A stretch of 54,099 nt of DNA from positions 1 through 54,099 of the IMG/VR virus record IMGVR_UViG_3300037502_000458. The stretch is one strand, 5' to 3'. The notes beneath the pieces were generated by a model. It did no database searches, had not been told where the DNA came from, and saw only the letters and a program-made list of their open reading frames with translations. Source of the stretch: a virus. The position numbers were made by a program, and so were the translations under genes. Below are positions 1 to 54,099 of this stretch, piece after piece; position 1 is the first letter of the stretch; every line of letters begins with the position of its first letter.

Positions 1-63
1 CGCCGCTTCTACCGGGCGCTTTCGTCCGTTGATGAACCCAAGGATTCGTTCTTTTGATGCCAT
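1..63 (-). CDS. Winged-helix DNA-binding protein, N-terminal part (runs off the left edge)
   Basis: Twenty-one codons are visible, beginning MASKERILGF, preceded by AAGG seven bases before the ATG. The frame is open at base 1. Joined to base 54099 it continues in frame into the segment at 53893-54099 and gives an 89-residue protein with the pattern of a small winged helix: helix, basic turn, recognition helix (HTATDHLRRLHEEGKV) and a basic wing. This is the main evidence that the window is a circular contig. The gene would be the third in the leftward early operon after the YdaS-like regulator, so a transcriptional regulator is likely. Start is fairly sure; function is inferred from fold pattern only. 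Confidence 0.65.
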   Translation of the reverse strand, partial: MASKERILGFINGRKRPVEAA

Positions 64-173
64 TCGATTGCCTTCATACATACGTTGAAAACTGTCTCAA
101 AGAGACTGGGGAACGCTTCCATCGTGATGCCCTCCTCGTACAAGAGCCTCACTATTTCGCCTTTCATGTCCAT
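9..173 (-). CDS. Small helical phage protein of unknown function (54 aa)
   Basis: A 54-residue frame starting MDMKGEIVRLLYEEG and ending ...STDESAR. GAGG lies eight bases before the ATG, inside the end of the regulator gene, whose stop (164-166) overlaps it. A second ATG at 167 forms an ATGA overlap with that stop and is an alternative start. The protein looks wholly helical and acidic, with no recognised domain. It also overlaps the start of the winged-helix gene at 63, so the three frames are translationally coupled. Position directly after a Cro-like gene suggests an early regulatory or host-takeover role, which is inference. Confidence 0.6.
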   Translation of the reverse strand: MDMKGEIVRLLYEEGITMEAFPSLFETVFNVCMKAIEWHQKNESLGSSTDESAR

Positions 174-364
174 AGATCTGGCCTCAAGTCTTTCCTCGTT
201 ACACCTCCCTCAGTCTGATGCTCGATCTCTACTGCCAGCTCCGCACTGGGAACCCTCCGCTTCGAGATCAACAACCCCATCCAAGTCCTCGTGATACCCA
301 ACTTCCTAGCTAACTCAGCCTTGGAACCTCGGGGCTTGCCTTCAAAGTAACTGTTCAGATCCAT
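164..364 (-). CDS. YdaS/Cro-like helix-turn-helix regulator
   Basis: A 66-residue protein. Residues about 16-45 (SKAELARKLGITRTWMGLLI then the SAELAVEIE helix) form a Cro/CI-type helix-turn-helix, and the end RKDLRPDLW is the typical ending of YdaS-antitoxin/Cro-like phage proteins, whose role is to bind operator DNA as a dimer. The start at 364 is chosen over the longer frame because a perfect AGGAGGT sits five bases upstream. It is the first gene of the leftward transcription unit, divergent from the SSB/exonuclease module, with a dyad overlapping its own promoter, so autoregulation and control of the rightward genes are likely. No toxin partner or CI repressor was found. Confidence 0.8.
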   Translation of the reverse strand: MDLNSYFEGKPRGSKAELARKLGITRTWMGLLISKRRVPSAELAVEIEHQTEGGVTRKDLRPDLWT

Positions 365-383
365 GATTACCTCCTGTACTTCT

Positions 384-411
384 ATGTTACACGATCTGTC
401 TTGCAATGCAA
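384..411 (-). promoter_or_regulatory. Leftward early promoter upstream of the YdaS-like gene
   Basis: On the minus strand a -35 TTGCAT (406-411) is followed after 16 bases by a -10 TAACAT (384-389), four of six matches to TATAAT. It lies 20 bases upstream of the start codon at 364. The -35 box is inside a perfect 13-bp dyad, which fits a repressible sigma70 promoter for the leftward early operon. Prediction by eye only. Confidence 0.5.
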
Positions 412-412
412 G
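400..412. promoter_or_regulatory. Candidate operator dyad CTTGCA-A-TGCAAG
   Basis: A perfect inverted repeat with 6-bp arms and a single central base, in the 105-bp gap between the divergent regulator (start 364) and the first rightward gene (start 470). It overlaps the -35 box of the predicted leftward promoter, and its left arm could also serve as the -35 of a weak rightward promoter (TTGCAA, 17 bases, TTAGAG). A natural binding site for the YdaS/Cro-like protein; binding is inferred from position. Confidence 0.5.
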
Positions 413-469
413 CACAATGTATGTTAGAGTTTCATTTCCCTCATGTTGAGGGGTTAGAAAGGAGTGTTC

Positions 470-649
470 ATGGATGACTTTGTGTACATACCGTCAGCGA
501 AAACCGACGTAGGCAAGAGGATCCGAGAGGAATGGCAGCGGTTAGGTCAACTACCCCCGGACAAGGATCCGCGAGTCTTAGAGAACCGTAGAAAGGCATG
601 GGAATATGGACAGAATGGACCAAGCAGCGTTCCATCAAATGATGCTTGA
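470..649 (+). CDS. Small hypothetical protein, first gene of the rightward module (59 aa)
   Basis: The ATG at 470 is preceded by AGGAG with a five-base gap; an in-frame GTG at 464 lies inside that Shine-Dalgarno and is not used here. The protein starts MDDFVYIPSAKTDVGKRIRE and is charged and mostly helical. It contains no domain I recognise. It overlaps the next gene by 44 bases in another frame and is followed by the SSB-like gene, so it belongs to the rightward recombination module. Confidence 0.65.
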   Translation: MDDFVYIPSAKTDVGKRIREEWQRLGQLPPDKDPRVLENRRKAWEYGQNGPSSVPSNDA

Positions 650-776
650 ACGTCTTAAAGAACTTGAAGAGGCTGTGGAACGAGCAGAGAAGGGCGAAGC
701 CACAGAACAAGATTGGATACGAATCCGTTATGAATGCGGTTTAGGAGCTAAGAATGCTGATCGCAAGAGCAAGTGA
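606..776 (+). CDS. Small helical protein, 56 aa, overlapping both neighbours
   Basis: The frame runs from ATG 606 (MDRMDQAAFHQMMLERLKEL) to TGA 774-776. A polar, glutamate- and arginine-rich amphipathic helix (about residues 8-35) is followed by a second helix ending in basic residues. The upstream gene overlaps its first 44 bases and the SSB gene starts at 754 within its end, a tight overlapping chain typical of translational coupling. An AAAGG about ten bases upstream is a weak ribosome site; the ATG at 615 is an alternative. Function unknown. Confidence 0.6.
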   Translation: MDRMDQAAFHQMMLERLKELEEAVERAEKGEATEQDWIRIRYECGLGAKNADRKSK

Positions 777-1356
777 AGGAAAGAGCTTTACCCCCGTACC
801 TTCGGGATCCCATTTGGCAAGGTGCTACCGAATCATTGATCTTGGAACTCAGAAAACGGAATGGGCTGGGCAGGTCAAGCTCCTTCAGAAAGTCATGTTC
901 CAGTTTGAAGTTCACTCGGAAGATGACGAAGGTAATCCTCTGGTTACTTCAAAAGGGGAACCCATGTCCATCTCAAAGAACTACACCTTGTCCTTGGGAG
1001 ACAAATCCCAACTCAGGGCCGATCTGGAGGCTTGGAGAAGCAAGGAGTTCACAAGGGACGAGCTGAAGGGCTTTGAGCTGAAGAACGTACTAGGTGCGTG
1101 GTGTATGTTGACCGTTACCCGAGCTACCGGGAAAGACGGTAAGGATTACACCAACATCTCCGGTATCTCTCCGGTTCCCAAAGCTATGAAGGCTTCTCTC
1201 CCGGAACCCCACAACGAGGTTGGCATCTTCTCAATTTCCGATCCTGACATGGAGATGTTTGACACCTTCTCCGACCGGATCAAACAGAGAATCATGGACA
1301 CCCCCGAGTGGAAGTCCCGCAATACAACCGAAGACGATTCATCAATCCCTTTTTGA
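754..1356 (+). CDS. Phage single-stranded DNA-binding protein
   Basis: A 200-residue protein that ends TEDDSSIPF: an acidic tail closed by a hydrophobic IPF tip, the hallmark of bacterial and phage SSB C-termini, which recruit partner proteins. The body (about 10-150) is predicted mixed beta with FTPVPSGSHLARCY and VLGAWCMLTVT segments like the non-canonical phage SSB families. TAGGAGC about eight bases before the ATG supports the start. Expected role: coat ssDNA made by the exonuclease four genes downstream during recombination or replication. The tail is directly visible; the OB-fold is inferred. Confidence 0.75.
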   Translation: MLIARASEGKSFTPVPSGSHLARCYRIIDLGTQKTEWAGQVKLLQKVMFQFEVHSEDDEGNPLVTSKGEPMSISKNYTLSLGDKSQLRADLEAWRSKEFTRDELKGFELKNVLGAWCMLTVTRATGKDGKDYTNISGISPVPKAMKASLPEPHNEVGIFSISDPDMEMFDTFSDRIKQRIMDTPEWKSRNTTEDDSSIPF

Positions 1357-1364
1357 GACACATC

Positions 1365-1505
1365 ATGTACACCACTATCATCATCCCTCTGGCTGAACTT
1401 CCGACCGTCCTTCGTGCTCTCAACGCACAAAAACCTGTGGAAGTTAAGGTAGCCCCAAAGCCTCCAGTCAAACGGGGCCGTGGCCGTCCTCCCAAAGCCA
1501 AGTGA
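1365..1505 (+). CDS. Small protein with AT-hook-like tail (46 aa)
   Basis: Starts MYTTIIIPLAELPTVLRALN; a hydrophobic N-terminal strand and helix are followed by a lysine/proline linker and the tail KRGRGRPPKAK. The RGRPP core matches an AT-hook that inserts in the minor groove of AT-rich DNA. An upstream in-frame ATG at 1308 lies inside the SSB gene and is not used. Its last bases form a GTGA overlap with the next start, so the two are probably coupled. Likely a DNA-associated accessory protein of the recombination module; exact role unknown. Confidence 0.6.
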   Translation: MYTTIIIPLAELPTVLRALNAQKPVEVKVAPKPPVKRGRGRPPKAK

Positions 1506-1699
1506 CACAAATCGAGTTGTACGACGAATCCGGGAGGGTTGGGATACTGACCTTCTCGGATGATCGTTTGTCGTTCCAAGGAGCCCCTGATGAGGCTGCA
1601 AGGGCGTTCTTTGAAGCCTTCAATCAGGTCTTCTCCTCAGAACTACAGCAAGCGTATATAACCGGCTGGAACGACGCCTTGAAGGAGAAGGTTAATTGA
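1502..1699 (+). CDS. Hypothetical protein in recombination module (65 aa)
   Basis: GTG start overlapping the previous stop (GTGA). The sequence MTQIELYDESGRVGILTFSD suggests a small beta-hairpin N-terminus, followed by helices around FFEAFNQVF and QQAYITGWNDALKEKVN. No family recognised. Its TTGA overlap with the exonuclease start implies co-translation, and a partner or modulator role for the exonuclease is possible but unsupported. Confidence 0.6.
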   Translation: MTQIELYDESGRVGILTFSDDRLSFQGAPDEAARAFFEAFNQVFSSELQQAYITGWNDALKEKVN

Positions 1700-2451
1700 T
1701 AACGACTCAATTGATTGCTAAAGGCTTTACTACCTCTGAACACTGGTACACCCGAGACGGGGAACCTGCCTATACCGTTAAAGGGTCTACAGGAGAACGT
1801 CCTACGACCCTCAGAGACGCTAGAAAGCTAAATCTGGTTCCTAGTGTCACCTCAATCATTAACGTCGCTGCAAAACCCGGTTTAGAGAAGTGGAAGCAAC
1901 AACAGCTACTCCTTGCAGCTTTGACCCTTCCCAAGATCAATAGTGAATCCGAGGATGAGTACATCGACCGGATCATTCGTGACTCGAAAGAACAAGGGAA
2001 AGCCGCAGCGGATGCCGGGACCGAGATCCACGCCTCCATTGAGAGCTTCTACCAAGGCAAACCCAGTTCCTCCCCCTATGTTAAAGGGGCTACAAACCTC
2101 ATCCTTGAGACGTTTGGACCCCAATCTTGGATAGCGGAAAGATCGTTTTCTCATGAAATCGGTTTTGGAGGGAAGTGCGATCTTCATTGTCCTACTGTTG
2201 TCTTAGACGTAAAGACAAAAGAGTTTGAGGACCCCAAAGATGTCCAAGTCTATGAAGAACACATCATGCAACTCGCGGCGTATCGCGTTGGCCTTGGACT
2301 TCCTGAAGCCCGATGCGCCAACATCTTTGTATCCCGCTCATATCCGGGTGTTGTTACAGTCATTGAACACACCGAGGAAGACATCAAAAAAGGCTGGGAA
2401 ATGTTCACCTGCCTCCTGAAGTATTGGCAACTATCTAAAGGGTATCAATGA
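1696..2451 (+). CDS. PD-(D/E)XK exonuclease (RecB/lambda-exonuclease type)
   Basis: A 251-residue protein with the ordered motifs of the Cas4/RecB-like exonuclease fold: GTEIH (108-112), GGKCDLH with Asp162, then DVKTK with Asp171 and Lys173 as the metal-binding D-(D/E)XK core, and the QLAAYR helix (192-197) typical of motif QxxxY. Expected to degrade one strand of duplex DNA with Mg2+ to start recombination. It starts at a TTG overlapping the previous stop; a lone TTG start implies modest, coupled translation. No RecT/Beta annealase was seen nearby; the SSB upstream is the only obvious partner. Confidence 0.8.
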   Translation: MITTQLIAKGFTTSEHWYTRDGEPAYTVKGSTGERPTTLRDARKLNLVPSVTSIINVAAKPGLEKWKQQQLLLAALTLPKINSESEDEYIDRIIRDSKEQGKAAADAGTEIHASIESFYQGKPSSSPYVKGATNLILETFGPQSWIAERSFSHEIGFGGKCDLHCPTVVLDVKTKEFEDPKDVQVYEEHIMQLAAYRVGLGLPEARCANIFVSRSYPGVVTVIEHTEEDIKKGWEMFTCLLKYWQLSKGYQ

Positions 2452-2660
2452 AACCTGTTAAAGCCTTCAAAACAGAAGACGGAACTCTGTTTGAAGATCT
2501 CAGCGCAGCAGAAAGGCATCAAGCCTTCCTCGATAACCGTTCCGAGATTGAAGAGTTCCTCTCCAGCGATCTCAACCCCTATAAAGCAGCAGCACATCGG
2601 GGGATCGCTCGCATGACCGTCATCAACTGGTCCCTGTGGAGAACCAAAAATGACCGATGA
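2448..2660 (+). CDS. Hypothetical protein (70 aa)
   Basis: Overlaps the exonuclease stop by ATGA. The sequence KAFKTEDGTLFEDLSAAERHQ resembles the short beta-hairpin plus helix seen in many small phage proteins beginning with a TxDGxxFxD motif, followed by a second helical segment (YKAAAHRGIARMTVINW). No catalytic residues can be proposed. It is transcribed with the exonuclease. Confidence 0.6.
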   Translation: MKPVKAFKTEDGTLFEDLSAAERHQAFLDNRSEIEEFLSSDLNPYKAAAHRGIARMTVINWSLWRTKNDR

Positions 2661-2859
2661 CATGATCAAACAGGTGTTCTTCTATTGCGAGAACAAAGGC
2701 GGTCTCATCGCAGACGGCGTAGATATTCTGGAGTTTGCAAGGAAGATCGAAGCCGTTCTAACCCCTACGATTCAACTTCAAGAACACCACCGCTGTGTAA
2801 AGATCGTCTCTGATCTCAACAAAGAAGTCGGTAAGAAGTTGGCTACCCTAAGACCTTAA
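2650..2859 (+). CDS. Hypothetical protein, last gene of the rightward module (69 aa)
   Basis: Begins MTDDMIKQVFFYCENKGGLI; two helices around GVDILEFARKIEAVL and HHRCVKIVSDLNKEVGKKL. A GGAG about nine bases upstream supports the start within the previous gene. Its stop overlaps, on the opposite strand, the stop of the last late gene (2856), so rightward and leftward transcripts collide here without a visible terminator. Function unknown. Confidence 0.6.
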   Translation: MTDDMIKQVFFYCENKGGLIADGVDILEFARKIEAVLTPTIQLQEHHRCVKIVSDLNKEVGKKLATLRP

Positions 2860-3818
2860 GGGGTCATTGGCGGCATTCCGGTAAACGGCTCTGGCCTTTG
2901 AGGCTGTCTAACTGCTGGTTCTTTTGGAAGGTTTTGATAAACAAAAGGCAGAGCAGACAAAGCCATACCCGGAATAGTCGTCCTTGGAACCAGAGACAAC
3001 GCCCCACCAAGAACACCCAAGCCTGACGTAGCAATCTTTCCTAAGTCTCGGTCTTCAGGCGGCAGATCCATCTGCTGACGGATGTCGGCTATATCCACCC
3101 CAGCAGCACCCAGAGTCACCGGAGGTGCAACGTACCTACCTACGGTTTGCAGACCTCGGGTGATGGGTTGCATCATCCCTTCAAACGTCCTTGTAACCTG
3201 CTCCAATCCTGATCTGGCAGGTTTGGTTACACCGATCTCTCCTTGGGGACTCCTAGGTCCAAGGTATTGCCCCGGCTCAGTTCTGGGAGCCAAAACTCCC
3301 GAGGGCGTAGAAGTAAGCCCCGGAGCTTGAGTGAGAGGAGCTTTAGGTTCAAGACCCAGCCTCTTAGCTATTTCTTCTGCTTCCTTTGCTCTGGCCGCTT
3401 GCTGGGCGGTTTCTACGTTAAACCCCTGCATCCTAGCTCGGCCAGTTGCACCTTCTTCCGTAGTTCCTTGAAGAATCCTCTGAGCGTTTTGGTTCAGTTG
3501 AAACGGAGTTACTCCTGCTTGCCTTTGAGCAAACAACCTCCCTTCCTCTTTAGCCCTTCCAAGGTTCCTAGCGGCAGACATAGCGCCTTTACCAGCAAGT
3601 TGGGCACCTGACATCGCGGCCCCTGCCCCGGCTCCATAAAGACCGTATTCAATCCTCTCGGCTCGTTTAGATGCTTCTGATTGACTCGTATCAGGCTCTA
3701 CCGCCTCAAACCGATTTTGTTCCCGAGAAGGAAGGCGAGAGATGGCTTCTTGCATCTCTTCCTTCGACATCCCATCTGGAAACTCTACGGGGCCATAACC
3801 CTCTACGTTAACGATCAT
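2856..3818 (-). CDS. Putative internal virion/ejection protein (320 aa)
   Basis: N-terminus MIVNVEGYGPVEFPDGMSKE followed by EEMQEAI: a short FPDGMSxEEMQxAI motif that I associate with N-termini of phage virion proteins. Then an Ala/Gly-rich stretch (about 55-80, GLYGAGAGAAMSGAQLAGKG), an Arg/Glu/Gln-rich helical centre and a second Ala/Gly/Leu-rich segment (about 240-300). Such alternation of helix and Gly/Ala-rich, potentially membrane-active segments fits proteins ejected with the DNA. It is the last gene of the late operon, after three other large virion-type genes. Tentative. Confidence 0.55.
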   Translation of the reverse strand: MIVNVEGYGPVEFPDGMSKEEMQEAISRLPSREQNRFEAVEPDTSQSEASKRAERIEYGLYGAGAGAAMSGAQLAGKGAMSAARNLGRAKEEGRLFAQRQAGVTPFQLNQNAQRILQGTTEEGATGRARMQGFNVETAQQAARAKEAEEIAKRLGLEPKAPLTQAPGLTSTPSGVLAPRTEPGQYLGPRSPQGEIGVTKPARSGLEQVTRTFEGMMQPITRGLQTVGRYVAPPVTLGAAGVDIADIRQQMDLPPEDRDLGKIATSGLGVLGGALSLVPRTTIPGMALSALPFVYQNLPKEPAVRQPQRPEPFTGMPPMTP

Positions 3819-3821
3819 GGC

Positions 3822-5594
3822 TTACTCCCAAGTCTTTGTCTGAGGGTTGTACCGAGGAATACCAGAAGCCCGTGGAACCAAACGATTGCCATTGGCTATC
3901 TTAGAAAGATCCTCGTCATATTGTCTGAGCCTGTTTTTGTACCAATCGGATCTCTTGAACTCTCTGATCCCTTGATTGGATTCTTCAAACTTTGCAGCAA
4001 TGTCTTTGTCAAACTGACCACGCAGGGTGATCATGTCTGCCTTCATCCTCATAGAACCCGGAACATCTTCAGGATTGATTCCTGCTCGTCCAAAGAGTTG
4101 TTGCTCGTAGTTAGATACCGCACCCTTGGTATATTGAGACATCATGATCTGTGATTCAGTCATGAGTTGTAATGCCAATTGGAACCGAGCTTGTTGTTCA
4201 GGGTTCAAACGAAGATTCCGAACAATCGTTTGAAACTCAGGAATGCCAACAGCAAACCTTCCTCCCGGACCCGTTACACCAACACCCTGCTCAACCAATC
4301 TGGCAACCAAGGAACGAACTTCGTTGTTGCTAAAGATACCGAACATATCCTTAGCATCAGGAGCGTCTGCGTATTGCCTGAAAATCATCGCACGACTCAT
4401 ATTAGGTGTCGCACGATCTGAATTGTCCAATACCTCTCGACGTTTCTCATTCTCGTACCTTGCGCGATCCTCTGCTGTCAGGTTCGCTACCCTTTGATCA
4501 GTCTCTTGCTGTTGTTTGCTAGGAACGCCCAAAGTAGTCGGTTGAACAGGTTGGCCATCAGGAGCGGTGCCACCAGCCTCGCCTGCCTTGGATGTACCAA
4601 GATACGGCGCAACAACTTGCATGGCTTGCGGGCTATTCCGACCAAACTTCGCTGCGGCCTCGTCATATCTGGCTGCAAGATCCTTCGGAAGCGATTGGTT
4701 ACCCATACCCGGAATGAACCGATCCACAGTATCAGGGCTGACTTGTCGCTCTGCCAGTGCCTTTGCGCCAGCTTCTTTGCCTGCCAGTTCAGCAGGACTG
4801 GGAAGACCTTTAACCCAAGCCTCTACAGCAGCTTTCCCTTCCATAGCTACAGCACGAGGAACGCTCATTTCACCTTGGCTGGTGGCAATCTTTACCGTAT
4901 CCCCAGTGTCATAGAAGTACAGCCTTCCAGTTGCTGAATCATAGACACGGTTGTCTCGGAACTGATACCGATCCTTGTTGAATTGCCGAGCCTTATCCAT
5001 CGCCTCGGATACAGGACGGCCCTCCAACATGGATTGCAACAAGAATCCACGCTCACTCAGCATGGTTCCTGTAGGCTGGGAAATCTGAATGAACTTTACG
5101 TTCGGTCCAGTCATCCCCGGAGGGGGGATGTCAGGATTCTCAACCCGAGCAAACTCCGCTTGAGGGGTTCCTTCTTGCGGTCTCGTTGCGGGTGCACTAG
5201 GGGCACCACTAGGAGCACCGCTAGGAGGGGCACTAGGAGGCTGACCACCAAGAAGATTTTGGTACATCTTCTCCCGCTGACGCATCTGAGCGAGAGACAA
5301 ACCCCTCTCAGCCAATCCTAGTTGAGCCTGAGCGATCTCTTGCCCTCTCTTTTCTTCTAGTTCCTCTGCGGCCCTCATCTTTCCAGCAGCAGTACCCAGA
5401 CCCTCAAAGAACGATCCAGTCCTTCCGGGAGTCAATAGACCCTCTGCCAAAGCCAATAGCTGAGGATCGAACATCCGGTTTTTACGACCCTCTAGGGACT
5501 CTGTAAGCCTCGTTAAAGCCTCTTGATAGGTTTGATTAGCTTTTAGAGTCTCTGGGTCTGTACCAGCAACGTATGTAAGCGGAGCAGTAGCCAT
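3822..5594 (-). CDS. Putative internal virion protein, helical (590 aa)
   Basis: Residues 1-110 are predicted helical (YQEALTRLTESLEGRKNRMF, then EELEEKRGQEIAQAQLGLAERG), followed by a Pro/Ser/Ala/Gly-rich low-complexity linker (about 117-150). The remainder is mostly helical with a region about RFQLALQLMTESQIMMSQY. No enzymatic motif was found. It is separated by three bases from both neighbours, which are also virion-like, and probably forms part of the DNA-ejection apparatus like the internal core proteins of podoviruses. Inference from position and composition. Confidence 0.5.
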   Translation of the reverse strand: MATAPLTYVAGTDPETLKANQTYQEALTRLTESLEGRKNRMFDPQLLALAEGLLTPGRTGSFFEGLGTAAGKMRAAEELEEKRGQEIAQAQLGLAERGLSLAQMRQREKMYQNLLGGQPPSAPPSGAPSGAPSAPATRPQEGTPQAEFARVENPDIPPPGMTGPNVKFIQISQPTGTMLSERGFLLQSMLEGRPVSEAMDKARQFNKDRYQFRDNRVYDSATGRLYFYDTGDTVKIATSQGEMSVPRAVAMEGKAAVEAWVKGLPSPAELAGKEAGAKALAERQVSPDTVDRFIPGMGNQSLPKDLAARYDEAAAKFGRNSPQAMQVVAPYLGTSKAGEAGGTAPDGQPVQPTTLGVPSKQQQETDQRVANLTAEDRARYENEKRREVLDNSDRATPNMSRAMIFRQYADAPDAKDMFGIFSNNEVRSLVARLVEQGVGVTGPGGRFAVGIPEFQTIVRNLRLNPEQQARFQLALQLMTESQIMMSQYTKGAVSNYEQQLFGRAGINPEDVPGSMRMKADMITLRGQFDKDIAAKFEESNQGIREFKRSDWYKNRLRQYDEDLSKIANGNRLVPRASGIPRYNPQTKTWE

Positions 5595-5596
5595 GA

Positions 5597-6655
5597 TTAG
5601 CCCTCACCACCAGCAGTATTCACATCGCTGTATTCAGCCCCGTAATCAATAGGAACTTCTCGGCCTTGTTCGTTGTAGTAAGCAACCGCTCTAGGATCAA
5701 AGTACAGGTTTTGACCAGAGGAGTCTCTACCAGCATATTGAGCAGGATTCACAGTGAAGGTCCGTCCCTCGCCACCACCAAAGACTGACCCCGCAATCCT
5801 TCTCAAAGCCGTATCAAGCGGACTTCCTGCTCTGGTGGCTCCCAACATGGACATAATCCCCGTCACAGCACTGAGAGGAGATACTCCGTACTGCCCTGCT
5901 TGTCCCGGACCAACGAAGCCGGTGGTTTCACTCAAGGGTACTTGGAAGCCTCTTAGAAGGGCCTGTGCTTGCGTTGCGGTTTTAAGAGGAGCATCTCTCA
6001 AAGCCTGTTGATAGGTCTGCATTGCAGTACCCTGATCCATCAAGGCTTTCGATTCTCCTAAACCCAGTTCTTGTGCAGTCTTAGCGATTCCCGCTTGAGC
6101 TTTAGCTGCTTCGGTCTCCAAGCCCATTTCTTTCAGAGCAGCATCCAAAGCGCCTTTATAGCCCTCAGAAAGTGCTCCGTACTGCTGTCCTGTCAAAGTC
6201 CTAGCAGACTCGGCCAAACCTTGTCCCAAGGCTCCTGCGTACCTTTGCGACCCCAATTGACCGGCACCTACCATCCCTCCCCGTAGAGCAGGAAGGAGGT
6301 TTCTTTGAATGTTCTGTTCCGAAAGCCTTGCCATCTCCTGAACCACGTTCTGTGTGTACGGGTTCATGAAGGACTGGATCTTCTCAGGAGTAATACCAGC
6401 AGCAGCAGAAGCCGCAGTTTCTCCGGCAGCAGCCAATCCCGGTCGATAGGAAGCAGCAGCCCCCGGCGTCATCTGATACGCCTGCATCTGCAACGGATCT
6501 AACCCGGCAATCATCTGCTCGGGGGTTCTCCCCATCGCAGTGGTTCCAGCCGAAGCCAGACCCGTTAGATAGTCCGTATAGTATTGAGGCGCTTCCTGAG
6601 CCTTCGTCGTTGTAGTTTTAATATCGGGAAGCGGAGAACCTGCGGTAATACTCAT
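5597..6655 (-). CDS. Virion-associated protein, Ala/Gly-rich helical (352 aa)
   Basis: Contains the conserved-looking block FMNPYTQNVVQEMARLSEQN (about 117-136) followed by LLPALRGGMVGAGQLGSQRYAGAL, a pattern I recognise from large families of phage structural proteins encoded next to tail and ejection genes. The centre is a long Ala/Gln/Glu helix; the C-terminus (VNPAQYAGRDSSGQNLYFDP) is probably globular. Its start codon overlaps the stop of the 1569-residue protein. Likely a virion component that interacts with that protein. Confidence 0.6.
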   Translation of the reverse strand: MSITAGSPLPDIKTTTTKAQEAPQYYTDYLTGLASAGTTAMGRTPEQMIAGLDPLQMQAYQMTPGAAASYRPGLAAAGETAASAAAGITPEKIQSFMNPYTQNVVQEMARLSEQNIQRNLLPALRGGMVGAGQLGSQRYAGALGQGLAESARTLTGQQYGALSEGYKGALDAALKEMGLETEAAKAQAGIAKTAQELGLGESKALMDQGTAMQTYQQALRDAPLKTATQAQALLRGFQVPLSETTGFVGPGQAGQYGVSPLSAVTGIMSMLGATRAGSPLDTALRRIAGSVFGGGEGRTFTVNPAQYAGRDSSGQNLYFDPRAVAYYNEQGREVPIDYGAEYSDVNTAGGEG

Positions 6656-9600
6656 TACGACCTCCTGCGAGCCATAGACAAATACTCCAGCGGAGACTTG
6701 CTAGGCGGGGGAATCTTCTTTAACGAACCACTGCGCTTGTGAGAACGAATCTCCTCACGCATCTTGTCCAACAACTTGGCTCCGGCTCGGTTGGAACCAT
6801 TACCTAAAGCAGCTACCGTTTCTGCGTCAAAGACGTACTCTCCGTCAGCCAACATCGCCGGGATGTCGTCCGATTGACCATCTCCGGGACCCTCTACATA
6901 GGATCCTTTTCGGAAATCAATTCTTGGTTTCCCGGCATAGTGGACTACCGAAAGCCCACCACCTTTCATTAAAGGCGTCATCAGACCCCCTGAAGCGGCC
7001 ATCTGATCCTCTTCTTGTAAACCAAGAATGTCAGATACCTCTGAGGGTTGCCCGTAGGTGAAATAGTTCATGGCTGACGGTGCTTCCTGTTTGGGTTCTT
7101 CTTTTGGCTCTTGTAACGCAAAGAAAGCCGCCAGAGGACTCTCGAATTCTACTTTAGAACCCTCTCCGGTTTGAAGGGCTTGCAAGGGAGACACAGGCTG
7201 TTGAATCCCTGAATCTGCTAAAGCAGCAGCCCCAAGACCCGCAGCGGCGATTCCTGCGCCTGTCTGGAGAAGATTTTGCCTTCTGCCCATATCCAGACGC
7301 AGTTGTGCAGCCCTTGCCTCTTCATCGGCCTTTTTCTTGTCTTCTTCTTCTTTCTTTAGACGATCCGCTTCCTGTTGCTCAAACAATTGATAAATACCGG
7401 AAGCAGGACGAGATTCATCCTGCGGGGTATTCGGATCATCCTTAATGCTGGGAGTTCCTAACTGAGTTGTAATCGCAGTAGAAACATCCGTGGGGGTTGC
7501 ATAAGCAGGAAGGTTACTAATCGCCGTATTGACGATGTTTTGTACGTCTGCCGTGGAAATACCGGGGTTGTCCCGTATCACACGGGAAACAATCCCCTCA
7601 ACATCTTGAGTGCTTAAACTCGCGGGGAACTTAATCCCAGAGATAGCGTCAGAAAGATTTTTTGCTGTTACAAAGTCTTTGGTCGCAGTCGATACGATAG
7701 TTGATATATCTGTCGCAGTCGGAGCAGTGGGAAGTTTACCAACCGCCTCGTTAACGATTGTTGTAACGTCTGTCGCACTTAATCCGGGGCGTGTAGCGAT
7801 AACATCTGTGACGATGCGTTTTACGTCTGCTTCTGAAAGACCCGCAGGAATAACGACACTGTTTGCAATCCTCGTGATGTCTGCATCGGATAGGCCCATA
7901 TTAGTTCCCCCTGCAACTAACGTATCGTTTCCGCCTCCGGAAACTAACGTATCGTTCCCGCCGCCAGACACCAACGTATCGTTGCCAGTTCCCGCAACTA
8001 GAGTGTCGTTTCCACCTCCGGCAACCAATGTATCGTTTCCACCCCCAGCCGTAAGGGTGTCATTACCGCCACCAGAAACTAAGGTGTCGTTGCCACCACC
8101 AGATACTAGGGTGTCGCCTCCGGCAACTAAAGTGTCGTTGCCTCCACCTGCCTTTAAGGTGTCGTTGCCTCCACCAGCAACTACAGTATCGCCGCCAGTC
8201 GTGCTTTGAGATGTGCTAATGACTGGGTTTAAGGCAGCGCCACCTTCCAAAGCATCTATGTCTGCCTGATCTACTTTTCCGTCTTTGTTCAGATCGTATC
8301 GGGCATCAAACGCAGAAGATCCTGAAGCGATCTTTGAGGCTTCTATAGCGTTGGCGTTTTGCAGTGCCGCCGGTCTGGTTGCAGTTGCATCAGTAACGGG
8401 ACCAGTGGCGGTGGATCCCGTGGAGGTCGATCCTGTAGCGGTTGATTCTTTAGCGGTCGATTCCTTGGCGGTTGCATCAGCGGCAGGCCCAGTGGCGGTT
8501 GCACCTCCTGTTTGTGTGCCGCCTGTTAAATCCGTGGCAGAAGCACCTCCCGTTGAGGTTGCAGCATCGGTGCTTGGCGAAGTAGCGATTAGTTTCGACG
8601 CATCTAACTGAGCAGGTCCTTGAGTGGCCTTGGTATCACTATCAGCAAGAACCTTTCTCGCTAGATCAGCAGCCACCTGTTGTGCGTCAGGAGAAGGCTT
8701 AACTTCTACAACTTCCGGCTTCGCTTCAGGCGGGGCGGCTGGAGGAACCGTCGTAGAAACTCCCGCAGGTTTAACTTCAGGGACTGGTGTCGCGGCGGCG
8801 TTTCTATCCGCCTCAATGATCTTGGGGATCAGCTCAGTAGATTCTTCAGGAGTTAGATCAACAATAACTTTAGTTTCGTTGTCCATGACCCTCTGACGGC
8901 CATCGGAGAAGGCAAACAACGTAAACCCGTTGTTCATGTCATAGGTGTTGACCCCTTGATCTATAGCAATCAAAGAGAAAACAGGAAGCCCTGATGTTTG
9001 ACCCGACCCGGCTCCCATAAACGGCCTTCCTCCCTCTTCTGGAGGCGTTGCAGACTCACCTATCGCAACACCCGCAGCAACCTCTCCACCGGGGCGTTCT
9101 GATGTACCGTCTCCAACAGAGGTTCTATTCGCTAACAAGGTAGTACGGAAGTCAGCGTTCCTGCTTTGTTCGGCTACCAGCGTTTCTTCAATAACGTCAT
9201 CAGAGATTCCTGCCGCCCTCATTCGATCTACGATGTTCTGTAGACCCTCTAATTCAGCAGGAAGCCAAATCTGTGTTGCTCCGGGCTGTAAAGCATTTCT
9301 AAAACGCCCATAAGGATCTCCCAAGGTGGGAGCCGATACATCGCTTACAACGCCAGAACCTGCTAACTCCCCGATACTCGTTCCTACGCCAGACCCCGGA
9401 TACAAGATTTCTTCATTGGACGCAACAGGCTCTTGCCTTGTAATAACGGGCGAAGTTTCTGTAGGGACCGATTCAATGGTAGGAGGAGCAAATTGCTCCT
9501 GCGGTACGGTAACGGGGAACTCGTATATCGGCCTTGGGAACCCTTGATAACCCATCGCTTCCGGGTCTGCTGGGAAGGACAGGTTGTCTCTGATTATTGC

Positions 9601-11364
9601 GGGGCTAACGTCTCCTGCGGGAGATACCTGCGTTGGCCCTATGAACGACGAGTAAGTCGGCTGAATAACGTCTGCCGGAGCAGGCAACCCTCCTGTGACT
9701 TGACCAAAGTCCTCGGGTTGAGCAGCAGGTGTTCCTCCGGTGAACTCATCTGCACCTACCGGAGCTAAAGGAGTAGGTTGTCTGACAGCCGCCGTCAGCT
9801 CACGATTGGCATTAGTGATAGCAGCATCAATCAACGACTTGTCTAGAGGCTTTCCAGTTAACTGCGACGATAACGTCGTAACAACCAGATCTTTCTGACC
9901 TTGCGAAAGTTGCGGGAACTTCTTTCCGTCAACTTCTATCTTGTTGGCACCGTAAGTAATTGCACCTTGCAAAGCAGCATTGGTCAGTTTTGCCGAAAGA
10001 TCCCCTTGGGTATTTAAGGCAGCGTTAATAGAGTCTGCAACCGCTGCTTTGATTTGCGGGTCTTTGATCTCATCAAAACCGGGGACTTGAGCCGAGGCAA
10101 GATTAAACATCCCTCCTACCGTGGCATTTCCAATCGCTTTCTCTACATCTTCCCCCATCACAGCAGCACGAGCACCAGCCGCACCGATGTTGGCTAGGAA
10201 GTTCTGACCCGCAGCAGACTCAAAGATCCCAGAGGCTGCGTTAGCCAGTTCACCAGCTACCGCTGCGCCAATGCCAGTTCCTAAAGCCGCCAGAGCACCT
10301 TTCTTAACATCCCCTGTCAAACCTGCGGTCAGAATCCCCGCTCCAAGACCGGCAGCGACAGAGGCAGGAAGCGTTACCCCTATTGATCCAGCGACAAAGT
10401 TTCCAATCGCTGCCCCGACCCCCGGAATCGCTAGGGAGGCAATTGCTACAAAGGGAGCTATGTCAGCAAGATCAAAGTCGCTTGAGGAGTGCCCTTGCGT
10501 GAAAAAAACCGGAAGGCCGTCTTGCGAAAACGCAAGATTAAATGTTGTGTTGCCTTTACCTCCGTATGTACCGCTCCACACATACCCAGAATCAGCGGCA
10601 TCCCCGGTATCTGCGTACTGGTGTTCCGAGTTTGTAGATGACAACGGCTTATAAACACCATTACCAGTAAGAGGTCTTAACGGGTCATCTACTACTTTTT
10701 TAAGCTCTGTTAAGTAGTTGTTCCCATAATACTGTTTGTATTGGTTTAGGTTGTCCTCCCCAATTACAACAGGAATGGTTCTGACAACATTTCCGTTTTC
10801 ATCAAATATCTTCTTTGGGACAATCTGATCTATAGACTTTACGCCACGGTTCAACAAATCCGCAGCAAGAAACTTACTAAAAGCATCTATGCCACCATAA
10901 GCCCCAATCGCTCCACCTTGGTAATACTTCGATGTATCAAGGTTGCTTCTTTGACCGCTTATTTGGTTTGTAAGATTGTCTAGGTAAACCTTTCTGTAAC
11001 TCTTGCCGTTTACACTTTCAAACGCCTGCGGAATCTCTCCGGCTGTATTCAAAAACCATTGCGTGTTGACTTGGTTCCCATTTTTGTCAACCAAGGGTGT
11101 TGCGGCAAACTTATAAAACTGCAACTTGGCCGCTAAGTTTTCTTCATTCGGAAACAGGTCTTTCAACAACCCGTCCCGAGCCGCCCAGTAAGCGTTATTA
11201 AAAATCGGAAGAAATAACTCGTCTTCAATGTCATATACACCGTTGCCGGTTACATCGGTGTAGTTTCTAGGGTTCAGAGAAGCTGGCGGTACAACAGCAG
11301 GACTGCCGTATCCCTTTCTCCAGTCGTCATAGTCCTGTCTGGTGGGGCCGTAAATAAGATCCAT
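6655..11364 (-). CDS. Giant virion protein with EF-hand, RTX-like repeats and conserved C-terminal domain (1569 aa)
   Basis: Regions in order: an N-terminal globular part with MDLIYGPTRQDYDDWRKGYG; a Gly/Ala hydrophobic segment at about 294-370 that could insert in membranes; long Pro/Ala/Thr-rich linkers with (A)KESTA-type repeats; an EF-hand or dockerin-like loop DLNKDGKVDQAD (1024-1035); RTX-like nonapeptides GGGNDTLVA/S (about 1058-1153, nine full and one short copy); two related repeats of about 55 residues (about 1170-1290, GLSEADVKRIV...PGLSATDV and SLSTQDVEGIV...PGISTADV); and a C-terminal domain (about 1484-1555) around GPGDGQSDDIPAMLADGEYV and NGSNRAGAKLLDKMR. That last domain is recurrent in uncultured phage virion proteins. 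Both Ca2+ motifs suggest calcium-triggered folding outside the cell. Role in host contact or DNA ejection is inferred. Confidence 0.7.
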   Translation of the reverse strand: MDLIYGPTRQDYDDWRKGYGSPAVVPPASLNPRNYTDVTGNGVYDIEDELFLPIFNNAYWAARDGLLKDLFPNEENLAAKLQFYKFAATPLVDKNGNQVNTQWFLNTAGEIPQAFESVNGKSYRKVYLDNLTNQISGQRSNLDTSKYYQGGAIGAYGGIDAFSKFLAADLLNRGVKSIDQIVPKKIFDENGNVVRTIPVVIGEDNLNQYKQYYGNNYLTELKKVVDDPLRPLTGNGVYKPLSSTNSEHQYADTGDAADSGYVWSGTYGGKGNTTFNLAFSQDGLPVFFTQGHSSSDFDLADIAPFVAIASLAIPGVGAAIGNFVAGSIGVTLPASVAAGLGAGILTAGLTGDVKKGALAALGTGIGAAVAGELANAASGIFESAAGQNFLANIGAAGARAAVMGEDVEKAIGNATVGGMFNLASAQVPGFDEIKDPQIKAAVADSINAALNTQGDLSAKLTNAALQGAITYGANKIEVDGKKFPQLSQGQKDLVVTTLSSQLTGKPLDKSLIDAAITNANRELTAAVRQPTPLAPVGADEFTGGTPAAQPEDFGQVTGGLPAPADVIQPTYSSFIGPTQVSPAGDVSPAIIRDNLSFPADPEAMGYQGFPRPIYEFPVTVPQEQFAPPTIESVPTETSPVITRQEPVASNEEILYPGSGVGTSIGELAGSGVVSDVSAPTLGDPYGRFRNALQPGATQIWLPAELEGLQNIVDRMRAAGISDDVIEETLVAEQSRNADFRTTLLANRTSVGDGTSERPGGEVAAGVAIGESATPPEEGGRPFMGAGSGQTSGLPVFSLIAIDQGVNTYDMNNGFTLFAFSDGRQRVMDNETKVIVDLTPEESTELIPKIIEADRNAAATPVPEVKPAGVSTTVPPAAPPEAKPEVVEVKPSPDAQQVAADLARKVLADSDTKATQGPAQLDASKLIATSPSTDAATSTGGASATDLTGGTQTGGATATGPAADATAKESTAKESTATGSTSTGSTATGPVTDATATRPAALQNANAIEASKIASGSSAFDARYDLNKDGKVDQADIDALEGGAALNPVISTSQSTTGGDTVVAGGGNDTLKAGGGNDTLVAGGDTLVSGGGNDTLVSGGGNDTLTAGGGNDTLVAGGGNDTLVAGTGNDTLVSGGGNDTLVSGGGNDTLVAGGTNMGLSDADITRIANSVVIPAGLSEADVKRIVTDVIATRPGLSATDVTTIVNEAVGKLPTAPTATDISTIVSTATKDFVTAKNLSDAISGIKFPASLSTQDVEGIVSRVIRDNPGISTADVQNIVNTAISNLPAYATPTDVSTAITTQLGTPSIKDDPNTPQDESRPASGIYQLFEQQEADRLKKEEEDKKKADEEARAAQLRLDMGRRQNLLQTGAGIAAAGLGAAALADSGIQQPVSPLQALQTGEGSKVEFESPLAAFFALQEPKEEPKQEAPSAMNYFTYGQPSEVSDILGLQEEDQMAASGGLMTPLMKGGGLSVVHYAGKPRIDFRKGSYVEGPGDGQSDDIPAMLADGEYVFDAETVAALGNGSNRAGAKLLDKMREEIRSHKRSGSLKKIPPPSKSPLEYLSMARRRS
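7905..8190 (-). repeat. Tandem 27-bp repeats encoding RTX-like GGGNDTLVx nonapeptides
   Basis: About ten tandem units, one shortened (GGDTLVS), inside the 1569-residue gene. Protein consensus is (A/S)GGGNDTLV, which matches the Ca2+-binding RTX nonapeptide GGxGxDxLx except that the first Gly is Ala, Ser or Thr. Wobble positions differ between copies (gtatcg, gtgtcg, gtgtca), so this is a conserved protein repeat rather than a fresh DNA duplication. Confidence 0.8.
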
Positions 11365-11365
11365 G

Positions 11366-11620
11366 TTACGTCCTTGGATTCACTGCTGACAGAAGAGCAG
11401 CAGCCCAATCAAACCAATCATTGAAGTCATCCGTCTGAGGAATGGCCTCATTCGCAAAGACATCAATAGCTTTCAAAGCATTACCCCAGAGCTTCCAATC
11501 TGTTTGTTCTGTAGGGATCTCCAGTTGTTGTGCAGAATACTGCTCAACCATCAAAGATGCCCACGACTCAAACGTATGGAATCTAGGATCGTAAACAAGA
11601 GGTGATTGGGTACTAGGCAT
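11366..11620 (-). CDS. Conserved small tail-region protein (84 aa)
   Basis: Starts MPSTQSPLVYDPRFHTFESW; tryptophan- and aspartate-rich, predicted helical, ending DDFNDWFDWAAALLSAVN. The acidic and aromatic composition resembles small proteins found next to podoviral nozzle genes. Stop of the upstream nozzle/hub gene overlaps its start by one base, so they are co-translated. Could be a chaperone or minor virion protein; no domain recognised. Confidence 0.6.
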   Translation of the reverse strand: MPSTQSPLVYDPRFHTFESWASLMVEQYSAQQLEIPTEQTDWKLWGNALKAIDVFANEAIPQTDDFNDWFDWAAALLSAVNPRT

Positions 11621-13857
11621 TAGTAACCCCGGACATCACCAAAGTCAGCATTGAGAATGACTTTGCCTAACTGGTAATCCCCGCCAGCGACGTTTGATAC
11701 GAACTTGAGTCTCAGTTCCCTTCGCTGCTCTTTCATATCAATCTTGTTCGTATTCGCATCAAACGTATAAGGACCCGTCGTGGAATCGTCACTCTGAGCA
11801 TAAGGTCTACCAGTGATATACAACTCCATGTCACCTTCTAACAAGAAGTCAGGCTCTACCCTCTCTAACCTGACCCACTTATTCATACCTTCCATGGCAG
11901 GTTGAGAAGGTCCTCCCGCTACCCATCCCAAGTCACTGGTCTCAAAATAACTTTCAATTGCTGACACATTCTGACCGTCAATCGCATCCGTACCAATCTC
12001 ATGTTGGTACATCTGAATGCGATTCGGAGGCAGAGAAAACGTCAAAGAGACACTTCCAGTTCCAGTTGCTGCTTGGGACATTTCTATGGCTTGTGCATAG
12101 ATAGCACTCACAGGGATTGCGAACCCAGCTCCTACCCCGCTGTTCCCAAGGTCTGCATCATCCGCAGATAGCACATCTCCTACCTGATACGCAGCACCCC
12201 TCAGAACAATCGAGACAGTGGTTACAGCGCCTCCTAAAACACCGATGTTGGCCGTAGCATTGGCTCCAGAACCTCCCGTTAGGGGAACGTCCGTATACGA
12301 CCCATCTACATAGCCAGAACCGCCTGTAATCGCTCCCAGCGTCTTTATGTTGGAACTGGTAATCGCAACAACAGAGGTCCCCGCAGGGATGTTAGAACCC
12401 GATATAACCTGCCTCAGAGCCACCTGAGTGTTATAGGTATCTAGGAATAGAAACTCGGATCCACTGTTCACTGTGAACATGGCCGAAAATATCGCCGTTT
12501 CAGGTAAGGTCTCCCAAGATGCCATCACGGGGTAAGCAAAGACTTGAGAGAAGTATCCCGCTGATCTACGGGCACCGATAGCTTGTCCTGCGTCATACCA
12601 AGTCTGTTCCCGGACGTTATAGATGATAGCGTCCGTGCACTCCGTAGCATTCCCTCTTGGATAAAACCACCAGATCTCCCCAAAACGGGGAACTTTGGTC
12701 GCCCAAACCTTCTGTCTCTGACTGTAGTTGAGATTGTCAAAGAACCAGTTTTGGTTCATTGCGTTAGGAATCTCTTTAACCGTCCCGTTATATAGAAGGA
12801 ACCTATCTACCCCGCACCAGTAATAGATACCGTCATACTCAATGACACTCTGAGACGACATGATCGAGGACTGGCTGGAGATAATGTCATACCTCCAGAA
12901 CGTAGGAACAGCAAAGTTAGCCGTACCCGGAACACCTAAGTTTGTAGGTGCATAAGAGACCCGTATAAGGCTGTCAAGGCTCCAAAAGAGTCCCGAGGGA
13001 GAGTTAGACCCACCCCGTACCGGAAGCCCTTGTACGATCTTCCCCGTAGCTACGTTTACAGAGTTCGCATCACTGGAAACCCAGTCATTTGTATTCCCTG
13101 CTGAACAGTTCCTAATGAGACCGTTGTTCCCAAATACAAAGAGGTACGGGTGTAACGATACAACTCCTCCAGAAACAGATACGTTGTTGTTGAACGTAGC
13201 CGTAACAGTCGCTGAAGCCGTAGCATTATTGGACATCGTTACAGTGGTTCCAACTACCGAAACTACTGTCGTATTCGCAGGGATACCCGCTCCGGTAATC
13301 GTCTGCCCCGCTCCGATCAGAGTATTGGATACCGCCAAAGTTAGAGTAGGACTCAGGTTTGTAGTCGTTACAGAATCGGTAAAGACTCCAATCTGGGACA
13401 TGCTCGTGCCAGTAATGTTCCCAATAAGGACTGGAGTATCGTTATCTGAGTCTATGGCTTGAAGATTTTGACCCGGATGGGCAACGATAGCTTGATACCC
13501 ATTCCCGCCTACGTCATAGATCCCATCAAACTGCCACATATTCAACGGAGAGGCCGTAAAGTTAGATAGGGAAAACTCACCTATACCCGCTCCGACTCCG
13601 TTGTCATCAATGGTCAGGACTTCTAATCCGTTGTCATACCCAGAAAAGATCGACGTAAAAGCGTTCTGAGCGTTGACCCAAATGCCCCTCGAAGGCCCAA
13701 ACAACTGATCCGAGATGACTCGATACCCTCGGATCTTGCGGGGACGACCTCTTTGAAACCTTACCCAACGACCATCGTTATAGAAGATCTTGTCAAAGAC
13801 CGTTCCATCCCTTTGAATACCGGGCTTGGTATCTAACGCAAAAACTTTCTGCGTCAT
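11620..13857 (-). CDS. Tail hub/nozzle protein, P22 gp10-like (745 aa)
   Basis: N-terminus FALDTKPGIQRDGTVFDKIF then DGRWVRFQRGRPRKIRGYR, a block common at the start of phage hub proteins with a beta-propeller body; propeller-like strands include LFVFGNNGLIRN, VIEYDGIYYWCGVDRFLLYN and WWFYPRGNATECTDAIIYN. The C-terminus ends ELRLKFVSNVAGGDYQLGKV, similar in style to P22 gp10, which closes the portal after packaging. Two Thr/Val/Gly-rich Ig-like or beta insertions interrupt it (about 160-220 and 470-590). Lies among tail genes. Assignment to gp10/T7 gp12 class is by pattern; the adaptor-type neighbours support it. Confidence 0.6.
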   Translation of the reverse strand: MTQKVFALDTKPGIQRDGTVFDKIFYNDGRWVRFQRGRPRKIRGYRVISDQLFGPSRGIWVNAQNAFTSIFSGYDNGLEVLTIDDNGVGAGIGEFSLSNFTASPLNMWQFDGIYDVGGNGYQAIVAHPGQNLQAIDSDNDTPVLIGNITGTSMSQIGVFTDSVTTTNLSPTLTLAVSNTLIGAGQTITGAGIPANTTVVSVVGTTVTMSNNATASATVTATFNNNVSVSGGVVSLHPYLFVFGNNGLIRNCSAGNTNDWVSSDANSVNVATGKIVQGLPVRGGSNSPSGLFWSLDSLIRVSYAPTNLGVPGTANFAVPTFWRYDIISSQSSIMSSQSVIEYDGIYYWCGVDRFLLYNGTVKEIPNAMNQNWFFDNLNYSQRQKVWATKVPRFGEIWWFYPRGNATECTDAIIYNVREQTWYDAGQAIGARRSAGYFSQVFAYPVMASWETLPETAIFSAMFTVNSGSEFLFLDTYNTQVALRQVISGSNIPAGTSVVAITSSNIKTLGAITGGSGYVDGSYTDVPLTGGSGANATANIGVLGGAVTTVSIVLRGAAYQVGDVLSADDADLGNSGVGAGFAIPVSAIYAQAIEMSQAATGTGSVSLTFSLPPNRIQMYQHEIGTDAIDGQNVSAIESYFETSDLGWVAGGPSQPAMEGMNKWVRLERVEPDFLLEGDMELYITGRPYAQSDDSTTGPYTFDANTNKIDMKEQRRELRLKFVSNVAGGDYQLGKVILNADFGDVRGY

Positions 13858-15098
13858 GTGAACAACCCACCCGAAATGCCAGTCGTAAAGGTGCCGTTAC
13901 CAGTAATAGTAAGGCCCGTGGCAGTCAATCCTGATCTTTTAACACCTAGAATCGAAATGCCAAACTCTCCAGAACCGGGTCTGTAGATACCTGTACTGGT
14001 TTCGGTAGCAAAGTTCAACGCAGGAGCAGCTACCGTCCCATCTACCAAAGATACGTTAGAAGCACCCGCTGCAATCGTTGAAGCATTGAAAAGGTTTACT
14101 GAGTCACACAATAGAATGATCTGTTGGCCCGCAGGAACAGTAGCTACCGCACCCCCCGGAACGCCCGTTTGGAAGGTAATCTGATAGTTAGATACCCCGC
14201 CGTCCGTCTGGTTCGTGATGTAGTAGACCTGAATCGTCTCAGGTAGATTGACAGTGACGTTACCCGTAAGAGTCCCGGTGTACTTCTGTACCACATTGGA
14301 CGCCTCACTAGCGGACAGCGTATAAGTCCCGGTCGCCACCGCTTTGGTCAACTGCGTAAAGTTGAACTGGGTTGATCTTCCTAAACCTACGGTGAACCAC
14401 GCAGACCCTGAACTGACAATCATCGCGGAATCAGCAGGCTGCATCACCAAAGACGCAGCAGCATTGATCTGATTGCCCCCAGAAGGGCTTACGGTAAGCG
14501 TCCCAGATCCACCGTTCCTTACTAAGAAGAACCAGTCATCCCCAACAGAAGATGCCGTAGGGAGAGTCAAAGTCCCAGAACCACCCGTCCAGATGTACGT
14601 CGAGGCTCTATCAGCATCTACAGCCGTATAGCTAGAAGAGAAGGTGTTGACCGTATGCGATTGGTTTAAGGTCGAGGCAATCGCCTTCAGACCATATCCC
14701 GCTAGGGTCGCTGCATCAGCATTAGATGTTCCAACACCGAAAGCAATCAGCCCCCAAGTCCCTGCCGCTGTCCCGTTAGCAGTGATGTAGACGTACTTCG
14801 CTTCACCCGCAGCAATCGTGGTGATCGTCGTACCAGAGTTGGTTGCCAACGTAAAGGTGTTAGAACCTACGTTCCTTACCAGCGAATCTTCACCGACACT
14901 CGCTTGATTCGCAGGAGGCATCCTCAGTGTCAAACTACCTGAAGTAGCCGTGACATCCATGATCCTCGCTACATAATCGTCCGTAGCATTCCCGTTTACA
15001 GGCCATGCAAGGGTCGTATTGGCAGCTAAGGTGACGCTCCGATAGGAGACATCAGTCGGGACAATTACGTCCCCCGGAAAGACGTTTACAAAGCTCAT
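13854..15098 (-). CDS. Beta-rich tail fibre or virion decoration protein (414 aa)
   Basis: Thr/Ser/Ala/Gly-rich throughout with repeated strands. Two copies of a 'DRAS/GxxTLTLPxASSVGD...V+NxGSGTLTV' type module (about 60-110 and 150-225) are seen, common in phage fibres where short beta-modules stack as trimers. Near the C-terminus STGIYRPGSGEFGISILGVK is the 'TGIYxPGxGxFGxSxxGxxR' motif frequent in fibre shafts. Overlaps the hub gene start by four bases and the adaptor stop by four bases. Most likely part of a fibre or tail-tip spike. Confidence 0.65.
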   Translation of the reverse strand: MSFVNVFPGDVIVPTDVSYRSVTLAANTTLAWPVNGNATDDYVARIMDVTATSGSLTLRMPPANQASVGEDSLVRNVGSNTFTLATNSGTTITTIAAGEAKYVYITANGTAAGTWGLIAFGVGTSNADAATLAGYGLKAIASTLNQSHTVNTFSSSYTAVDADRASTYIWTGGSGTLTLPTASSVGDDWFFLVRNGGSGTLTVSPSGGNQINAAASLVMQPADSAMIVSSGSAWFTVGLGRSTQFNFTQLTKAVATGTYTLSASEASNVVQKYTGTLTGNVTVNLPETIQVYYITNQTDGGVSNYQITFQTGVPGGAVATVPAGQQIILLCDSVNLFNASTIAAGASNVSLVDGTVAAPALNFATETSTGIYRPGSGEFGISILGVKRSGLTATGLTITGNGTFTTGISGGLFT

Positions 15099-15724
15099 GA
15101 ATCCCTCACAACGGCTTGACGATCACCAATCCGGGCGACATCCTCAGTCTTTAACACTTCCATGATGGCTTGATACTGCTGTTGCCACATCGGAATCCGT
15201 TCGTCGTTCTTAAGAAACGGCATGGCTTGCAGCAAAGACCCATACAACAACGCCTGCGGAGCGTACTGGGTAAACCAATTGGTTTGGTTTGACGAATCTA
15301 GAGGCTGGATTCTTTCGTAGTACAGAACCTCATACGCATAGTCGTCCGCAGGAGTCGGTGCAACCAACCAGTGATCATAGTTGTAGTCGCAGTAATACTC
15401 AGGAACGTCCGTTTCCGTAGGATCCGGCCAGAACTCCCTGAGATATTCGTACTTCCTCAATAGGATCGGACGCCTTTCCCCCGCTACGGTAACGTTCATT
15501 GAAACCGTCTTTCTCCACCTAGCAGGCTTTTGAATGACTGGTTGGTCAGAAACCATGTTGGATGACACCACAACGAGGTTTCCGAGAAACTTGATTTCGG
15601 AAGCAATGACTTGTTCAGCCAGTCCGATAAAGGTAGGAATCTTACTGAGCGTAGCTTGGTCTGTACGCTCCAGATAGCTTTCGATGTCAGCTACCAAGTT
15701 GTTGTAGGTCATTACATAAGACAT
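15095..15724 (-). CDS. Head-tail adaptor-like protein (SU10/T7 gp11 type, 209 aa)
   Basis: Starts MSYVMTYNNLVADIESYLER and has helical IPTFIGLAEQVIASEIKFLG, a central beta region with RWRKTVSMNVTVAGERRPIL, conserved DYNYDHWLVAPTPADDYAYE, and a C-terminal helix with the ending DVARIGDRQAVVRDS. This order matches the podoviral adaptor family that forms a 12-mer under the portal. The start at 15724 (TGATG overlap with the upstream stop, AGAAGG seven bases before) is preferred over GTG 15730. It is the second adaptor-type gene of the genome, the other being at 24561-25634. Confidence 0.65.
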   Translation of the reverse strand: MSYVMTYNNLVADIESYLERTDQATLSKIPTFIGLAEQVIASEIKFLGNLVVVSSNMVSDQPVIQKPARWRKTVSMNVTVAGERRPILLRKYEYLREFWPDPTETDVPEYYCDYNYDHWLVAPTPADDYAYEVLYYERIQPLDSSNQTNWFTQYAPQALLYGSLLQAMPFLKNDERIPMWQQQYQAIMEVLKTEDVARIGDRQAVVRDS

Positions 15725-16116
15725 CACCACACCTTCTTTTTAATAGACTCGGGTTGCGGGACGTACTGTTGACCTCGCCGCATCCCCTCACGCTTGGCTC
15801 GCGTCGTTGCGGCGTATTCAGAAGCGGTTAGCTTCTCTCGTGCCTGCCGGGGGAGATACCGCTCACCCGTAGCTTCTTTCCCTTGCGTAGAGGGCTTTCC
15901 AGACCGTGTTCCCCAGTCTTCCCTCGTCCACTTTGATAGCGAATTATCCGCTGTCTTAGGCCCTTTGTAACCCCCTCCAGAAGACTTGTACTTCTGAGTG
16001 GCTAACTGAGCCTTCCTCGCTGACCACTGACCCGGTTTACCGCCCTTCCCCGAAGCCTTCACCTGAGAAACTATCCGCTTCCACTTTGAAGGATCAGTCT
16101 TGGCGGCAGGGGTCAT
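15724..16116 (-). CDS. Basic DUF5872-like phage protein (130 aa)
   Basis: Blocks KTDPSKWKRIVSQVKA, GGKPGQWSARKAQLATQKYK, TREDWGTRSGKPST and GERYLPRQAREKLTASEYA form a pattern I recognise from a family called DUF5872, often encoded near phage structural genes and in large DNA viruses. The protein is very Lys/Arg-rich and likely binds nucleic acid; virion packaging is possible. Overlaps its neighbours by four bases at the start and one at the stop. The family name is from memory. Confidence 0.65.
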   Translation of the reverse strand: MTPAAKTDPSKWKRIVSQVKASGKGGKPGQWSARKAQLATQKYKSSGGGYKGPKTADNSLSKWTREDWGTRSGKPSTQGKEATGERYLPRQAREKLTASEYAATTRAKREGMRRGQQYVPQPESIKKKVW

Positions 16117-16334
16117 TTGTCAGCCTTGTTGTCCAGTTTGTTGAAGATCTGCTTACAGATGTCCTTCAGTTCATCTATGTCACGGTGATAGTCCTCTTTT
16201 GAAACATAGGTCTTAGGCATCTCCCGAACGTCAGCATCAAGCCTTTCTATGGCTTTGGTGATGTTGTTTAAGACCCAGCCGCCAAAGAAGGCGGCGATCC
16301 CCACCACTACATTGAAGATCGCCTGTGTGTCCAT
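16113..16334 (-). CDS. Single-TM, coiled-coil membrane protein, probably lysis-associated (73 aa)
   Basis: Residues 5-22 (AIFNVVVGIAAFFGGWVLNN) form a hydrophobic N-terminal helix; the rest is an amphipathic, charged helix with YVSKEDYHRDIDELKDICKQ and the C-terminus FNKLDNKADK. This architecture occurs in many phage proteins encoded in lysis cassettes, where it is variously labelled holin-like or inner-membrane spanin-like. The endolysin lies two genes upstream, which supports such a role. Which of these functions applies cannot be told from sequence. Confidence 0.6.
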   Translation of the reverse strand: MDTQAIFNVVVGIAAFFGGWVLNNITKAIERLDADVREMPKTYVSKEDYHRDIDELKDICKQIFNKLDNKADK

Positions 16335-16486
16335 TAATCCCTCGGTTGTTCCGGTTTTGCCGCCTCTTGTGCGACTTGCTGAATCCCGGCAATCAGGTTA
16401 GCCACCTCAACATACGGACGAGATCCGAGGTACTGAAGGATAGCGTTTACCAATTGAACCGGAACGTTGATAGCTTCTTTGTCCAT
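16334..16486 (-). CDS. Small hypothetical protein in lysis region (50 aa)
   Basis: The ATG at 16486 has a clear TAGGAG seven bases upstream and the frame runs 50 codons to TAA, which overlaps the next start by one base (TAATG). The protein, MDKEAINVPVQLVNAILQYL and on to PEQPRD, is a short amphipathic helix. Its ribosome site, exact fit between genes and codon use argue that it is real. No family recognised; antiholin or endolysin accessory are possibilities only. Confidence 0.65.
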   Translation of the reverse strand: MDKEAINVPVQLVNAILQYLGSRPYVEVANLIAGIQQVAQEAAKPEQPRD

Positions 16487-16504
16487 GTGTATCTCCTAGG
16501 GTTG

Positions 16505-16520
16505 CAAAGCAAATGCTTTG
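16505..16520 (-). terminator. Perfect 7-bp hairpin in 56-base gap after the endolysin gene
   Basis: CAAAGCA and TGCTTTG face each other across two bases, directly upstream of the ribosome site of the 50-residue gene. There is no U-tract, so a true terminator is doubtful; an mRNA-stabilising or translation-control hairpin is equally possible. Confidence 0.35.
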
Positions 16521-16542
16521 TACTGCTATTTTGCCTTTGTTG

Positions 16543-17082
16543 TTAAACCCGAGCAAGGCTAGTAGCTAGCGTAGCAACCTCGTTTACTCGTCTTGTCCAA
16601 CCATTCTTGTAGGTCTCCCAGTTCTTCAGAGACTCCATGTACTCCAGCCTTTCTTTACTGAAAGTCTTGATCAGATCATCTTGATCCGCCGCCCTTACAG
16701 CAGCCAAAGTCTTAGGGCCTATAGCACCGTCAGGAGTGGTTCCTACAGCCTTCTGGAGCGTCATAGCAGCCCTTCCGGGGCCTGAGTTGACCCCCATGTC
16801 AAAGACCATGTAATCAATCCCATAAGGAAGGTCATCGCCCTTGATGCTGGCCCAATATTCCTTCCTGTAGAAAGGCTCCACAATCTCTCGGGTCAAAGCC
16901 TTCATGTCTTCATGGGTGACTTTGTGGCCTACATAAGCCTCCCAAGCCTTTTGAGTTACACCTAAATTCGTACACCCCGGACGACCGTCAGGAAGATGAT
17001 TGCCGGGATCACGGGGGTCATCCGTGAAGCCCCCTTCATGCTCCATCAACTGATCGTAGGCTCTAGACCAAGTGTCTTTCAT
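16543..17082 (-). CDS. Endolysin, GH108 lysozyme-like muramidase (179 aa)
   Basis: N-terminal catalytic domain with the EGGFTDDPRDPGN motif (Glu16 the expected general acid) and TNLGVTQKAWEAY, diagnostic of glycoside hydrolase family 108, which cuts the glycan strand of peptidoglycan. The second half (VNSGPGRAAMTLQKAVG, then DGAIGPKTLAAVRAAD) matches the C-terminal peptidoglycan-binding part of the family. Full length for the family. No signal peptide, so export needs the holin encoded directly upstream. Four-base overlap with that gene. Confidence 0.92.
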   Translation of the reverse strand: MKDTWSRAYDQLMEHEGGFTDDPRDPGNHLPDGRPGCTNLGVTQKAWEAYVGHKVTHEDMKALTREIVEPFYRKEYWASIKGDDLPYGIDYMVFDMGVNSGPGRAAMTLQKAVGTTPDGAIGPKTLAAVRAADQDDLIKTFSKERLEYMESLKNWETYKNGWTRRVNEVATLATSLARV

Positions 17083-17564
17083 TTCTTAGCCTCAATCACT
17101 TCTTGTTTGGCTTTAGATCCTGCACTGGAACCTAGAAAGAAATTCAGGATCGTAGCTACTACAGTCCCTAATAAGAAGCCAAGAATCGTATCGGCAAACC
17201 TGACGTTGGTTTCTGGGATGTTTGTAAAGGTAATGAGGAAGATGTACACCACTGCCATGATGGACCAAAATGTTGCTAGGTACATCACGAACCGCTTAGA
17301 GAACTTGTCTTCCTGATTTAGCGCGGCAACCTGCATCGCCCGGGCATCAGCAGTATTCTTATTAGCTTGCTCCACCATGAACTCTTCATGCTTCATGGCA
17401 GATTCACGCAGAGCCTTAATGTCTGTCTCGGACATATCAGGCTTTAGCTCAATCCCCGTCTTCTCCTGAACGTAATCTAAGCCCTTATCTACAACCGCCT
17501 GAGCTACTTTAGGCAGGTTGTTTTGTATAAGCGTAGAAACGATTCCTGCAACGATAGGAAGCAT
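17079..17564 (-). CDS. Holin, gene-transfer-agent 3TM-like family (161 aa)
   Basis: An N-terminal hydrophobic helix (LPIVAGIVSTLIQNNLPKVA), a long charged helix (about 45-100), then two membrane helices (FVMYLATFWSIMAVVYIFLI and ADTILGFLLGTVVATILNFF) ending in a short Lys-rich tail with GSSAGSKAKQE. This is the pattern of the GTA-type three-TM holins. It should form inner-membrane holes that release the GH108 enzyme. Immediately followed by the endolysin with an ATGA-type overlap. Confidence 0.75.
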   Translation of the reverse strand: MLPIVAGIVSTLIQNNLPKVAQAVVDKGLDYVQEKTGIELKPDMSETDIKALRESAMKHEEFMVEQANKNTADARAMQVAALNQEDKFSKRFVMYLATFWSIMAVVYIFLITFTNIPETNVRFADTILGFLLGTVVATILNFFLGSSAGSKAKQEVIEAKK

Positions 17565-18014
17565 TCATTTCTCCGTCGTGATTACGTCTTCGCCCTTGGT
17601 GACTGTCACTCTTCCTTCTGTGACATCTACCTTCATCGGCGGCTCTTTCCGGTCGAGTTTGTCCAACCGCTCAATGAGAGACTTGATCACCTCAAACTCC
17701 GGCCTCTCCTGCTTTGGATTAGCCCCGGCGATACCGTTTAGCATGGCTATAAGAGCTGTTAAGGCAGCCGAGACTAGACCGATGACAGCGGCGATCTTGG
17801 ACTCTTCTAACAAGAGGCTAGCCCCCACCCCGACCACAACGATCAGGGTAATGTAGAAGAGTCCATGCTTGCCAATCGCTTTCCCGGCGACTTCCTTAGC
17901 CGCAGACTCTGCTTCCAGCCGTTGTAACTCGGCCTTGGCTTGAGCCTTCAGCATACGGATTTCGTGCCTCACCGGGATATTTCCGCGAGCGTAAGCATCA
18001 GCGTCATCAGCCAT
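17565..18014 (-). CDS. Second holin-like membrane protein with coiled-coil tail (149 aa)
   Basis: A charged helical N-terminus (ARGNIPVRHEIRMLKAQAKA) precedes two adjacent membrane helices (GLFYITLIVVVGVGASLLLE and IAAVIGLVSAALTALIAMLN), then a hydrophilic C-terminus with VIKSLIERLDKLDRKEPPMK and a beta strand. Two-TM topology next to a holin suggests a class II holin or antiholin. The start could be GTG 18023 or ATG 18014 (just after the upstream stop); neither has a strong ribosome site. Abuts the holin gene. Confidence 0.6.
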   Translation of the reverse strand: MADDADAYARGNIPVRHEIRMLKAQAKAELQRLEAESAAKEVAGKAIGKHGLFYITLIVVVGVGASLLLEESKIAAVIGLVSAALTALIAMLNGIAGANPKQERPEFEVIKSLIERLDKLDRKEPPMKVDVTEGRVTVTKGEDVITTEK

Positions 18015-18015
18015 A

Positions 18016-18342
18016 TTAGGCACTTACCCACGGCGGTGCGAGTGAAACCGTTACAGGGTGCTTTTGGAGTTCCAGTTGGGCTTCAACTGCGGCTTCCGTG
18101 GCCGCACGATCAACTCCGTTCGCCCAGATCCATCCCAACACTTCGTTCTGCGTTAACTGATCAAACGGGACAAAGCTAGCCGGGTTCGGGCCGGGAACCG
18201 AGCAGGTGGAGTAGACAGAGGCAGAGTAGGTCTTGTCACCATCTACTTCGGTCTTGGAAACGCGCCAGTGGCATTGATAGACCACATCGCTCAATCCATC
18301 TTCTTGGACTTTGCAATCTAAGTTGGTTACTCGCCAATCCAT
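18016..18342 (-). CDS. Conserved phage protein, DUF7936-like (108 aa)
   Basis: Pattern MDWRVTNLDCKVQEDGLSDV, VYQCHWRVSKTE, SVYSTC, FVPFDQLTQNEVLGWIW and a C-terminal helix with EAAVEAQLELQKHP. This is a small two-part family very common directly after phage tail-fibre genes. The domain name is from memory. Beta-rich N-terminal part followed by helix suggests a small virion or fibre-assembly protein. Two bases separate it from the fibre gene. Confidence 0.65.
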   Translation of the reverse strand: MDWRVTNLDCKVQEDGLSDVVYQCHWRVSKTEVDGDKTYSASVYSTCSVPGPNPASFVPFDQLTQNEVLGWIWANGVDRAATEAAVEAQLELQKHPVTVSLAPPWVSA

Positions 18343-18344
18343 GA

Positions 18345-21300
18345 TTAAGCTCCTTTTGATTCAAGTACGGCGATTTTCGCCTCTAGGGTTTCAATACGGG
18401 CCATTGCTTCTTGCAGGGCGACAGCGGCTTTCATCAGCAGCACAGAGGTTTTGACTGACTTCGTGGTCGTGCCAAGGTCGTTGCCTTCAGCGTCGCGGTC
18501 TTGATGTTCATCTACCAGACCGGGAGAGGTAAGCTCGACTTCCTGCGCCACCACACCCAACTGGACAAGACCAGATGGATCGTCTTTCATCTTGAACTTG
18601 CGGAAGCGCAGAGCCTTGATGTCTGACCATTGTGAACCTGCGTCCACAATATCGGTTTTCATCTTAGCGTCAGAAATTGTTCCGTAAGAGCCGTTGGTGT
18701 TGGTTACATTACCAGAGTCGGCCACTAAGAAACGAGCCGCTCCGCCACCAATGTTGTAATACTGAATTGCGTTAAATGTTCCGTTTGTAGTGTTTCTTGA
18801 AACGTAAATTGACAATGCTGAGCTTGTATAAGAAGCATTAGTCGCTTGAACAATTACCGCATCGTTATTGGATGTGTTTTTAAGTTCGTGATATGCGCCT
18901 GTGCTGTTGTTATAACTCCCATCATCACTCGCCTTAAAGTACCCACCGCTGGTGATACGGGCGCGTTCGGTGCCGTCTTTCGTCCAAATCAAATTTCCGG
19001 ACGAGTCTACAGAGTTGTAGTAAGTAGCAACACTTGTGTACCGCAATCCGAGTTGGTTGCCAGAAGCATTTTCAAGAATTGCTCTTGCTCCGACCGCGTT
19101 ACTCGTTCCGCCAACCAACAAATTCCCATCGCTGGTGATACGGGCGCGTTCGGCATTCCCCCCTGCGGCAAAAATCAATGCTGATTCAGCACGAATACCA
19201 AAATTTCCTGCTCCCGCGCCGGTAACGATTCCTGCGCCATTCCCTATATAGCCTGAAACTGTTGTGGTGTTGTAATAGTAAGTTGTAAATAGAGACACGC
19301 TGTCAGTTGCAACGAATCGTGCGGGTTCATTTGTCGCTTTTACATGCAATCGCGCACCGGGGTTTGTTTCCCCCACCCCCAAATTCCCACTAGCATCCAG
19401 CGTCATGCTGTCTGCAAAGCCGTAGTTTCGCGCTTGGAAAATTAAGTTGGCAGTGTTGTTATCTGCGTTCAGTCGGCTGACAATTCTTGAGCCTGAGTAA
19501 CCGCCGCTTGAGTTGGTAATCTGAAACTGCAACCCTGCGCCGTAAGACGATGCGTATGCGCCAGTAGTGGTTACGCCAACTGTTACAACATTTTGGTCGC
19601 CAGTGTTAGTTGCGCCAGTGTTATATATCAGACCGCTTTGTCCAACAACATCAAGTCTTCTCGCTGGCGAAGTCGTCCCAATCCCGAGGTTGCCAGCGAT
19701 GTAGTTGTTCGCGCCGCCTTTAATGTATATGCCCCAGTTGGCGTTTGTCGTGGGACTGTTGATTCCGTAGAAGCTGTAAATGTCGTCAACATAGATGCCG
19801 TATTTTGTCAGCGCATAGGTATTGCCTGTTGCGTTTGTGCCGTCAAATGGCGCGGCAACGTAAAGTCCGTAACCAATTTGATTGCTACCACTGTTGGATG
19901 TCTTGTCAATAATTCTGAGGCCAAAACCTCCACCACCCCAGACGCCACCATTGGTGTTTGCTCCAACAGTAATAGTTGCGACAGATGAGTCATTTGGGTC
20001 GTTGGGGATAGATGCCACAAGAGCACCGACCGTTGGAGTGCCAACTGCTGAAAGTTTTGCAGTAGGCGCATTCGTCCCAATCCCAACATTCCCCGCAGAA
20101 GTCGTCACCAGCGTATCTACAGGCGTAGAGCCGTTAAAACTGATTGCCTGTGTAGATCCTGCTGTACCAGCACCTACTATGTTTAGTGTGCCGGTAGAGG
20201 TGATACGGGCGCGTTCAACAACACCCGTAGCTTGTGCGTTTGTTCCAAATGCTAAATAGCCGTCATAGTTTCCGGCTGTGCCGTTTGCTTTGCGGCCAAC
20301 AATTGAAGCATACTGGGCAATTTGCGTACTGTTGTAAAAGCCTCCTAGACTAATACCACCACCCAAGTCAATCGCCGCAGATGTGTCTGTGCTAAATGCT
20401 TGTATGGTTTGGTAGTTGCCCATAGTCGTACTTGCGGCACGGGCATCAATTCTTGATAAAGCACTAGTCGTCCCCACCCCCAAATTCCCACTAGCATCCA
20501 GCGTCATCGCCGACGCCGGAGCGCTACCACTAAACTGCACCGCATCCGTGCTGCCAGCAGTTCCTGCGCCCTTTACTCGGAATGTGCCATCGGAGGAGAT
20601 GCGGGCGCGTTCGGCGTTATTAGTACCAAAAATTAACGGATGATTAGTGGGTGTATAAATCCAACCAGTTGTAGCATCTGCATACATTTCAACTGCCGCC
20701 GCACCAGTTGCCACAACTCTAGAATTTGCAGTTCCAGAACCTTCTACTTGCAGTTTGGTTGAAGGCGAACTCGTCCCAATCCCAACCCGATCCGTAGATG
20801 CATCCGCAAAGATCAAGTTTGCGTCCGTATCGCCTTCAACTCGGAAGTCAACATTCGCCCCGTTTTCGTTGAATACAGCACCGCCGTTCGCAGTCAGGGC
20901 CGTAGAAATCGTAACCGCCCCGGTAGAGTCCGTCAGGACAATAGCGGCCGTACCATCCTTGGCCTTGATGTTCGTGACTTCTAGGTTTGTCAGATCAAGC
21001 GTTGTGACGTTAACGGTTCCATTGAAGGTTGTGGTCGTTCCGTTGCTAGATCCAATCGTGATTGTCGTTGTAGAACCGCTTACTCCACCTGTGCCGATGT
21101 TGATCGTCTTGGTGGTGGCGTTCTCCGTCGCACCTGAACCGATGTTTAGGGTATGAGCCTTCGTTGATTGGTCGAGGGTGATATTTCCAGTCTGAGAAGC
21201 TCCACCTACGGTAAAGGTTCCCGAGGTCTGAGACGTTCCCAGAGCAATGTTTTGGGTCGTAGCCGAGAACGTTACAGCATCAGAAGCCGTCAGAGTCGTT

Positions 21301-21911
21301 ATCGATAGACCAGAACTCCATTGCGGAGCCGATCCGGTAGAGGTAACAACTTGATTCGCCGTTCCGATGGACAGGAACGTCGTTGCTCCTGCTCCAGACT
21401 GATAAGGAACAGATCCAGCAGCACCACCAGCAAGATTCGTTGCAGTATTAACAGAGATCGCACTGGGAGCCGCCCACCCCGGAATACTTCCGTTGGACGT
21501 AAGAATATAAGTATTCAGTCCAATACCTAGTTTCGCCAGAGTATTGGAACCACTAGCGTAAAGAAGATCGCCGGTCGTCCACGAACTCTGTGCTGTACCA
21601 CCGAATGTGGCACCCAGAGCATTCGTCAGATTCAGCGTATTAATGGTTGCAGTGGTTCCGTTGAACGTAAAGTTCGCAGAACCTGCAAGAACACCTGCGT
21701 TGTTATATTGAACCTGCGTCGTAGAACCACCAATGGTTCCCGTTGCTTTGGTCGCTATGACCTGTACCGTTCCAGTGTTGTCCTTATAGAACAACTTGCC
21801 ATCAGTAATGTTGATAGCAAGCTCACCATCTAACAAATTGGTATTGACTGGAACCGCAGTCGTGGTAGTCGAATGGTAGAGCTGTATAGGAGTTGCGTTG
21901 GTCGCGGCCAT
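18345..21911 (-). CDS. Tail fibre/spike with C-terminal S74 intramolecular chaperone (1188 aa)
   Basis: N-terminal region with GELAINITDGKLFYKDNTG, a frequent virion-anchoring start of fibres. The shaft carries repeated GNLGIGTTSPxxRL-type and AERARITSDG-type beta modules. From Ser1080 (SDAKMKTDI) to the end is the peptidase S74 domain: Ser1080 is the expected auto-cleavage residue, followed by LGVVAQEVE and a long C-terminal coiled coil (EAMARIETLEAKIAVLESKG) that trimerises the chain. Such domains fold trimeric fibres and are released by self-cleavage. It should carry receptor binding. Large repeats at DNA level favour recombination and variation. Confidence 0.85.
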   Translation of the reverse strand: MAATNATPIQLYHSTTTTAVPVNTNLLDGELAINITDGKLFYKDNTGTVQVIATKATGTIGGSTTQVQYNNAGVLAGSANFTFNGTTATINTLNLTNALGATFGGTAQSSWTTGDLLYASGSNTLAKLGIGLNTYILTSNGSIPGWAAPSAISVNTATNLAGGAAGSVPYQSGAGATTFLSIGTANQVVTSTGSAPQWSSGLSITTLTASDAVTFSATTQNIALGTSQTSGTFTVGGASQTGNITLDQSTKAHTLNIGSGATENATTKTINIGTGGVSGSTTTITIGSSNGTTTTFNGTVNVTTLDLTNLEVTNIKAKDGTAAIVLTDSTGAVTISTALTANGGAVFNENGANVDFRVEGDTDANLIFADASTDRVGIGTSSPSTKLQVEGSGTANSRVVATGAAAVEMYADATTGWIYTPTNHPLIFGTNNAERARISSDGTFRVKGAGTAGSTDAVQFSGSAPASAMTLDASGNLGVGTTSALSRIDARAASTTMGNYQTIQAFSTDTSAAIDLGGGISLGGFYNSTQIAQYASIVGRKANGTAGNYDGYLAFGTNAQATGVVERARITSTGTLNIVGAGTAGSTQAISFNGSTPVDTLVTTSAGNVGIGTNAPTAKLSAVGTPTVGALVASIPNDPNDSSVATITVGANTNGGVWGGGGFGLRIIDKTSNSGSNQIGYGLYVAAPFDGTNATGNTYALTKYGIYVDDIYSFYGINSPTTNANWGIYIKGGANNYIAGNLGIGTTSPARRLDVVGQSGLIYNTGATNTGDQNVVTVGVTTTGAYASSYGAGLQFQITNSSGGYSGSRIVSRLNADNNTANLIFQARNYGFADSMTLDASGNLGVGETNPGARLHVKATNEPARFVATDSVSLFTTYYYNTTTVSGYIGNGAGIVTGAGAGNFGIRAESALIFAAGGNAERARITSDGNLLVGGTSNAVGARAILENASGNQLGLRYTSVATYYNSVDSSGNLIWTKDGTERARITSGGYFKASDDGSYNNSTGAYHELKNTSNNDAVIVQATNASYTSSALSIYVSRNTTNGTFNAIQYYNIGGGAARFLVADSGNVTNTNGSYGTISDAKMKTDIVDAGSQWSDIKALRFRKFKMKDDPSGLVQLGVVAQEVELTSPGLVDEHQDRDAEGNDLGTTTKSVKTSVLLMKAAVALQEAMARIETLEAKIAVLESKGA
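19371..19406. repeat. 36-bp direct repeat, copy 1, in S74 fibre gene
   Basis: Identical over 36 bases to 20472-20507. It encodes the glycine-rich beta turn ahead of a VGxTxP-type shaft module. Exact identity at wobble positions over 36 bases points to recent duplication or gene conversion inside the fibre shaft. Confidence 0.75.
20472..20507. repeat. 36-bp direct repeat, copy 2, in S74 fibre gene
   Basis: Same 36 bases as 19371-19406, 1.1 kb away. Unequal recombination between the two would remove or add about 367 residues of shaft in frame (1101 bp is divisible by three). Confidence 0.75.
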
Positions 21912-21920
21912 GTTTCTTCC

Positions 21921-24215
21921 TTAGAACGTTCCGCCAGAGATTCCACCCCACTCAGGAATGGTCGCACCGGCTTTCAAAACGTACCCTTGTTGTCCCTTTG
22001 TTAACTTGCTCAATGCTGTTGTCGTTGAGGCATACAAAATGTCCCCAACAGCATAACTGGTCTGCCCTGTGCCCCCGGTTATAGCAGTTACCGGGCTTGT
22101 CAGACTGAACTGCGTCCCTGAGAGCGTCAAACCAGTCCCAGCAGAATAAACCTGAGAAGATGAAAACTGTGTAAACGTTAAGTTAGTTGTGCCGATGATC
22201 AAGGGATTTGCGGTCGTTAAGACATACGACTCGCCTGCACCTGTACTTCCTTCTTGAACAAAGAAGTAATCCCCCTGACCCAAGCCTGTAGTGCTGTCAG
22301 GTCTAAAGGTGTCTGTATCCGTTGATCTCGTCAAAACCCAGTTTGTACCACCCGGATCCGGCGTTCCTACCGTCGTAACTGTATAAACACCATTCTCATA
22401 AGCGTTCGTCTGGTTATATACCAAGACTCTGTTAGTGACAGAAAGATTTACTCCATCAATCTGTAACGCCGCTTTAGTGCCTGCATTCGTTAGCGTCGCA
22501 CCAACACCTGCGTTTACCGTTCCTGAAATCGTCAACCCCGTACCGTCGGTCAGGGTCGTGATCTCTGGGCCGTTGTAGCTCAAGGAAAGAGTAACTTGAT
22601 TACCGGCAGGAACTGAGAACACATAGTACGCAGTGCCTGATGTAATCCCATTAGCAGTGGATGTAAAGACGATCTGGTCATTTACAGACAGACTCGGAGA
22701 CGTACTGAAGGTCAGGGTTTTATTACCGCTGATCGTTGTTACCGTTACCCCCGTTCCTCCGGGGGTATAGGTGGCATTCAAAGCAGTTGGAGTTTCTACT
22801 CTTACAGGAGTATGAATGTCAATCCCTGTAGATACAGCGTCGTCTACATACTGCTTTGTGGCTAACTGTAACGCACTTGTAGGAGGCTGAGTAACCGCTA
22901 CCGAGGTCAACCCACCCAACGTTAGAGAACTTGCCCCCAGAGAGATTGATGTCGTCCCAATCGTGACCGCACTGTTCTGAAGGGATGAATTCGGGATGTT
23001 GGACAAAGATAGAGCGTTAGAGCTTCCCAGAGCTACAGAAGCCGATCCCGAGATGCCACCAGAATAAGTAAACGAAATGGAAGAGTTCGTCAGCGAACCA
23101 TTCCCGATGTTTGACAACGTATTCGTTGAGCCACTAATTGACTTGTTAGTCAGTGTTTGTGACCCAGTAAGCGTAGCTACAGTCGAATCTATAGCTATCG
23201 TGACAGGGCTGGATCCGTTGTAACTTGTCCCCGATAATCCCGTTCCAATCGTTAGCGCATTCGGGTTGACAGCCGTTACCGTTACTGACCCGCCAAGGCT
23301 TACAGACAACCCGTTGATCGTAATCGAACTATTAGTGAGGCTTGCGTTAGCAATGTTTGACAGTGTGTTGTTAGAACCGCTGATAGTCTTGTTCGTAAGA
23401 ATCTGAGAACCCGTCAGCGTTACTACCGTCGAATCTATAGAGATAGTCCCTGTTGTAGTAATAGGCCCACCAGTAAGCCCCGTGCCCGTATTTATTAGGG
23501 TTACCGCGCCAAGAGGAAGGCTAGACCACGAACCATCTTCATAAACCTCAAAAGCGTTCAGATCGGTGTTGTACCTCAACCAACCGTCTTGTCCTGCCGG
23601 TCGTTGTGCTGTTGTTCCTTGCGGAACCCTAATACCAGCATTTCCGGGGATTACAGGGTTGTTAGCTATCGCAAAAACAGGATCTGCTAAACCTGTAGGA
23701 TTCGTAATCGTAATCTGATCGGTCGTGCCGTATAACGTCCTTGCGTTAACAGAACCCCCGCCAATTGAGAGCATCCCTGTAGAAGCAAGATTAGCAAGAC
23801 TTAAAACAGTCCCAGTCAGCTCTAACAACGGATTCCCAGCGACACCGTTTCCGTTCGTTATGTTTAAGCCAGAACCTACCGTGAACGTTCTCGCAACTAC
23901 GGTGCTGGAATCCGTCTTAGCAATAATGCCCGTCAGAGCGACTTCCAGACTCCCAGAGGCTCCGTTTAGGGTCAGTCTGTAATACGACTGCGCTCCGTTG
24001 TCCTGAAGCCCTAGACCTGTTCCTGTTGATAGATACCTGCTCTGAGGAAGGGTAGGTTCCTGAACAATCGTCAGAAAGGTCTGCTGAAGATTCGGGGCGT
24101 TAGCTATCGCTCCCGTGGTGGTTTGCCGAGTCTGCCCACCTTGGACAATTGCTACCGATTCCGTCCCGTTTAATGGCGTAGCCTGCGGGAGTTGTGTAAT
24201 CGTGACATTCGGCAT
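21921..24215 (-). CDS. Tail fibre protein with LTNKTISG repeats (764 aa)
   Basis: N-terminus MPNVTITQLPQATPLNGTES plus VAIVQGGQTRQTTTGAI is a typical fibre attachment segment. The shaft has several copies of SQILTNKTISGSNNTLSNI and of a GTGLSG/GTGLTGG beta-turn; the same repeats are common in phage fibres from aquatic metagenomes. After residue about 470 comes a more complex beta domain (DDAVSTGIDIHTPVRVETPT, then GVYTVTTVGTPDPGGTNWVL), known from other fibres and probably a knob. C-terminus ends TKGQQGYVLKAGATIPEWGG. Separated from the S74 fibre by nine bases, so both may sit in one fibre complex. Confidence 0.75.
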   Translation of the reverse strand: MPNVTITQLPQATPLNGTESVAIVQGGQTRQTTTGAIANAPNLQQTFLTIVQEPTLPQSRYLSTGTGLGLQDNGAQSYYRLTLNGASGSLEVALTGIIAKTDSSTVVARTFTVGSGLNITNGNGVAGNPLLELTGTVLSLANLASTGMLSIGGGSVNARTLYGTTDQITITNPTGLADPVFAIANNPVIPGNAGIRVPQGTTAQRPAGQDGWLRYNTDLNAFEVYEDGSWSSLPLGAVTLINTGTGLTGGPITTTGTISIDSTVVTLTGSQILTNKTISGSNNTLSNIANASLTNSSITINGLSVSLGGSVTVTAVNPNALTIGTGLSGTSYNGSSPVTIAIDSTVATLTGSQTLTNKSISGSTNTLSNIGNGSLTNSSISFTYSGGISGSASVALGSSNALSLSNIPNSSLQNSAVTIGTTSISLGASSLTLGGLTSVAVTQPPTSALQLATKQYVDDAVSTGIDIHTPVRVETPTALNATYTPGGTGVTVTTISGNKTLTFSTSPSLSVNDQIVFTSTANGITSGTAYYVFSVPAGNQVTLSLSYNGPEITTLTDGTGLTISGTVNAGVGATLTNAGTKAALQIDGVNLSVTNRVLVYNQTNAYENGVYTVTTVGTPDPGGTNWVLTRSTDTDTFRPDSTTGLGQGDYFFVQEGSTGAGESYVLTTANPLIIGTTNLTFTQFSSSQVYSAGTGLTLSGTQFSLTSPVTAITGGTGQTSYAVGDILYASTTTALSKLTKGQQGYVLKAGATIPEWGGISGGTF

Positions 24216-24216
24216 T

Positions 24217-24558
24217 TTATGGCTGCGTGTTCAAACCATCGACGTTACCATCATCCTCGGGGGTCTGAGAACCTTCTTGTGTGGAGATCACATATCCTCC
24301 ATACCCCGTGGTGATTAGATTGTTCGGATCCACCGCTACACTGACATCCGGTCTTGGGAACCTAATCGTGATCCTCTCAGTCTTTCTAGCGGGAAGTCTG
24401 TAAGGATCAAAATCATCTGCACACCCCTGATCACATACCTGCAAACCCGGAAAGTTCGGGTCTGGTCTCATCACCGCGTGGGGTCTCTTGGCCTTGCAAC
24501 GATCACAAATTGCGATTGCAATGTCAGAGTACCCAAGCGTGTCAAGAAACTTAGGCAT
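24217..24558 (-). CDS. Zinc-ribbon virion-region protein (113 aa)
   Basis: Cys-x2-Cys (ICDRCKAKRP) and Cys-x3-Cys (VCDQGCADDFDPYRLPARK) pairs form a treble-clef-like zinc site in residues 17-53. The rest is a short beta strand (ITIRFPRPDVSVAV) and a flexible tail rich in Gly, Gln and Asp. Proteins of this form, often with the same DPYRLPARK segment, are usual between adaptor and fibre genes of podovirus-like phages. Function unknown; small connector or assembly protein is likely. Confidence 0.65.
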   Translation of the reverse strand: MPKFLDTLGYSDIAIAICDRCKAKRPHAVMRPDPNFPGLQVCDQGCADDFDPYRLPARKTERITIRFPRPDVSVAVDPNNLITTGYGGYVISTQEGSQTPEDDGNVDGLNTQP

Positions 24559-24560
24559 GG

Positions 24561-25634
24561 TCAGCGGGTATATACCGAAATATTCGGCGCAAGCATCACA
24601 GGCGACTTGTCGCGCTCTTCATTCTCCGCAAGAGTCAGATACTTTTCTGCTTGGCCTTCAAGATACTGCGCCCTAGCAAGATCAACCCCCGGCAGTTCTA
24701 GAGCCATCTGGTGAGCCAGCATATTCTGAATTGCCAGATACCACCTTTGAGGGATTTCTAGCTCTCCTGACAAGGCTCCAACGTCCATGATTTGTCTGGA
24801 GTACCAAACAGTCATCTGAATAAATGGGTCAGAAGGAACCGGCCACAAGGTGATCTCTGCCTGTGGGATCGTCCTGTTGAACCAATACTGATACGGCTGG
24901 TTTGCAGTGAAGTTCTTGTTCGGCAAACTGGTGTAATCGTCCCGATTCAACCTAGCCATCGGGATTTCGGTTGAGTTGTTACCGAAAAACAGTTCCCTGA
25001 CACTGATCGTACCCCCTCCGGTCATCCTCATACGGTAATACTGCACCGTTTGACCGGGTTCAATGTCATGCCAGATCCATTCGTTGTTTACCCAAACCTC
25101 TGCACCGGGGTCATACAACGTATTCCAAGTAATTCCATCTGCGGAATACTCGTAAATGACCGAAAACGTGCCCGAAACACCCGGCAAAACACCAATAGAA
25201 CCTAAATAAACAGGGTTGTCAGTCCCGTAATCTACTGCAATGTTGCCGTTTGGCGCAGTTTGAGTGCAAAGTGTGTCAATGTTGCCGTCAAAAGCGTTCT
25301 CTACGACACCTCCGGCGCTACTGGTGTACCCCCCAGTGTCGTTAGGAGTCGGTCTGTTCATCTGCCGGTACATTACATTCAGTACGTCGTTACCTCCAAC
25401 TGGAAGTTTGTAGACATACTGATCGGCTTTCAGACCGTAAACCTTCTTCTCAATGGCCCAATACTGGATGCCAATGTTGATCAGGTTAGACAAAAGAAAA
25501 AACAGACTCTCTTTTGCACTGAGAATCTGTTCTGAGGTCAACTCTTCAGCCAACTTCCCACAACGCCTAGCGCCATGATCTATTAGCTTCTGAGTGCTAA
25601 TGACGGTTGTGCCGACTGTTCCTGAGTAGGACAT
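24561..25634 (-). CDS. P22 gp4-like head-tail adaptor with inserted discoidin (F5/8 type C) domain (357 aa)
   Basis: The N-terminal helical part (TQKLIDHGARRCGKLAEELT, then ILSAKESLFFLLSNLINIGI) and the C-terminal part (FNRTIPQAEITLWPVPSDPF, QRWYLAIQNMLAHQMALELP) are those of the P22 gp4 / phage adaptor family that docks to the portal. Between them, about 103-219, sits a jelly-roll module: AFDGNIDTLCTQTAPNGNIA, VDYGTDNPVYLGSIGVLPG, EYSADGITWNTLYD, YYRMRMTGGGTISVRELFFG, matching F5/8 type C sugar-binding domains. A carbohydrate-binding insertion in an adaptor is unusual and may project from the tail. Confidence 0.75.
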   Translation of the reverse strand: MSYSGTVGTTVISTQKLIDHGARRCGKLAEELTSEQILSAKESLFFLLSNLINIGIQYWAIEKKVYGLKADQYVYKLPVGGNDVLNVMYRQMNRPTPNDTGGYTSSAGGVVENAFDGNIDTLCTQTAPNGNIAVDYGTDNPVYLGSIGVLPGVSGTFSVIYEYSADGITWNTLYDPGAEVWVNNEWIWHDIEPGQTVQYYRMRMTGGGTISVRELFFGNNSTEIPMARLNRDDYTSLPNKNFTANQPYQYWFNRTIPQAEITLWPVPSDPFIQMTVWYSRQIMDVGALSGELEIPQRWYLAIQNMLAHQMALELPGVDLARAQYLEGQAEKYLTLAENEERDKSPVMLAPNISVYTR

Positions 25635-25637
25635 AGA

Positions 25638-26042
25638 TCACCAATTCGGGCAGTTCCACCGTTTCATCGAGGCTCTTGCTCTTGAACCCTTTTCACTGGC
25701 ACGAGCAATAGGACCCATTCTGGCACAAAACGAGTCTCTTCGCTTCCCACCTTCAGGCTGTGGAGGCTTCAGATTCGACCCGGTTTCTCGGTTGTACTTC
25801 TCGCGCCCCTTAGCCGTCAAACCTGCACCTTGCGAAGCCGGGAGCTTCTCTCCCCTGCCAATCGCCAAACTTGGACCGCCATCTTTCATGCGATCAGGAA
25901 GTTTTCCGTAACCCTTCTTGCCTACGTTTGACTCAGTGAACTCTTTGGCGACCGAGGGTTTAATCCCTACCTTCTTTGCAAAGGCGGGGTTGTTCTCCGC
26001 AGCCTTCATCAACCTGAATTGCGCCTTTGTCTTGGCGGGCAT
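25638..26042 (-). CDS. DUF6321-like basic phage protein (134 aa)
   Basis: Contains LPDRMKDGG, the run GAGLTAKGREKYNRETGSNL followed by KPPQPEGGKRRDSFCARMG, and RARASMKRWNC: a conserved pattern I know as DUF6321, seen in phages and plasmid-like elements. The protein is strongly basic with two cysteines near the conserved motifs and could bind nucleic acid in the virion. The start at 26042 (TGATG with the upstream stop) is preferred to GTG 26045. Confidence 0.65.
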   Translation of the reverse strand: MPAKTKAQFRLMKAAENNPAFAKKVGIKPSVAKEFTESNVGKKGYGKLPDRMKDGGPSLAIGRGEKLPASQGAGLTAKGREKYNRETGSNLKPPQPEGGKRRDSFCARMGPIARASEKGSRARASMKRWNCPNW

Positions 26043-26827
26043 CACACTTCACCATTATTCTTGATGTAAATACCCTCAAATGACGCTGTAACGTAAAAAC
26101 TGGACCCGTTTAATGCAATTGCTCTGGCTTCAATGTCACTCTTCTCGGGGATCGCCAAAGGAATCTCCCAGTCATACCGGAACGCTTCGGATGCCACAGT
26201 TACATCCGCAACATTTCGGAACACACCATTCAGCGGCCTGAAGAAAAATGACCCCAAAATAGTATGCGTGGTGTTATTGGATGACGCCGAAAACGTCCCG
26301 CCATATACATATAACGTATACCCCGCAGGGACCGTCCAAAGCGCCATTTGCGTCTGGTTAGCACCCAGCGTGATTACCGCATAAACCGTCGCAGGAACAC
26401 CGGCTGTTACTACCCCCGTCCCCACATACACCGTACCCGCCGCCGTACCACCAGAACCTGCCGTTGCAACATATGCACGAAATACTCGCAGATAAGAATT
26501 GACCGTATTGACCGCAGTCTGCCCGTTCAACTCTACGGTTTCGCTGATTTCGTTATAACTTGCATCTAAGCCCGAAACAACTACAGTCCTAGCCCCAGTC
26601 CCAGACGACGCATCATCTGTGCTGGAACTTGATACTTTCATCACCGTCGCCGCAGCAGGATACGCATACGCCCCGCCTTGACTCCAAATCGTCTCAGACG
26701 TTCCGTTGATGTCAGAATTTACGCCAAACTTGAATACAGTCTTATGCCCCTGTATCTGCGTCCGAGATACTTGAAGCTCAAAAGGCTCAAACCTGCCCTG
26801 CCGCGTGATTGAAGATATTGTGCTCAT
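26042..26827 (-). CDS. Beta-sandwich virion structural protein (261 aa)
   Basis: Matches a family seen in many marine and freshwater phages: FEPFELQVSRTQIQGHKTVF at the start, GGAYAYPAAATVMKVSSSST, DDASSGTGARTVVVSGLDAS, and WTVPAGYTLYVYGGTFSASS. Predominantly beta; no catalytic residues. It lies between capsid and adaptor genes, so a capsid decoration or neck protein is likely. The family is recognised but its role is not established to my knowledge. Confidence 0.65.
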   Translation of the reverse strand: MSTISSITRQGRFEPFELQVSRTQIQGHKTVFKFGVNSDINGTSETIWSQGGAYAYPAAATVMKVSSSSTDDASSGTGARTVVVSGLDASYNEISETVELNGQTAVNTVNSYLRVFRAYVATAGSGGTAAGTVYVGTGVVTAGVPATVYAVITLGANQTQMALWTVPAGYTLYVYGGTFSASSNNTTHTILGSFFFRPLNGVFRNVADVTVASEAFRYDWEIPLAIPEKSDIEARAIALNGSSFYVTASFEGIYIKNNGEV

Positions 26828-26843
26828 GTCTGTCCTTAAATGA

Positions 26844-26865
26844 GACAGGGGCCGAAGCCCCCGTC
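26844..26865 (-). terminator. Strong UUCG-tetraloop hairpin after the KGG-repeat gene
   Basis: Minus strand: GAC-G-GGGGC, loop TTCG, GCCCC-T-GTC, a 9-bp stem with one G-U pair closed by a very stable UUCG tetraloop, two bases after the TAA of the gene at 26867. Downstream bases are CTCATTT, only weakly U-rich, so it may terminate only partly or protect the 3' end of the capsid mRNA. Confidence 0.6.
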
Positions 26866-26866
26866 T

Positions 26867-27943
26867 TTAGCACACTTTGCCGCCGCGCTTCTTGGAAACC
26901 GTTACAGATTCTTTCGTCTCGGTCACAGTTTTAGGCTTCGTAAAATACTCCTTACCCTTCTGGTATAGCTCTTTCACTATACCAAGAGGATTCAGAGCAT
27001 CCTCGACGCCTCGACGCGCTTCTGCGGCTGTTGCTTGAGGATCTTTAACAGTCAGACGGTCTTGCTTGATTTGTTCGGCAGTAGAACCGCCGTCCTTCAT
27101 GCGACCGTACTTGCTGTAGACCTCATTACTATAAGCCTTCGCTTCCCGCATCGCAGTTGCATTCTCCGCTTTGTTCGCCCTTAGTAGACGAGCCTCAGCA
27201 GGAGTTACAGAGCCACCTTTTTTGAAAGTGCCTGACAACTGAGTAATGCTTACAGGAGCAGAGGGCTTCTTGCGGCCTTGGGGCATCGCTACAGGGGCAC
27301 CGCTATCAACAACTCCCCCCGTAGCGTAGGCTTTTTTTGCCATGCCACCTTTCTTGTAACCGCCAGCGTTAGCCTTGGCAACACCACCAGTCTTATAGCC
27401 ACCCGCATTGCCCATCTTCACCCCACCCGTTTTCGCGGGCGAATGATCAGGCTTTGCAGTGTCCATCTTGGTGTTGCGGTACTTGCCGCCTTGACCTTCC
27501 GTGTTAATGATGCCGCCGTCTTTATAACCGCCTTGGCCCATCACTACACCACCCGTTTTCAGACCCTTGTGAGCCTTACTAGCGGGCTTATCAGCGTGCT
27601 CTTTGAGGGCTTTCTCAGTCTTTGCCATCTTCATCATTTCTGACTTGTGCATAGACTTTGATTCGCCACCCTCTTTCATCATGCGACCCGCCATACCTAC
27701 CGGAGCAGCCGGAGCCGCAGCAGCAGGCATAGCCATCATCGCACGACGACGAGCAGCCATAGAAGGACGCCGAGGAGCCATGGCCGGAGCCATTCCACCA
27801 CGAGCAGGCATTGCAGGTTCTGCTGTGGTGGTCCCCATGCCGGGCATACCACCGGCTTGCATCTTCTTGACCTTGCCGCCCTTTTTGAGTTTTAGCTCAA
27901 TAGAAGGCTCGGTGGTCATCATCTTAACCATCGGCTTGAACAT
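26867..27943 (-). CDS. Basic KGG-repeat virion protein (358 aa)
   Basis: Low-complexity and rich in Lys, Gly, Met and Ala. Repeats of the type GGYKTGGVAKA, GGYKKGGMAKK, TGGVVMGQGGYKDGG (about 125-205) alternate with helical Met/Ala/Arg segments (MAARRRAMMAMPAAAAPAA). C-terminal third (AEARLLRANKAENATAMREA) is helical and ends KKRGGKVC. No enzyme motif. The position two genes from the major capsid protein and the charge suggest a DNA-interacting or capsid-lining virion protein. Similar KGG segments occur in the PcfJ-like and giant proteins. Confidence 0.6.
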   Translation of the reverse strand: MFKPMVKMMTTEPSIELKLKKGGKVKKMQAGGMPGMGTTTAEPAMPARGGMAPAMAPRRPSMAARRRAMMAMPAAAAPAAPVGMAGRMMKEGGESKSMHKSEMMKMAKTEKALKEHADKPASKAHKGLKTGGVVMGQGGYKDGGIINTEGQGGKYRNTKMDTAKPDHSPAKTGGVKMGNAGGYKTGGVAKANAGGYKKGGMAKKAYATGGVVDSGAPVAMPQGRKKPSAPVSITQLSGTFKKGGSVTPAEARLLRANKAENATAMREAKAYSNEVYSKYGRMKDGGSTAEQIKQDRLTVKDPQATAAEARRGVEDALNPLGIVKELYQKGKEYFTKPKTVTETKESVTVSKKRGGKVC

Positions 27944-27958
27944 TTCTCGCTCCTTAAA

Positions 27959-27974
27959 CGGGGGTTTCCCCCCG
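27959..27974 (-). terminator. GC hairpin with GNRA-type tetraloop
   Basis: Minus strand CGGGGG, loop GAAA, CCCCCG, followed by TTTAAGGAG. Six GC pairs with a GNRA loop six bases after the stop of the beta-helix gene, and its 3' flank runs straight into the ribosome site of the next gene. Partial terminator or RNA-stability element. Confidence 0.55.
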
Positions 27975-27980
27975 AGTCAG

Positions 27981-29012
27981 TTAGGACGGATTCACGCCGA
28001 TACCACCGGCGCTAGCAGACGGCGCAGGCATATCGACATAAATCTGACCAAGCGACGAAGCATCGGAGCCGAACTCGGTAATGCCGACCATCATCGAATT
28101 CTTGATTACAACTTGACCACCAGCCGATGCCGCCAGAGTAGCCAGCGCCGAAAGAGTAGTCGAGGTCGAACCAATATTGTTGATGAAGGAGCAGCCCTTG
28201 AACAGCGCATACCGATCCATACCCGAAGCAGCACCGACCTTGATACCAATCGGAGTCGCCGCAGACGCTTGGAACGGAAGTGTGCAGTCAATGAACGAGT
28301 TACGAGCCGTGCCGCCAGCAAACTCAATGGTTGCATTCGCCGCACTGCGAGCTACGGTGTCACCACCAAGCGTGCAGTTCATGAACGTATGCTCACCACC
28401 ACCATTAAGTTTCAGCGTCCGAGCGTTTGCACCAGCGGCAGAAGCTGCATCAGCCATGCCGTAGATGTTTACGTTGCTGTAAGCATTGCGAGAACCAGAA
28501 TCAGTCCAAGCAATCATGCTGGCCGATCCCGTGGAGAACCCACAGAACACGGACAGATTGGCAAAGTAACACCCAGATGCAGTCACGTTAATGAACGCAT
28601 CACTGTTAAAGGTCGTTGCAGTGTAAGTGCCGGTCGGAGGAGCAATACGAGCACGCTGGGCTACAGCCGTCGGAGCGCAAACACCAATCAAATGAGTGGC
28701 GTTCTTGTTCCAGTTCAAAGTACCCGTGGTAGCAGCCGAGTTGATGGACTGAGCCAGCGCGGTACTAAGACGGGCAGAACCCGCAGAAGTACCATCACCA
28801 ACCAGCACAACAACGTCGTTGTTACCAGCAGTACACTTTGCCAGAGCACCGTAAAGAGTTTTCAGAGGCAGTTCAGGCGTACCGTCGTTACCATCAGCAC
28901 CATTCACCGGATCTACAAAATAGTAGTTACCCGTGAACGGAAGTCCACCAATGGTTCCCAGAACCGGCACCCCGAAACTAGTAATCCCATTCGGGAAATT
29001 AGTCAGGGACAT
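27981..29012 (-). CDS. Right-handed beta-helix virion protein (343 aa)
   Basis: Starts MSLTNFPNGITSFGVPVLGT; residues about 25-60 (NYYFVDPVNGADGNDGTPEL then LKTLYGALAKC) are the usual opening of a parallel beta-helix of the pectate-lyase-like type, followed by repeats such as INVTASGCYFANLSVF, NVNIYGMAD, HTFMNCTLGGDTV, NSFIDCTLPF and ALFKGCSFINN. No polysaccharide-lyase catalytic residues can be identified with confidence. Encoded directly after the major capsid protein rather than with tail fibres, so a capsid fibre or decoration protein is more likely than a tailspike. Confidence 0.7.
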   Translation of the reverse strand: MSLTNFPNGITSFGVPVLGTIGGLPFTGNYYFVDPVNGADGNDGTPELPLKTLYGALAKCTAGNNDVVVLVGDGTSAGSARLSTALAQSINSAATTGTLNWNKNATHLIGVCAPTAVAQRARIAPPTGTYTATTFNSDAFINVTASGCYFANLSVFCGFSTGSASMIAWTDSGSRNAYSNVNIYGMADAASAAGANARTLKLNGGGEHTFMNCTLGGDTVARSAANATIEFAGGTARNSFIDCTLPFQASAATPIGIKVGAASGMDRYALFKGCSFINNIGSTSTTLSALATLAASAGGQVVIKNSMMVGITEFGSDASSLGQIYVDMPAPSASAGGIGVNPS

Positions 29013-29051
29013 TTGATTCTCCTAAAGATTCGTGTGGGCATAAGCAATCAC

Positions 29052-29097
29052 CAGCGGGGAACCCGTTTACATCCTTTGGGTTTACTAACCCCCGCTG
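29052..29097 (-). terminator. Hairpin after the major capsid gene
   Basis: Minus strand CAGCGGGG (29097-29090) pairs with CCCCGCTG (29059-29052); inside, GGGTT and AACCC can pair further. It sits 10 bases after the capsid stop and 40 bases before the next start. No U-tract, so attenuation or mRNA processing/stability is more likely than full termination. Confidence 0.5.
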
Positions 29098-29106
29098 ATG
29101 GTTACG

Positions 29107-30021
29107 TCATGCACCCGGAGTGCCGTAAAGTGCCCTTGGGTCGGTGAAGCCCACATCATAGCGTTCCGTCGCCTTGTAACGCATGGTGTCGGTTTCAAAG
29201 TCACCTTCCATGGTTTTCTCAAGGCGGCGGCGCATGAGGAGTTTCATGCCTTCGGGCGCATCGGTCTGGACCCACCATGCGGTCGGGGAGGTCAGACGCG
29301 ACAGAACGGCAGCACCTTCATCAAGCAGACCAATCGACTTGATGGGGTTGATGTCGTTGTTAGCGTTACCCGAACGCAGGACGGACTTCAGGAGAACCTC
29401 GGCTTGGAAGACGTTGCCGGGAGCCACAACCAACTGACGGGGCACCAGACGAATCTTCTTGCCGTTGTTGTCTACCGCCTGACGGATCTGGATCAGCATC
29501 TGTTCCAGCGAAGTCTGCGAGAGAACCGCAGCAGTCGTCAGAAGATTGCTGAACGTGCCGTTGACGATAGGATGAGCGTTACTGTTCAGCGAAACGCCGT
29601 CACCGCCCGGATAGGACGAGTTGAAGGCGCGGTTCAGAACGTTGGCGCTCAGCGTCTCTTTGGTCTCAATCAGCGATTGAGCCAAGTGACGGGCGTAAAC
29701 CTGACCGATACGGATATGGTCGCCGTCCTCAACAAGCACTTTCGTCAGAGCGAAGGCCAGACCATAGACCTTGTAGACGTAACGCTTGAGGAACAGCACT
29801 CCACCCTGCTGATAGGTCACTGGGGTGCCATCAGGAAGCTGCGGAGCCGCGCCAAAACCGTACAGAACGGGTTCTTCGTGGTAGTTACGGGGGATACCTT
29901 CCTGCTCGCGGAACACTCGGCTCCACTCATCAGTGCGCTGATCGTATACACCATCAAAGCACTCGTTCAGGATAGGTTCGACAATTGACCGAAAATCGGT
30001 ACTACGCATCGGGGCTGCCAT
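29107..30021 (-). CDS. Major capsid protein (304 aa)
   Basis: Recognised by overall pattern: MRSTDFRSIVEPILNECFDG, RVFREQEGIPRNYHEEPVLY, GGVLFLKRYVYKVYGLAFAL, then LVEDGDHIRIGQVYARHLAQ, a typical P-domain region with the conserved helix of HK97-fold capsid proteins; next RLVPRQLVVAPGNVFQAEVL and ending with the beta-rich KLLMRRRLEKTMEGDFETD region. Length fits a compact HK97 fold without a delta domain. Preceded by scaffold, cement-like and Cpn10 genes and followed by decoration-type genes. Ribosome site GGAGGG lies close upstream. Confidence 0.88.
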   Translation of the reverse strand: MAAPMRSTDFRSIVEPILNECFDGVYDQRTDEWSRVFREQEGIPRNYHEEPVLYGFGAAPQLPDGTPVTYQQGGVLFLKRYVYKVYGLAFALTKVLVEDGDHIRIGQVYARHLAQSLIETKETLSANVLNRAFNSSYPGGDGVSLNSNAHPIVNGTFSNLLTTAAVLSQTSLEQMLIQIRQAVDNNGKKIRLVPRQLVVAPGNVFQAEVLLKSVLRSGNANNDINPIKSIGLLDEGAAVLSRLTSPTAWWVQTDAPEGMKLLMRRRLEKTMEGDFETDTMRYKATERYDVGFTDPRALYGTPGA

Positions 30022-30034
30022 GATCTAGCCCTCC

Positions 30035-30658
30035 TTATACGGCAATCGGCGTGTAATTCGTGCCGGAGACACGAACTTGGCCGTATTGATGTTGAGAGAT
30101 CTTGGCGCGAACGATAACGTAAGCGTCACCCCAGTCATTATCAGGATACGGCGCAATATCAACAATCCGCATCTGAGCTTCACCGTTTGCACCAACAAGA
30201 CTGATGCTCAGGGTGGCTTGGCTAAGACCCGTGGTCGTCGATCCGTCCGTGGTGTTGCTCAGATCCGCCTCATCACCAACCGAGGTCTGAAGCAGAGTGC
30301 CATCAGCCTGAATCTCATAAACAATGTTCGGATCATCGTAAAAGTACGCGACAACCGAACCAACCTGAAAACTTTCGTTAGCAGGCCAATAGTTTGAAAC
30401 ACGACGCCGACCCGTGGCATCCGTCCACTCGACACCCGCAAAGGCACCAAGGAACGCTTCGCCAGCAGCAGCGACAACGATGTAACCGCCCGTGTCCATC
30501 TTGATGGGCTGACCCTTCAGGATGGTAGTGGCATAACCCGCCGAGACGTTTCCGCTCGTCGAGACCGCTTGAATTCCGTTAGCAAGAGCCTGAGCACGAT
30601 CCAGACCACTGGGGTGAAATGCAGGCCGCAAGCCGAACGGAGCACTAGTAGCAGACAT
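30035..30658 (-). CDS. Capsid-associated structural protein (207 aa)
   Basis: Starts MSATSAPFGLRPAFHPSGLD; conserved-looking EAFLGAFAGVEWTDATGRRR, then VSNYWPANESFQVGSVVAYF. Beta-rich with Thr/Gly-rich loops. This family is regularly found immediately upstream of the major capsid gene of podovirus-like phages and is a virion component; cement or head-decoration function is inferred. Thirteen bases before the capsid gene. Confidence 0.65.
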   Translation of the reverse strand: MSATSAPFGLRPAFHPSGLDRAQALANGIQAVSTSGNVSAGYATTILKGQPIKMDTGGYIVVAAAGEAFLGAFAGVEWTDATGRRRVSNYWPANESFQVGSVVAYFYDDPNIVYEIQADGTLLQTSVGDEADLSNTTDGSTTTGLSQATLSISLVGANGEAQMRIVDIAPYPDNDWGDAYVIVRAKISQHQYGQVRVSGTNYTPIAV

Positions 30659-30670
30659 AGTTAACTCCTG

Positions 30671-31204
30671 TTAGCCCGTAAATACGGGAGTTTTGACTGG
30701 TTCATCCAGCATTCCAAAGCCTTCACCCTCAACCTGCCCGAGAGACCTGCCTCGGCTGTCTCGACCCTGAGCCTGCTCTGCTTGATACCGAACCTTCTCG
30801 GACTCTTGCATCGGCAACTCATGGTGCATATGCAACATAACGTCCTGATACACATCCATAGGGATCTTGTACAAGACCATTTCGTTACACGAGACAAAAC
30901 CAGTGTTCTCGCCAGCCTTTACACGGTAATTTTCAAATCCGGGTAACTCATCCGCTTTCACAGGTACATACCCGAGTCGCATCCGTTTATCAATGCTGTC
31001 GTATCCATTGGTGGTTGAAAGCCAGCACAAATGCCATCCCGGAATATCCGGGGTCTTTGGAAGTGCTGATTGGGTCCACTCATCGCTCCACATCTTGCGA
31101 CGTTCCTGCGTGGAATGGAGAGAATCGTCTGAACGGGTTACGTCCTCGATTGCGCGAGTTTCGCGTCCGCCAGCGTTTAGAGACTTCTTTAAGCGTGAAT
31201 CCAT
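30671..31204 (-). CDS. Conserved head-region protein (177 aa)
   Basis: N-terminal basic helix (RLKKSLNAGGRETRAIEDV), central ALPKTPDIPGWHLCWLSTTN motif followed by DSIDKRMRLGYVPVKADELP, then FVSCNEMVLYKIPMDVYQDV and a Gln/Glu-rich helix. The WHLCWLSTTN-DSIDKRxRLGY block is a recurring phage signature between scaffold and capsid genes. Unknown role; assembly factor or minor head protein is likely from position. Confidence 0.6.
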   Translation of the reverse strand: MDSRLKKSLNAGGRETRAIEDVTRSDDSLHSTQERRKMWSDEWTQSALPKTPDIPGWHLCWLSTTNGYDSIDKRMRLGYVPVKADELPGFENYRVKAGENTGFVSCNEMVLYKIPMDVYQDVMLHMHHELPMQESEKVRYQAEQAQGRDSRGRSLGQVEGEGFGMLDEPVKTPVFTG

Positions 31205-31208
31205 GAAT

Positions 31209-32135
31209 TTAGCTCCTTCGTGCTTCTTGGGCGTATCGTTTAATCATCTTGGCGCGTTTGTCGGGATCTTCCCAAAAACCCGCATCTTTCATCGCTCGGA
31301 CCTGCTCGGGACTCAATACAAACTGATTCCCTCCTCGCGGTGCTGATTCACGACCCGATCCAGTTACTACACTTCTGGGCTTCCTCCTTGGTTCGTCATA
31401 TTGATTGTACCTATGCGGTAGCCGTTTCTGCAAGCGATTATCTAATTCATCCCAATATTCTTCCGTACTGGGATCCCAGCCTTCCTTGTGAAGTTTCTGG
31501 TCAATAATCTTTGCAATCTGACTATCCTCGTCGTTTCCAGTCGGGTCATACCAAGAGTTGTTTTCCATCCACTGGTTTGCATGACGCATCAGTTGTGGAT
31601 TAACCGCCCCGGTTTCTTGAGTCTGCGACTTTGCCGCCTGCTCTTTAGCCCGCTTCAACGCCTCTACACGACCACGGGTCTCATACCAAAGCTCTTGAGC
31701 CTTAGCCATCTCCGCGCCGTTAGAACGATTCCCCGCATCACTGAGTTTTGCCATCGCATACTGAAGACGCAATTCCTCATCTTCAATTGCTTTGTCCAAC
31801 CTAGCTAAATCAGAACTGTGCGTCTTCTTCTCTACTACCGCTAGACGCTCCATCAACTCCTGATTCTGCCTCTGTAGAAGCTCTAAACGACGATCCTTCT
31901 CTTCGTTTGTCTTCTTGATCAAATCCTTCTTGGCCCTGCGTCTGGCTCGCCTAGCGGCCCGTACAGCCTCTGTATCGTCAGGATGATCTTCGTCATCCAC
32001 TTCACCCCCTTCTGCCTTCTCAATAGGGGCGTCCTCTTCTTCTTTTGGAACCAAATCATCAGGAAGTTCTACAACGGCTGAACCGTCAGTCTCTTCCTTG
32101 ATGTTTAGCTCGTCCTTTACTTTAGGATCGTTCAT
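31209..32135 (-). CDS. Scaffolding protein (308 aa)
   Basis: Acidic N-terminus (PDDLVPKEEEDAPIEKAEGG, then EVDDEDHPDDTEA), an Arg/Lys-rich then long coiled-coil region (about 60-170, AARRARRRAKKDLIKKTNEE and RLELLQRQNQELMERLAVVE) and a C-terminal basic helical part (FVLSPEQVRAMKDAGFWEDP). This is the standard composition of phage scaffolds, which line the procapsid and bind the coat protein through a basic C-terminal helix. Gene order portal - Cpn10 - scaffold - capsid supports the call. Confidence 0.7.
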   Translation of the reverse strand: MNDPKVKDELNIKEETDGSAVVELPDDLVPKEEEDAPIEKAEGGEVDDEDHPDDTEAVRAARRARRRAKKDLIKKTNEEKDRRLELLQRQNQELMERLAVVEKKTHSSDLARLDKAIEDEELRLQYAMAKLSDAGNRSNGAEMAKAQELWYETRGRVEALKRAKEQAAKSQTQETGAVNPQLMRHANQWMENNSWYDPTGNDEDSQIAKIIDQKLHKEGWDPSTEEYWDELDNRLQKRLPHRYNQYDEPRRKPRSVVTGSGRESAPRGGNQFVLSPEQVRAMKDAGFWEDPDKRAKMIKRYAQEARRS

Positions 32136-32557
32136 ACAAATGCTTTCATGGCTAGAGGATCAGTCGTCACTTTTGCAATGACCTCGTGATCGTTAAAGAT
32201 GGCAAATAGACTGGGTTCGTCGTCGCCCTCAATAGGGACCTCCCACCTGTCACCGCCCCATTTGGGTACACGGATAAAGTCTCCCGGATTGCACCAAGAG
32301 CCTTCAGGCCAAGATTGCATGGTGTCTCGATGCTTAAAAGCCAACGGACCCACAGCAATAACCTTAGCCACCATGTTTTGCCACTTTTCTGCCTCTTTCG
32401 TCTCGGATACCAGAATCAGTCCACTTTGAGACTTCTTCTTGGTTCGCCGCAGTTGTACGAGAATCCTTCCACCTAGCGGAGTAGCACCGGGATCGACACT
32501 CGGGAATGCCCAAGCAAGTTCAGCTTCGTTAGAAGCTACCGGCTCATTCATGTTCAT
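32132..32557 (-). CDS. Phage-encoded GroES-like co-chaperonin (Cpn10, 141 aa)
   Basis: The region 26-130 aligns by eye with GroES: PLGGRILVQLRRTKKKSQSG, with the mobile-loop equivalent KKSQSGLILVSE whose hydrophobic LIL corresponds to the IVL that docks GroEL; then WQNMVAKVIAVGPLAF, PGDFIRVPKWGGDRWEVP and AIFNDHEVIAKV. Like T4 gp31, it should cap host GroEL so that the capsid protein folds. Encoded between portal and scaffold/capsid genes. The N-terminal 25 residues are extra. Starts ATG 32557 (or 32551). Confidence 0.82.
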   Translation of the reverse strand: MNMNEPVASNEAELAWAFPSVDPGATPLGGRILVQLRRTKKKSQSGLILVSETKEAEKWQNMVAKVIAVGPLAFKHRDTMQSWPEGSWCNPGDFIRVPKWGGDRWEVPIEGDDEPSLFAIFNDHEVIAKVTTDPLAMKAFV

Positions 32558-32729
32558 CTTCGTCTCTTAAAAGGTTATTGAGAATATCAAGGCTGTCTTG
32601 TAATCCTTGATATGTTCCGACCATACGTTGATAAGCCTCCCATGTCTGCGCTTTTCCCATCGCAAGGGCCAGAGATATTTCACTCTGTGAGGCTTTGATC
32701 CCGTTGATCAGATCGTTTACCGTCTTCAT
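32544..32729 (-). CDS. Small helical protein upstream of Cpn10 (61 aa)
   Basis: MKTVNDLINGIKASQSEISL, a central WEAYQRMVGTYQGLQDSLDI segment and acidic end DEDEHE: an all-alpha, probably coiled-coil protein. The pattern 'LAxGxAxxWExYQRMVGxYQGLxxxLxxLxxxL' is frequent between portal and scaffold genes of such phages. It overlaps both neighbours (ATGA upstream, 14 bases with Cpn10). Role unknown. Confidence 0.65.
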   Translation of the reverse strand: MKTVNDLINGIKASQSEISLALAMGKAQTWEAYQRMVGTYQGLQDSLDILNNLLRDEDEHE

Positions 32730-32851
32730 TTCTTGTCTTTTTTCTCTTCTCCTTTAGGTTGATACGACTGACCATTCAGCGGAACACCCATAGCAATACG
32801 CTTATGCTGCGGGACGTTGACGCTTTTCTGCTCTTGATCTGAAGTTGCCAT
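32726..32851 (-). CDS. Very small protein after the portal gene (41 aa)
   Basis: ATG at 32851 is preceded by AGGAG with a six-base gap, and the frame runs 41 codons to an ATGA overlap with the next gene. Sequence MATSDQEQKSVNVPQHKRIA, central MGVPLNGQSYQPKG and a Lys/Glu tail: mostly disordered. Fit to the gap and ribosome site support it. Function unknown. Confidence 0.6.
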   Translation of the reverse strand: MATSDQEQKSVNVPQHKRIAMGVPLNGQSYQPKGEEKKDKK

Positions 32852-32860
32852 CACTTACTC

Positions 32861-35383
32861 CTATTGGATTGTGTAATCAATAATTGTTTTATCTTGATCT
32901 AGTTTCAACCTAGCAGCGTCTCTTGTCAATCTGGCGGTTTCTATACGCTCCTTGGTTTCCTGATCTCCAACTGCAATCGCCATTCTCAACTGCAAGTCTT
33001 CCATCTCCATCTGCTGTTTCTGTTGTAGCTCCAGCATCTGAAGTTCAAGTTTCTGCTGCATCTCCTGCCCTTTAAGCTGGAGTTCTGCCTTGTCACGTTC
33101 CGTCCTTCTTTGAGTCTCAGCCATGCTCGTCTGTAGCAGAACCTGTCCGTCAGGCGTCAAATCAGGCTTCGGCTTGAACTGCTGCGCTTGCTGAACCATC
33201 TGTTGAATGATCGGCATGATCCCTTGCAGGGTCTCCTGAGCATCCATGTCAACGTGCTGAGAAGCCGCCCCAAACATTTTGTCTACAGGCTTGGGATCGG
33301 TGATTAGCTCGTAATCCTCCAACTTCTTGCCCAAAGACTGATGGATGTAACCTTCCATTCTGTTTAGATACCACAGCGCAATATGCTGTTTGATGTGCTC
33401 CATCGCTTTCGGAAGGAAGCTCGGAGCAATCAAAGGATTCCCGCCCAACACCGGGTTCTTTGCATAGTCCAAATGGGCCTGAATATGCCCCAGATGGTCC
33501 TGTTCGGGATAAGCAAAGGCAGACTGCCCAATACTCATCGCTACGTTCTCGTTGGCAGGATCCTGCTTCTGAGGTCCCGGCATATCCGTCATCAGTTCGT
33601 TGATCGCCGGTACTTTCAGTTGCTTCAAGAAGCGTGATATGACCACTCTTCGATTAAAGAGGTCCGGGTTCTTCTCTGCGATTGACATGACCGCTTGAGA
33701 TTGGGCCATTCGCTGAGTTTCAGAGAAGATGTGAGGATCACTGACAGGAACAACGTCCGATACTTTTGCAAAGTCTTCTCTCTTGATGTCTAAATCAACC
33801 ATATCGTCGGATCTGGACATATCCTCCAAATACCAACGGTTGATCCTCTGAAGAATCTTCAGAACCCTCGTCTGACTCTTGTGAAGCCTCGCGTGAATGC
33901 TCGAAAAGACCGCCGCTCCCTGCTCAATCAGAGCCTGTGTCGTCCCTACAGGAGCGTTTGCAGTCACATCTGCGATCTTTTCCTCTGCCGTCGTTACTAC
34001 ACCCTTGGCAGCGGTCGTCAGGAACCCCAAAAGTTGAAACAAAACCGGACTCGGGGGGTTAAATGGCATCGGCATCGCAATCTTGCGAATGTCATCTACC
34101 CCCGGAGCTGCTTCCAACTCGGCTACTTGGGTTACTTCAACCTGCTGAGACTGCCCCGATAGCTTCGCTCCCTTCAACTTCAGCATCGTTGCTGCGTTGT
34201 TGATGTGGGCAGAGTCCAAAAGTGCCCTCAGAGAGCCTGTAAGGGCCGCAGAAAGCCCTCCAATCAGGTGCGGAAGGCCAATAGCGTAAGCACCACGCCA
34301 CGGAATGAACTTAAACTCGACAATCCAATCGAGTTTCGTCATCGTTTCCTCGCCTTCCTCCCAATTTCGGTACAAACCGACGACTTCCGTCTCCAGTTCG
34401 TCAATCATGAGGATGTAAGGCGCTAACTCTCCCTTCGTATAGCTATCACTTTCCAGTTCCAACCATGTGTAAACGTGGTAAACACGCCGTACACCGTCTT
34501 CATTGTCGTTATCTGACCTTCCCTCTACCTTGTCATTGGCCTTTTGAGGGCCTGTAGGTTCAGGAGACATCGTTGCACGAATGAAAGACGTATCCCGATA
34601 CAAGCCAGAACGAATTCGTTGCTTGTATTCGTAGTTGGAAATGTCGTGAACCTCTGTTACCCGCTGACTCGTGTAGAAGTTCGTCGCCGCAAACGGCAGA
34701 ATCACGTTGTCAATCGGCAGAAACTCCGCACAAGGTCTCTTTTGACGCTCGTCATACCAGAGTTTTAGGTACTGACTACCTCCAAGGGGCAGTTGAGTGA
34801 GCATCTGCTCCAACTCATCCGAGAACTCGGGGATCTGTTCGGTCAACTGCCAGTTCATGAAGTCGCGTTTACGCTCCGCAACCTCTGTTTTTTCCTTGGA
34901 AGTCTCACCCAGAATCTTGGTCCGGGTCGGGCCATCAGGCGGAAACAGTTCTTTAATGGCCCTTGAAGCGAAATCTACGCACCCTTCAGCCATTACAGGG
35001 TGTACGACTTTAGATGCACCGTTAAACGAAGCCCCTCCGGGAGCGTCATTCCCCAATCCGGTCCTTCGGATCCCCTCTTCGTACTGCTTGTCCCGCTGTT
35101 TCCTTGCGTCTTTGTCCTTCTCGATCAGCTCGATGTACCGCAGAGCAAAGGACGCAATCTCAAATGAGTCGGCAGATTCAGCCAGATTCTCATAGAAGTC
35201 AGGGTTCTCTATCGGACCTTCGGGGAGAGTGACAACAGCAGAGCCATCAGGAAGCTCTTCGATCTCAGATTCAGAGAGATTAATATCCAACTCTGGTTCT
35301 GGTTCCTGCCGGAGCAGATCGCCTTGAGCAAGACCCGGAACACTTCTTCCATAGTCCTGCTCGATGGGGAATTCGGTTGCCAT
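32861..35383 (-). CDS. Portal protein, podoviral/P22-SU10 class (840 aa)
   Basis: Long portal with an acidic N-terminal extension (DINLSESEIEELPDGSAVVT), then RKQRDKQYEEGIRRTGLGND, ASKVVHPVMAEGCVDFASRA followed by IKELFPPDGP, IDNVILPFAATNFYTSQRVT, the WRGAYAIGLPHLIGGLSAAL TGSLRALLD helix region and the GTTQALIEQGAAVFSSIHAR tunnel-helix region. C-terminal part is Gln-rich coiled coil (GQEMQQKLELQMLELQQKQQ), like the barrel of P22 gp1. The dodecamer forms the DNA entry vertex and binds terminase and adaptor. Lies two genes after the large terminase. Confidence 0.85.
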   Translation of the reverse strand: MATEFPIEQDYGRSVPGLAQGDLLRQEPEPELDINLSESEIEELPDGSAVVTLPEGPIENPDFYENLAESADSFEIASFALRYIELIEKDKDARKQRDKQYEEGIRRTGLGNDAPGGASFNGASKVVHPVMAEGCVDFASRAIKELFPPDGPTRTKILGETSKEKTEVAERKRDFMNWQLTEQIPEFSDELEQMLTQLPLGGSQYLKLWYDERQKRPCAEFLPIDNVILPFAATNFYTSQRVTEVHDISNYEYKQRIRSGLYRDTSFIRATMSPEPTGPQKANDKVEGRSDNDNEDGVRRVYHVYTWLELESDSYTKGELAPYILMIDELETEVVGLYRNWEEGEETMTKLDWIVEFKFIPWRGAYAIGLPHLIGGLSAALTGSLRALLDSAHINNAATMLKLKGAKLSGQSQQVEVTQVAELEAAPGVDDIRKIAMPMPFNPPSPVLFQLLGFLTTAAKGVVTTAEEKIADVTANAPVGTTQALIEQGAAVFSSIHARLHKSQTRVLKILQRINRWYLEDMSRSDDMVDLDIKREDFAKVSDVVPVSDPHIFSETQRMAQSQAVMSIAEKNPDLFNRRVVISRFLKQLKVPAINELMTDMPGPQKQDPANENVAMSIGQSAFAYPEQDHLGHIQAHLDYAKNPVLGGNPLIAPSFLPKAMEHIKQHIALWYLNRMEGYIHQSLGKKLEDYELITDPKPVDKMFGAASQHVDMDAQETLQGIMPIIQQMVQQAQQFKPKPDLTPDGQVLLQTSMAETQRRTERDKAELQLKGQEMQQKLELQMLELQQKQQMEMEDLQLRMAIAVGDQETKERIETARLTRDAARLKLDQDKTIIDYTIQ

Positions 35384-35384
35384 C

Positions 35385-38300
35385 TTATTTCCTGTTCACG
35401 GCGGCAAGGCCACCTTTCTTTTTGCCAGTAAGTCGCTTCATGGCCTCTTCGTACATCTTAATCTCATCAACGTACTGAGGGTCCACTTTCTGCCTTGCGC
35501 CTACCGACTTGAGCATATTAAACGGATCAACTTTCTTCGCCAGTTCAGGATGTTCTCTAAACCATTGAGAAAAATCTGGGAAAGCTAGTTCGTAAGGGAT
35601 TGGGTACTTTGATCTACCCATCAATTGACCGGGTATGTCGTATTCATAAGTTGGATGCCGAGACAGCGTAAGCTCGCCTTGCGGCCTCATCTGACCAACT
35701 GAGTATCCCGTAACCCCTGTCTCCAAATTCCTTAGCCCCGGCTCAGTAATCGCGGTTTGAACTATGCTTCCTTGAAACGGGAATCCCACCGCTTTGGCAG
35801 TAGTTGGCTTTTCCAGAACTTCAGAAATGCGCTTCCGAAGATTTGGGTTCATCTGGGCTTGCAACAACAAATCGATGGGGTCCTCAAATCCAACAAACTG
35901 CGGGTACTTGTTTGCCTTGTCACCCTCTCGCACCATCTTGTTCAAGATTTCCATCTTGTCGGCTGGCAACTTGTCCGGCTTGAGCACAGAAATCAAAGCA
36001 TCTAGATTGTGCATGGCATAACGAGAACTCTCAGGCGACATCTTCATGTATTGCCCAAGAATCTTGTCAGTCTGATACTTCTCTGCCATCTCATCAACCA
36101 GATTCTTAATGCCTTGAGCCGCACCTTTGCTTGACGCCCAATAGCTTTCAGGCTGAGCAGTCCCATAACTAGGCCCGCCATACAACTCAACAGGAGTTTC
36201 AGGCGTTACGTCACCAACCTGCATCAGACGTTTGCCAGCCCTCGTAGGCTCATACAAAGAACCCGGAGACTTGACTTGCCCCATCGTGGGGTCTCCCGGA
36301 ACTCCTACAATTACCGATCCTAGTTGCTTCTCGTAGTCAACCGTAGGAAGCGGCTTATCCTCAATCGTGCTCTCCACGATCATCGGAGTGCGCTGTTCCA
36401 TTTCGTAAACAGCACGAGACTTGCCTTCAGGATTTACAGAGAAAGCAGGATCAGGTCTCACAAACCCCGGCTGCGTTTGCTCGGCGATTCGTTGAGCAAT
36501 ACTTTCAATCTCTTGCTTTGATCGCGGAGCAGCACGACCAGCAGCAGCGGCCTCCTCTGCGTATTTGCTCTTAGCCGCCCTAGCAGCAGCAGGAAGGTTC
36601 TTCAATCCGGCCAACCCTCCCTTAGCCATCTGCACTTCATTGGCTAACTTCAGGGCTTGCATGAATGCCTTGTCTTCTGGCATTCCTTGTTCGATCAGTC
36701 TGGCTTTGATGGTGTCGGCGTTAGATACCAACCCACCTTCTGCTTTTTTAACCACTCCCAGTTTGTCTAAAAGTTCATCACCTTCTTCTGCTTGTATCTT
36801 TTCCCACCGCCGTTTCAACTGATTAAACGGCGTTGGCCCAACAGTTTCAAACTCTTGTTCCGTAATATAGCGATCTTTTGATGACAAATTTTGAGATCTA
36901 AGCCAATTTCTAAAATCCCCATCAATGTTTCGGTCAGTCAAAATGTCAATCATTCCAGCATTTCGTATATCACCAATACCAATCCATTCTTGGCTCTTTA
37001 CGAAGTCTTGAACGAAAGGCAAGTAATCTTCTTTAGGCGCTTGGTTGCCCTTGCCTTTGATTTGAATAATCTGCGAAGGAGCCTCTCCAAATCGACCAAC
37101 TAACTCCTTCTGTAAGGCCTGATTATAAACTTCATGATCTTCTGATTTATAAGGAGGCTTTAAGCCTAGTCTTGTTTCAATATCTCGACCTAATTGCAAA
37201 TATTCTTCTTTGGGCATTTTTGCGCGAATAGTATTCCAATCCCATTGACTGGGCCTCACCTCAATCGTTACATGAGGCTCACCCTTTGAATCTCTGAGAG
37301 AAAAGATTTGCGTGTTGCCTTCCAGCACATCTGGGCAGTAGCTCCCAACACAGTGCCCCATCGTCTTGCCTTCATAAGACAACGCTTCTTCCGTCTTCTT
37401 CGCGTCAGTCTTATTGTGCAGTTCTAGCCACTTGTAGCCCTCTGGATAGTCTTTAACAACCGGCAACCCCTCCTGCTGCTGTATCGCGGCTCTAGCGGCT
37501 TCCTTGGCCTTCTCTTGGTCGTATTCGTAAGTCCGCCTGACCGCTTGCTCAATTGAAACTTTGTTTAACTGTTCTGGACGGATACGGCCCGTTTGCAAGT
37601 CTTCACGGAGAACGTCAACAACGTGATCAAATCCCAAGTCGCCATACGTCGTAGTGTAAAGAGGAGTGTTTGGATCAAGTTTCATTACCCAAGGATTTTT
37701 TTGAGCTAAATCCAAGTTGATCCTATCCATCATCCCATGACTTTTCCACCACTCGTTTTGCAAAGTTTCATACTCGTTGTCTTGAAGTATGATGGCTTTG
37801 TCACCTATCGGGGTTTTTTGATTCAAAACCTCCATTTCTTTATCGCTGTAAATACCGCTGTTCCTTAGCTTTTCATCAAACCTTCTAGCAATTTCCGATT
37901 GCTTATCTTTGAATCTGCGTTCTGCTTCTTGGGCAAACGGCAAAGATTCTATTGTCCGCTGAATGTCGCCAGCAGTTCGTGATGCAATCGCCTCATCTGA
38001 CAGGTTTTCCCACCTTTTGGCTAAGTCTGATTGTCCCATGCCACTAGCGGGAAACCCAGCCATGTGTCGTTGCACCCTTGTTGACTTTTCTGGAACAAGA
38101 GCCTCTTCTGCCAAATCTGTTTTATGAGTAACACCTTCTTCTGCCAACTTTCTTACCGGGTCTTCCGGCGTACCCATTTCTTTCTTGACATAATTGACAA
38201 GATTCCGGTCAATCCAATTGTCTAACGCAGCTCGCTGCCTTTCTTGACCCAACATCCGCTCAACCGTTTGGCGGCTTTCAGGAGTAAGCGTTGGATCTTT

Positions 38301-38966
38301 CAATAACTCTTCGTGTCTAGGAATTCGTTGAGCAGGCGTTTCTCCAGCAATCGTTTCCGACTTTAAGGGCTTTACCGATTGCTCAACTGTTCTTTCAATC
38401 CAGTTGCCGCCTTTTCCCTTAACAACCTGACTGGCGGTGTTCTGCGTCATCCCCTGAAGGATCTCAGCAGGCAACCCACCCTTTTCCATCGTGCTGTAGA
38501 CCTGCTTCTCGACAGCCTTCTCTAGACGGCCCCCGGCGGCCTGTAAAGCCCTCTGAGCCATGGCATTAACGTCTGCCGCCTTTGCACCTGCTTGAGCCAT
38601 TGCAGGACCCGCTAGGATGTTTGCAGGGGAGGTGAAGGCTGTAGGCTGCATCGGGAAGGCTTGCCCTATGGTTCCTAATGCTTCAGCGGCGGTGTCAAAG
38701 TATCGTTTGCCCGCTTCCGTTTCTGGGATACGAAATCTCTTGGCTTGGAACTCCGGTCCCATCTTGCCCATGAACTGGGCAGGAACACCGTGTACCAACG
38801 CACCAAAAAGAGAAAGACCTGCATCCGCAAGTCCTTTGGCTTTATCTAGCTTCGTCTCGTCAGGACGAAAGATGGATCGAACATCACCGCCAAGAATAGG
38901 TTCTTCAACCGGAGGGATGTCTGATAAGGGTTGGGTCATTGGCAGACCCCCGAGGATTCTTTCCAT
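35385..38966 (-). CDS. Large PcfJ-like polyvalent protein between terminase and portal (1193 aa)
   Basis: N-terminal Gly/Ala-rich region (about 40-160) resembles a virion or membrane-associated segment. A central domain at about 530-660 has MGHCVGSYCPDVLEGNTQIF then SLRDSKGEPHVTIEVRPSQW and IIQIKGKGNQAPKEDYLPFV: the H-C-V-x2-Y core of PcfJ-like domains found in mobile elements and phages. Around 745-800 are KAEGGLVSNADTIKARLIEQ, GMPEDKAFMQALKLANE and MAKGGLAG. The C-terminus (about 990-1193) is another globular part ending KKKGGLAAVNRK. Well-formed ribosome site AAGGAGGAAGT. Could be a virion-delivered effector; mechanism unknown. Confidence 0.6.
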   Translation of the reverse strand: MERILGGLPMTQPLSDIPPVEEPILGGDVRSIFRPDETKLDKAKGLADAGLSLFGALVHGVPAQFMGKMGPEFQAKRFRIPETEAGKRYFDTAAEALGTIGQAFPMQPTAFTSPANILAGPAMAQAGAKAADVNAMAQRALQAAGGRLEKAVEKQVYSTMEKGGLPAEILQGMTQNTASQVVKGKGGNWIERTVEQSVKPLKSETIAGETPAQRIPRHEELLKDPTLTPESRQTVERMLGQERQRAALDNWIDRNLVNYVKKEMGTPEDPVRKLAEEGVTHKTDLAEEALVPEKSTRVQRHMAGFPASGMGQSDLAKRWENLSDEAIASRTAGDIQRTIESLPFAQEAERRFKDKQSEIARRFDEKLRNSGIYSDKEMEVLNQKTPIGDKAIILQDNEYETLQNEWWKSHGMMDRINLDLAQKNPWVMKLDPNTPLYTTTYGDLGFDHVVDVLREDLQTGRIRPEQLNKVSIEQAVRRTYEYDQEKAKEAARAAIQQQEGLPVVKDYPEGYKWLELHNKTDAKKTEEALSYEGKTMGHCVGSYCPDVLEGNTQIFSLRDSKGEPHVTIEVRPSQWDWNTIRAKMPKEEYLQLGRDIETRLGLKPPYKSEDHEVYNQALQKELVGRFGEAPSQIIQIKGKGNQAPKEDYLPFVQDFVKSQEWIGIGDIRNAGMIDILTDRNIDGDFRNWLRSQNLSSKDRYITEQEFETVGPTPFNQLKRRWEKIQAEEGDELLDKLGVVKKAEGGLVSNADTIKARLIEQGMPEDKAFMQALKLANEVQMAKGGLAGLKNLPAAARAAKSKYAEEAAAAGRAAPRSKQEIESIAQRIAEQTQPGFVRPDPAFSVNPEGKSRAVYEMEQRTPMIVESTIEDKPLPTVDYEKQLGSVIVGVPGDPTMGQVKSPGSLYEPTRAGKRLMQVGDVTPETPVELYGGPSYGTAQPESYWASSKGAAQGIKNLVDEMAEKYQTDKILGQYMKMSPESSRYAMHNLDALISVLKPDKLPADKMEILNKMVREGDKANKYPQFVGFEDPIDLLLQAQMNPNLRKRISEVLEKPTTAKAVGFPFQGSIVQTAITEPGLRNLETGVTGYSVGQMRPQGELTLSRHPTYEYDIPGQLMGRSKYPIPYELAFPDFSQWFREHPELAKKVDPFNMLKSVGARQKVDPQYVDEIKMYEEAMKRLTGKKKGGLAAVNRK

Positions 38967-38999
38967 ACTTCCTCCTTACCCTGTGAATGATATACGGTA

Positions 39000-39191
39000 T
39001 TACTCTCTATTCCTAGTGAATACGTTAGTACACATTACACAAACACGCCTCCCATCTAACTCGGACAAGATCCGCTTTTTACCCGGCCACATTCCCCCGG
39101 TACTAAGCAGACGACAAAATGTATCTTCACCTGTCCAAATGTGAGCCGCAGTGCTTTTTTTCTTTGGATTGTAGTAGTAGTAAGTTGTCAT
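39000..39191 (-). CDS. Small Cys-containing protein after structured region (63 aa)
   Basis: MTTYYYYNPKKKSTAAHIWT, TFCRLLSTGGMWPGKKRILS and a C-terminal VCVMC pair: cysteines in a C..CxxC arrangement suggest a small zinc site. The frame stays open back to GTG 39350, and that extension reads like protein (WNLSQDDGFGRGEISPSFWK), so the gene may be 116 residues; no good ribosome site is seen at either start. First gene after the candidate RNA. Function unknown. Confidence 0.5.
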   Translation of the reverse strand: MTTYYYYNPKKKSTAAHIWTGEDTFCRLLSTGGMWPGKKRILSELDGRRVCVMCTNVFTRNRE

Positions 39192-39490
39192 TGGTACGCC
39201 AATCTTTGGGTTATAGCTCGCCTTGGGTGGATGGCCGTTTCTTTTCCAAAAAGAAGGGCTTATCTCACCTCTCCCAAACCCATCATCCTGTGAAAGGTTC
39301 CAGAGCACCCATGAGGCTGCGATTCGTTCGGGTCCGCTTCTAACTACCACCCTTTGAGCGGCTCGCCTTTCTCAGTTCCTCGCAGACAGACTGAACGGCT
39401 TGATTGTTCGTACCAAAAGCCGGTGTACCCTCACGTGTTCGCCCATTCAGGCGCAGACTTTTACGTGCGTGTCACGAGTTCCGGCGCACC

Positions 39491-39526
39491 AAAACAAAAA
39501 CCCTTAGGTCGGAAACGGGCTAAGGG
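39491..39526 (-). terminator. Intrinsic terminator of the candidate ncRNA
   Basis: Minus strand CCCTTAG (39526-39520) and CTAAGGG (39507-39501) form a 7-bp stem with a 12-base loop, followed immediately by TTTTTGTTTT. The 3' arm can pair instead, over 13 of 14 positions, with AACCCTTAGGTAGG at 39602-39589; either helix ends at the U-tract. Confidence 0.7.
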
Positions 39527-39647
39527 CTTGGTTTGCCGCTGTACAGGTGGTCAGAACACCATTCTGTACGCTTTGACTAAGCCCGCCCCCTACCTAAGGG
39601 TTCGGATTCGCAGTTCTGTGCTCTATCGGATTACCAGCCCGACAGTG
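39491..39647 (-). ncRNA. Candidate structured phage RNA of about 155 nt
   Basis: Predicted start about 39647 from the promoter, end at the U-tract. Nested helices visible on the minus strand: P1, AACCCTTAGGTAGG (39602-39589) with CCGACCTAAGGGTT (39512-39499), 13 of 14 pairs; P2, GGGCTT (39584-39579) with AAGCCC (39529-39524), with an alternative CGGGCT/AGCCCG partner; P3, GTACAG (39569-39564) with CTGTAC (39546-39541), continued inside by TGGT/ACCA. A rod closed at its base and ending in U's is the form of a small regulatory RNA or an attenuator leader of the portal-capsid operon. Not matched to a known class. Confidence 0.55.
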
Positions 39648-39653
39648 ATTAGA

Positions 39654-39681
39654 ATTCTATCCACCTGATTATCTCTGTCAA
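39654..39681 (-). promoter_or_regulatory. Near-consensus sigma70 promoter for the structured RNA
   Basis: Minus strand TTGACA (39676-39681, perfect -35), 16-base spacer, TAGAAT (39654-39659, five of six to the -10 consensus), starting 15 bases after the large terminase stop. The strongest promoter seen in the window, placed between packaging and virion genes. Confidence 0.7.
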
Positions 39682-39695
39682 TACGCAACATTAAG

Positions 39696-41123
39696 TTAGA
39701 TTGAGTATGGATTCTCTCGGGTTCTTCCAGAGTCAACATAATCCTCTTCATCCCAATCGTCTCGGGGGGGAGGATCGATCTCTAGCCAACCAGAGTCTCT
39801 GAGATACCTCAAGGCTTGCGTACAAGAATCGACATAATCGTCCCTCGTTGACTCAGGAAACGAACAGATCTGGCTGACAAACCCTTCCGCCCAGTCTTTG
39901 ACGTAGCCCCTTCTTCTGTCGCTCTCAGGAATCCATACCCGCCCTCTGGCAATAATGTTGGAGACGATGTTCAGCCTCTGCATCTTGTCAGCCTTACCGG
40001 GGTTATATGCCCTGACAGGAAGGTGTGCCCTCTGTAAGTCTTGAATCAACGAGATCCCCGCGCTCTTGTCTTCTACGAGGATCAGATCTACCCGCTTCTT
40101 ATCCTTCCCTTCACCGAAGATCGTCTCGTACTCCTCTATGACTTTAGGACGCAGATCGGGGTACTGAAGGTGCTCATTCCAGCAATCGATCACCATTACG
40201 CTCATCGGGCCATCTAAGGGCTTGAACACCCCAAAGGTGATGCTGGCAGTAGGGTCGTTGTGAGTCTTCTCTGTATTGGCACAGTCGTAGGATTGGACGA
40301 TGTACTCAAACCGTGGAAACTCTTTACCAGCAGGCCACAACTTGAACATCTCGCGTTTAACGATTCCCCCTTCTTCCGGGTCTATGATCTCTGCATGAAT
40401 CTCCTGACGGCCAATCGTCGTCCCTTCGTATTGAAGGATCTGACGCTTGAAGTTCTCAGATAGATTGTTGATGTTGGCATACGTTGAGGCTCGGGAGATG
40501 ACAACATCCTCCCCCTCGCGAGATACCAACTCGATAATCAGGTCCTTAGGTTTAGGTGTTGTAGTGCAGATGATCTTGGTACGCTTTCCAAGACGCACAG
40601 ACAGCATGATCTGATCCCAAGCCTCTTGGATGTAATCCCAAGCCGCCAACTCGTCACATAAGGCTCCATGCCACTGAGGGCCACGGAAACGCTCTGGCTC
40701 GCTGGCAGGAATGCCTTTAATAAGGCTTCCATTGACCAATCTAAGCTCGTGAAGGGCCTTGTTATAGTCGGCTATCAGAATCTGCGGGATGACGCTCAGA
40801 AGGCCGCTATCGCCCTCAAAGACCGTTCCTCGAATATCAGAACTGGTTGGAGCCGCTACGAGCCACCGGGTCTTAGGTTCAGTCCAAGCCCACCAACCTA
40901 ACTGCTCCGACCCCATTTTCGATTTCCCAGCTCCCCTGCCCCCAAGTGCCAGCCAAATAGACCACCAATCTCCCGGAGGAAGAATCTGATGCTTATGAGC
41001 TGTAGACAACCAATTAGCCCTCCATGCGAAGGCTGCTTGATCCTCTGGAGACAGTAGTTCGAACTTCCTTCGTGTCTCCGGGTCTTTCAATAGATCAAGG
41101 ATGTCATCCACGTTGAAACGCAC
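39696..41123 (-). CDS. terL: Terminase large subunit (475 aa)
   Basis: ATPase half: Walker A GGRGAGKS (61-68), Walker B ALCDE (154-158) with catalytic Glu158, coupling motif CTTTP (186-190). Nuclease half with RNase H-like acidic residues: Asp280 in QSYDCAN, Glu351/Asp352 in LVEDKSAG, and Asp428-432 in RDDYVDS. It cuts and translocates DNA into the procapsid through the portal. Starts at GTG 41123 within the end of the upstream gene. The domain pattern is that of the Terminase_6 group; 475 residues is a usual size. Confidence 0.93.
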   Translation of the reverse strand: MRFNVDDILDLLKDPETRRKFELLSPEDQAAFAWRANWLSTAHKHQILPPGDWWSIWLALGGRGAGKSKMGSEQLGWWAWTEPKTRWLVAAPTSSDIRGTVFEGDSGLLSVIPQILIADYNKALHELRLVNGSLIKGIPASEPERFRGPQWHGALCDELAAWDYIQEAWDQIMLSVRLGKRTKIICTTTPKPKDLIIELVSREGEDVVISRASTYANINNLSENFKRQILQYEGTTIGRQEIHAEIIDPEEGGIVKREMFKLWPAGKEFPRFEYIVQSYDCANTEKTHNDPTASITFGVFKPLDGPMSVMVIDCWNEHLQYPDLRPKVIEEYETIFGEGKDKKRVDLILVEDKSAGISLIQDLQRAHLPVRAYNPGKADKMQRLNIVSNIIARGRVWIPESDRRRGYVKDWAEGFVSQICSFPESTRDDYVDSCTQALRYLRDSGWLEIDPPPRDDWDEEDYVDSGRTRENPYSI

Positions 41124-41523
41124 TCATCGGGATCAAGATACAAGGCTCGATGTCTTGCGGGTCGTTCCTGTCGGATCTGCCACCTAAGACTAGTTTCTTC
41201 GACCGCCCTTTCGTCCACCAGATCCCGTCAGTCAGCTTCACGATAAGAATGAGGGGGATGTTCATGGAGTCAGCAAAAGTTCCCCCAATGACCCACTTGT
41301 GAGCGGAGATCATGTATCCGCCCATCTGATCTATTTGGGAGTAGCTGTAATTCCGACACTTGATCTCTGCAAGAGCAACGATGTCCGCACCTTTGGTGAG
41401 GCAGTAATCGACGTTGTGCTTGATGGGGAGCTTGTCGAAGTGACACTTCCACCTTTTGGACATCTCAAGAGCCACGGCAGATTCGTTCTGGAGATCTTGG
41501 GAGGACTCATACAAGGGCCTCAT
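41104..41523 (-). CDS. PD-(D/E)XK-type nuclease-fold protein (139 aa)
   Basis: Core HNVDYCLTKG ... ALAEIKCRNYSYSQID gives Asp39, Glu53 and Lys55, the D...ExK arrangement of small endonucleases, followed by a basic helix. N-terminal helix carries SAVALEMSKRWKCHFDKLP. Similar proteins next to terminases may resolve branched DNA before packaging. C-terminal part (IWWTKGRSKKLVLGGRSDRN) resembles a beta-hairpin. Overlaps terL by 20 bases and the Rap1a-like gene by four. Enzyme activity is inferred. Confidence 0.65.
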   Translation of the reverse strand: MRPLYESSQDLQNESAVALEMSKRWKCHFDKLPIKHNVDYCLTKGADIVALAEIKCRNYSYSQIDQMGGYMISAHKWVIGGTFADSMNIPLILIVKLTDGIWWTKGRSKKLVLGGRSDRNDPQDIEPCILIPMSAFQRG

Positions 41524-41828
41524 ATCTTCTTACAAGGCCACAGTGTCCGTAGGAGGTTCGTAATCAAGCTATCAGCCGAGTAATGTCTATTGGCAGGGTT
41601 CCTAGTCAGGTGACCCTTAACAAGGTCTCTGACCTGCCCTGTAGTGATATTAGCGGGGGGGCAGTGATTTACACCCTCTCCTGTGTCTGATACTCCCACT
41701 ACATACCCCAAGGCCATAGATCGATCTACGATGCTGTCTGCATCCATCTTCGCCAAAAGATCATTGCCGGTGAAGAACTCAGCGTGAGCGGTAGAACATA
41801 CTAACAACAACGCAATTGCCAGTCTCAT
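41520..41828 (-). CDS. Exported Rap1a/Tai-like immunity-family protein (102 aa)
   Basis: Signal peptide MRLAIALLLVCSTAHA (cleavage after Ala16) then EFFTGNDLLAKM, DRSMALGYVVGVSDT, NHCPPANITTGQVRDLVKGH and a C-terminal LITNLLRTLWPC. This is the Rap1a/Tai pattern; Cys56 and Cys99 are the expected disulfide pair. Family members neutralise periplasmic T6SS peptidoglycan amidases. A phage copy may protect the infected cell or control periplasmic enzymes. Placed between small and large terminase genes with four-base overlaps on both sides. Confidence 0.75.
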   Translation of the reverse strand: MRLAIALLLVCSTAHAEFFTGNDLLAKMDADSIVDRSMALGYVVGVSDTGEGVNHCPPANITTGQVRDLVKGHLTRNPANRHYSADSLITNLLRTLWPCKKI

Positions 41829-42466
41829 GCCGCCACCTTGTAATCGTGGAACACAGTTCCTTTACTGGGATCTCCCACCTTGCACGCCTTGACCCAGACC
41901 TTGCCCTTCGGCAGCGACCTCCAGTGCCCTCTGCGGTCATGCGCCCTCGGAGAAGCGTGAGTACCGCTACCTTCTCCCTTCTGTCGGGGTTTGACCTCCA
42001 CCGTCGTCCATGAATACTGAGGAGGCTTTCCCTGAGCGATCTTACGTCTGGAGGTGAAGGAGTCCTTCGCTTGCATCCTGAAAGCCGTCTGTGGGGCTTC
42101 TAAACGAGTCAGAAGGGTATCTAGTAGCGCCAGTGCTGCTCTGGCTGCTTGTTTCTGCTTGTCATCCGTATAGATGATCTTCAGATTGCCTTCGTGCTCG
42201 CAGTACGCAAACGGAGCTATCTGAAGCATCTTTGGGGTCAACCAGAACCCTGCTACCGCTACGTTGTCTGATCTAAAGGAGGCTCGGATACAGAACTTGT
42301 CTGGCCCCGCAATCCCTACGAGGATGATGTCATCGAAAGGGAGGTGGAGCAGCCGTTCGGGATCGTTCTCCCAGTCGATGTGAGAACCTACGCTCCCAAT
42401 ATCAAACCAGTGAGACTTTTCTGGATGATCAATAACCCTCGACAACTCTCTGACCAGCGGAGTCAT
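41825..42466 (-). CDS. Conserved phage protein with C-terminal SPRAHDRRGHWR motif (213 aa)
   Basis: N-terminal alpha/beta part without a known motif (LLHLPFDDIILVGIAGPDKF). The C-terminus SPRAHDRRGHWRSLPKGKVW then VKACKVGDPSKGTVFHDY is a short conserved signature found in many phage proteins of varied length upstream of terminase genes. It is basic and histidine-rich and could bind nucleic acid or metal. Function is unknown. Confidence 0.6.
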   Translation of the reverse strand: MTPLVRELSRVIDHPEKSHWFDIGSVGSHIDWENDPERLLHLPFDDIILVGIAGPDKFCIRASFRSDNVAVAGFWLTPKMLQIAPFAYCEHEGNLKIIYTDDKQKQAARAALALLDTLLTRLEAPQTAFRMQAKDSFTSRRKIAQGKPPQYSWTTVEVKPRQKGEGSGTHASPRAHDRRGHWRSLPKGKVWVKACKVGDPSKGTVFHDYKVAA

Positions 42467-42639
42467 CGCTCGTACTCCACCAATACCTCAGAATGCGTCT
42501 GGATCTTCTCCGCTAACGCCTTCGCAAGAATCTTCAGGAACCTTACTTCGTCTTCCAGTGCCTCAACTCGATTGCTAAGTTCCGTGAACTTTTTTGCATC
42601 GTGCATCTGCTGAAAGCCTTCTACGATTCCTGATCTCAT
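42463..42639 (-). CDS. Small coiled-coil protein after small terminase (58 aa)
   Basis: Frame of 58 codons from ATG 42639, whose ribosome site is GGAGGAG inside the end of the small terminase gene (TGATG junction). Sequence MRSGIVEGFQQMHDAKKFTE, then heptad-like NRVEALEDEVRFLKILAKAL: a short parallel coiled coil. ATGA overlap with the next gene. Possibly an assembly partner of the terminase; no family known. Confidence 0.65.
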   Translation of the reverse strand: MRSGIVEGFQQMHDAKKFTELSNRVEALEDEVRFLKILAKALAEKIQTHSEVLVEYER

Positions 42640-43172
42640 CACTCCTCCAGTTGTCTACGGGTTTCCAAGTTCGTCAATACAGCATCAAATAGCTGTCGGG
42701 ACTCTATTTTGATAGGAGCACCGTCTTCAGCACCTGTCAAAGCTACACGGTCTCCGTACCTCTTGGGATTCCATTTGGCGAGCATCTTCAAGGTGATCTC
42801 AGCTCGGGCTTTAACTAACTGCACATAGCCCGGATCAATCTTGTTACCCCCTTCGGACATAATCCGCTCAGGCTCGTCGTACATCTCAAGGTATGCACGT
42901 TCGGCCATAGCGTCTTGACCGACCTCTCTAGCACGCGCGATTGCTCCCGAAAGACCTGTACCGGCCTCTCCGGCAGCATCATCCTTAGCCATCCATTCAT
43001 AGATTTTTTGCCATGCAGGCATATGGGGATCACGGCAGATCTGGCGTAAAGGTTCGCCATTACTAAGGCGTTCGCAGATCTCTGCTGCTAGCTCTGGAGT
43101 GTATTTAGAAGCTCTTCCAGTGCCTTTTGGTGCTAAGCCTACAGGTTTCGGGTTTTCTGCCTTTTTCGGCAT
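42639..43172 (-). CDS. terS: Terminase small subunit, Sf6-like (177 aa)
   Basis: ATG 43172 with GGAG six bases upstream is preferred to longer frames. After a basic, Pro-rich start comes YTPELAAEICERLSNGEPLR, QICRDPHMPAWQKIYEWMAK: a helix-turn-helix seen in Sf6/P22-class small terminases that bind the packaging site. A long helical oligomerisation region follows (ERAYLEMYDEPERIMSEGGN, YVQLVKARAEITLKMLAKWN) and an acidic C-terminus for binding TerL. TerL is four genes downstream rather than adjacent. Confidence 0.82.
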   Translation of the reverse strand: MPKKAENPKPVGLAPKGTGRASKYTPELAAEICERLSNGEPLRQICRDPHMPAWQKIYEWMAKDDAAGEAGTGLSGAIARAREVGQDAMAERAYLEMYDEPERIMSEGGNKIDPGYVQLVKARAEITLKMLAKWNPKRYGDRVALTGAEDGAPIKIESRQLFDAVLTNLETRRQLEE

Positions 43173-43183
43173 ATTCATCTCCG

Positions 43184-43423
43184 TTAATGGTTGTTGGTGG
43201 CATCCCAACAGCGTCGAGCCACTGAGTCGAACAGTAGCCCCACCACTAGCCCGTGAACGCCTTGTGCTTGGTTGCACAGCCACCAACACGGAAGGATCTT
43301 CCTTTTGTACACCTGATCGTGGCTGGCCATGTCACAGCCCTTTGGACTCGATCTGATGCTGGGCGTCCCCCAGAAGATCCATGCGTGTTGCTCCCCGTCT
43401 TTCCGGGGTGTCAGCCGGGTCAC
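43184..43423 (-). CDS. Possible small protein before small terminase (79 aa)
   Basis: Starts GTG 43423 after GAGGC and ends 12 bases before the terS start. Sequence is Trp/Cys-rich (KRKILPCWWLCNQAQGVHGL) with a short hydrophobic part. It could also begin at ATG 43327 (48 aa). Competing frames in the region are not convincing either and the fill of the gap argues for it, but no conserved pattern is recognised. Confidence 0.4.
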   Translation of the reverse strand: MTRLTPRKDGEQHAWIFWGTPSIRSSPKGCDMASHDQVYKRKILPCWWLCNQAQGVHGLVVGLLFDSVARRCWDATNNH

Positions 43424-43464
43424 GCCTCGGAGGAGACACTACTCAGCGCCCCGGTTGCAGGTGT

Positions 43465-43554
43465 TCATCCACCTCCTGCTGGGAGCAGGTCTGGGGAGAA
43501 GCAAGCCACCAGAACCAGCAGGATCATTGTACCTACCGCTAGTAGCTTATCCAC
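43465..43554 (-). CDS. Tiny hydrophobic, lipobox-like protein (29 aa)
   Basis: GTG 43554 follows GGAG by seven bases and overlaps the previous stop by eight. The product is a single hydrophobic helix (MILLVLVACFSPDLLP); LVAC matches a lipobox with Cys18. Size and form fit a lipoprotein peptide like Rz1-type outer-membrane spanins or a small membrane regulator. Real coding status is uncertain at this length. Confidence 0.45.
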   Translation of the reverse strand: MDKLLAVGTMILLVLVACFSPDLLPAGGG

Positions 43555-43726
43555 GACCTAACTCCACTTTGAACTGCTTTACGATCTGCGAATCCGTTTC
43601 TCCGGCTGCATGACGGATGTCACCCAACAACAACCTTGCTTCCCTGTATCGCTTTGCTAGAAGGGCCTCTTCGACCCTTTTTAGACGGTCTTTCATCTCT
43701 AAGAGACCTTCAACGTAATCAACCAC
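43547..43726 (-). CDS. Small helical protein (59 aa)
   Basis: Begins GTG 43726 with GAGGTG upstream inside the previous gene, ends TAA 43547. The product, VVDYVEGLLEMKDRLKRVEE then ALLAKRYREARLLLGDIRHA, is a charged helical hairpin likely to oligomerise. Overlaps both neighbours by eight bases, consistent with coupled expression from the promoter at 44017-44045. No family assigned. Confidence 0.65.
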   Translation of the reverse strand: MVDYVEGLLEMKDRLKRVEEALLAKRYREARLLLGDIRHAAGETDSQIVKQFKVELGRG

Positions 43727-43958
43727 ACATCACCTCGATTTCGTTCTCGATACGGTCGATCTCTTTCTGCGTCAGCTTCTTTGAAAGCCAATCCGCTTTG
43801 TATCCCTTGCGATCCAAGACTTCCCAATCGCACTCAGTGTAACCCCAGTAGTCTAGGTCACTGTGTCCCCTGTAAGTTGCCGGGGCCTTCATGTAGTGAA
43901 CAACCCCGATCTGAGCTGGGATTCCTGCAATCGTTGTGTCGAATGTGACTTTGTACAT
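43719..43958 (-). CDS. Conserved small alpha/beta phage protein (79 aa)
   Basis: MYKVTFDTTIAGIPAQIGVV, then HSDLDYWGYTECDWEVLDRK and WLSKKLTQKEIDRIENEIEV. A beta-strand N-terminus with TTIAGIPxxIxVxHY and a C-terminal helix pair, a pattern shared by many phage proteins of unknown role. ATG 43958 has AAAGGA six bases away; ATG 43961 is an alternative. First gene behind a strong promoter with tandem repeats in its leader. Confidence 0.7.
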   Translation of the reverse strand: MYKVTFDTTIAGIPAQIGVVHYMKAPATYRGHSDLDYWGYTECDWEVLDRKGYKADWLSKKLTQKEIDRIENEIEVMCG

Positions 43959-43963
43959 CATCT

Positions 43964-44006
43964 ATCCTTTCGCTATGCAGTCTATCGCTGTGTAGTCTAT
44001 CGCTGT
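43964..44006. repeat. Tandem 15-bp leader repeats (AGCGATAGACTxCAx)
   Basis: On the minus strand two near-identical 15-base units (AGCGATAGACTACAC, AGCGATAGACTGCAT) and a third degenerate copy (AGCGAAAGGATAG) that contains the ribosome site. They begin just after the predicted transcription start. A similar AGCGAAGGATAGCGA lies before the start at 45032. May be operator sites or an mRNA leader element. Confidence 0.6.
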
Positions 44007-44016
44007 TAATGGTGCA

Positions 44017-44045
44017 ATCTTAGGTTACATCAAAAGGATTGTCAA
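44017..44045 (-). promoter_or_regulatory. Sigma70-type promoter for the 43.96 kb gene and terS region
   Basis: Perfect -35 TTGACA (44040-44045), 17-base spacer, -10 TAAGAT (44017-44022). The -35 overlaps the last codons of the 67-residue gene. It reads into the 79-residue gene, the two small proteins and terS/terL. Confidence 0.7.
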
Positions 44046-44245
44046 GCACTTTTTTGTGCGGGTTGTGACGCAAGCCTGATCCCCTCTTTGACTGCTTCAT
44101 AATAGCCACGATGGATGCTTTTGTGCCCCGGACCTAGCAGAACGTACCTCTCATCCTCGTCAGGGCGTACCTCCCAGATGGCCTGTGCCTTGATCCGGGC
44201 ATACACCCCCTCCCGTTGATAAGTCTCCTCGACTCGCGGCTTCAT
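44042..44245 (-). CDS. Small hypothetical protein (67 aa)
   Basis: MKPRVEETYQREGVYARIKA, WEVRPDEDERYVLLGPGHKS and EGIRLASQPAQKSA: a beta-strand core with a terminal helix. No domain recognised. Four-base overlap with the previous stop. Its 3' end contains the -35 box of the next promoter. Confidence 0.6.
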   Translation of the reverse strand: MKPRVEETYQREGVYARIKAQAIWEVRPDEDERYVLLGPGHKSIHRGYYEAVKEGIRLASQPAQKSA

Positions 44246-44415
44246 AAATGATCCTTGATGGTTTTGATGAAGGCTTGCGCTTTAACTACGTCGTAGTAGC
44301 TAACCTTGACGTTAACGTCGCCTTCCCTGATGGCGGCGAACAACGCATCCAGAACTGCGCCTACCTCTTCCAACCCTTCCAGCTTCCATTGCTTGAGTGC
44401 GTCGATCTTTTCCAT
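44242..44415 (-). CDS. Small helical protein (57 aa)
   Basis: Frame from ATG 44415 (MEKIDALKQWKLEGLEEVGA) to TGA with ATGA overlap to the next gene. Two helices joined by a short polar segment (REGDVNVKVSYYDVVKAQAF). Five bases follow the upstream stop; no strong ribosome site is apparent, so it may be translated by coupling. Function unknown. Confidence 0.6.
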   Translation of the reverse strand: MEKIDALKQWKLEGLEEVGAVLDALFAAIREGDVNVKVSYYDVVKAQAFIKTIKDHL

Positions 44416-44420
44416 GATGG

Positions 44421-44717
44421 TTACTCGAAGTAGGTTGTGATGAAACGGGCAGAGTCAAAGATGCTCTGAAGGTGCGGGTCGATCTCCTCCACTGAGGTTT
44501 TCTCAAAGGCCAGAGACACCTCTTTCAGGATGTCTTGGAGTACAGAGAGCATTACAGGAGCCACGGCGATCAACTTGGCGTTTGCTGCGATCTCTTCTTC
44601 AGACCGCTTCAAGTGACCCTGCTGAAAGTTGTCCGGGTAACAACTGCAAATGTCTGCGGCCTTCTCATGCTCGACCATTCCGCCCACTGCAACCCACGGT
44701 CCAGTTGTGATCTTCAT
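44421..44717 (-). CDS. Conserved small phage protein with ANAKLIAVAPVML motif (98 aa)
   Basis: MKITTGPWVAVGGMVEHEKA, IAANAKLIAVAPVMLSVLQD. The 'GPW...G..VEH' strand plus 'ANAxLIAxAPxML' helix is a widespread signature of small phage proteins of unknown role. ATG 44717 has GGAG six bases upstream, so the two upstream start options (44723, TTG 44729) are less likely. The preceding 33-base gap has a tetraloop hairpin. Confidence 0.7.
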   Translation of the reverse strand: MKITTGPWVAVGGMVEHEKAADICSCYPDNFQQGHLKRSEEEIAANAKLIAVAPVMLSVLQDILKEVSLAFEKTSVEEIDPHLQSIFDSARFITTYFE

Positions 44718-44731
44718 GTTCATCTCCAAGA

Positions 44732-44745
44732 GGGGGTTGCCCCCC
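44732..44745 (-). terminator. GGGGG-GCAA-CCCCC hairpin
   Basis: Five GC pairs with a GNRA (GCAA) loop, four bases after the TAG-side end of the 93-residue gene and just before the GGAG of the next. Followed by TCTTGG, so at most a weak terminator. Same design as the hairpins at 26844 and 27959. Confidence 0.5.
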
Positions 44746-44750
44746 GTTTG

Positions 44751-45032
44751 TTAGCGGCTGGTGACTTTGACAGAGAAGACCGCAGTGGTCTTAGTGTTGG
44801 CAGCAATCAGATCGGCAGGGATGTTCATGACCTTGGAGATCGCCTTCCAGTCAACCGTAGAACGATTGGACTCAACGTAGGTGGCTTTGAACAGCTCGCC
44901 CTCGAAGACCTTCTCACCAGAGAGGCTTGCCTGATCTTTCAGGGAGTCTTTGATCGCATCGGCCTGAGCCTGAAGCTCGGCAATCTGAGCAAGGAGGGAA
45001 CCGAGGGCATCGATGTTGGTCAGAGTCTTCAT
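44751..45032 (-). CDS. Coiled-coil phage protein (93 aa)
   Basis: ATG 45032 with AAGGA eight bases upstream. An N-terminal coiled coil (IDALGSLLAQIAELQAQADA, IKDSLKD) leads to a compact domain EGELFKATYVESNRSTVDWK. That 'L..ELxxxLK...G...EGxLFxATxxxxxRxTxDWKAI' form is common in phage early regions. Has its own promoter and operator-like dyad, so it may need independent control. Host-directed function is possible; none is proven. Confidence 0.7.
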   Translation of the reverse strand: MKTLTNIDALGSLLAQIAELQAQADAIKDSLKDQASLSGEKVFEGELFKATYVESNRSTVDWKAISKVMNIPADLIAANTKTTAVFSVKVTSR

Positions 45033-45054
45033 TTCGCTATCCTTCGCTGTTGGA

Positions 45055-45068
45055 CACTCAACTGAGTG
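45055..45068. promoter_or_regulatory. Operator-like dyad CACTCA-AC-TGAGTG at the transcription start
   Basis: Perfect 6-bp arms around two central bases, centred about 10 bases downstream of the predicted -10 box of the 45079-45107 promoter, where a bound repressor would block initiation. The sequence differs from the hub dyad at 400-412. Confidence 0.45.
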
Positions 45069-45078
45069 CATGGGTGTA

Positions 45079-45107
45079 ACTCTACGTTAGACATCTACCC
45101 CGGTCAA
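45079..45107 (-). promoter_or_regulatory. Sigma70-type promoter for the 93-aa coiled-coil gene
   Basis: -35 TTGACC (45102-45107), 17 bases, -10 TAGAGT (45079-45084). It lies in the 200-base gap (45033-45236) between the coiled-coil gene and the Ref-like gene. The rest of the gap has a short dyad GCGTT-AA-AACGC but no coding frame or clear terminator. Confidence 0.55.
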
Positions 45108-45236
45108 GCCAGATGTTCCAGAATTTACAACTTTTACACTTTTCAGGATTTTGGGGCTTTAGAGCGTTTGCGATTTAAAAACACAGAACCTTCCAACCAA
45201 TGCGTTTTAACGCCTTCTAGGTGCCTTTCCGTGGCC

Positions 45237-45524
45237 CTAGGGGGCATTCCCGAGCAACTGCCTAACCTCAGTCAGCAAATCTGCTTCCGTGAACCCCCAG
45301 TGCTTCACGAATCCCTTGGTTCCCAAACCATGAACTCCGGTGTTGCCACGGTGATGTTCGGGGCAGAGCGGTAAGACATAGTAGTTGCTGGCCCTCTTGC
45401 CCATGCCTGTACCGGAGCGGGGGTGGTGCAGTTCTGCTGGAGTTCCGATATAGCCCATCCTCCGGCAGACGATGCAGCCAAGTTCTGCTACCCGGCTCAT
45501 GTGACGCTTCTCGTCTTTGGTCAA
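45237..45524 (-). CDS. Ref-like RecA-dependent HNH nuclease (95 aa)
   Basis: Cys17-x2-Cys20 (LGCIVCRRMG), AELHHPRSGTGMGKRASNY with the His pair 33-34, and VLPLCPEHHRG with Cys54, His57, His58: an HNH site with structural zinc like phage P1 Ref. The C-terminal GVHGLGTKGFVKHWGFTEAD follows the family pattern. The family cuts DNA at RecA-made D-loops. Start taken at TTG 45524, eight bases after AGGAG and overlapping the stop of the DpdA-like gene; the frame is open further up without a usable start. Confidence 0.8.
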   Translation of the reverse strand: MTKDEKRHMSRVAELGCIVCRRMGYIGTPAELHHPRSGTGMGKRASNYYVLPLCPEHHRGNTGVHGLGTKGFVKHWGFTEADLLTEVRQLLGNAP

Positions 45525-46189
45525 AACAACATCTCCTGACCTGCTTTCACCGCCCATCGGTTAATAGGATTCTTCCCGTTAACTCTCTTGGCAAGGCACC
45601 CGGCGCAATAAGGCTTGATGGCATGGTTCACCGCTACGTTTGTGCTGTCGGCACTTGCAAGCGGCCAACCGTCTTGTCCGAGCATCCTCAGACCATGCAC
45701 CCAAGGAAGCCTGCCAAACGTGCTCAGAGCATTGAACGCCTCATCCATACGTCTGGCCCACCGATCACTACCAACCTGCCAGTAATCGCCAGCTGATCCA
45801 AAACAGACCCTTCCCCAGTCGTCACATAGCTCCAGAAGATAGTCAATCGACAGACCTAGATGCCAAACCGGAATGCCCAATGACTTTGGGAAAGGCCAAG
45901 TCTTAACCATCTTCCGCTGCTGCTCTACAGGGCCATCAATCACATCAGGCACTACCGCCCAGTGCGGAGGATTCAATAACGGATCCACCCATTCATAAAA
46001 GCCTTCCAAATCAAATGGGACACCTCTGGTCTTGCAACTAAAGGCTCCATTGTCAAACATGATGCTTTGTCCGATCTCCAAACACCGGCTTAGAGAATCG
46101 GGTCGAGCATAACTCACACAGAAGTGCTGACCAACCATTGACTCTAACGCCGACTTTGGGGTGATTGGCGTACCGTGATAGTGAATCAT
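45521..46189 (-). CDS. DpdA-like TGT-superfamily protein, predicted deazaguanine DNA modification (222 aa)
   Basis: Motifs in order: FDNGAFS (45-51), WAVVPDVIDG (77-86), IPVWHLGLS (106-114), CFGSAGDYWQVGS (129-141), WVHGLRMLG (163-171), ASADSTN (178-184) and a Cys-x2-Cys near the C-terminus (195-198) with His189. This matches the phage DpdA class of transglycosylases, TIM-barrel relatives of tRNA-guanine transglycosylase that exchange guanine in DNA for 7-deazaguanines such as preQ0. The next gene is a VUT/YhhQ-type transporter that could supply the base. No preQ0 synthesis genes (folE, queD, queE, queC) were found, so salvage is inferred. Confidence 0.65.
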   Translation of the reverse strand: MIHYHGTPITPKSALESMVGQHFCVSYARPDSLSRCLEIGQSIMFDNGAFSCKTRGVPFDLEGFYEWVDPLLNPPHWAVVPDVIDGPVEQQRKMVKTWPFPKSLGIPVWHLGLSIDYLLELCDDWGRVCFGSAGDYWQVGSDRWARRMDEAFNALSTFGRLPWVHGLRMLGQDGWPLASADSTNVAVNHAIKPYCAGCLAKRVNGKNPINRWAVKAGQEMLF

Positions 46190-46650
46190 TTTCTAAATAT
46201 CCACGACCACATCAATCCGCCAATCGTTTTTGCCGCAAATTGCAACAACACAATTACAGGCATTAACGATCCAAACGCTATGGTTGGGAACACAATTGAA
46301 TCCACTAATGCGCCTGATGCGTTGCTAGCATTAGATTTGATCATCCAAGGTTTGTGCCTTAAATAGTGATACACCAAGGCATCAACCACTCCGGCTATAA
46401 CAAACGCCGCTACCGAAGCAATAGCAATCTTTCCCGAAGCAGGATTCAAAATAAAAGATATCAACCCAGCACTAGCAATCAACCCAAACATTCGTAGCCA
46501 AACTTTGTCTTGCCACCTTTCGTGAAGTTTGTCTCGGATCACCAAATCCAACCCTATCAAAAAGAAAGCATTGATTGGACTGAACCACGGACCTAACCAA
46601 GCAACCAAGAGATTTGCCGCCACCAAAGCGGAGATATATGCGATAACCAT
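46186..46650 (-). CDS. VUT/YhhQ family 7-deazaguanine precursor transporter (154 aa)
   Basis: Short membrane protein with about five to six helices: VIAYISALVAANLLVAWLG, PINAFFLIGLDLVIRDKLHE, MFGLIASAGLISFILNP, IAIASVAAFVIAGVVDALVY, and the end TIAFGSLMPVIVLLQFAAKT. The IGLDLVIRDKLHERW turn and SNASNASGALVDSIVFPTIA are signatures of the VUT/COG1738 family, whose member YhhQ imports preQ0/preQ1. Gene starts four bases inside the preceding control region and overlaps the DpdA-like gene by four bases, so both are co-translated. Confidence 0.75.
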   Translation of the reverse strand: MVIAYISALVAANLLVAWLGPWFSPINAFFLIGLDLVIRDKLHERWQDKVWLRMFGLIASAGLISFILNPASGKIAIASVAAFVIAGVVDALVYHYLRHKPWMIKSNASNASGALVDSIVFPTIAFGSLMPVIVLLQFAAKTIGGLMWSWIFRK

Positions 46651-46659
46651 TGTTTTCTC

Positions 46660-46989
46660 CTAAAGAGTTACAGACACCTGTGATCTGGCGGTAGCTTGTT
46701 CTGTTCTCCAGACATCCACTCTCATCCTTGCGGCCTCTAAGAGCCACTTCAACTCTTCTTCCTGTTTTGTGGCTTCTTTGATTCCTTTCAGGATCTCAAG
46801 GTAGTCAGGGTCGCTGTAGGCTTCTCGCTCTTGAGCGTTCACCGCTTCATAACCTCTGGCTAAAGCATCTTTCATCAACAACGCTTTCTTCGATTTACGG
46901 AACTCTTCAAGATATAGCCTGTTAGCTTTAGCTTGTGCGTACTTCACCGAGTTTTGAATGATGTAGTCAATCGCTTTGTGCGGGTCCAT
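46660..46989 (-). CDS. Conserved coiled-coil phage protein (109 aa)
   Basis: MDPHKAIDYIIQNSVKYAQA, then KANRLYLEEFRKSKKALLMK and AYSDPDYLEILKGIKEATKQ; an all-alpha family frequent in phages and located with recombination genes such as rusA. Role is not known to me; single-strand annealing or gam-like helper has been suggested for similar neighbours but is not supported here. Overlaps rusA by 23 bases. Confidence 0.7.
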   Translation of the reverse strand: MDPHKAIDYIIQNSVKYAQAKANRLYLEEFRKSKKALLMKDALARGYEAVNAQEREAYSDPDYLEILKGIKEATKQEEELKWLLEAARMRVDVWRTEQATARSQVSVTL

Positions 46990-47338
46990 TTTGTTCCTCG
47001 ATATAAACTTTCAAATAGCCCCCAATGTAATCACCCCAATAGATTCTCAAATCCTGAATCTGAGAATCATCTCCCCAAACTCCTGCTTTCGTTAATGAAT
47101 CCAAAGTACCTTTCAAAAGATTATCTAAGTCTCTCTTTCTCTTATCAGGACGATAAGCAATAATCGTAACAATTAAAGGTTTTGATAAGTTTCTAGCTAC
47201 GTTCTGAATCAAAACCTGTTCCTGAACCGCTTTGTGATACTCCCTCCCCTTCGCACTTAAAATCCAACGGTTCTTGAAGATCCTCCACATACTTCCTACT
47301 GATGGAGGCCAAGGTAAGGTTATTTCTAAACGGTTCAT
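46967..47338 (-). CDS. rusA: RusA-family Holliday junction resolvase (123 aa)
   Basis: N-terminus LEITLPWPPSVGSMWRIFKN is the typical PP-S-N/W start, and KRDLDNLLKGTLDSLTKAGV then WGDDSQI contains Asp70, Asp72 and Asp90/91, matching the active-site acidic residues of E. coli RusA. The dimer cleaves four-way junctions with Mg2+, resolving branched DNA before packaging. Size is normal for the family. Confidence 0.92.
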   Translation of the reverse strand: MNRLEITLPWPPSVGSMWRIFKNRWILSAKGREYHKAVQEQVLIQNVARNLSKPLIVTIIAYRPDKRKRDLDNLLKGTLDSLTKAGVWGDDSQIQDLRIYWGDYIGGYLKVYIEEQNGPAQSD

Positions 47339-47541
47339 TCAGTTCTCCAATCCCCGCCTTCTGCTCTGTTTCCTAACTTCCATTGCCGAACTACGTCCCT
47401 CTCCAGTATTGAGTTCGGGTGATTCTTGTTCCACAGTTTCATCCATTCGTGCGCCCCTGTTCTGTCTTCTATTCTCTTCTTTATAACCCAGCGTACTAGA
47501 CACTGGTGCCTAAACTCGTCAGGACCTTCCCCTTCCTTCAA
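47335..47541 (-). CDS. Small basic protein, DUF7696-like (68 aa)
   Basis: EFRHQCLVRWVIKKRIEDRT, HEWMKLWNKNHPNSI, then RDVVRQWKLGNRAEGGDWR. The 'xxWRHQCxVRWVxxxRxED' plus 'RQWxxGNR' pattern is known from phage proteins next to rusA or replicative helicases. The family label is from memory. Probably a DNA-metabolism accessory factor. ATGA overlaps at both ends. Confidence 0.65.
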   Translation of the reverse strand: MKEGEGPDEFRHQCLVRWVIKKRIEDRTGAHEWMKLWNKNHPNSILERDVVRQWKLGNRAEGGDWRTE

Positions 47542-48539
47542 AACTCTCCCCCGTCATCAAAAGCCATGGGAACACCGTTGTATGAATCAATGAACTGCTG
47601 AGAATCTTTGTGATACCAAAGAAAGAACCAGTCCTCTGATTCCCCGTTCCTTTGTTTCTCGCACATCAACATCGCATCACAGTCTTCAGGATTAACATCT
47701 TTCCCAGATTGAATGGCGTGTTCTTTCTTTTTGTTCCGCCACATCATCAGAACATTGTCTACCTGATCTGCTATAGCTCCGGTTCCTTTTATGTCGTTCT
47801 TGTTAGGTTGAACTTCTTCGCTTTGAAGTTTTCGGATGTGATGAACCAAATGAACATGAACGTTGTGGTCTCTGGCTACCGCAGTAATCTCATCCACAAA
47901 AGACTTCTGGGCGTTGTAATCATCTTCACCCGGAACACACTTCATCAACGAATCAATGAAAATATGTTGAACCTTCAATTCAACCGCGCAGTATCTAGCC
48001 ATAGCAATAACTTGATGGCTGGACGTTGTTCCTTGTTGATCGTATAAAAACAATCGTGAATCACAGAACCCTTCAAACCGATTCGCAAGACCAGTGATCA
48101 TGGTTTCTTTGTTTGCAAAGAACGGATTCTCGATGTTCTTACCTGAGAACTGTCGCAACATACGATAGATCGTTCTTTTGGGCTTCATCTCGAAACTGGC
48201 AATACAAACCGCTTGGTCTTGTTTAATCAACCCTAAAGCGATCTGTCCAGTTATCAAAGACTTTCCACCTCCGTTTGATCCAGCGTACAAAGTAACTTCA
48301 CCCGGACGGAATCGAAATGAGTTCTTTGAAACCTGCCACGGCATCGTTTGGTTGATCTCTACCCTTTGGGGGTCCTGAATCTCCTTTCGGATTTCATCAA
48401 GGTACAAACTGGCTTCGTGAACCTTGTGAGTAACGTCCGTAGCTTTGAGGTACTTTTCTACGTCAATCTCTTCAGACCTCAGTAAACGGATCTTCCGCTC
48501 TCTGTCTACAAGTTCTGCTCGGGCTTGAATGTCAAACAT
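47538..48539 (-). CDS. DnaB-like replicative helicase (333 aa)
   Basis: RecA/DnaB C-terminal ATPase with Walker A AGSNGGGKS (86-94), CIASFEMKPKRTIYRMLRQF (DnaB motif SxEM), Walker B HIFIDSLMKC, HVHLVHHIRKL and a C-terminal KKKEH ... CEKQRNGESEDW region. The N-terminal extension is short, so it lacks the full DnaB primase-binding domain; the separate CHC2 zinc protein encoded just upstream may replace it. ATG 48539 is preferred (GAGG nine bases upstream, eight-base overlap); 48566 and 48554 are alternatives. Confidence 0.85.
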   Translation of the reverse strand: MFDIQARAELVDRERKIRLLRSEEIDVEKYLKATDVTHKVHEASLYLDEIRKEIQDPQRVEINQTMPWQVSKNSFRFRPGEVTLYAGSNGGGKSLITGQIALGLIKQDQAVCIASFEMKPKRTIYRMLRQFSGKNIENPFFANKETMITGLANRFEGFCDSRLFLYDQQGTTSSHQVIAMARYCAVELKVQHIFIDSLMKCVPGEDDYNAQKSFVDEITAVARDHNVHVHLVHHIRKLQSEEVQPNKNDIKGTGAIADQVDNVLMMWRNKKKEHAIQSGKDVNPEDCDAMLMCEKQRNGESEDWFFLWYHKDSQQFIDSYNGVPMAFDDGGEF

Positions 48540-48939
48540 ATCTGGTCGCCTCATCAATCCGCTCATATGCCAATCTCATCCGCTCTCGGTCACTCTCCGA
48601 AGGGTTTTTACCTTCCGCTATGTCAAGGGCTACGATCTGGACAACTAGAGCCTCGAAAGCAATGATCTTCAAAAGGTCTGAGGAGTAGAAGGGACGCTTC
48701 AACGACGGTTTGGAGGTTTCTACGCCTTCTGTTGGGGGGAACAAATCCCCGAGGCTCATCCCAACAGATTCGACGATCTGGTGAACGTCACACCCCGCGA
48801 AGCAGTGGAGGAGGATCGTCCCATCAGACTCGCGGATCGCCAGCGAGGGCGAGCGGTCGGGGTGGGCGGGGCAGCGGGCCGTGTATGACCCTTTAGAACC
48901 CCTCACTCCTTTAAGACGATCCAGTAGGGTCTCAATCAT
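48532..48939 (-). CDS. CHC2-type zinc-binding primase fragment (135 aa)
   Basis: MIETLLDRLKGVRGSKGSYT, ARCPAHPDRSPSLAIRESDG, then TILLHCFAGCDVHQIVESVG: a CHC2 zinc ribbon (Cys-x2-His and Cys-x3-Cys) that reads template sequence for primer start. The TOPRIM catalytic part is absent; the remainder is helical (LLKIIAFEALVVQIVALDIA). It could be a stand-alone zinc subunit of the helicase, with catalysis from host DnaG or an unrecognised partner. Start ATG 48939 after AGGAG, four-base overlap. Confidence 0.82.
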   Translation of the reverse strand: MIETLLDRLKGVRGSKGSYTARCPAHPDRSPSLAIRESDGTILLHCFAGCDVHQIVESVGMSLGDLFPPTEGVETSKPSLKRPFYSSDLLKIIAFEALVVQIVALDIAEGKNPSESDRERMRLAYERIDEATRYV

Positions 48940-49631
48940 GATCGACTCCTGTACCAAGGAACCTCCGGTTCGGACTTCTTACCTTCACGTTCCAAGTACC
49001 ACTTGGCGTTAAACCCCTGCCAATTTCTCTCAAGGGCGTAGGAAATTGCTTCCTCAAGACTGATCCCAGCTTCTTCAGCCTGTTTCCTATAACGGTCCAT
49101 CACCGTCACGGTAACAACTGCCTTCTTCTCCTTCCTAGCCTTTAGGAAGTCCTCCCATACCTGTTCCGATACATCTTCAGGTCTTGGGAAGGAGGCTTCT
49201 TTCTTCTTTGGTTCTTGGTTATTGGTTAACGGTTTACGGTTTGCATTAGGGGGTTCATAGGGTGGCGATAGGGGGGCTATACCCTCCCCATGCCCACCCT
49301 TAGCCCACCTTATAGCCGCCCCTTTCTTCCCCCCTTCCCTCATGTCTTGAAACTTAACGATTTCTTCATCGCATCGTTTCATTCTCCAAGAATTGTCAGG
49401 GACACCCCCTCCCCCCTCCTCCTTCTGGAAAAATTCTTCTAGGATGGTGGCGACGGCCTTCGTCTGGTCTCGCAAACGGATCTGTCGAGCCAGATGTTCA
49501 GGGGTTCCCTTGAGGGGTTCTTCGTGGAGGTAGTACAGGTCTATCAACCGCCTGTAGACCAGATCCTCCATGGGCGACAGGTGCGCTGTATGAGCGTAGT
49601 AGTCGCCGATATGAAACATGAACTTATGCAC
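48936..49631 (-). CDS. DUF1376 (YdaU-like) replication protein (231 aa)
   Basis: N-terminal DUF1376 domain: FHIGDYYAHTAHLSPMEDLV then YRRLIDLYYLHEEPL, as in phage replication initiators, followed by a basic low-complexity linker (PPNANRKPLTNNQEPKKKEA) and a C-terminal helical domain (VWEDFLKARKEKKAVVTVTV, then SYALERNWQGFNAKWYLERE). That C-terminal motif also occurs in other replication-associated phage proteins. Start GTG 49631 (VHKFMFH, GAGG eight bases before); ATG 49619 is the alternative. Four-base overlap with the primase gene. Confidence 0.7.
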   Translation of the reverse strand: MHKFMFHIGDYYAHTAHLSPMEDLVYRRLIDLYYLHEEPLKGTPEHLARQIRLRDQTKAVATILEEFFQKEEGGGGVPDNSWRMKRCDEEIVKFQDMREGGKKGAAIRWAKGGHGEGIAPLSPPYEPPNANRKPLTNNQEPKKKEASFPRPEDVSEQVWEDFLKARKEKKAVVTVTVMDRYRKQAEEAGISLEEAISYALERNWQGFNAKWYLEREGKKSEPEVPWYRSRS

Positions 49632-49810
49632 AACACAATCCTCTCTGGCGGACAGCCTCAGGGTGAGAATTCCGAGGCGGGCCACCCCATTGCAGGGCTG
49701 ATGTTCGGGCCTGAGGCCGTCCAACAGAAAGGACTGCTTCAAACCCACCTTACGCGCCTCTCACAGCGCCCCCCAGTTCAGGACGGGAGCATCCTTGCGT
49801 GAATCCTACA

Positions 49811-50128
49811 TCAAGCCTTTGGTGGCCGTCCACCCTTGGCTCCATTTTTTTTGTTCAGAGCCGCCTTCTTGGTCCACTTCTCCAAGTCAATCTGTAGTGC
49901 ATCGTTCACATACCCCTCTGGAGTAGCCCTGAAGTAGTCTCTGAGAACAGGTTCGATACAGTCCCAATCCAAACCTACTTGTTGTTCCAATTCGTAATGA
50001 TCCAGAGTCAGAGGACCTTCCCTCATGTAATACAAATCAATCATTCTTCTAAAAGCCAGATCCTCTGCGTCAGGTAACTCTTTAGTAGTTTGGAGATACT
50101 CAGCGACGTTGAACTTATACCATTTCAT
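49811..50128 (-). CDS. Second DUF1376-type protein (105 aa)
   Basis: MKWYKFNVAEYLQTTKELPD, AEDLAFRRMIDLYYMREGPL, C-terminus NKKNGAKGGRPPKA. It matches the first DUF1376 gene in 'xxxxYxxxTxxLxxxEDLxxRRxIDLYYxxExPL' but lacks the linker and C-terminal domain; the ending KGGRPP is AT-hook-like. The 179-base gap to the next gene (49632-49810) has a short GGCCT-G-AGGCC dyad and no other coding frame I trust. A duplicate that lost its C-terminal part or a DNA-binding subunit. Confidence 0.65.
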   Translation of the reverse strand: MKWYKFNVAEYLQTTKELPDAEDLAFRRMIDLYYMREGPLTLDHYELEQQVGLDWDCIEPVLRDYFRATPEGYVNDALQIDLEKWTKKAALNKKNGAKGGRPPKA

Positions 50129-50390
50129 GAGGTACGTCCCTCCATTCAGCTTCTACATAAACAGTATGTTCATCCTTAATAGTTTCTTTCATCCATTTCT
50201 GTTGGAGAATCTTTTCCAACTTGGTGTTTATAAACTGATGATCGACTTCAACATTCGTCTTTCGGGTGATGAATCGCAGTTCATTGGTTGCTTTCCACAT
50301 AACTTCTTCCTTATATAAAGGTATCCATCCCTTGTGAGATTCAAATCTGATCCGTCCACTGAAGGGATGGTAGTAAAGAAACGGTTTCAC
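50115..50390 (-). CDS. Hypothetical protein (91 aa)
   Basis: MKPFLYYHPFSGRIRFESHK, then ATNELRFITRKTNVEVDHQF. Basic, alpha/beta, with a tryptophan near the C-terminus (EAEWRDVPHEMV). Overlaps the DUF1376 gene by 14 bases and the previous gene by four. No family recognised. Confidence 0.55.
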   Translation of the reverse strand: MKPFLYYHPFSGRIRFESHKGWIPLYKEEVMWKATNELRFITRKTNVEVDHQFINTKLEKILQQKWMKETIKDEHTVYVEAEWRDVPHEMV

Positions 50391-50605
50391 GGGTTTCCAT
50401 CAGAGACAGAACCATTGATTCCTCGGGACCACAGCATCATGACTTCAGGCTTGGCTCCCATGGCAATCAATTCTAGTTCCGAGTATCGGTCTTTAACTTT
50501 GGGATAACCGGGACCTACATAAATGTTGTGATTTCTATAGTGAGGAAGGAAAGTTACTTCATTCAACCGATAGACTTTGGTTTGAAACTTTTCTGCCATT
50601 TCCAT
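50387..50605 (-). CDS. Hypothetical protein (72 aa)
   Basis: MEMAEKFQTKVYRLNEVTFL, HNIYVGPGYPKVKDRYSELE; a beta-strand N-terminus with a Gly/Pro turn and a Met-rich C-terminal helix. AAGGA lies six bases before ATG 50605. Part of the dense accessory array. No function can be given. Confidence 0.55.
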   Translation of the reverse strand: MEMAEKFQTKVYRLNEVTFLPHYRNHNIYVGPGYPKVKDRYSELELIAMGAKPEVMMLWSRGINGSVSDGNP

Positions 50606-50606
50606 G

Positions 50607-50864
50607 TTAGTTCCTTTGTGATGGGATTCGATTCAAGATTGCTTCAGATGCGTCTTTCAGAGAAGTACCTTCAGGAAGGTTTGAAACAACTTCTGCACAA
50701 GCCTGTCGTTCAATCATTACCGCCTTCCTACTCGTTTCTATAGCTATCGCCATGATCTCTGCTTTGGCCTGAGCTAAGGATTCATCAAACTCCTTTTGTG
50801 TGTACAGAGTTTGTCCAGTTCCTCCTAGCAAGAATCGCTTTTGAAAGTCCGACAGTTCAACCAT
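50607..50864 (-). CDS. Small helical accessory protein (85 aa)
   Basis: MVELSDFQKRFLLGGTGQTL, then EFDESLAQAKAEIMAIAIET, ERQACAEVVSNLPEGTSLKD. The AExEACAxxxxxLPEGxSxKDAxxAILxRI segment is frequent in small phage accessory proteins. It starts in a repeated junction where the previous gene's AKLKEKNHG end is also its ribosome site (AAAGGAGAAGAAC-C-ATGGTTGAA). Confidence 0.65.
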   Translation of the reverse strand: MVELSDFQKRFLLGGTGQTLYTQKEFDESLAQAKAEIMAIAIETSRKAVMIERQACAEVVSNLPEGTSLKDASEAILNRIPSQRN

Positions 50865-51099
50865 GGTTCTTCTCCTTTAGTTTCGCCTCTGCCCAACGTG
50901 CGCCGAGGATAAAGTCTCGGTTCCCAAACTCATGATCTGGAAGTTCGTCGAAGTTCAGCCCGACCCACATACGTTTAGCTTCGGTTTCGGCTCCAGCGGC
51001 AAAAGCGGTTTCCATGTCGTACTTCGTAAACATAGGTTCATCGCCAAGGTCACCGTCGCGATATGCTTTAGGTAACCACTCCCAAAAGTCTTCAACCAT
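50857..51099 (-). CDS. WVGL-motif accessory protein (80 aa)
   Basis: MVEDFWEWLPKAYRDGDLGD, then MWVGLNFDELPDHEFGNRDF and ILGARWAEAKLKEKNHG. The C-terminal half matches the 'WVGLTDEEI...WAEAKLKEKN' tail shared with the genes at 51092 and 51513. Starts and ends with the repeated LKEKN[DH]G/ATGGTTGAA junction, so the gene is framed by two copies of the same linker. Role unknown. Confidence 0.65.
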   Translation of the reverse strand: MVEDFWEWLPKAYRDGDLGDEPMFTKYDMETAFAAGAETEAKRMWVGLNFDELPDHEFGNRDFILGARWAEAKLKEKNHG

Positions 51100-51532
51100 C
51101 GTTCTTCTCCTTTAGCTTTTCTTCGATGGCGCGTTCATACCCCCAGTCGCCTGATATGCACTCACCGAATTGGTTGTGGTGTTGTACATAGATCGCGTTA
51201 ATCTCCTCATCCGTCAGCCCGGCCCATTTCCTTTTGATTCCTGCCAAATCCAAATCTAGCCGCATCAGGCCATCAAGAATCTCTTGATCTTCGGGTGCCC
51301 AGTGCTCTGGATATGCTTGCTTGACGGTATCGATGAAGTCCCACGCGCGGCGCAGTAGTTCGACCTTATTACTAGGAGGTGCATTTTTTGGAAAAGCCCC
51401 GCGTTTTTGTACTTCTTCCATCAATTGTTTGTAGGTCATTTCTATCCATTCACCCGGCTTTGGGCACTTGCAGGTGCTTGCCGTTCCAAGCTTCCAGCGT
51501 TCGCCGCAGGCATTACACTGACCGTAGAACAT
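51092..51532 (-). CDS. Zinc-ribbon plus WAGLTDEEI-tail accessory protein (146 aa)
   Basis: N-terminal zinc ribbon: CNACG ... CKCP in residues 6-25. Then a linker with WIEMTYKQLMEEVQKRG, a helical middle and the C-terminal RKWAGLTDEEINAIYVQHHN ... EEKLKEKNDG tail. The tail sets up the ribosome site of the next gene. Combination of a zinc head and a common tail suggests a modular family that swaps N-terminal domains. Confidence 0.65.
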   Translation of the reverse strand: MFYGQCNACGERWKLGTASTCKCPKPGEWIEMTYKQLMEEVQKRGAFPKNAPPSNKVELLRRAWDFIDTVKQAYPEHWAPEDQEILDGLMRLDLDLAGIKRKWAGLTDEEINAIYVQHHNQFGECISGDWGYERAIEEKLKEKNDG

Positions 51533-52304
51533 CGTTCTTCTCCTTTAGCTTTGCTTCAAGGTAGCGAGCAAACTGTTGACACCAATCGTCCGGGTCGGTG
51601 TTCCAGTCGTTTGGGGTTTCGTACTCGACATGGCAAAACCCCTCATGTACCTCCTCATCCGTCAGCCCGACCCATTGGCGCGGCGCTGCTTTCGGCTTGT
51701 ATTCAAACATCGCCTTGTCCCACTCGTTTCGCCACCGCATAACTCGTTCCATAACGCGGTCACGATCCAAGCGATCATCGTCGTCAACCTCCATGCAGGT
51801 TAGTTCAGCGGTCAGTTTCATGGCTGCGGTATTGACGGCTTTCAATACGCCTTGAGTGATTGCCGCTTGCGCTTCAACATTCGCGCAAAGTGTGGCTACG
51901 TCGTGCAGCCGCTGTTCCGTCCGTTTAAGTTCAGCTCTCAGCCGTTGCTGCTCATCCAGCATTTCAGCGAATTTTTCGTCGTATGCTTTTACCGTGTCCC
52001 AGTCAGGCTTGAATTCATTGATTGATTGTGGTGCGGTGTACAGCGGCGTTCCGATTGGCGGTACATAGCTGATGTAGTCAACCTCGCCACGCTCATTCAG
52101 AACTTCGCCTACCGGCTCCTGCTTCCCTGCCTGCTCGATGGCAGCGCGGAGTGCATCAAACGCTTCGTGCCATCGTTGCTGAATAGGGCATGGCTCTCCG
52201 ATTTCGTGGCGATCTTTCTTTTGGTGATGCGCCGCTTCGCAAATCAAATCAGCCCCAATCAATCCCATGACCTCCAGCGCCTGCTTCATGACCGCGATGC
52301 TCAT
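51513..52304 (-). CDS. Modular accessory protein with WVGLTDEEV tail (263 aa)
   Basis: Three parts: helical N-terminus (MSIAVMKQALEVMGLIGADL, WHEAFDALRAAIEQAGKQEP); the frequent 'EPVGEVLN...DYISYVPPIGTPLYTAPQ' segment (about 62-93) seen in many proteobacterial phage proteins; a coiled coil (DEQQRLRAELKRTEQRLHDV); and RQWVGLTDEEVHEGFCHVEY ... YLEAKLKEKND at the end. Mosaic of modules found separately elsewhere. Stop lies past the start of the next gene (20-base overlap). Unknown function. Confidence 0.65.
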   Translation of the reverse strand: MSIAVMKQALEVMGLIGADLICEAAHHQKKDRHEIGEPCPIQQRWHEAFDALRAAIEQAGKQEPVGEVLNERGEVDYISYVPPIGTPLYTAPQSINEFKPDWDTVKAYDEKFAEMLDEQQRLRAELKRTEQRLHDVATLCANVEAQAAITQGVLKAVNTAAMKLTAELTCMEVDDDDRLDRDRVMERVMRWRNEWDKAMFEYKPKAAPRQWVGLTDEEVHEGFCHVEYETPNDWNTDPDDWCQQFARYLEAKLKEKNDVLRSV

Positions 52305-52528
52305 GGCGCGTACCCATCCGAAATGACTTTTGCTTTGGCTTCTTCTATCGCGCCAATCAACATCAGCCGATCAGGCACCATAGACGTTTTGATTTTGAAC
52401 TGACCGCGATCTTTCCAGAACGACAGAATAATCACCGTGTCTGGGCTCTCTTCCATCACCTCTTGTAGCGCCTCTTGTGCGGCTTCTTTGTACTGGTTGG
52501 GAATGTCTACGGGTTTGATGTTAGCCAT
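52301..52528 (-). CDS. Small alpha/beta protein (75 aa)
   Basis: MANIKPVDIPNQYKEAAQEA, LQEVMEESPDTVIILSFWKD and a KTSMVPDRLMLIGAIEEAKA helix. Strand-helix arrangement; a GGGGG sequence eight bases before ATG 52528 supports that start over the longer frame. ATGA overlap with the next gene. Function unknown. Confidence 0.6.
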   Translation of the reverse strand: MANIKPVDIPNQYKEAAQEALQEVMEESPDTVIILSFWKDRGQFKIKTSMVPDRLMLIGAIEEAKAKVISDGYAP

Positions 52529-52529
52529 G

Positions 52530-52610
52530 TCACATACCCCCAATTCGATGGCCTACAAAAAAACACATCACCCCAATCAGGGTGACAGTCGCCCAATGTA
52601 GTTCAACCAT
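52530..52610 (-). CDS. Tiny single-TM membrane peptide (26 aa)
   Basis: ATG 52610 with GGGAG seven bases before, inside the end of the preceding gene. Product MVELHWATVTLIGVMCFFVG followed by HRIGGM: one membrane helix. Its first codons ATGGTTGAACT repeat the start of the genes at 50864 and 51099. Typical of small phage membrane peptides with unknown target. Confidence 0.5.
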   Translation of the reverse strand: MVELHWATVTLIGVMCFFVGHRIGGM

Positions 52611-52830
52611 GATTTTTCTCCCGCCACTTAAATCCTAGAATCCAACTCATCATCTTGCGATGGAACCAATTAGGCCGACTATATGCCGCAAACATGGTGG
52701 CGTAGGCCTCTTCTTGGCACGGCAATACCCAGTATCCACGAATCGGCGGTGGAGCTTTGATTGCATACGCGCCATCTGCGATATACAGCTTGTTTGTTTC
52801 TATGTTCTGGAAGTTGAACTCGCTGGTCAT
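52603..52830 (-). CDS. Hypothetical accessory protein (75 aa)
   Basis: MTSEFNFQNIETNKLYIADG, AYAIKAPPPIRGYWVLPCQE then HRKMMSWILGFKWREKNHG. Aromatic- and proline-rich, ending in the shared EKNHG linker. ATG 52830 has GAGGTG five bases upstream; longer starts lack a ribosome site. No domain known. Confidence 0.6.
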   Translation of the reverse strand: MTSEFNFQNIETNKLYIADGAYAIKAPPPIRGYWVLPCQEEAYATMFAAYSRPNWFHRKMMSWILGFKWREKNHG

Positions 52831-52831
52831 C

Positions 52832-53200
52832 TCACACCTCAACCCGTTCTGTGATTTCAATAATCCGCGCTTGTAGACGGACGACATGACCATTCAGCGA
52901 TTGCAATCCGTTGAACAACGCAGATGAACCGAAGGGTTGCTTCTGAATTCCGGGGGCTTGTTCTTGTGGCGCAGGAGGAACCTCTTGCAGAACAGGAGAA
53001 AGTTTTGATTCAAGCTGGAAGATGTGATCCTGCAATACCGCAAGCTGTTTATCCAAGATGTTCATCTGTACAACTATAGGCGGGTCTTGTTTGGTCTTTT
53101 CAGCGTATGCAGTTCCGATACTTGCCTTTGATTCGTTCATCTCTTTCTCCTGTTTCATTCTGGCTGACCACTGTTCGTATTCGTGCATTGACATGCTCAT
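52832..53200 (-). CDS. Coiled-coil accessory protein (122 aa)
   Basis: After a helical start (MHEYEQWSARMKQEKEMNES) comes KASIGTAYAEKTKQDPPIVV, a leucine-rich coiled coil (MNILDKQLAVLQDHIFQLES, KLSPVLQE), a Pro/Gln linker and a second helix (FNGLQSLNGHVVRLQARIIE). The 'GTAYAEKxKQxPPIVxQMNxLDKxL...L.xxLSPVL' pattern is common in phage. Two starts have ribosome sites: 53200 (GAGGTG) and 53137 (AGGAG); the longer is listed. Confidence 0.65.
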   Translation of the reverse strand: MSMSMHEYEQWSARMKQEKEMNESKASIGTAYAEKTKQDPPIVVQMNILDKQLAVLQDHIFQLESKLSPVLQEVPPAPQEQAPGIQKQPFGSSALFNGLQSLNGHVVRLQARIIEITERVEV

Positions 53201-53484
53201 CTTTCACCTCGGGATCGGATGGCGGCGGTAGCTTCTAGGTATGTCTTGGCGTTGAACGCAATTTGAGCGCACGCCTCTCGTTCGGCCTTGACCGCCTCCC
53301 GCACCGCTACACACGCAGGACGCTGGCACTCAGCGTGGCAGGTGTGAATGCCGTCGTAGGACAGATGCTGTGCGACAAGTGCGGCGAAGCGTTCGGCAAA
53401 GTAAACAAACTCCTCGCTGGGCCTGTAGTTGAACTGAATTCCTTCAGCCTCTCGCGCCATGCGGATGATGTCGTCTCGGTTCAT
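53197..53484 (-). CDS. Small AEREACA-motif phage protein (95 aa)
   Basis: MNRDDIIRMAREAEGIQFNY, then YFAERFAALVAQHLSYDGIH and KAEREACAQIAFNAKTYLEA TAAIRSR. The DDIIRMAREA start with the xEREACAxxA...AAAIRxR end is a very common phage/prophage accessory protein of unknown role. Cys-x3-Cys/His spacing in the middle (CHAECQRPAC) might bind metal. Ends RGER at the repeated GAGGTG junction. Confidence 0.7.
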   Translation of the reverse strand: MNRDDIIRMAREAEGIQFNYRPSEEFVYFAERFAALVAQHLSYDGIHTCHAECQRPACVAVREAVKAEREACAQIAFNAKTYLEATAAIRSRGER

Positions 53485-53732
53485 TTCTCACCTCGTGTTT
53501 TTAAGATTTCTTGCAACTCGCTCGCCAGATCCCAACGGCCTTGAACGTACTGACTGACCGATCCGACGCGAGTGAGACGAACAATCTCTTGATTGAGCAC
53601 TTTCCTCTCGGACTGCTGACCCATTTCGTATGCCTCCCGCCAGAACTTCTCTAATCCTTGTGCGTTAAAGCACCAACCAGCGATCATTGATCCGTACTTC
53701 TCAGCGCGATTGAGGATTTCGTCTCGGGTCAT
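53481..53732 (-). CDS. Small TRDEIL-type phage protein (83 aa)
   Basis: MTRDEILNRAEKYGSMIAGW, CFNAQGLEKFWREAYEMGQQ, then RWDLASELQEILKTRGEK. AGGA seven bases before ATG 53732; the longer frame to 53831 lacks support. Ends RGEK, whose codons give the GAGGTG ribosome site of the next gene. Helical; function unknown. Confidence 0.65.
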   Translation of the reverse strand: MTRDEILNRAEKYGSMIAGWCFNAQGLEKFWREAYEMGQQSERKVLNQEIVRLTRVGSVSQYVQGRWDLASELQEILKTRGEK

Positions 53733-53883
53733 TTCTGAATCCTGATAGTTTTCTTGCTCTGGATCGGGCCGCTGGACGTAACACCTTCTTGTACTTCCAT
53801 GGCACCAGATACAAATAGTTTTCAATAACAACCGTTAGGTCATCTATCAACTCTTGCACAATCTTCTGTTCAGGAGTCACCAC
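53701..53883 (-). CDS. Hypothetical protein following the winged-helix gene (60 aa)
   Basis: GTG 53883 lies 10 bases after the winged-helix stop with GAGG seven bases upstream. The first half is a plausible helical protein (VTPEQKIVQELIDDLTVVIE, NYLYLVPWKYKKVLRP), and the C-terminus is Arg-rich and may be partly spurious, overlapping the next gene by 32 bases. No family recognised. Confidence 0.5.
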   Translation of the reverse strand: MVTPEQKIVQELIDDLTVVIENYLYLVPWKYKKVLRPAARSRARKLSGFRNDPRRNPQSR

Positions 53884-53892
53884 AACCCATCC

Positions 53893-54099
53893 TCAATCGT
53901 CATAACCTCGGATGTGCGGGTACGAGTTTTGGACAGGTCTTTGGATGACAGGACTGGGTGGTCGTGAGACAGAAGAACTTTCGGGAACGGCCACTGGAGT
54001 TTGGGTGATGCGCTCCCAGTAAACGTGCTTGGACTTCTTTGTCTTTCTGACTTTCCCTTCTTCATGGAGCCTCCTAAGATGATCGGTCGCTGTATGGAC
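53893..54099 (-). CDS. Winged-helix DNA-binding protein, C-terminal part (continues from base 63 across the edge join)
   Basis: Enters at base 54099 and runs to TGA 53893-53895. It begins VHTATDHLRRLHEEGKVRKT followed by KKSKHVYWERI: the recognition helix and wing of a small wHTH protein, then a disordered Pro/Ser-rich tail ending YPHIRGYDD. Connects in frame with the 21 codons at 63-1. A different frame here (53877-54065) has a perfect AGGAGG but reads as non-protein. Likely an early regulator in the leftward operon. Confidence 0.65.
   Translation of the reverse strand, partial: VHTATDHLRRLHEEGKVRKTKKSKHVYWERITQTPVAVPESSSVSRPPSPVIQRPVQNSYPHIRGYDD

Follow-up and report, generated by a model that had tools for sequence, protein, structure and literature searches.

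A short VUT-family transporter gene beside a DpdA-like gene in phages: a probable minimal, import-fed module for 7-deazaguanine modification of DNA

Phages with a small stand-alone DpdA and no preQ0 synthesis genes, such as the Group-3 DpdA-only phages (Hutinet et al. 2019, PMC6884629) and Pantoea phage MED16 (PMC8306585), have already been described, as have phage homologues of the transporter YhhQ. Whether the DNA of such DpdA-only phages is modified had been hard to predict, and the source of the precursor was obscure. The IMG/VR viral record IMGVR_UViG_3300037502_000458, analysed here over its full 54,099 bases (the window), resembles these phages in carrying a small stand-alone DpdA-like gene without preQ0 synthesis genes, but, unlike MED16, it has a gene of the VUT family directly beside it. 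The locus raises the question of whether the transporter supplies the enzyme with its base, and whether the two together modify DNA.

Layout of the locus

The lengths, coordinates and four-base overlap reported for the two genes by an earlier sequence-only reading are exact (Table 1). The VUT gene lies upstream in transcription and the DpdA-like gene downstream; at the junction, agaaaATGAttc, the stop codon TGA of the first overlaps the ATG start of the second. The VUT gene is preceded by a good ribosome-binding site, ggagaaaacaATG. The pair is placed after a series of minus-strand replication genes that encode primosomal/DUF1376 proteins, a primase zinc-finger protein, a DnaB-type helicase, and RusA. 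Within this replication block, two neighbouring primosomal/DUF1376 proteins (48936-49748 and 49811-50128) match the same PHROGs, the second with its N-terminal part only, an apparent duplication or split gene. The record had been taken for an apparently complete genome, a description that finds no support, as it is classed as linear without end repeats; a search of the record for a terminal repeat found none, and its completeness is unproven.

Table 1. Features of the VUT/DpdA locus and its immediate surroundings in the window
Feature	Positions	Strand	Basis or remark
RecA-dependent/HNH-type nuclease	45237-45557	(-)	start overlaps the end of the DpdA-like gene by 37 bases
DpdA/TGT-like base-exchange enzyme, 222 aa (putative)	45521-46189	(-)	phrog_887, MED16 DpdA homology, TIM-barrel model; second gene of the pair
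ATGA stop/start overlap of the VUT and DpdA-like genes (putative translational coupling)	46186-46189	(-)	read from the sequence
VUT/COG1738 (YhhQ-family) short six-helix transporter, 154 aa (putative)	46186-46650	(-)	PF02592, phrog_4899, AlphaFold2 model, hhalign to E. coli YhhQ; first gene of the pair
Ribosome-binding site AGGAGA upstream of the VUT start (putative)	46656-46661	(-)	read from the sequence; assigned by position and motif
Protein without known function, 109 aa	46660-46989	(-)	upstream of the VUT gene in transcription

Family and fold of the two proteins

The VUT-family signatures noticed earlier in the 154-aa protein are borne out by matches to the Pfam family Vut_1 (PF02592; E 1e-12, 49 bits against a gathering cut-off of 27.2) and to phrog_4899 (E 9.5e-44), and by hhalign, which aligned its profile with that of E. 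coli YhhQ (E 3.7e-7), a protein that transports preQ0 (Zallot 2017, cited in PMC6884629). The Pfam family and a conserved core are common to the window protein and E. coli YhhQ (COG1738), whereas the latter has 221 aa and the phage form lacks its longer loops and extra segments. The NCBIfam models for queuosine-precursor transporters remain below their cut-offs (TIGR00697, 36.9 of 50.95 bits; PRK11212, 31.8 of 252 bits), and judged by its sequence the window VUT is a member of a divergent short subfamily rather than an equivalog. Its AlphaFold2 model (pLDDT 94.7) consists of six long helices and weakly resembles the S-components of ECF transporters (5edl, TMq 0.56, Foldseek E 1.8). This likeness to binders of diverse vitamins, together with a match to the characterised YhhQ that is partial and below the equivalog cut-offs, would also suit a protein that imports some other base or a pterin-like compound, or that works as an exporter, with the link to DpdA reflecting a different chemistry. 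We regard this as quite unlikely, since the genes that adjoin short VUTs in cellular genomes (QueC, QueF, and dpd genes) are all 7-deazaguanine genes.

Bacterial short VUTs of the same type directly adjoin QueC, in a neighbour cluster of seven members, and are found near QueF. They also occur beside DpdE and DpdF in dpd islands, the bacterial systems for 7-deazaguanine modification of DNA (Thiaville 2016; PMC11888242), about 9% of which are reported to contain YhhQ (GATOR-GC preprint PMC11888242). We found them in two such islands, one in Paraburkholderia (L079, 5932-10452; DpdE, E 2e-299) and one in Acinetobacter (L122, 225-6284; DpdE and DpdF). Both genomes encode QueC, no second VUT was detected in either, and the Acinetobacter island VUT clusters with that of Acinetobacter phage AB3P2 (support 87). 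The bacterial islands differ from the phage pair in that they carry DpdB, DpdC, and restriction genes, none of which accompanies the pair. These neighbourhoods tie the transporter type to 7-deazaguanines, and especially to DNA modification, independently of the phages, and the shared transporter connects the phage modules with the bacterial islands.

The 222-aa protein matches phrog_887, annotated in PHROGs as “queuine tRNA-ribosyltransferase” (E 3.8e-43), and is 37–40% identical to the DpdA of MED16 (tblastn E 8e-36), which has been related by HHpred to the Thermotoga TGT (PMC8306585). These two matches uphold its assignment to a DpdA/TGT-like family; searches against Pfam, including its TGT family, and NCBIfam gave no match. 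The sequence blocks named in the earlier reading are real and hold active-site-like residues, as D46, G48, D82, H110, G131, S132, H165, R168, D181, and S182 are invariant across 46 relatives. The AlphaFold2 model is a TIM barrel (pLDDT 90.1, pTM 0.88) in which D46, H110, G131, H165, and D181 lie in strands or at strand ends, and by analogy the invariant D46, D82, and D181 would include the counterparts of the two catalytic Asp residues that TGT has at its barrel-strand ends. The alignments used for modelling were composed of sequences from the window and from viral-contig and genome-contig loci.

A check of the structure for a TGT fold had been proposed from the sequence, and the outcome agrees with it in that the barrel is modelled confidently and the best TM-scores in the PDB belong to tRNA-guanine transglycosylase, that of Z. 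mobilis. The TGT structures were returned by Foldseek with probabilities of mostly 0.9–0.99, TM-scores of about 0.5–0.54, and an E-value of 0.016, while no PDB entry matched with E < 0.001; transaldolases head the list by E-value, but their TM-score of 0.40 is below that of TGT. The model is thus supportive of a TIM-barrel TGT-like fold, not decisive. Sequence searches of the PDB with the protein or its profiles matched no solved TGT, and hhalign of the profile against a thin two-sequence TGT alignment aligned the DNGAF/DSGGF motif alone, so that the TGT homology rests on PHROGs, the published link through MED16, and the fold.

The C-terminal zinc domain of TGT, with its Cys-x-Cys-x2-Cys...His site, is absent from the window protein. 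The C-terminal Cys-x2-Cys to which the sequence-only reading drew attention is present, yet in alignment A2 it is confined to the protein's own clade and is therefore not the TGT zinc site. The missing domain bears on whether the pair might instead serve tRNA, as a compact queuosine salvage by which host or phage tRNA would gain more Q-type modification, to the benefit of translation during infection. The PHROG name of the enzyme would fit such a role, as would the part that bacterial VUT/YhhQ proteins play in tRNA Q salvage (PMC11130926) and the TGT that adjoins VUT-family genes in Methanothrix. We nevertheless consider it very unlikely: besides the loss of the zinc/C-terminal domain, modification has been found in the DNA of the relative MED16, the DNA-modifying dpd islands contain this type of short VUT, and the hosts examined already encode QueC.

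Linkage and re-pairing across phages

The pairing is not peculiar to the window. Three scans of IMG/VR, each with a different phage VUT clade as the sole query, found a DpdA-like gene adjacent at 45 of 45, 70 of 80, and 76 of 79 loci, counts that overstate independence as many of the loci are near-duplicates. In the reverse scan with DpdA, VUT was present at 68 of 76 loci, and at five of the 76 viral DpdA loci there was neither VUT nor the third gene described below (phrog_37496). As a control, the same DpdA was found at only four of 70 short-VUT loci drawn from 84,980 bacterial and archaeal genomes. VUT–DpdA linkage is near-obligate across phages, far beyond chance. Adjacent pairs are also found in isolated phages, among them PEAT2, Tbat1_6, AB3P2, Phc, Lg3, RCIP0319, Pam5, RHph_N3_2, and RHph_X2_30; the hosts of pair-bearing isolates are Pectobacterium, E. 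coli, Enterobacter, Acinetobacter, Rhizobium, Sinorhizobium, and Pseudanabaena. Phage MW202545, which has a 66% identical terminase, carries no copy of the pair in the region examined, and the pair accordingly looks accessory.

Thirteen VUT loci had no adjacent DpdA. Six of these adjoin another protein with TGT-like motifs and a seventh (L235) has one 411 bases away, while two of the three exceptions in clade C (L330 and L338) are placed close to the end of a contig or come from a very short fragment. The TGT-like neighbours at L228, L235, L240, L264, and L274 belong to phrog_1279 (“queuine tRNA-ribosyltransferase” in PHROGs) or to phrog_15826, a family without annotated function whose match to the window DpdA is sub-significant (E 0.07) and which is probably another DpdA-like family. 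The loci at which VUT accompanies other TGT-like families are L228 (3387-4001), L235 (2892-3575), L264 (3321-4010), L274 (3084-3944), L240 (381-1355), and L077 (876-1478). In Tumebacillus permanentifrigoris (L086, 1292-2441), a 222-aa protein encoded directly upstream of a short VUT has a marginal match to phrog_887 (E 0.008) and is possibly a further, distant DpdA-like partner.

The linkage could in principle be a matter of common descent alone. On a tree of 79 dereplicated DpdA proteins, the gene-order states (VUT first, DpdA first, or none) required 17 parsimony changes and the six VUT clades 12, numbers to be read with the caveat that the trees are quick ones with many weakly supported branches. 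Mere common descent was rejected on the strength of these order flips and clade swaps, which indicate that the partnership has been re-formed repeatedly and not merely inherited. Overall distances are nonetheless correlated (Mantel r 0.44; 0 of 2000 permutations).

A third component, a family of about 85 aa (phrog_37496), adjoins DpdA at 25 of the loci first searched. A scan with this family alone found DpdA adjacent at 22 of 22 loci, 15 of which also had VUT nearby. Examples are L012 (3060-3305), L063 (1581-1841), and L203 (6633-6965), with 22 further loci, and the gene sometimes stands in the place of VUT beside DpdA. Cys-Pro, Tyr, two Glu, and one His are invariant in the family. The best PDB match of a 21-row profile was the archaeosine synthase QueF-Like (5jyx, E 0.0023; next match 0.51), hhalign aligned the family to QueF with E 1.3e-4 and a probability of 54%, and, in a ranking of 19,606 ORFs, four of five cellular QueFs came within the first 60 non-members. 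The QueF-like match was not recovered with a smaller profile of four rows, and Pfam QueF did not match the protein. With this modest support, a mini-QueF/QueF-L enzyme that tailors the nitrile is a possible identity for the family, which we offer as a lead. The gene is absent from the window.

Precursor supply and the role of the pair

It had also been claimed that the genome holds no synthesis genes. Within the window record, whose completeness bounds the statement, this is upheld for QueC, QueD/PTPS, FolE, and QueF, each of which was searched for and not found; QueE, covered by the general Pfam scan only, was not among the 25 of 27 families listed. Neither QueC nor QueD was found above cut-off in 34 phage records, 13 from isolates, that have a DpdA of this family. 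The sequence-only reading went on to propose that the phage imports the precursor because it does not make it, an argument that loses force here: QueC is encoded in all four genomes in which the module forms part of a prophage or a prophage-like locus, and two of these hosts also have a long VUT of their own. A lack of preQ0 synthesis in the host was considered as the reason for the transporter and rejected, given the QueC genes in every prophage-bearing genome tested. As these hosts have QueC, the importer probably tops up the host 7-deazaguanine pool.

Taken together, we put at roughly three in four the probability that the pair is a minimal, import-fed module for 7-deazaguanine modification of DNA; the DNA substrate, the imported ligand, the final base, and the protective effect are the parts of this reading that we infer. 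The short VUT would reside in the inner membrane of the host and import a 7-deazaguanine base (preQ0 or preQ1) that supplements the host supply. The DpdA-like TIM-barrel enzyme would then swap guanine in phage DNA for the imported base, probably at selected sites, with D181 or D46 as the Asp nucleophile by analogy with TGT. Since the window has no QueF-like gene, the first product would be expected to be dPreQ0, which host or other activities might convert to dADG, as in the DpdA-only phages, MED16, and Salmonella phage 7-11, the last a dADG case cited beside MED16 (PMC8306585).

The benefit would probably be that phage DNA escapes, in part, the nucleases that recognise sites with guanine. Restriction is indeed blocked by known phage DpdA systems whose modification level is high (PMC6884629), and by analogy protection by the window pair is plausible. 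In MED16, the closest relative to have been tested, dADG amounts to only ~0.13% of G and most restriction enzymes tested were not blocked (PMC8306585), and in the window the next gene, a RecA-dependent/HNH-type nuclease, overlaps the DpdA-like gene; both would suit a low-level, site-specific modification that serves packaging, the timing of gene expression, or the marking of DNA for phage nucleases rather than anti-restriction. We judge such a role somewhat unlikely, as the highly modified systems argue against it and neither this nuclease nor any other is conserved as a DpdA partner across loci.

Among known systems, clusters of the Seuratvirus/EC151 type (PMC8310023) likewise combine DpdA and a preQ0 transporter within one phage cluster, but they also encode folE, queD, queE, and queC, in contrast to the minimal pair of the window, for which no synthesis gene was found. 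A 2019 survey saw no correlation of phage YhhQ homologues with any phage group (PMC6884629), whereas VUT is found here near-obligately beside this DpdA family. We did not find the near-obligate pair, the swapping of partners (VUT clades and TGT families), or the third gene in the open-access literature, although priority is uncertain.

A near-obligate importer partner gives the DpdA-only group a testable salvage logic, and makes phages that probably have 7-deazaguanine DNA easy to recognise from their genomes, on hosts as different as enterobacteria, Acinetobacter, rhizobia, and cyanobacteria. Two phage families that lacked an annotation also gain a proposed role: that of the importer for phrog_4899 and, as a possibility, that of a QueF-like tailoring enzyme for phrog_37496. 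More tentatively, and at rather less than even odds, the pair may be one form of a portable salvage cassette that is widespread in phages, in which a short VUT is repeatedly re-paired with any of at least three TGT-like families and, optionally, phrog_37496; such a cassette would provide 7-deazaguanine DNA without synthesis genes, the third gene setting the final base (e.g., dG+ or an amide).

Two further loci are worth recording in their own right. The contig L048 has one VUT/DpdA pair on each strand; the two are separate and belong to different clades. In Caulobacter phage DMCA (L071, 4705-5723), a gene for a 98-aa PTPS/QueD-like protein, at the Pfam cut-off and just below cut-off in the genome search, lies directly upstream of the DpdA-like gene, with no VUT there.
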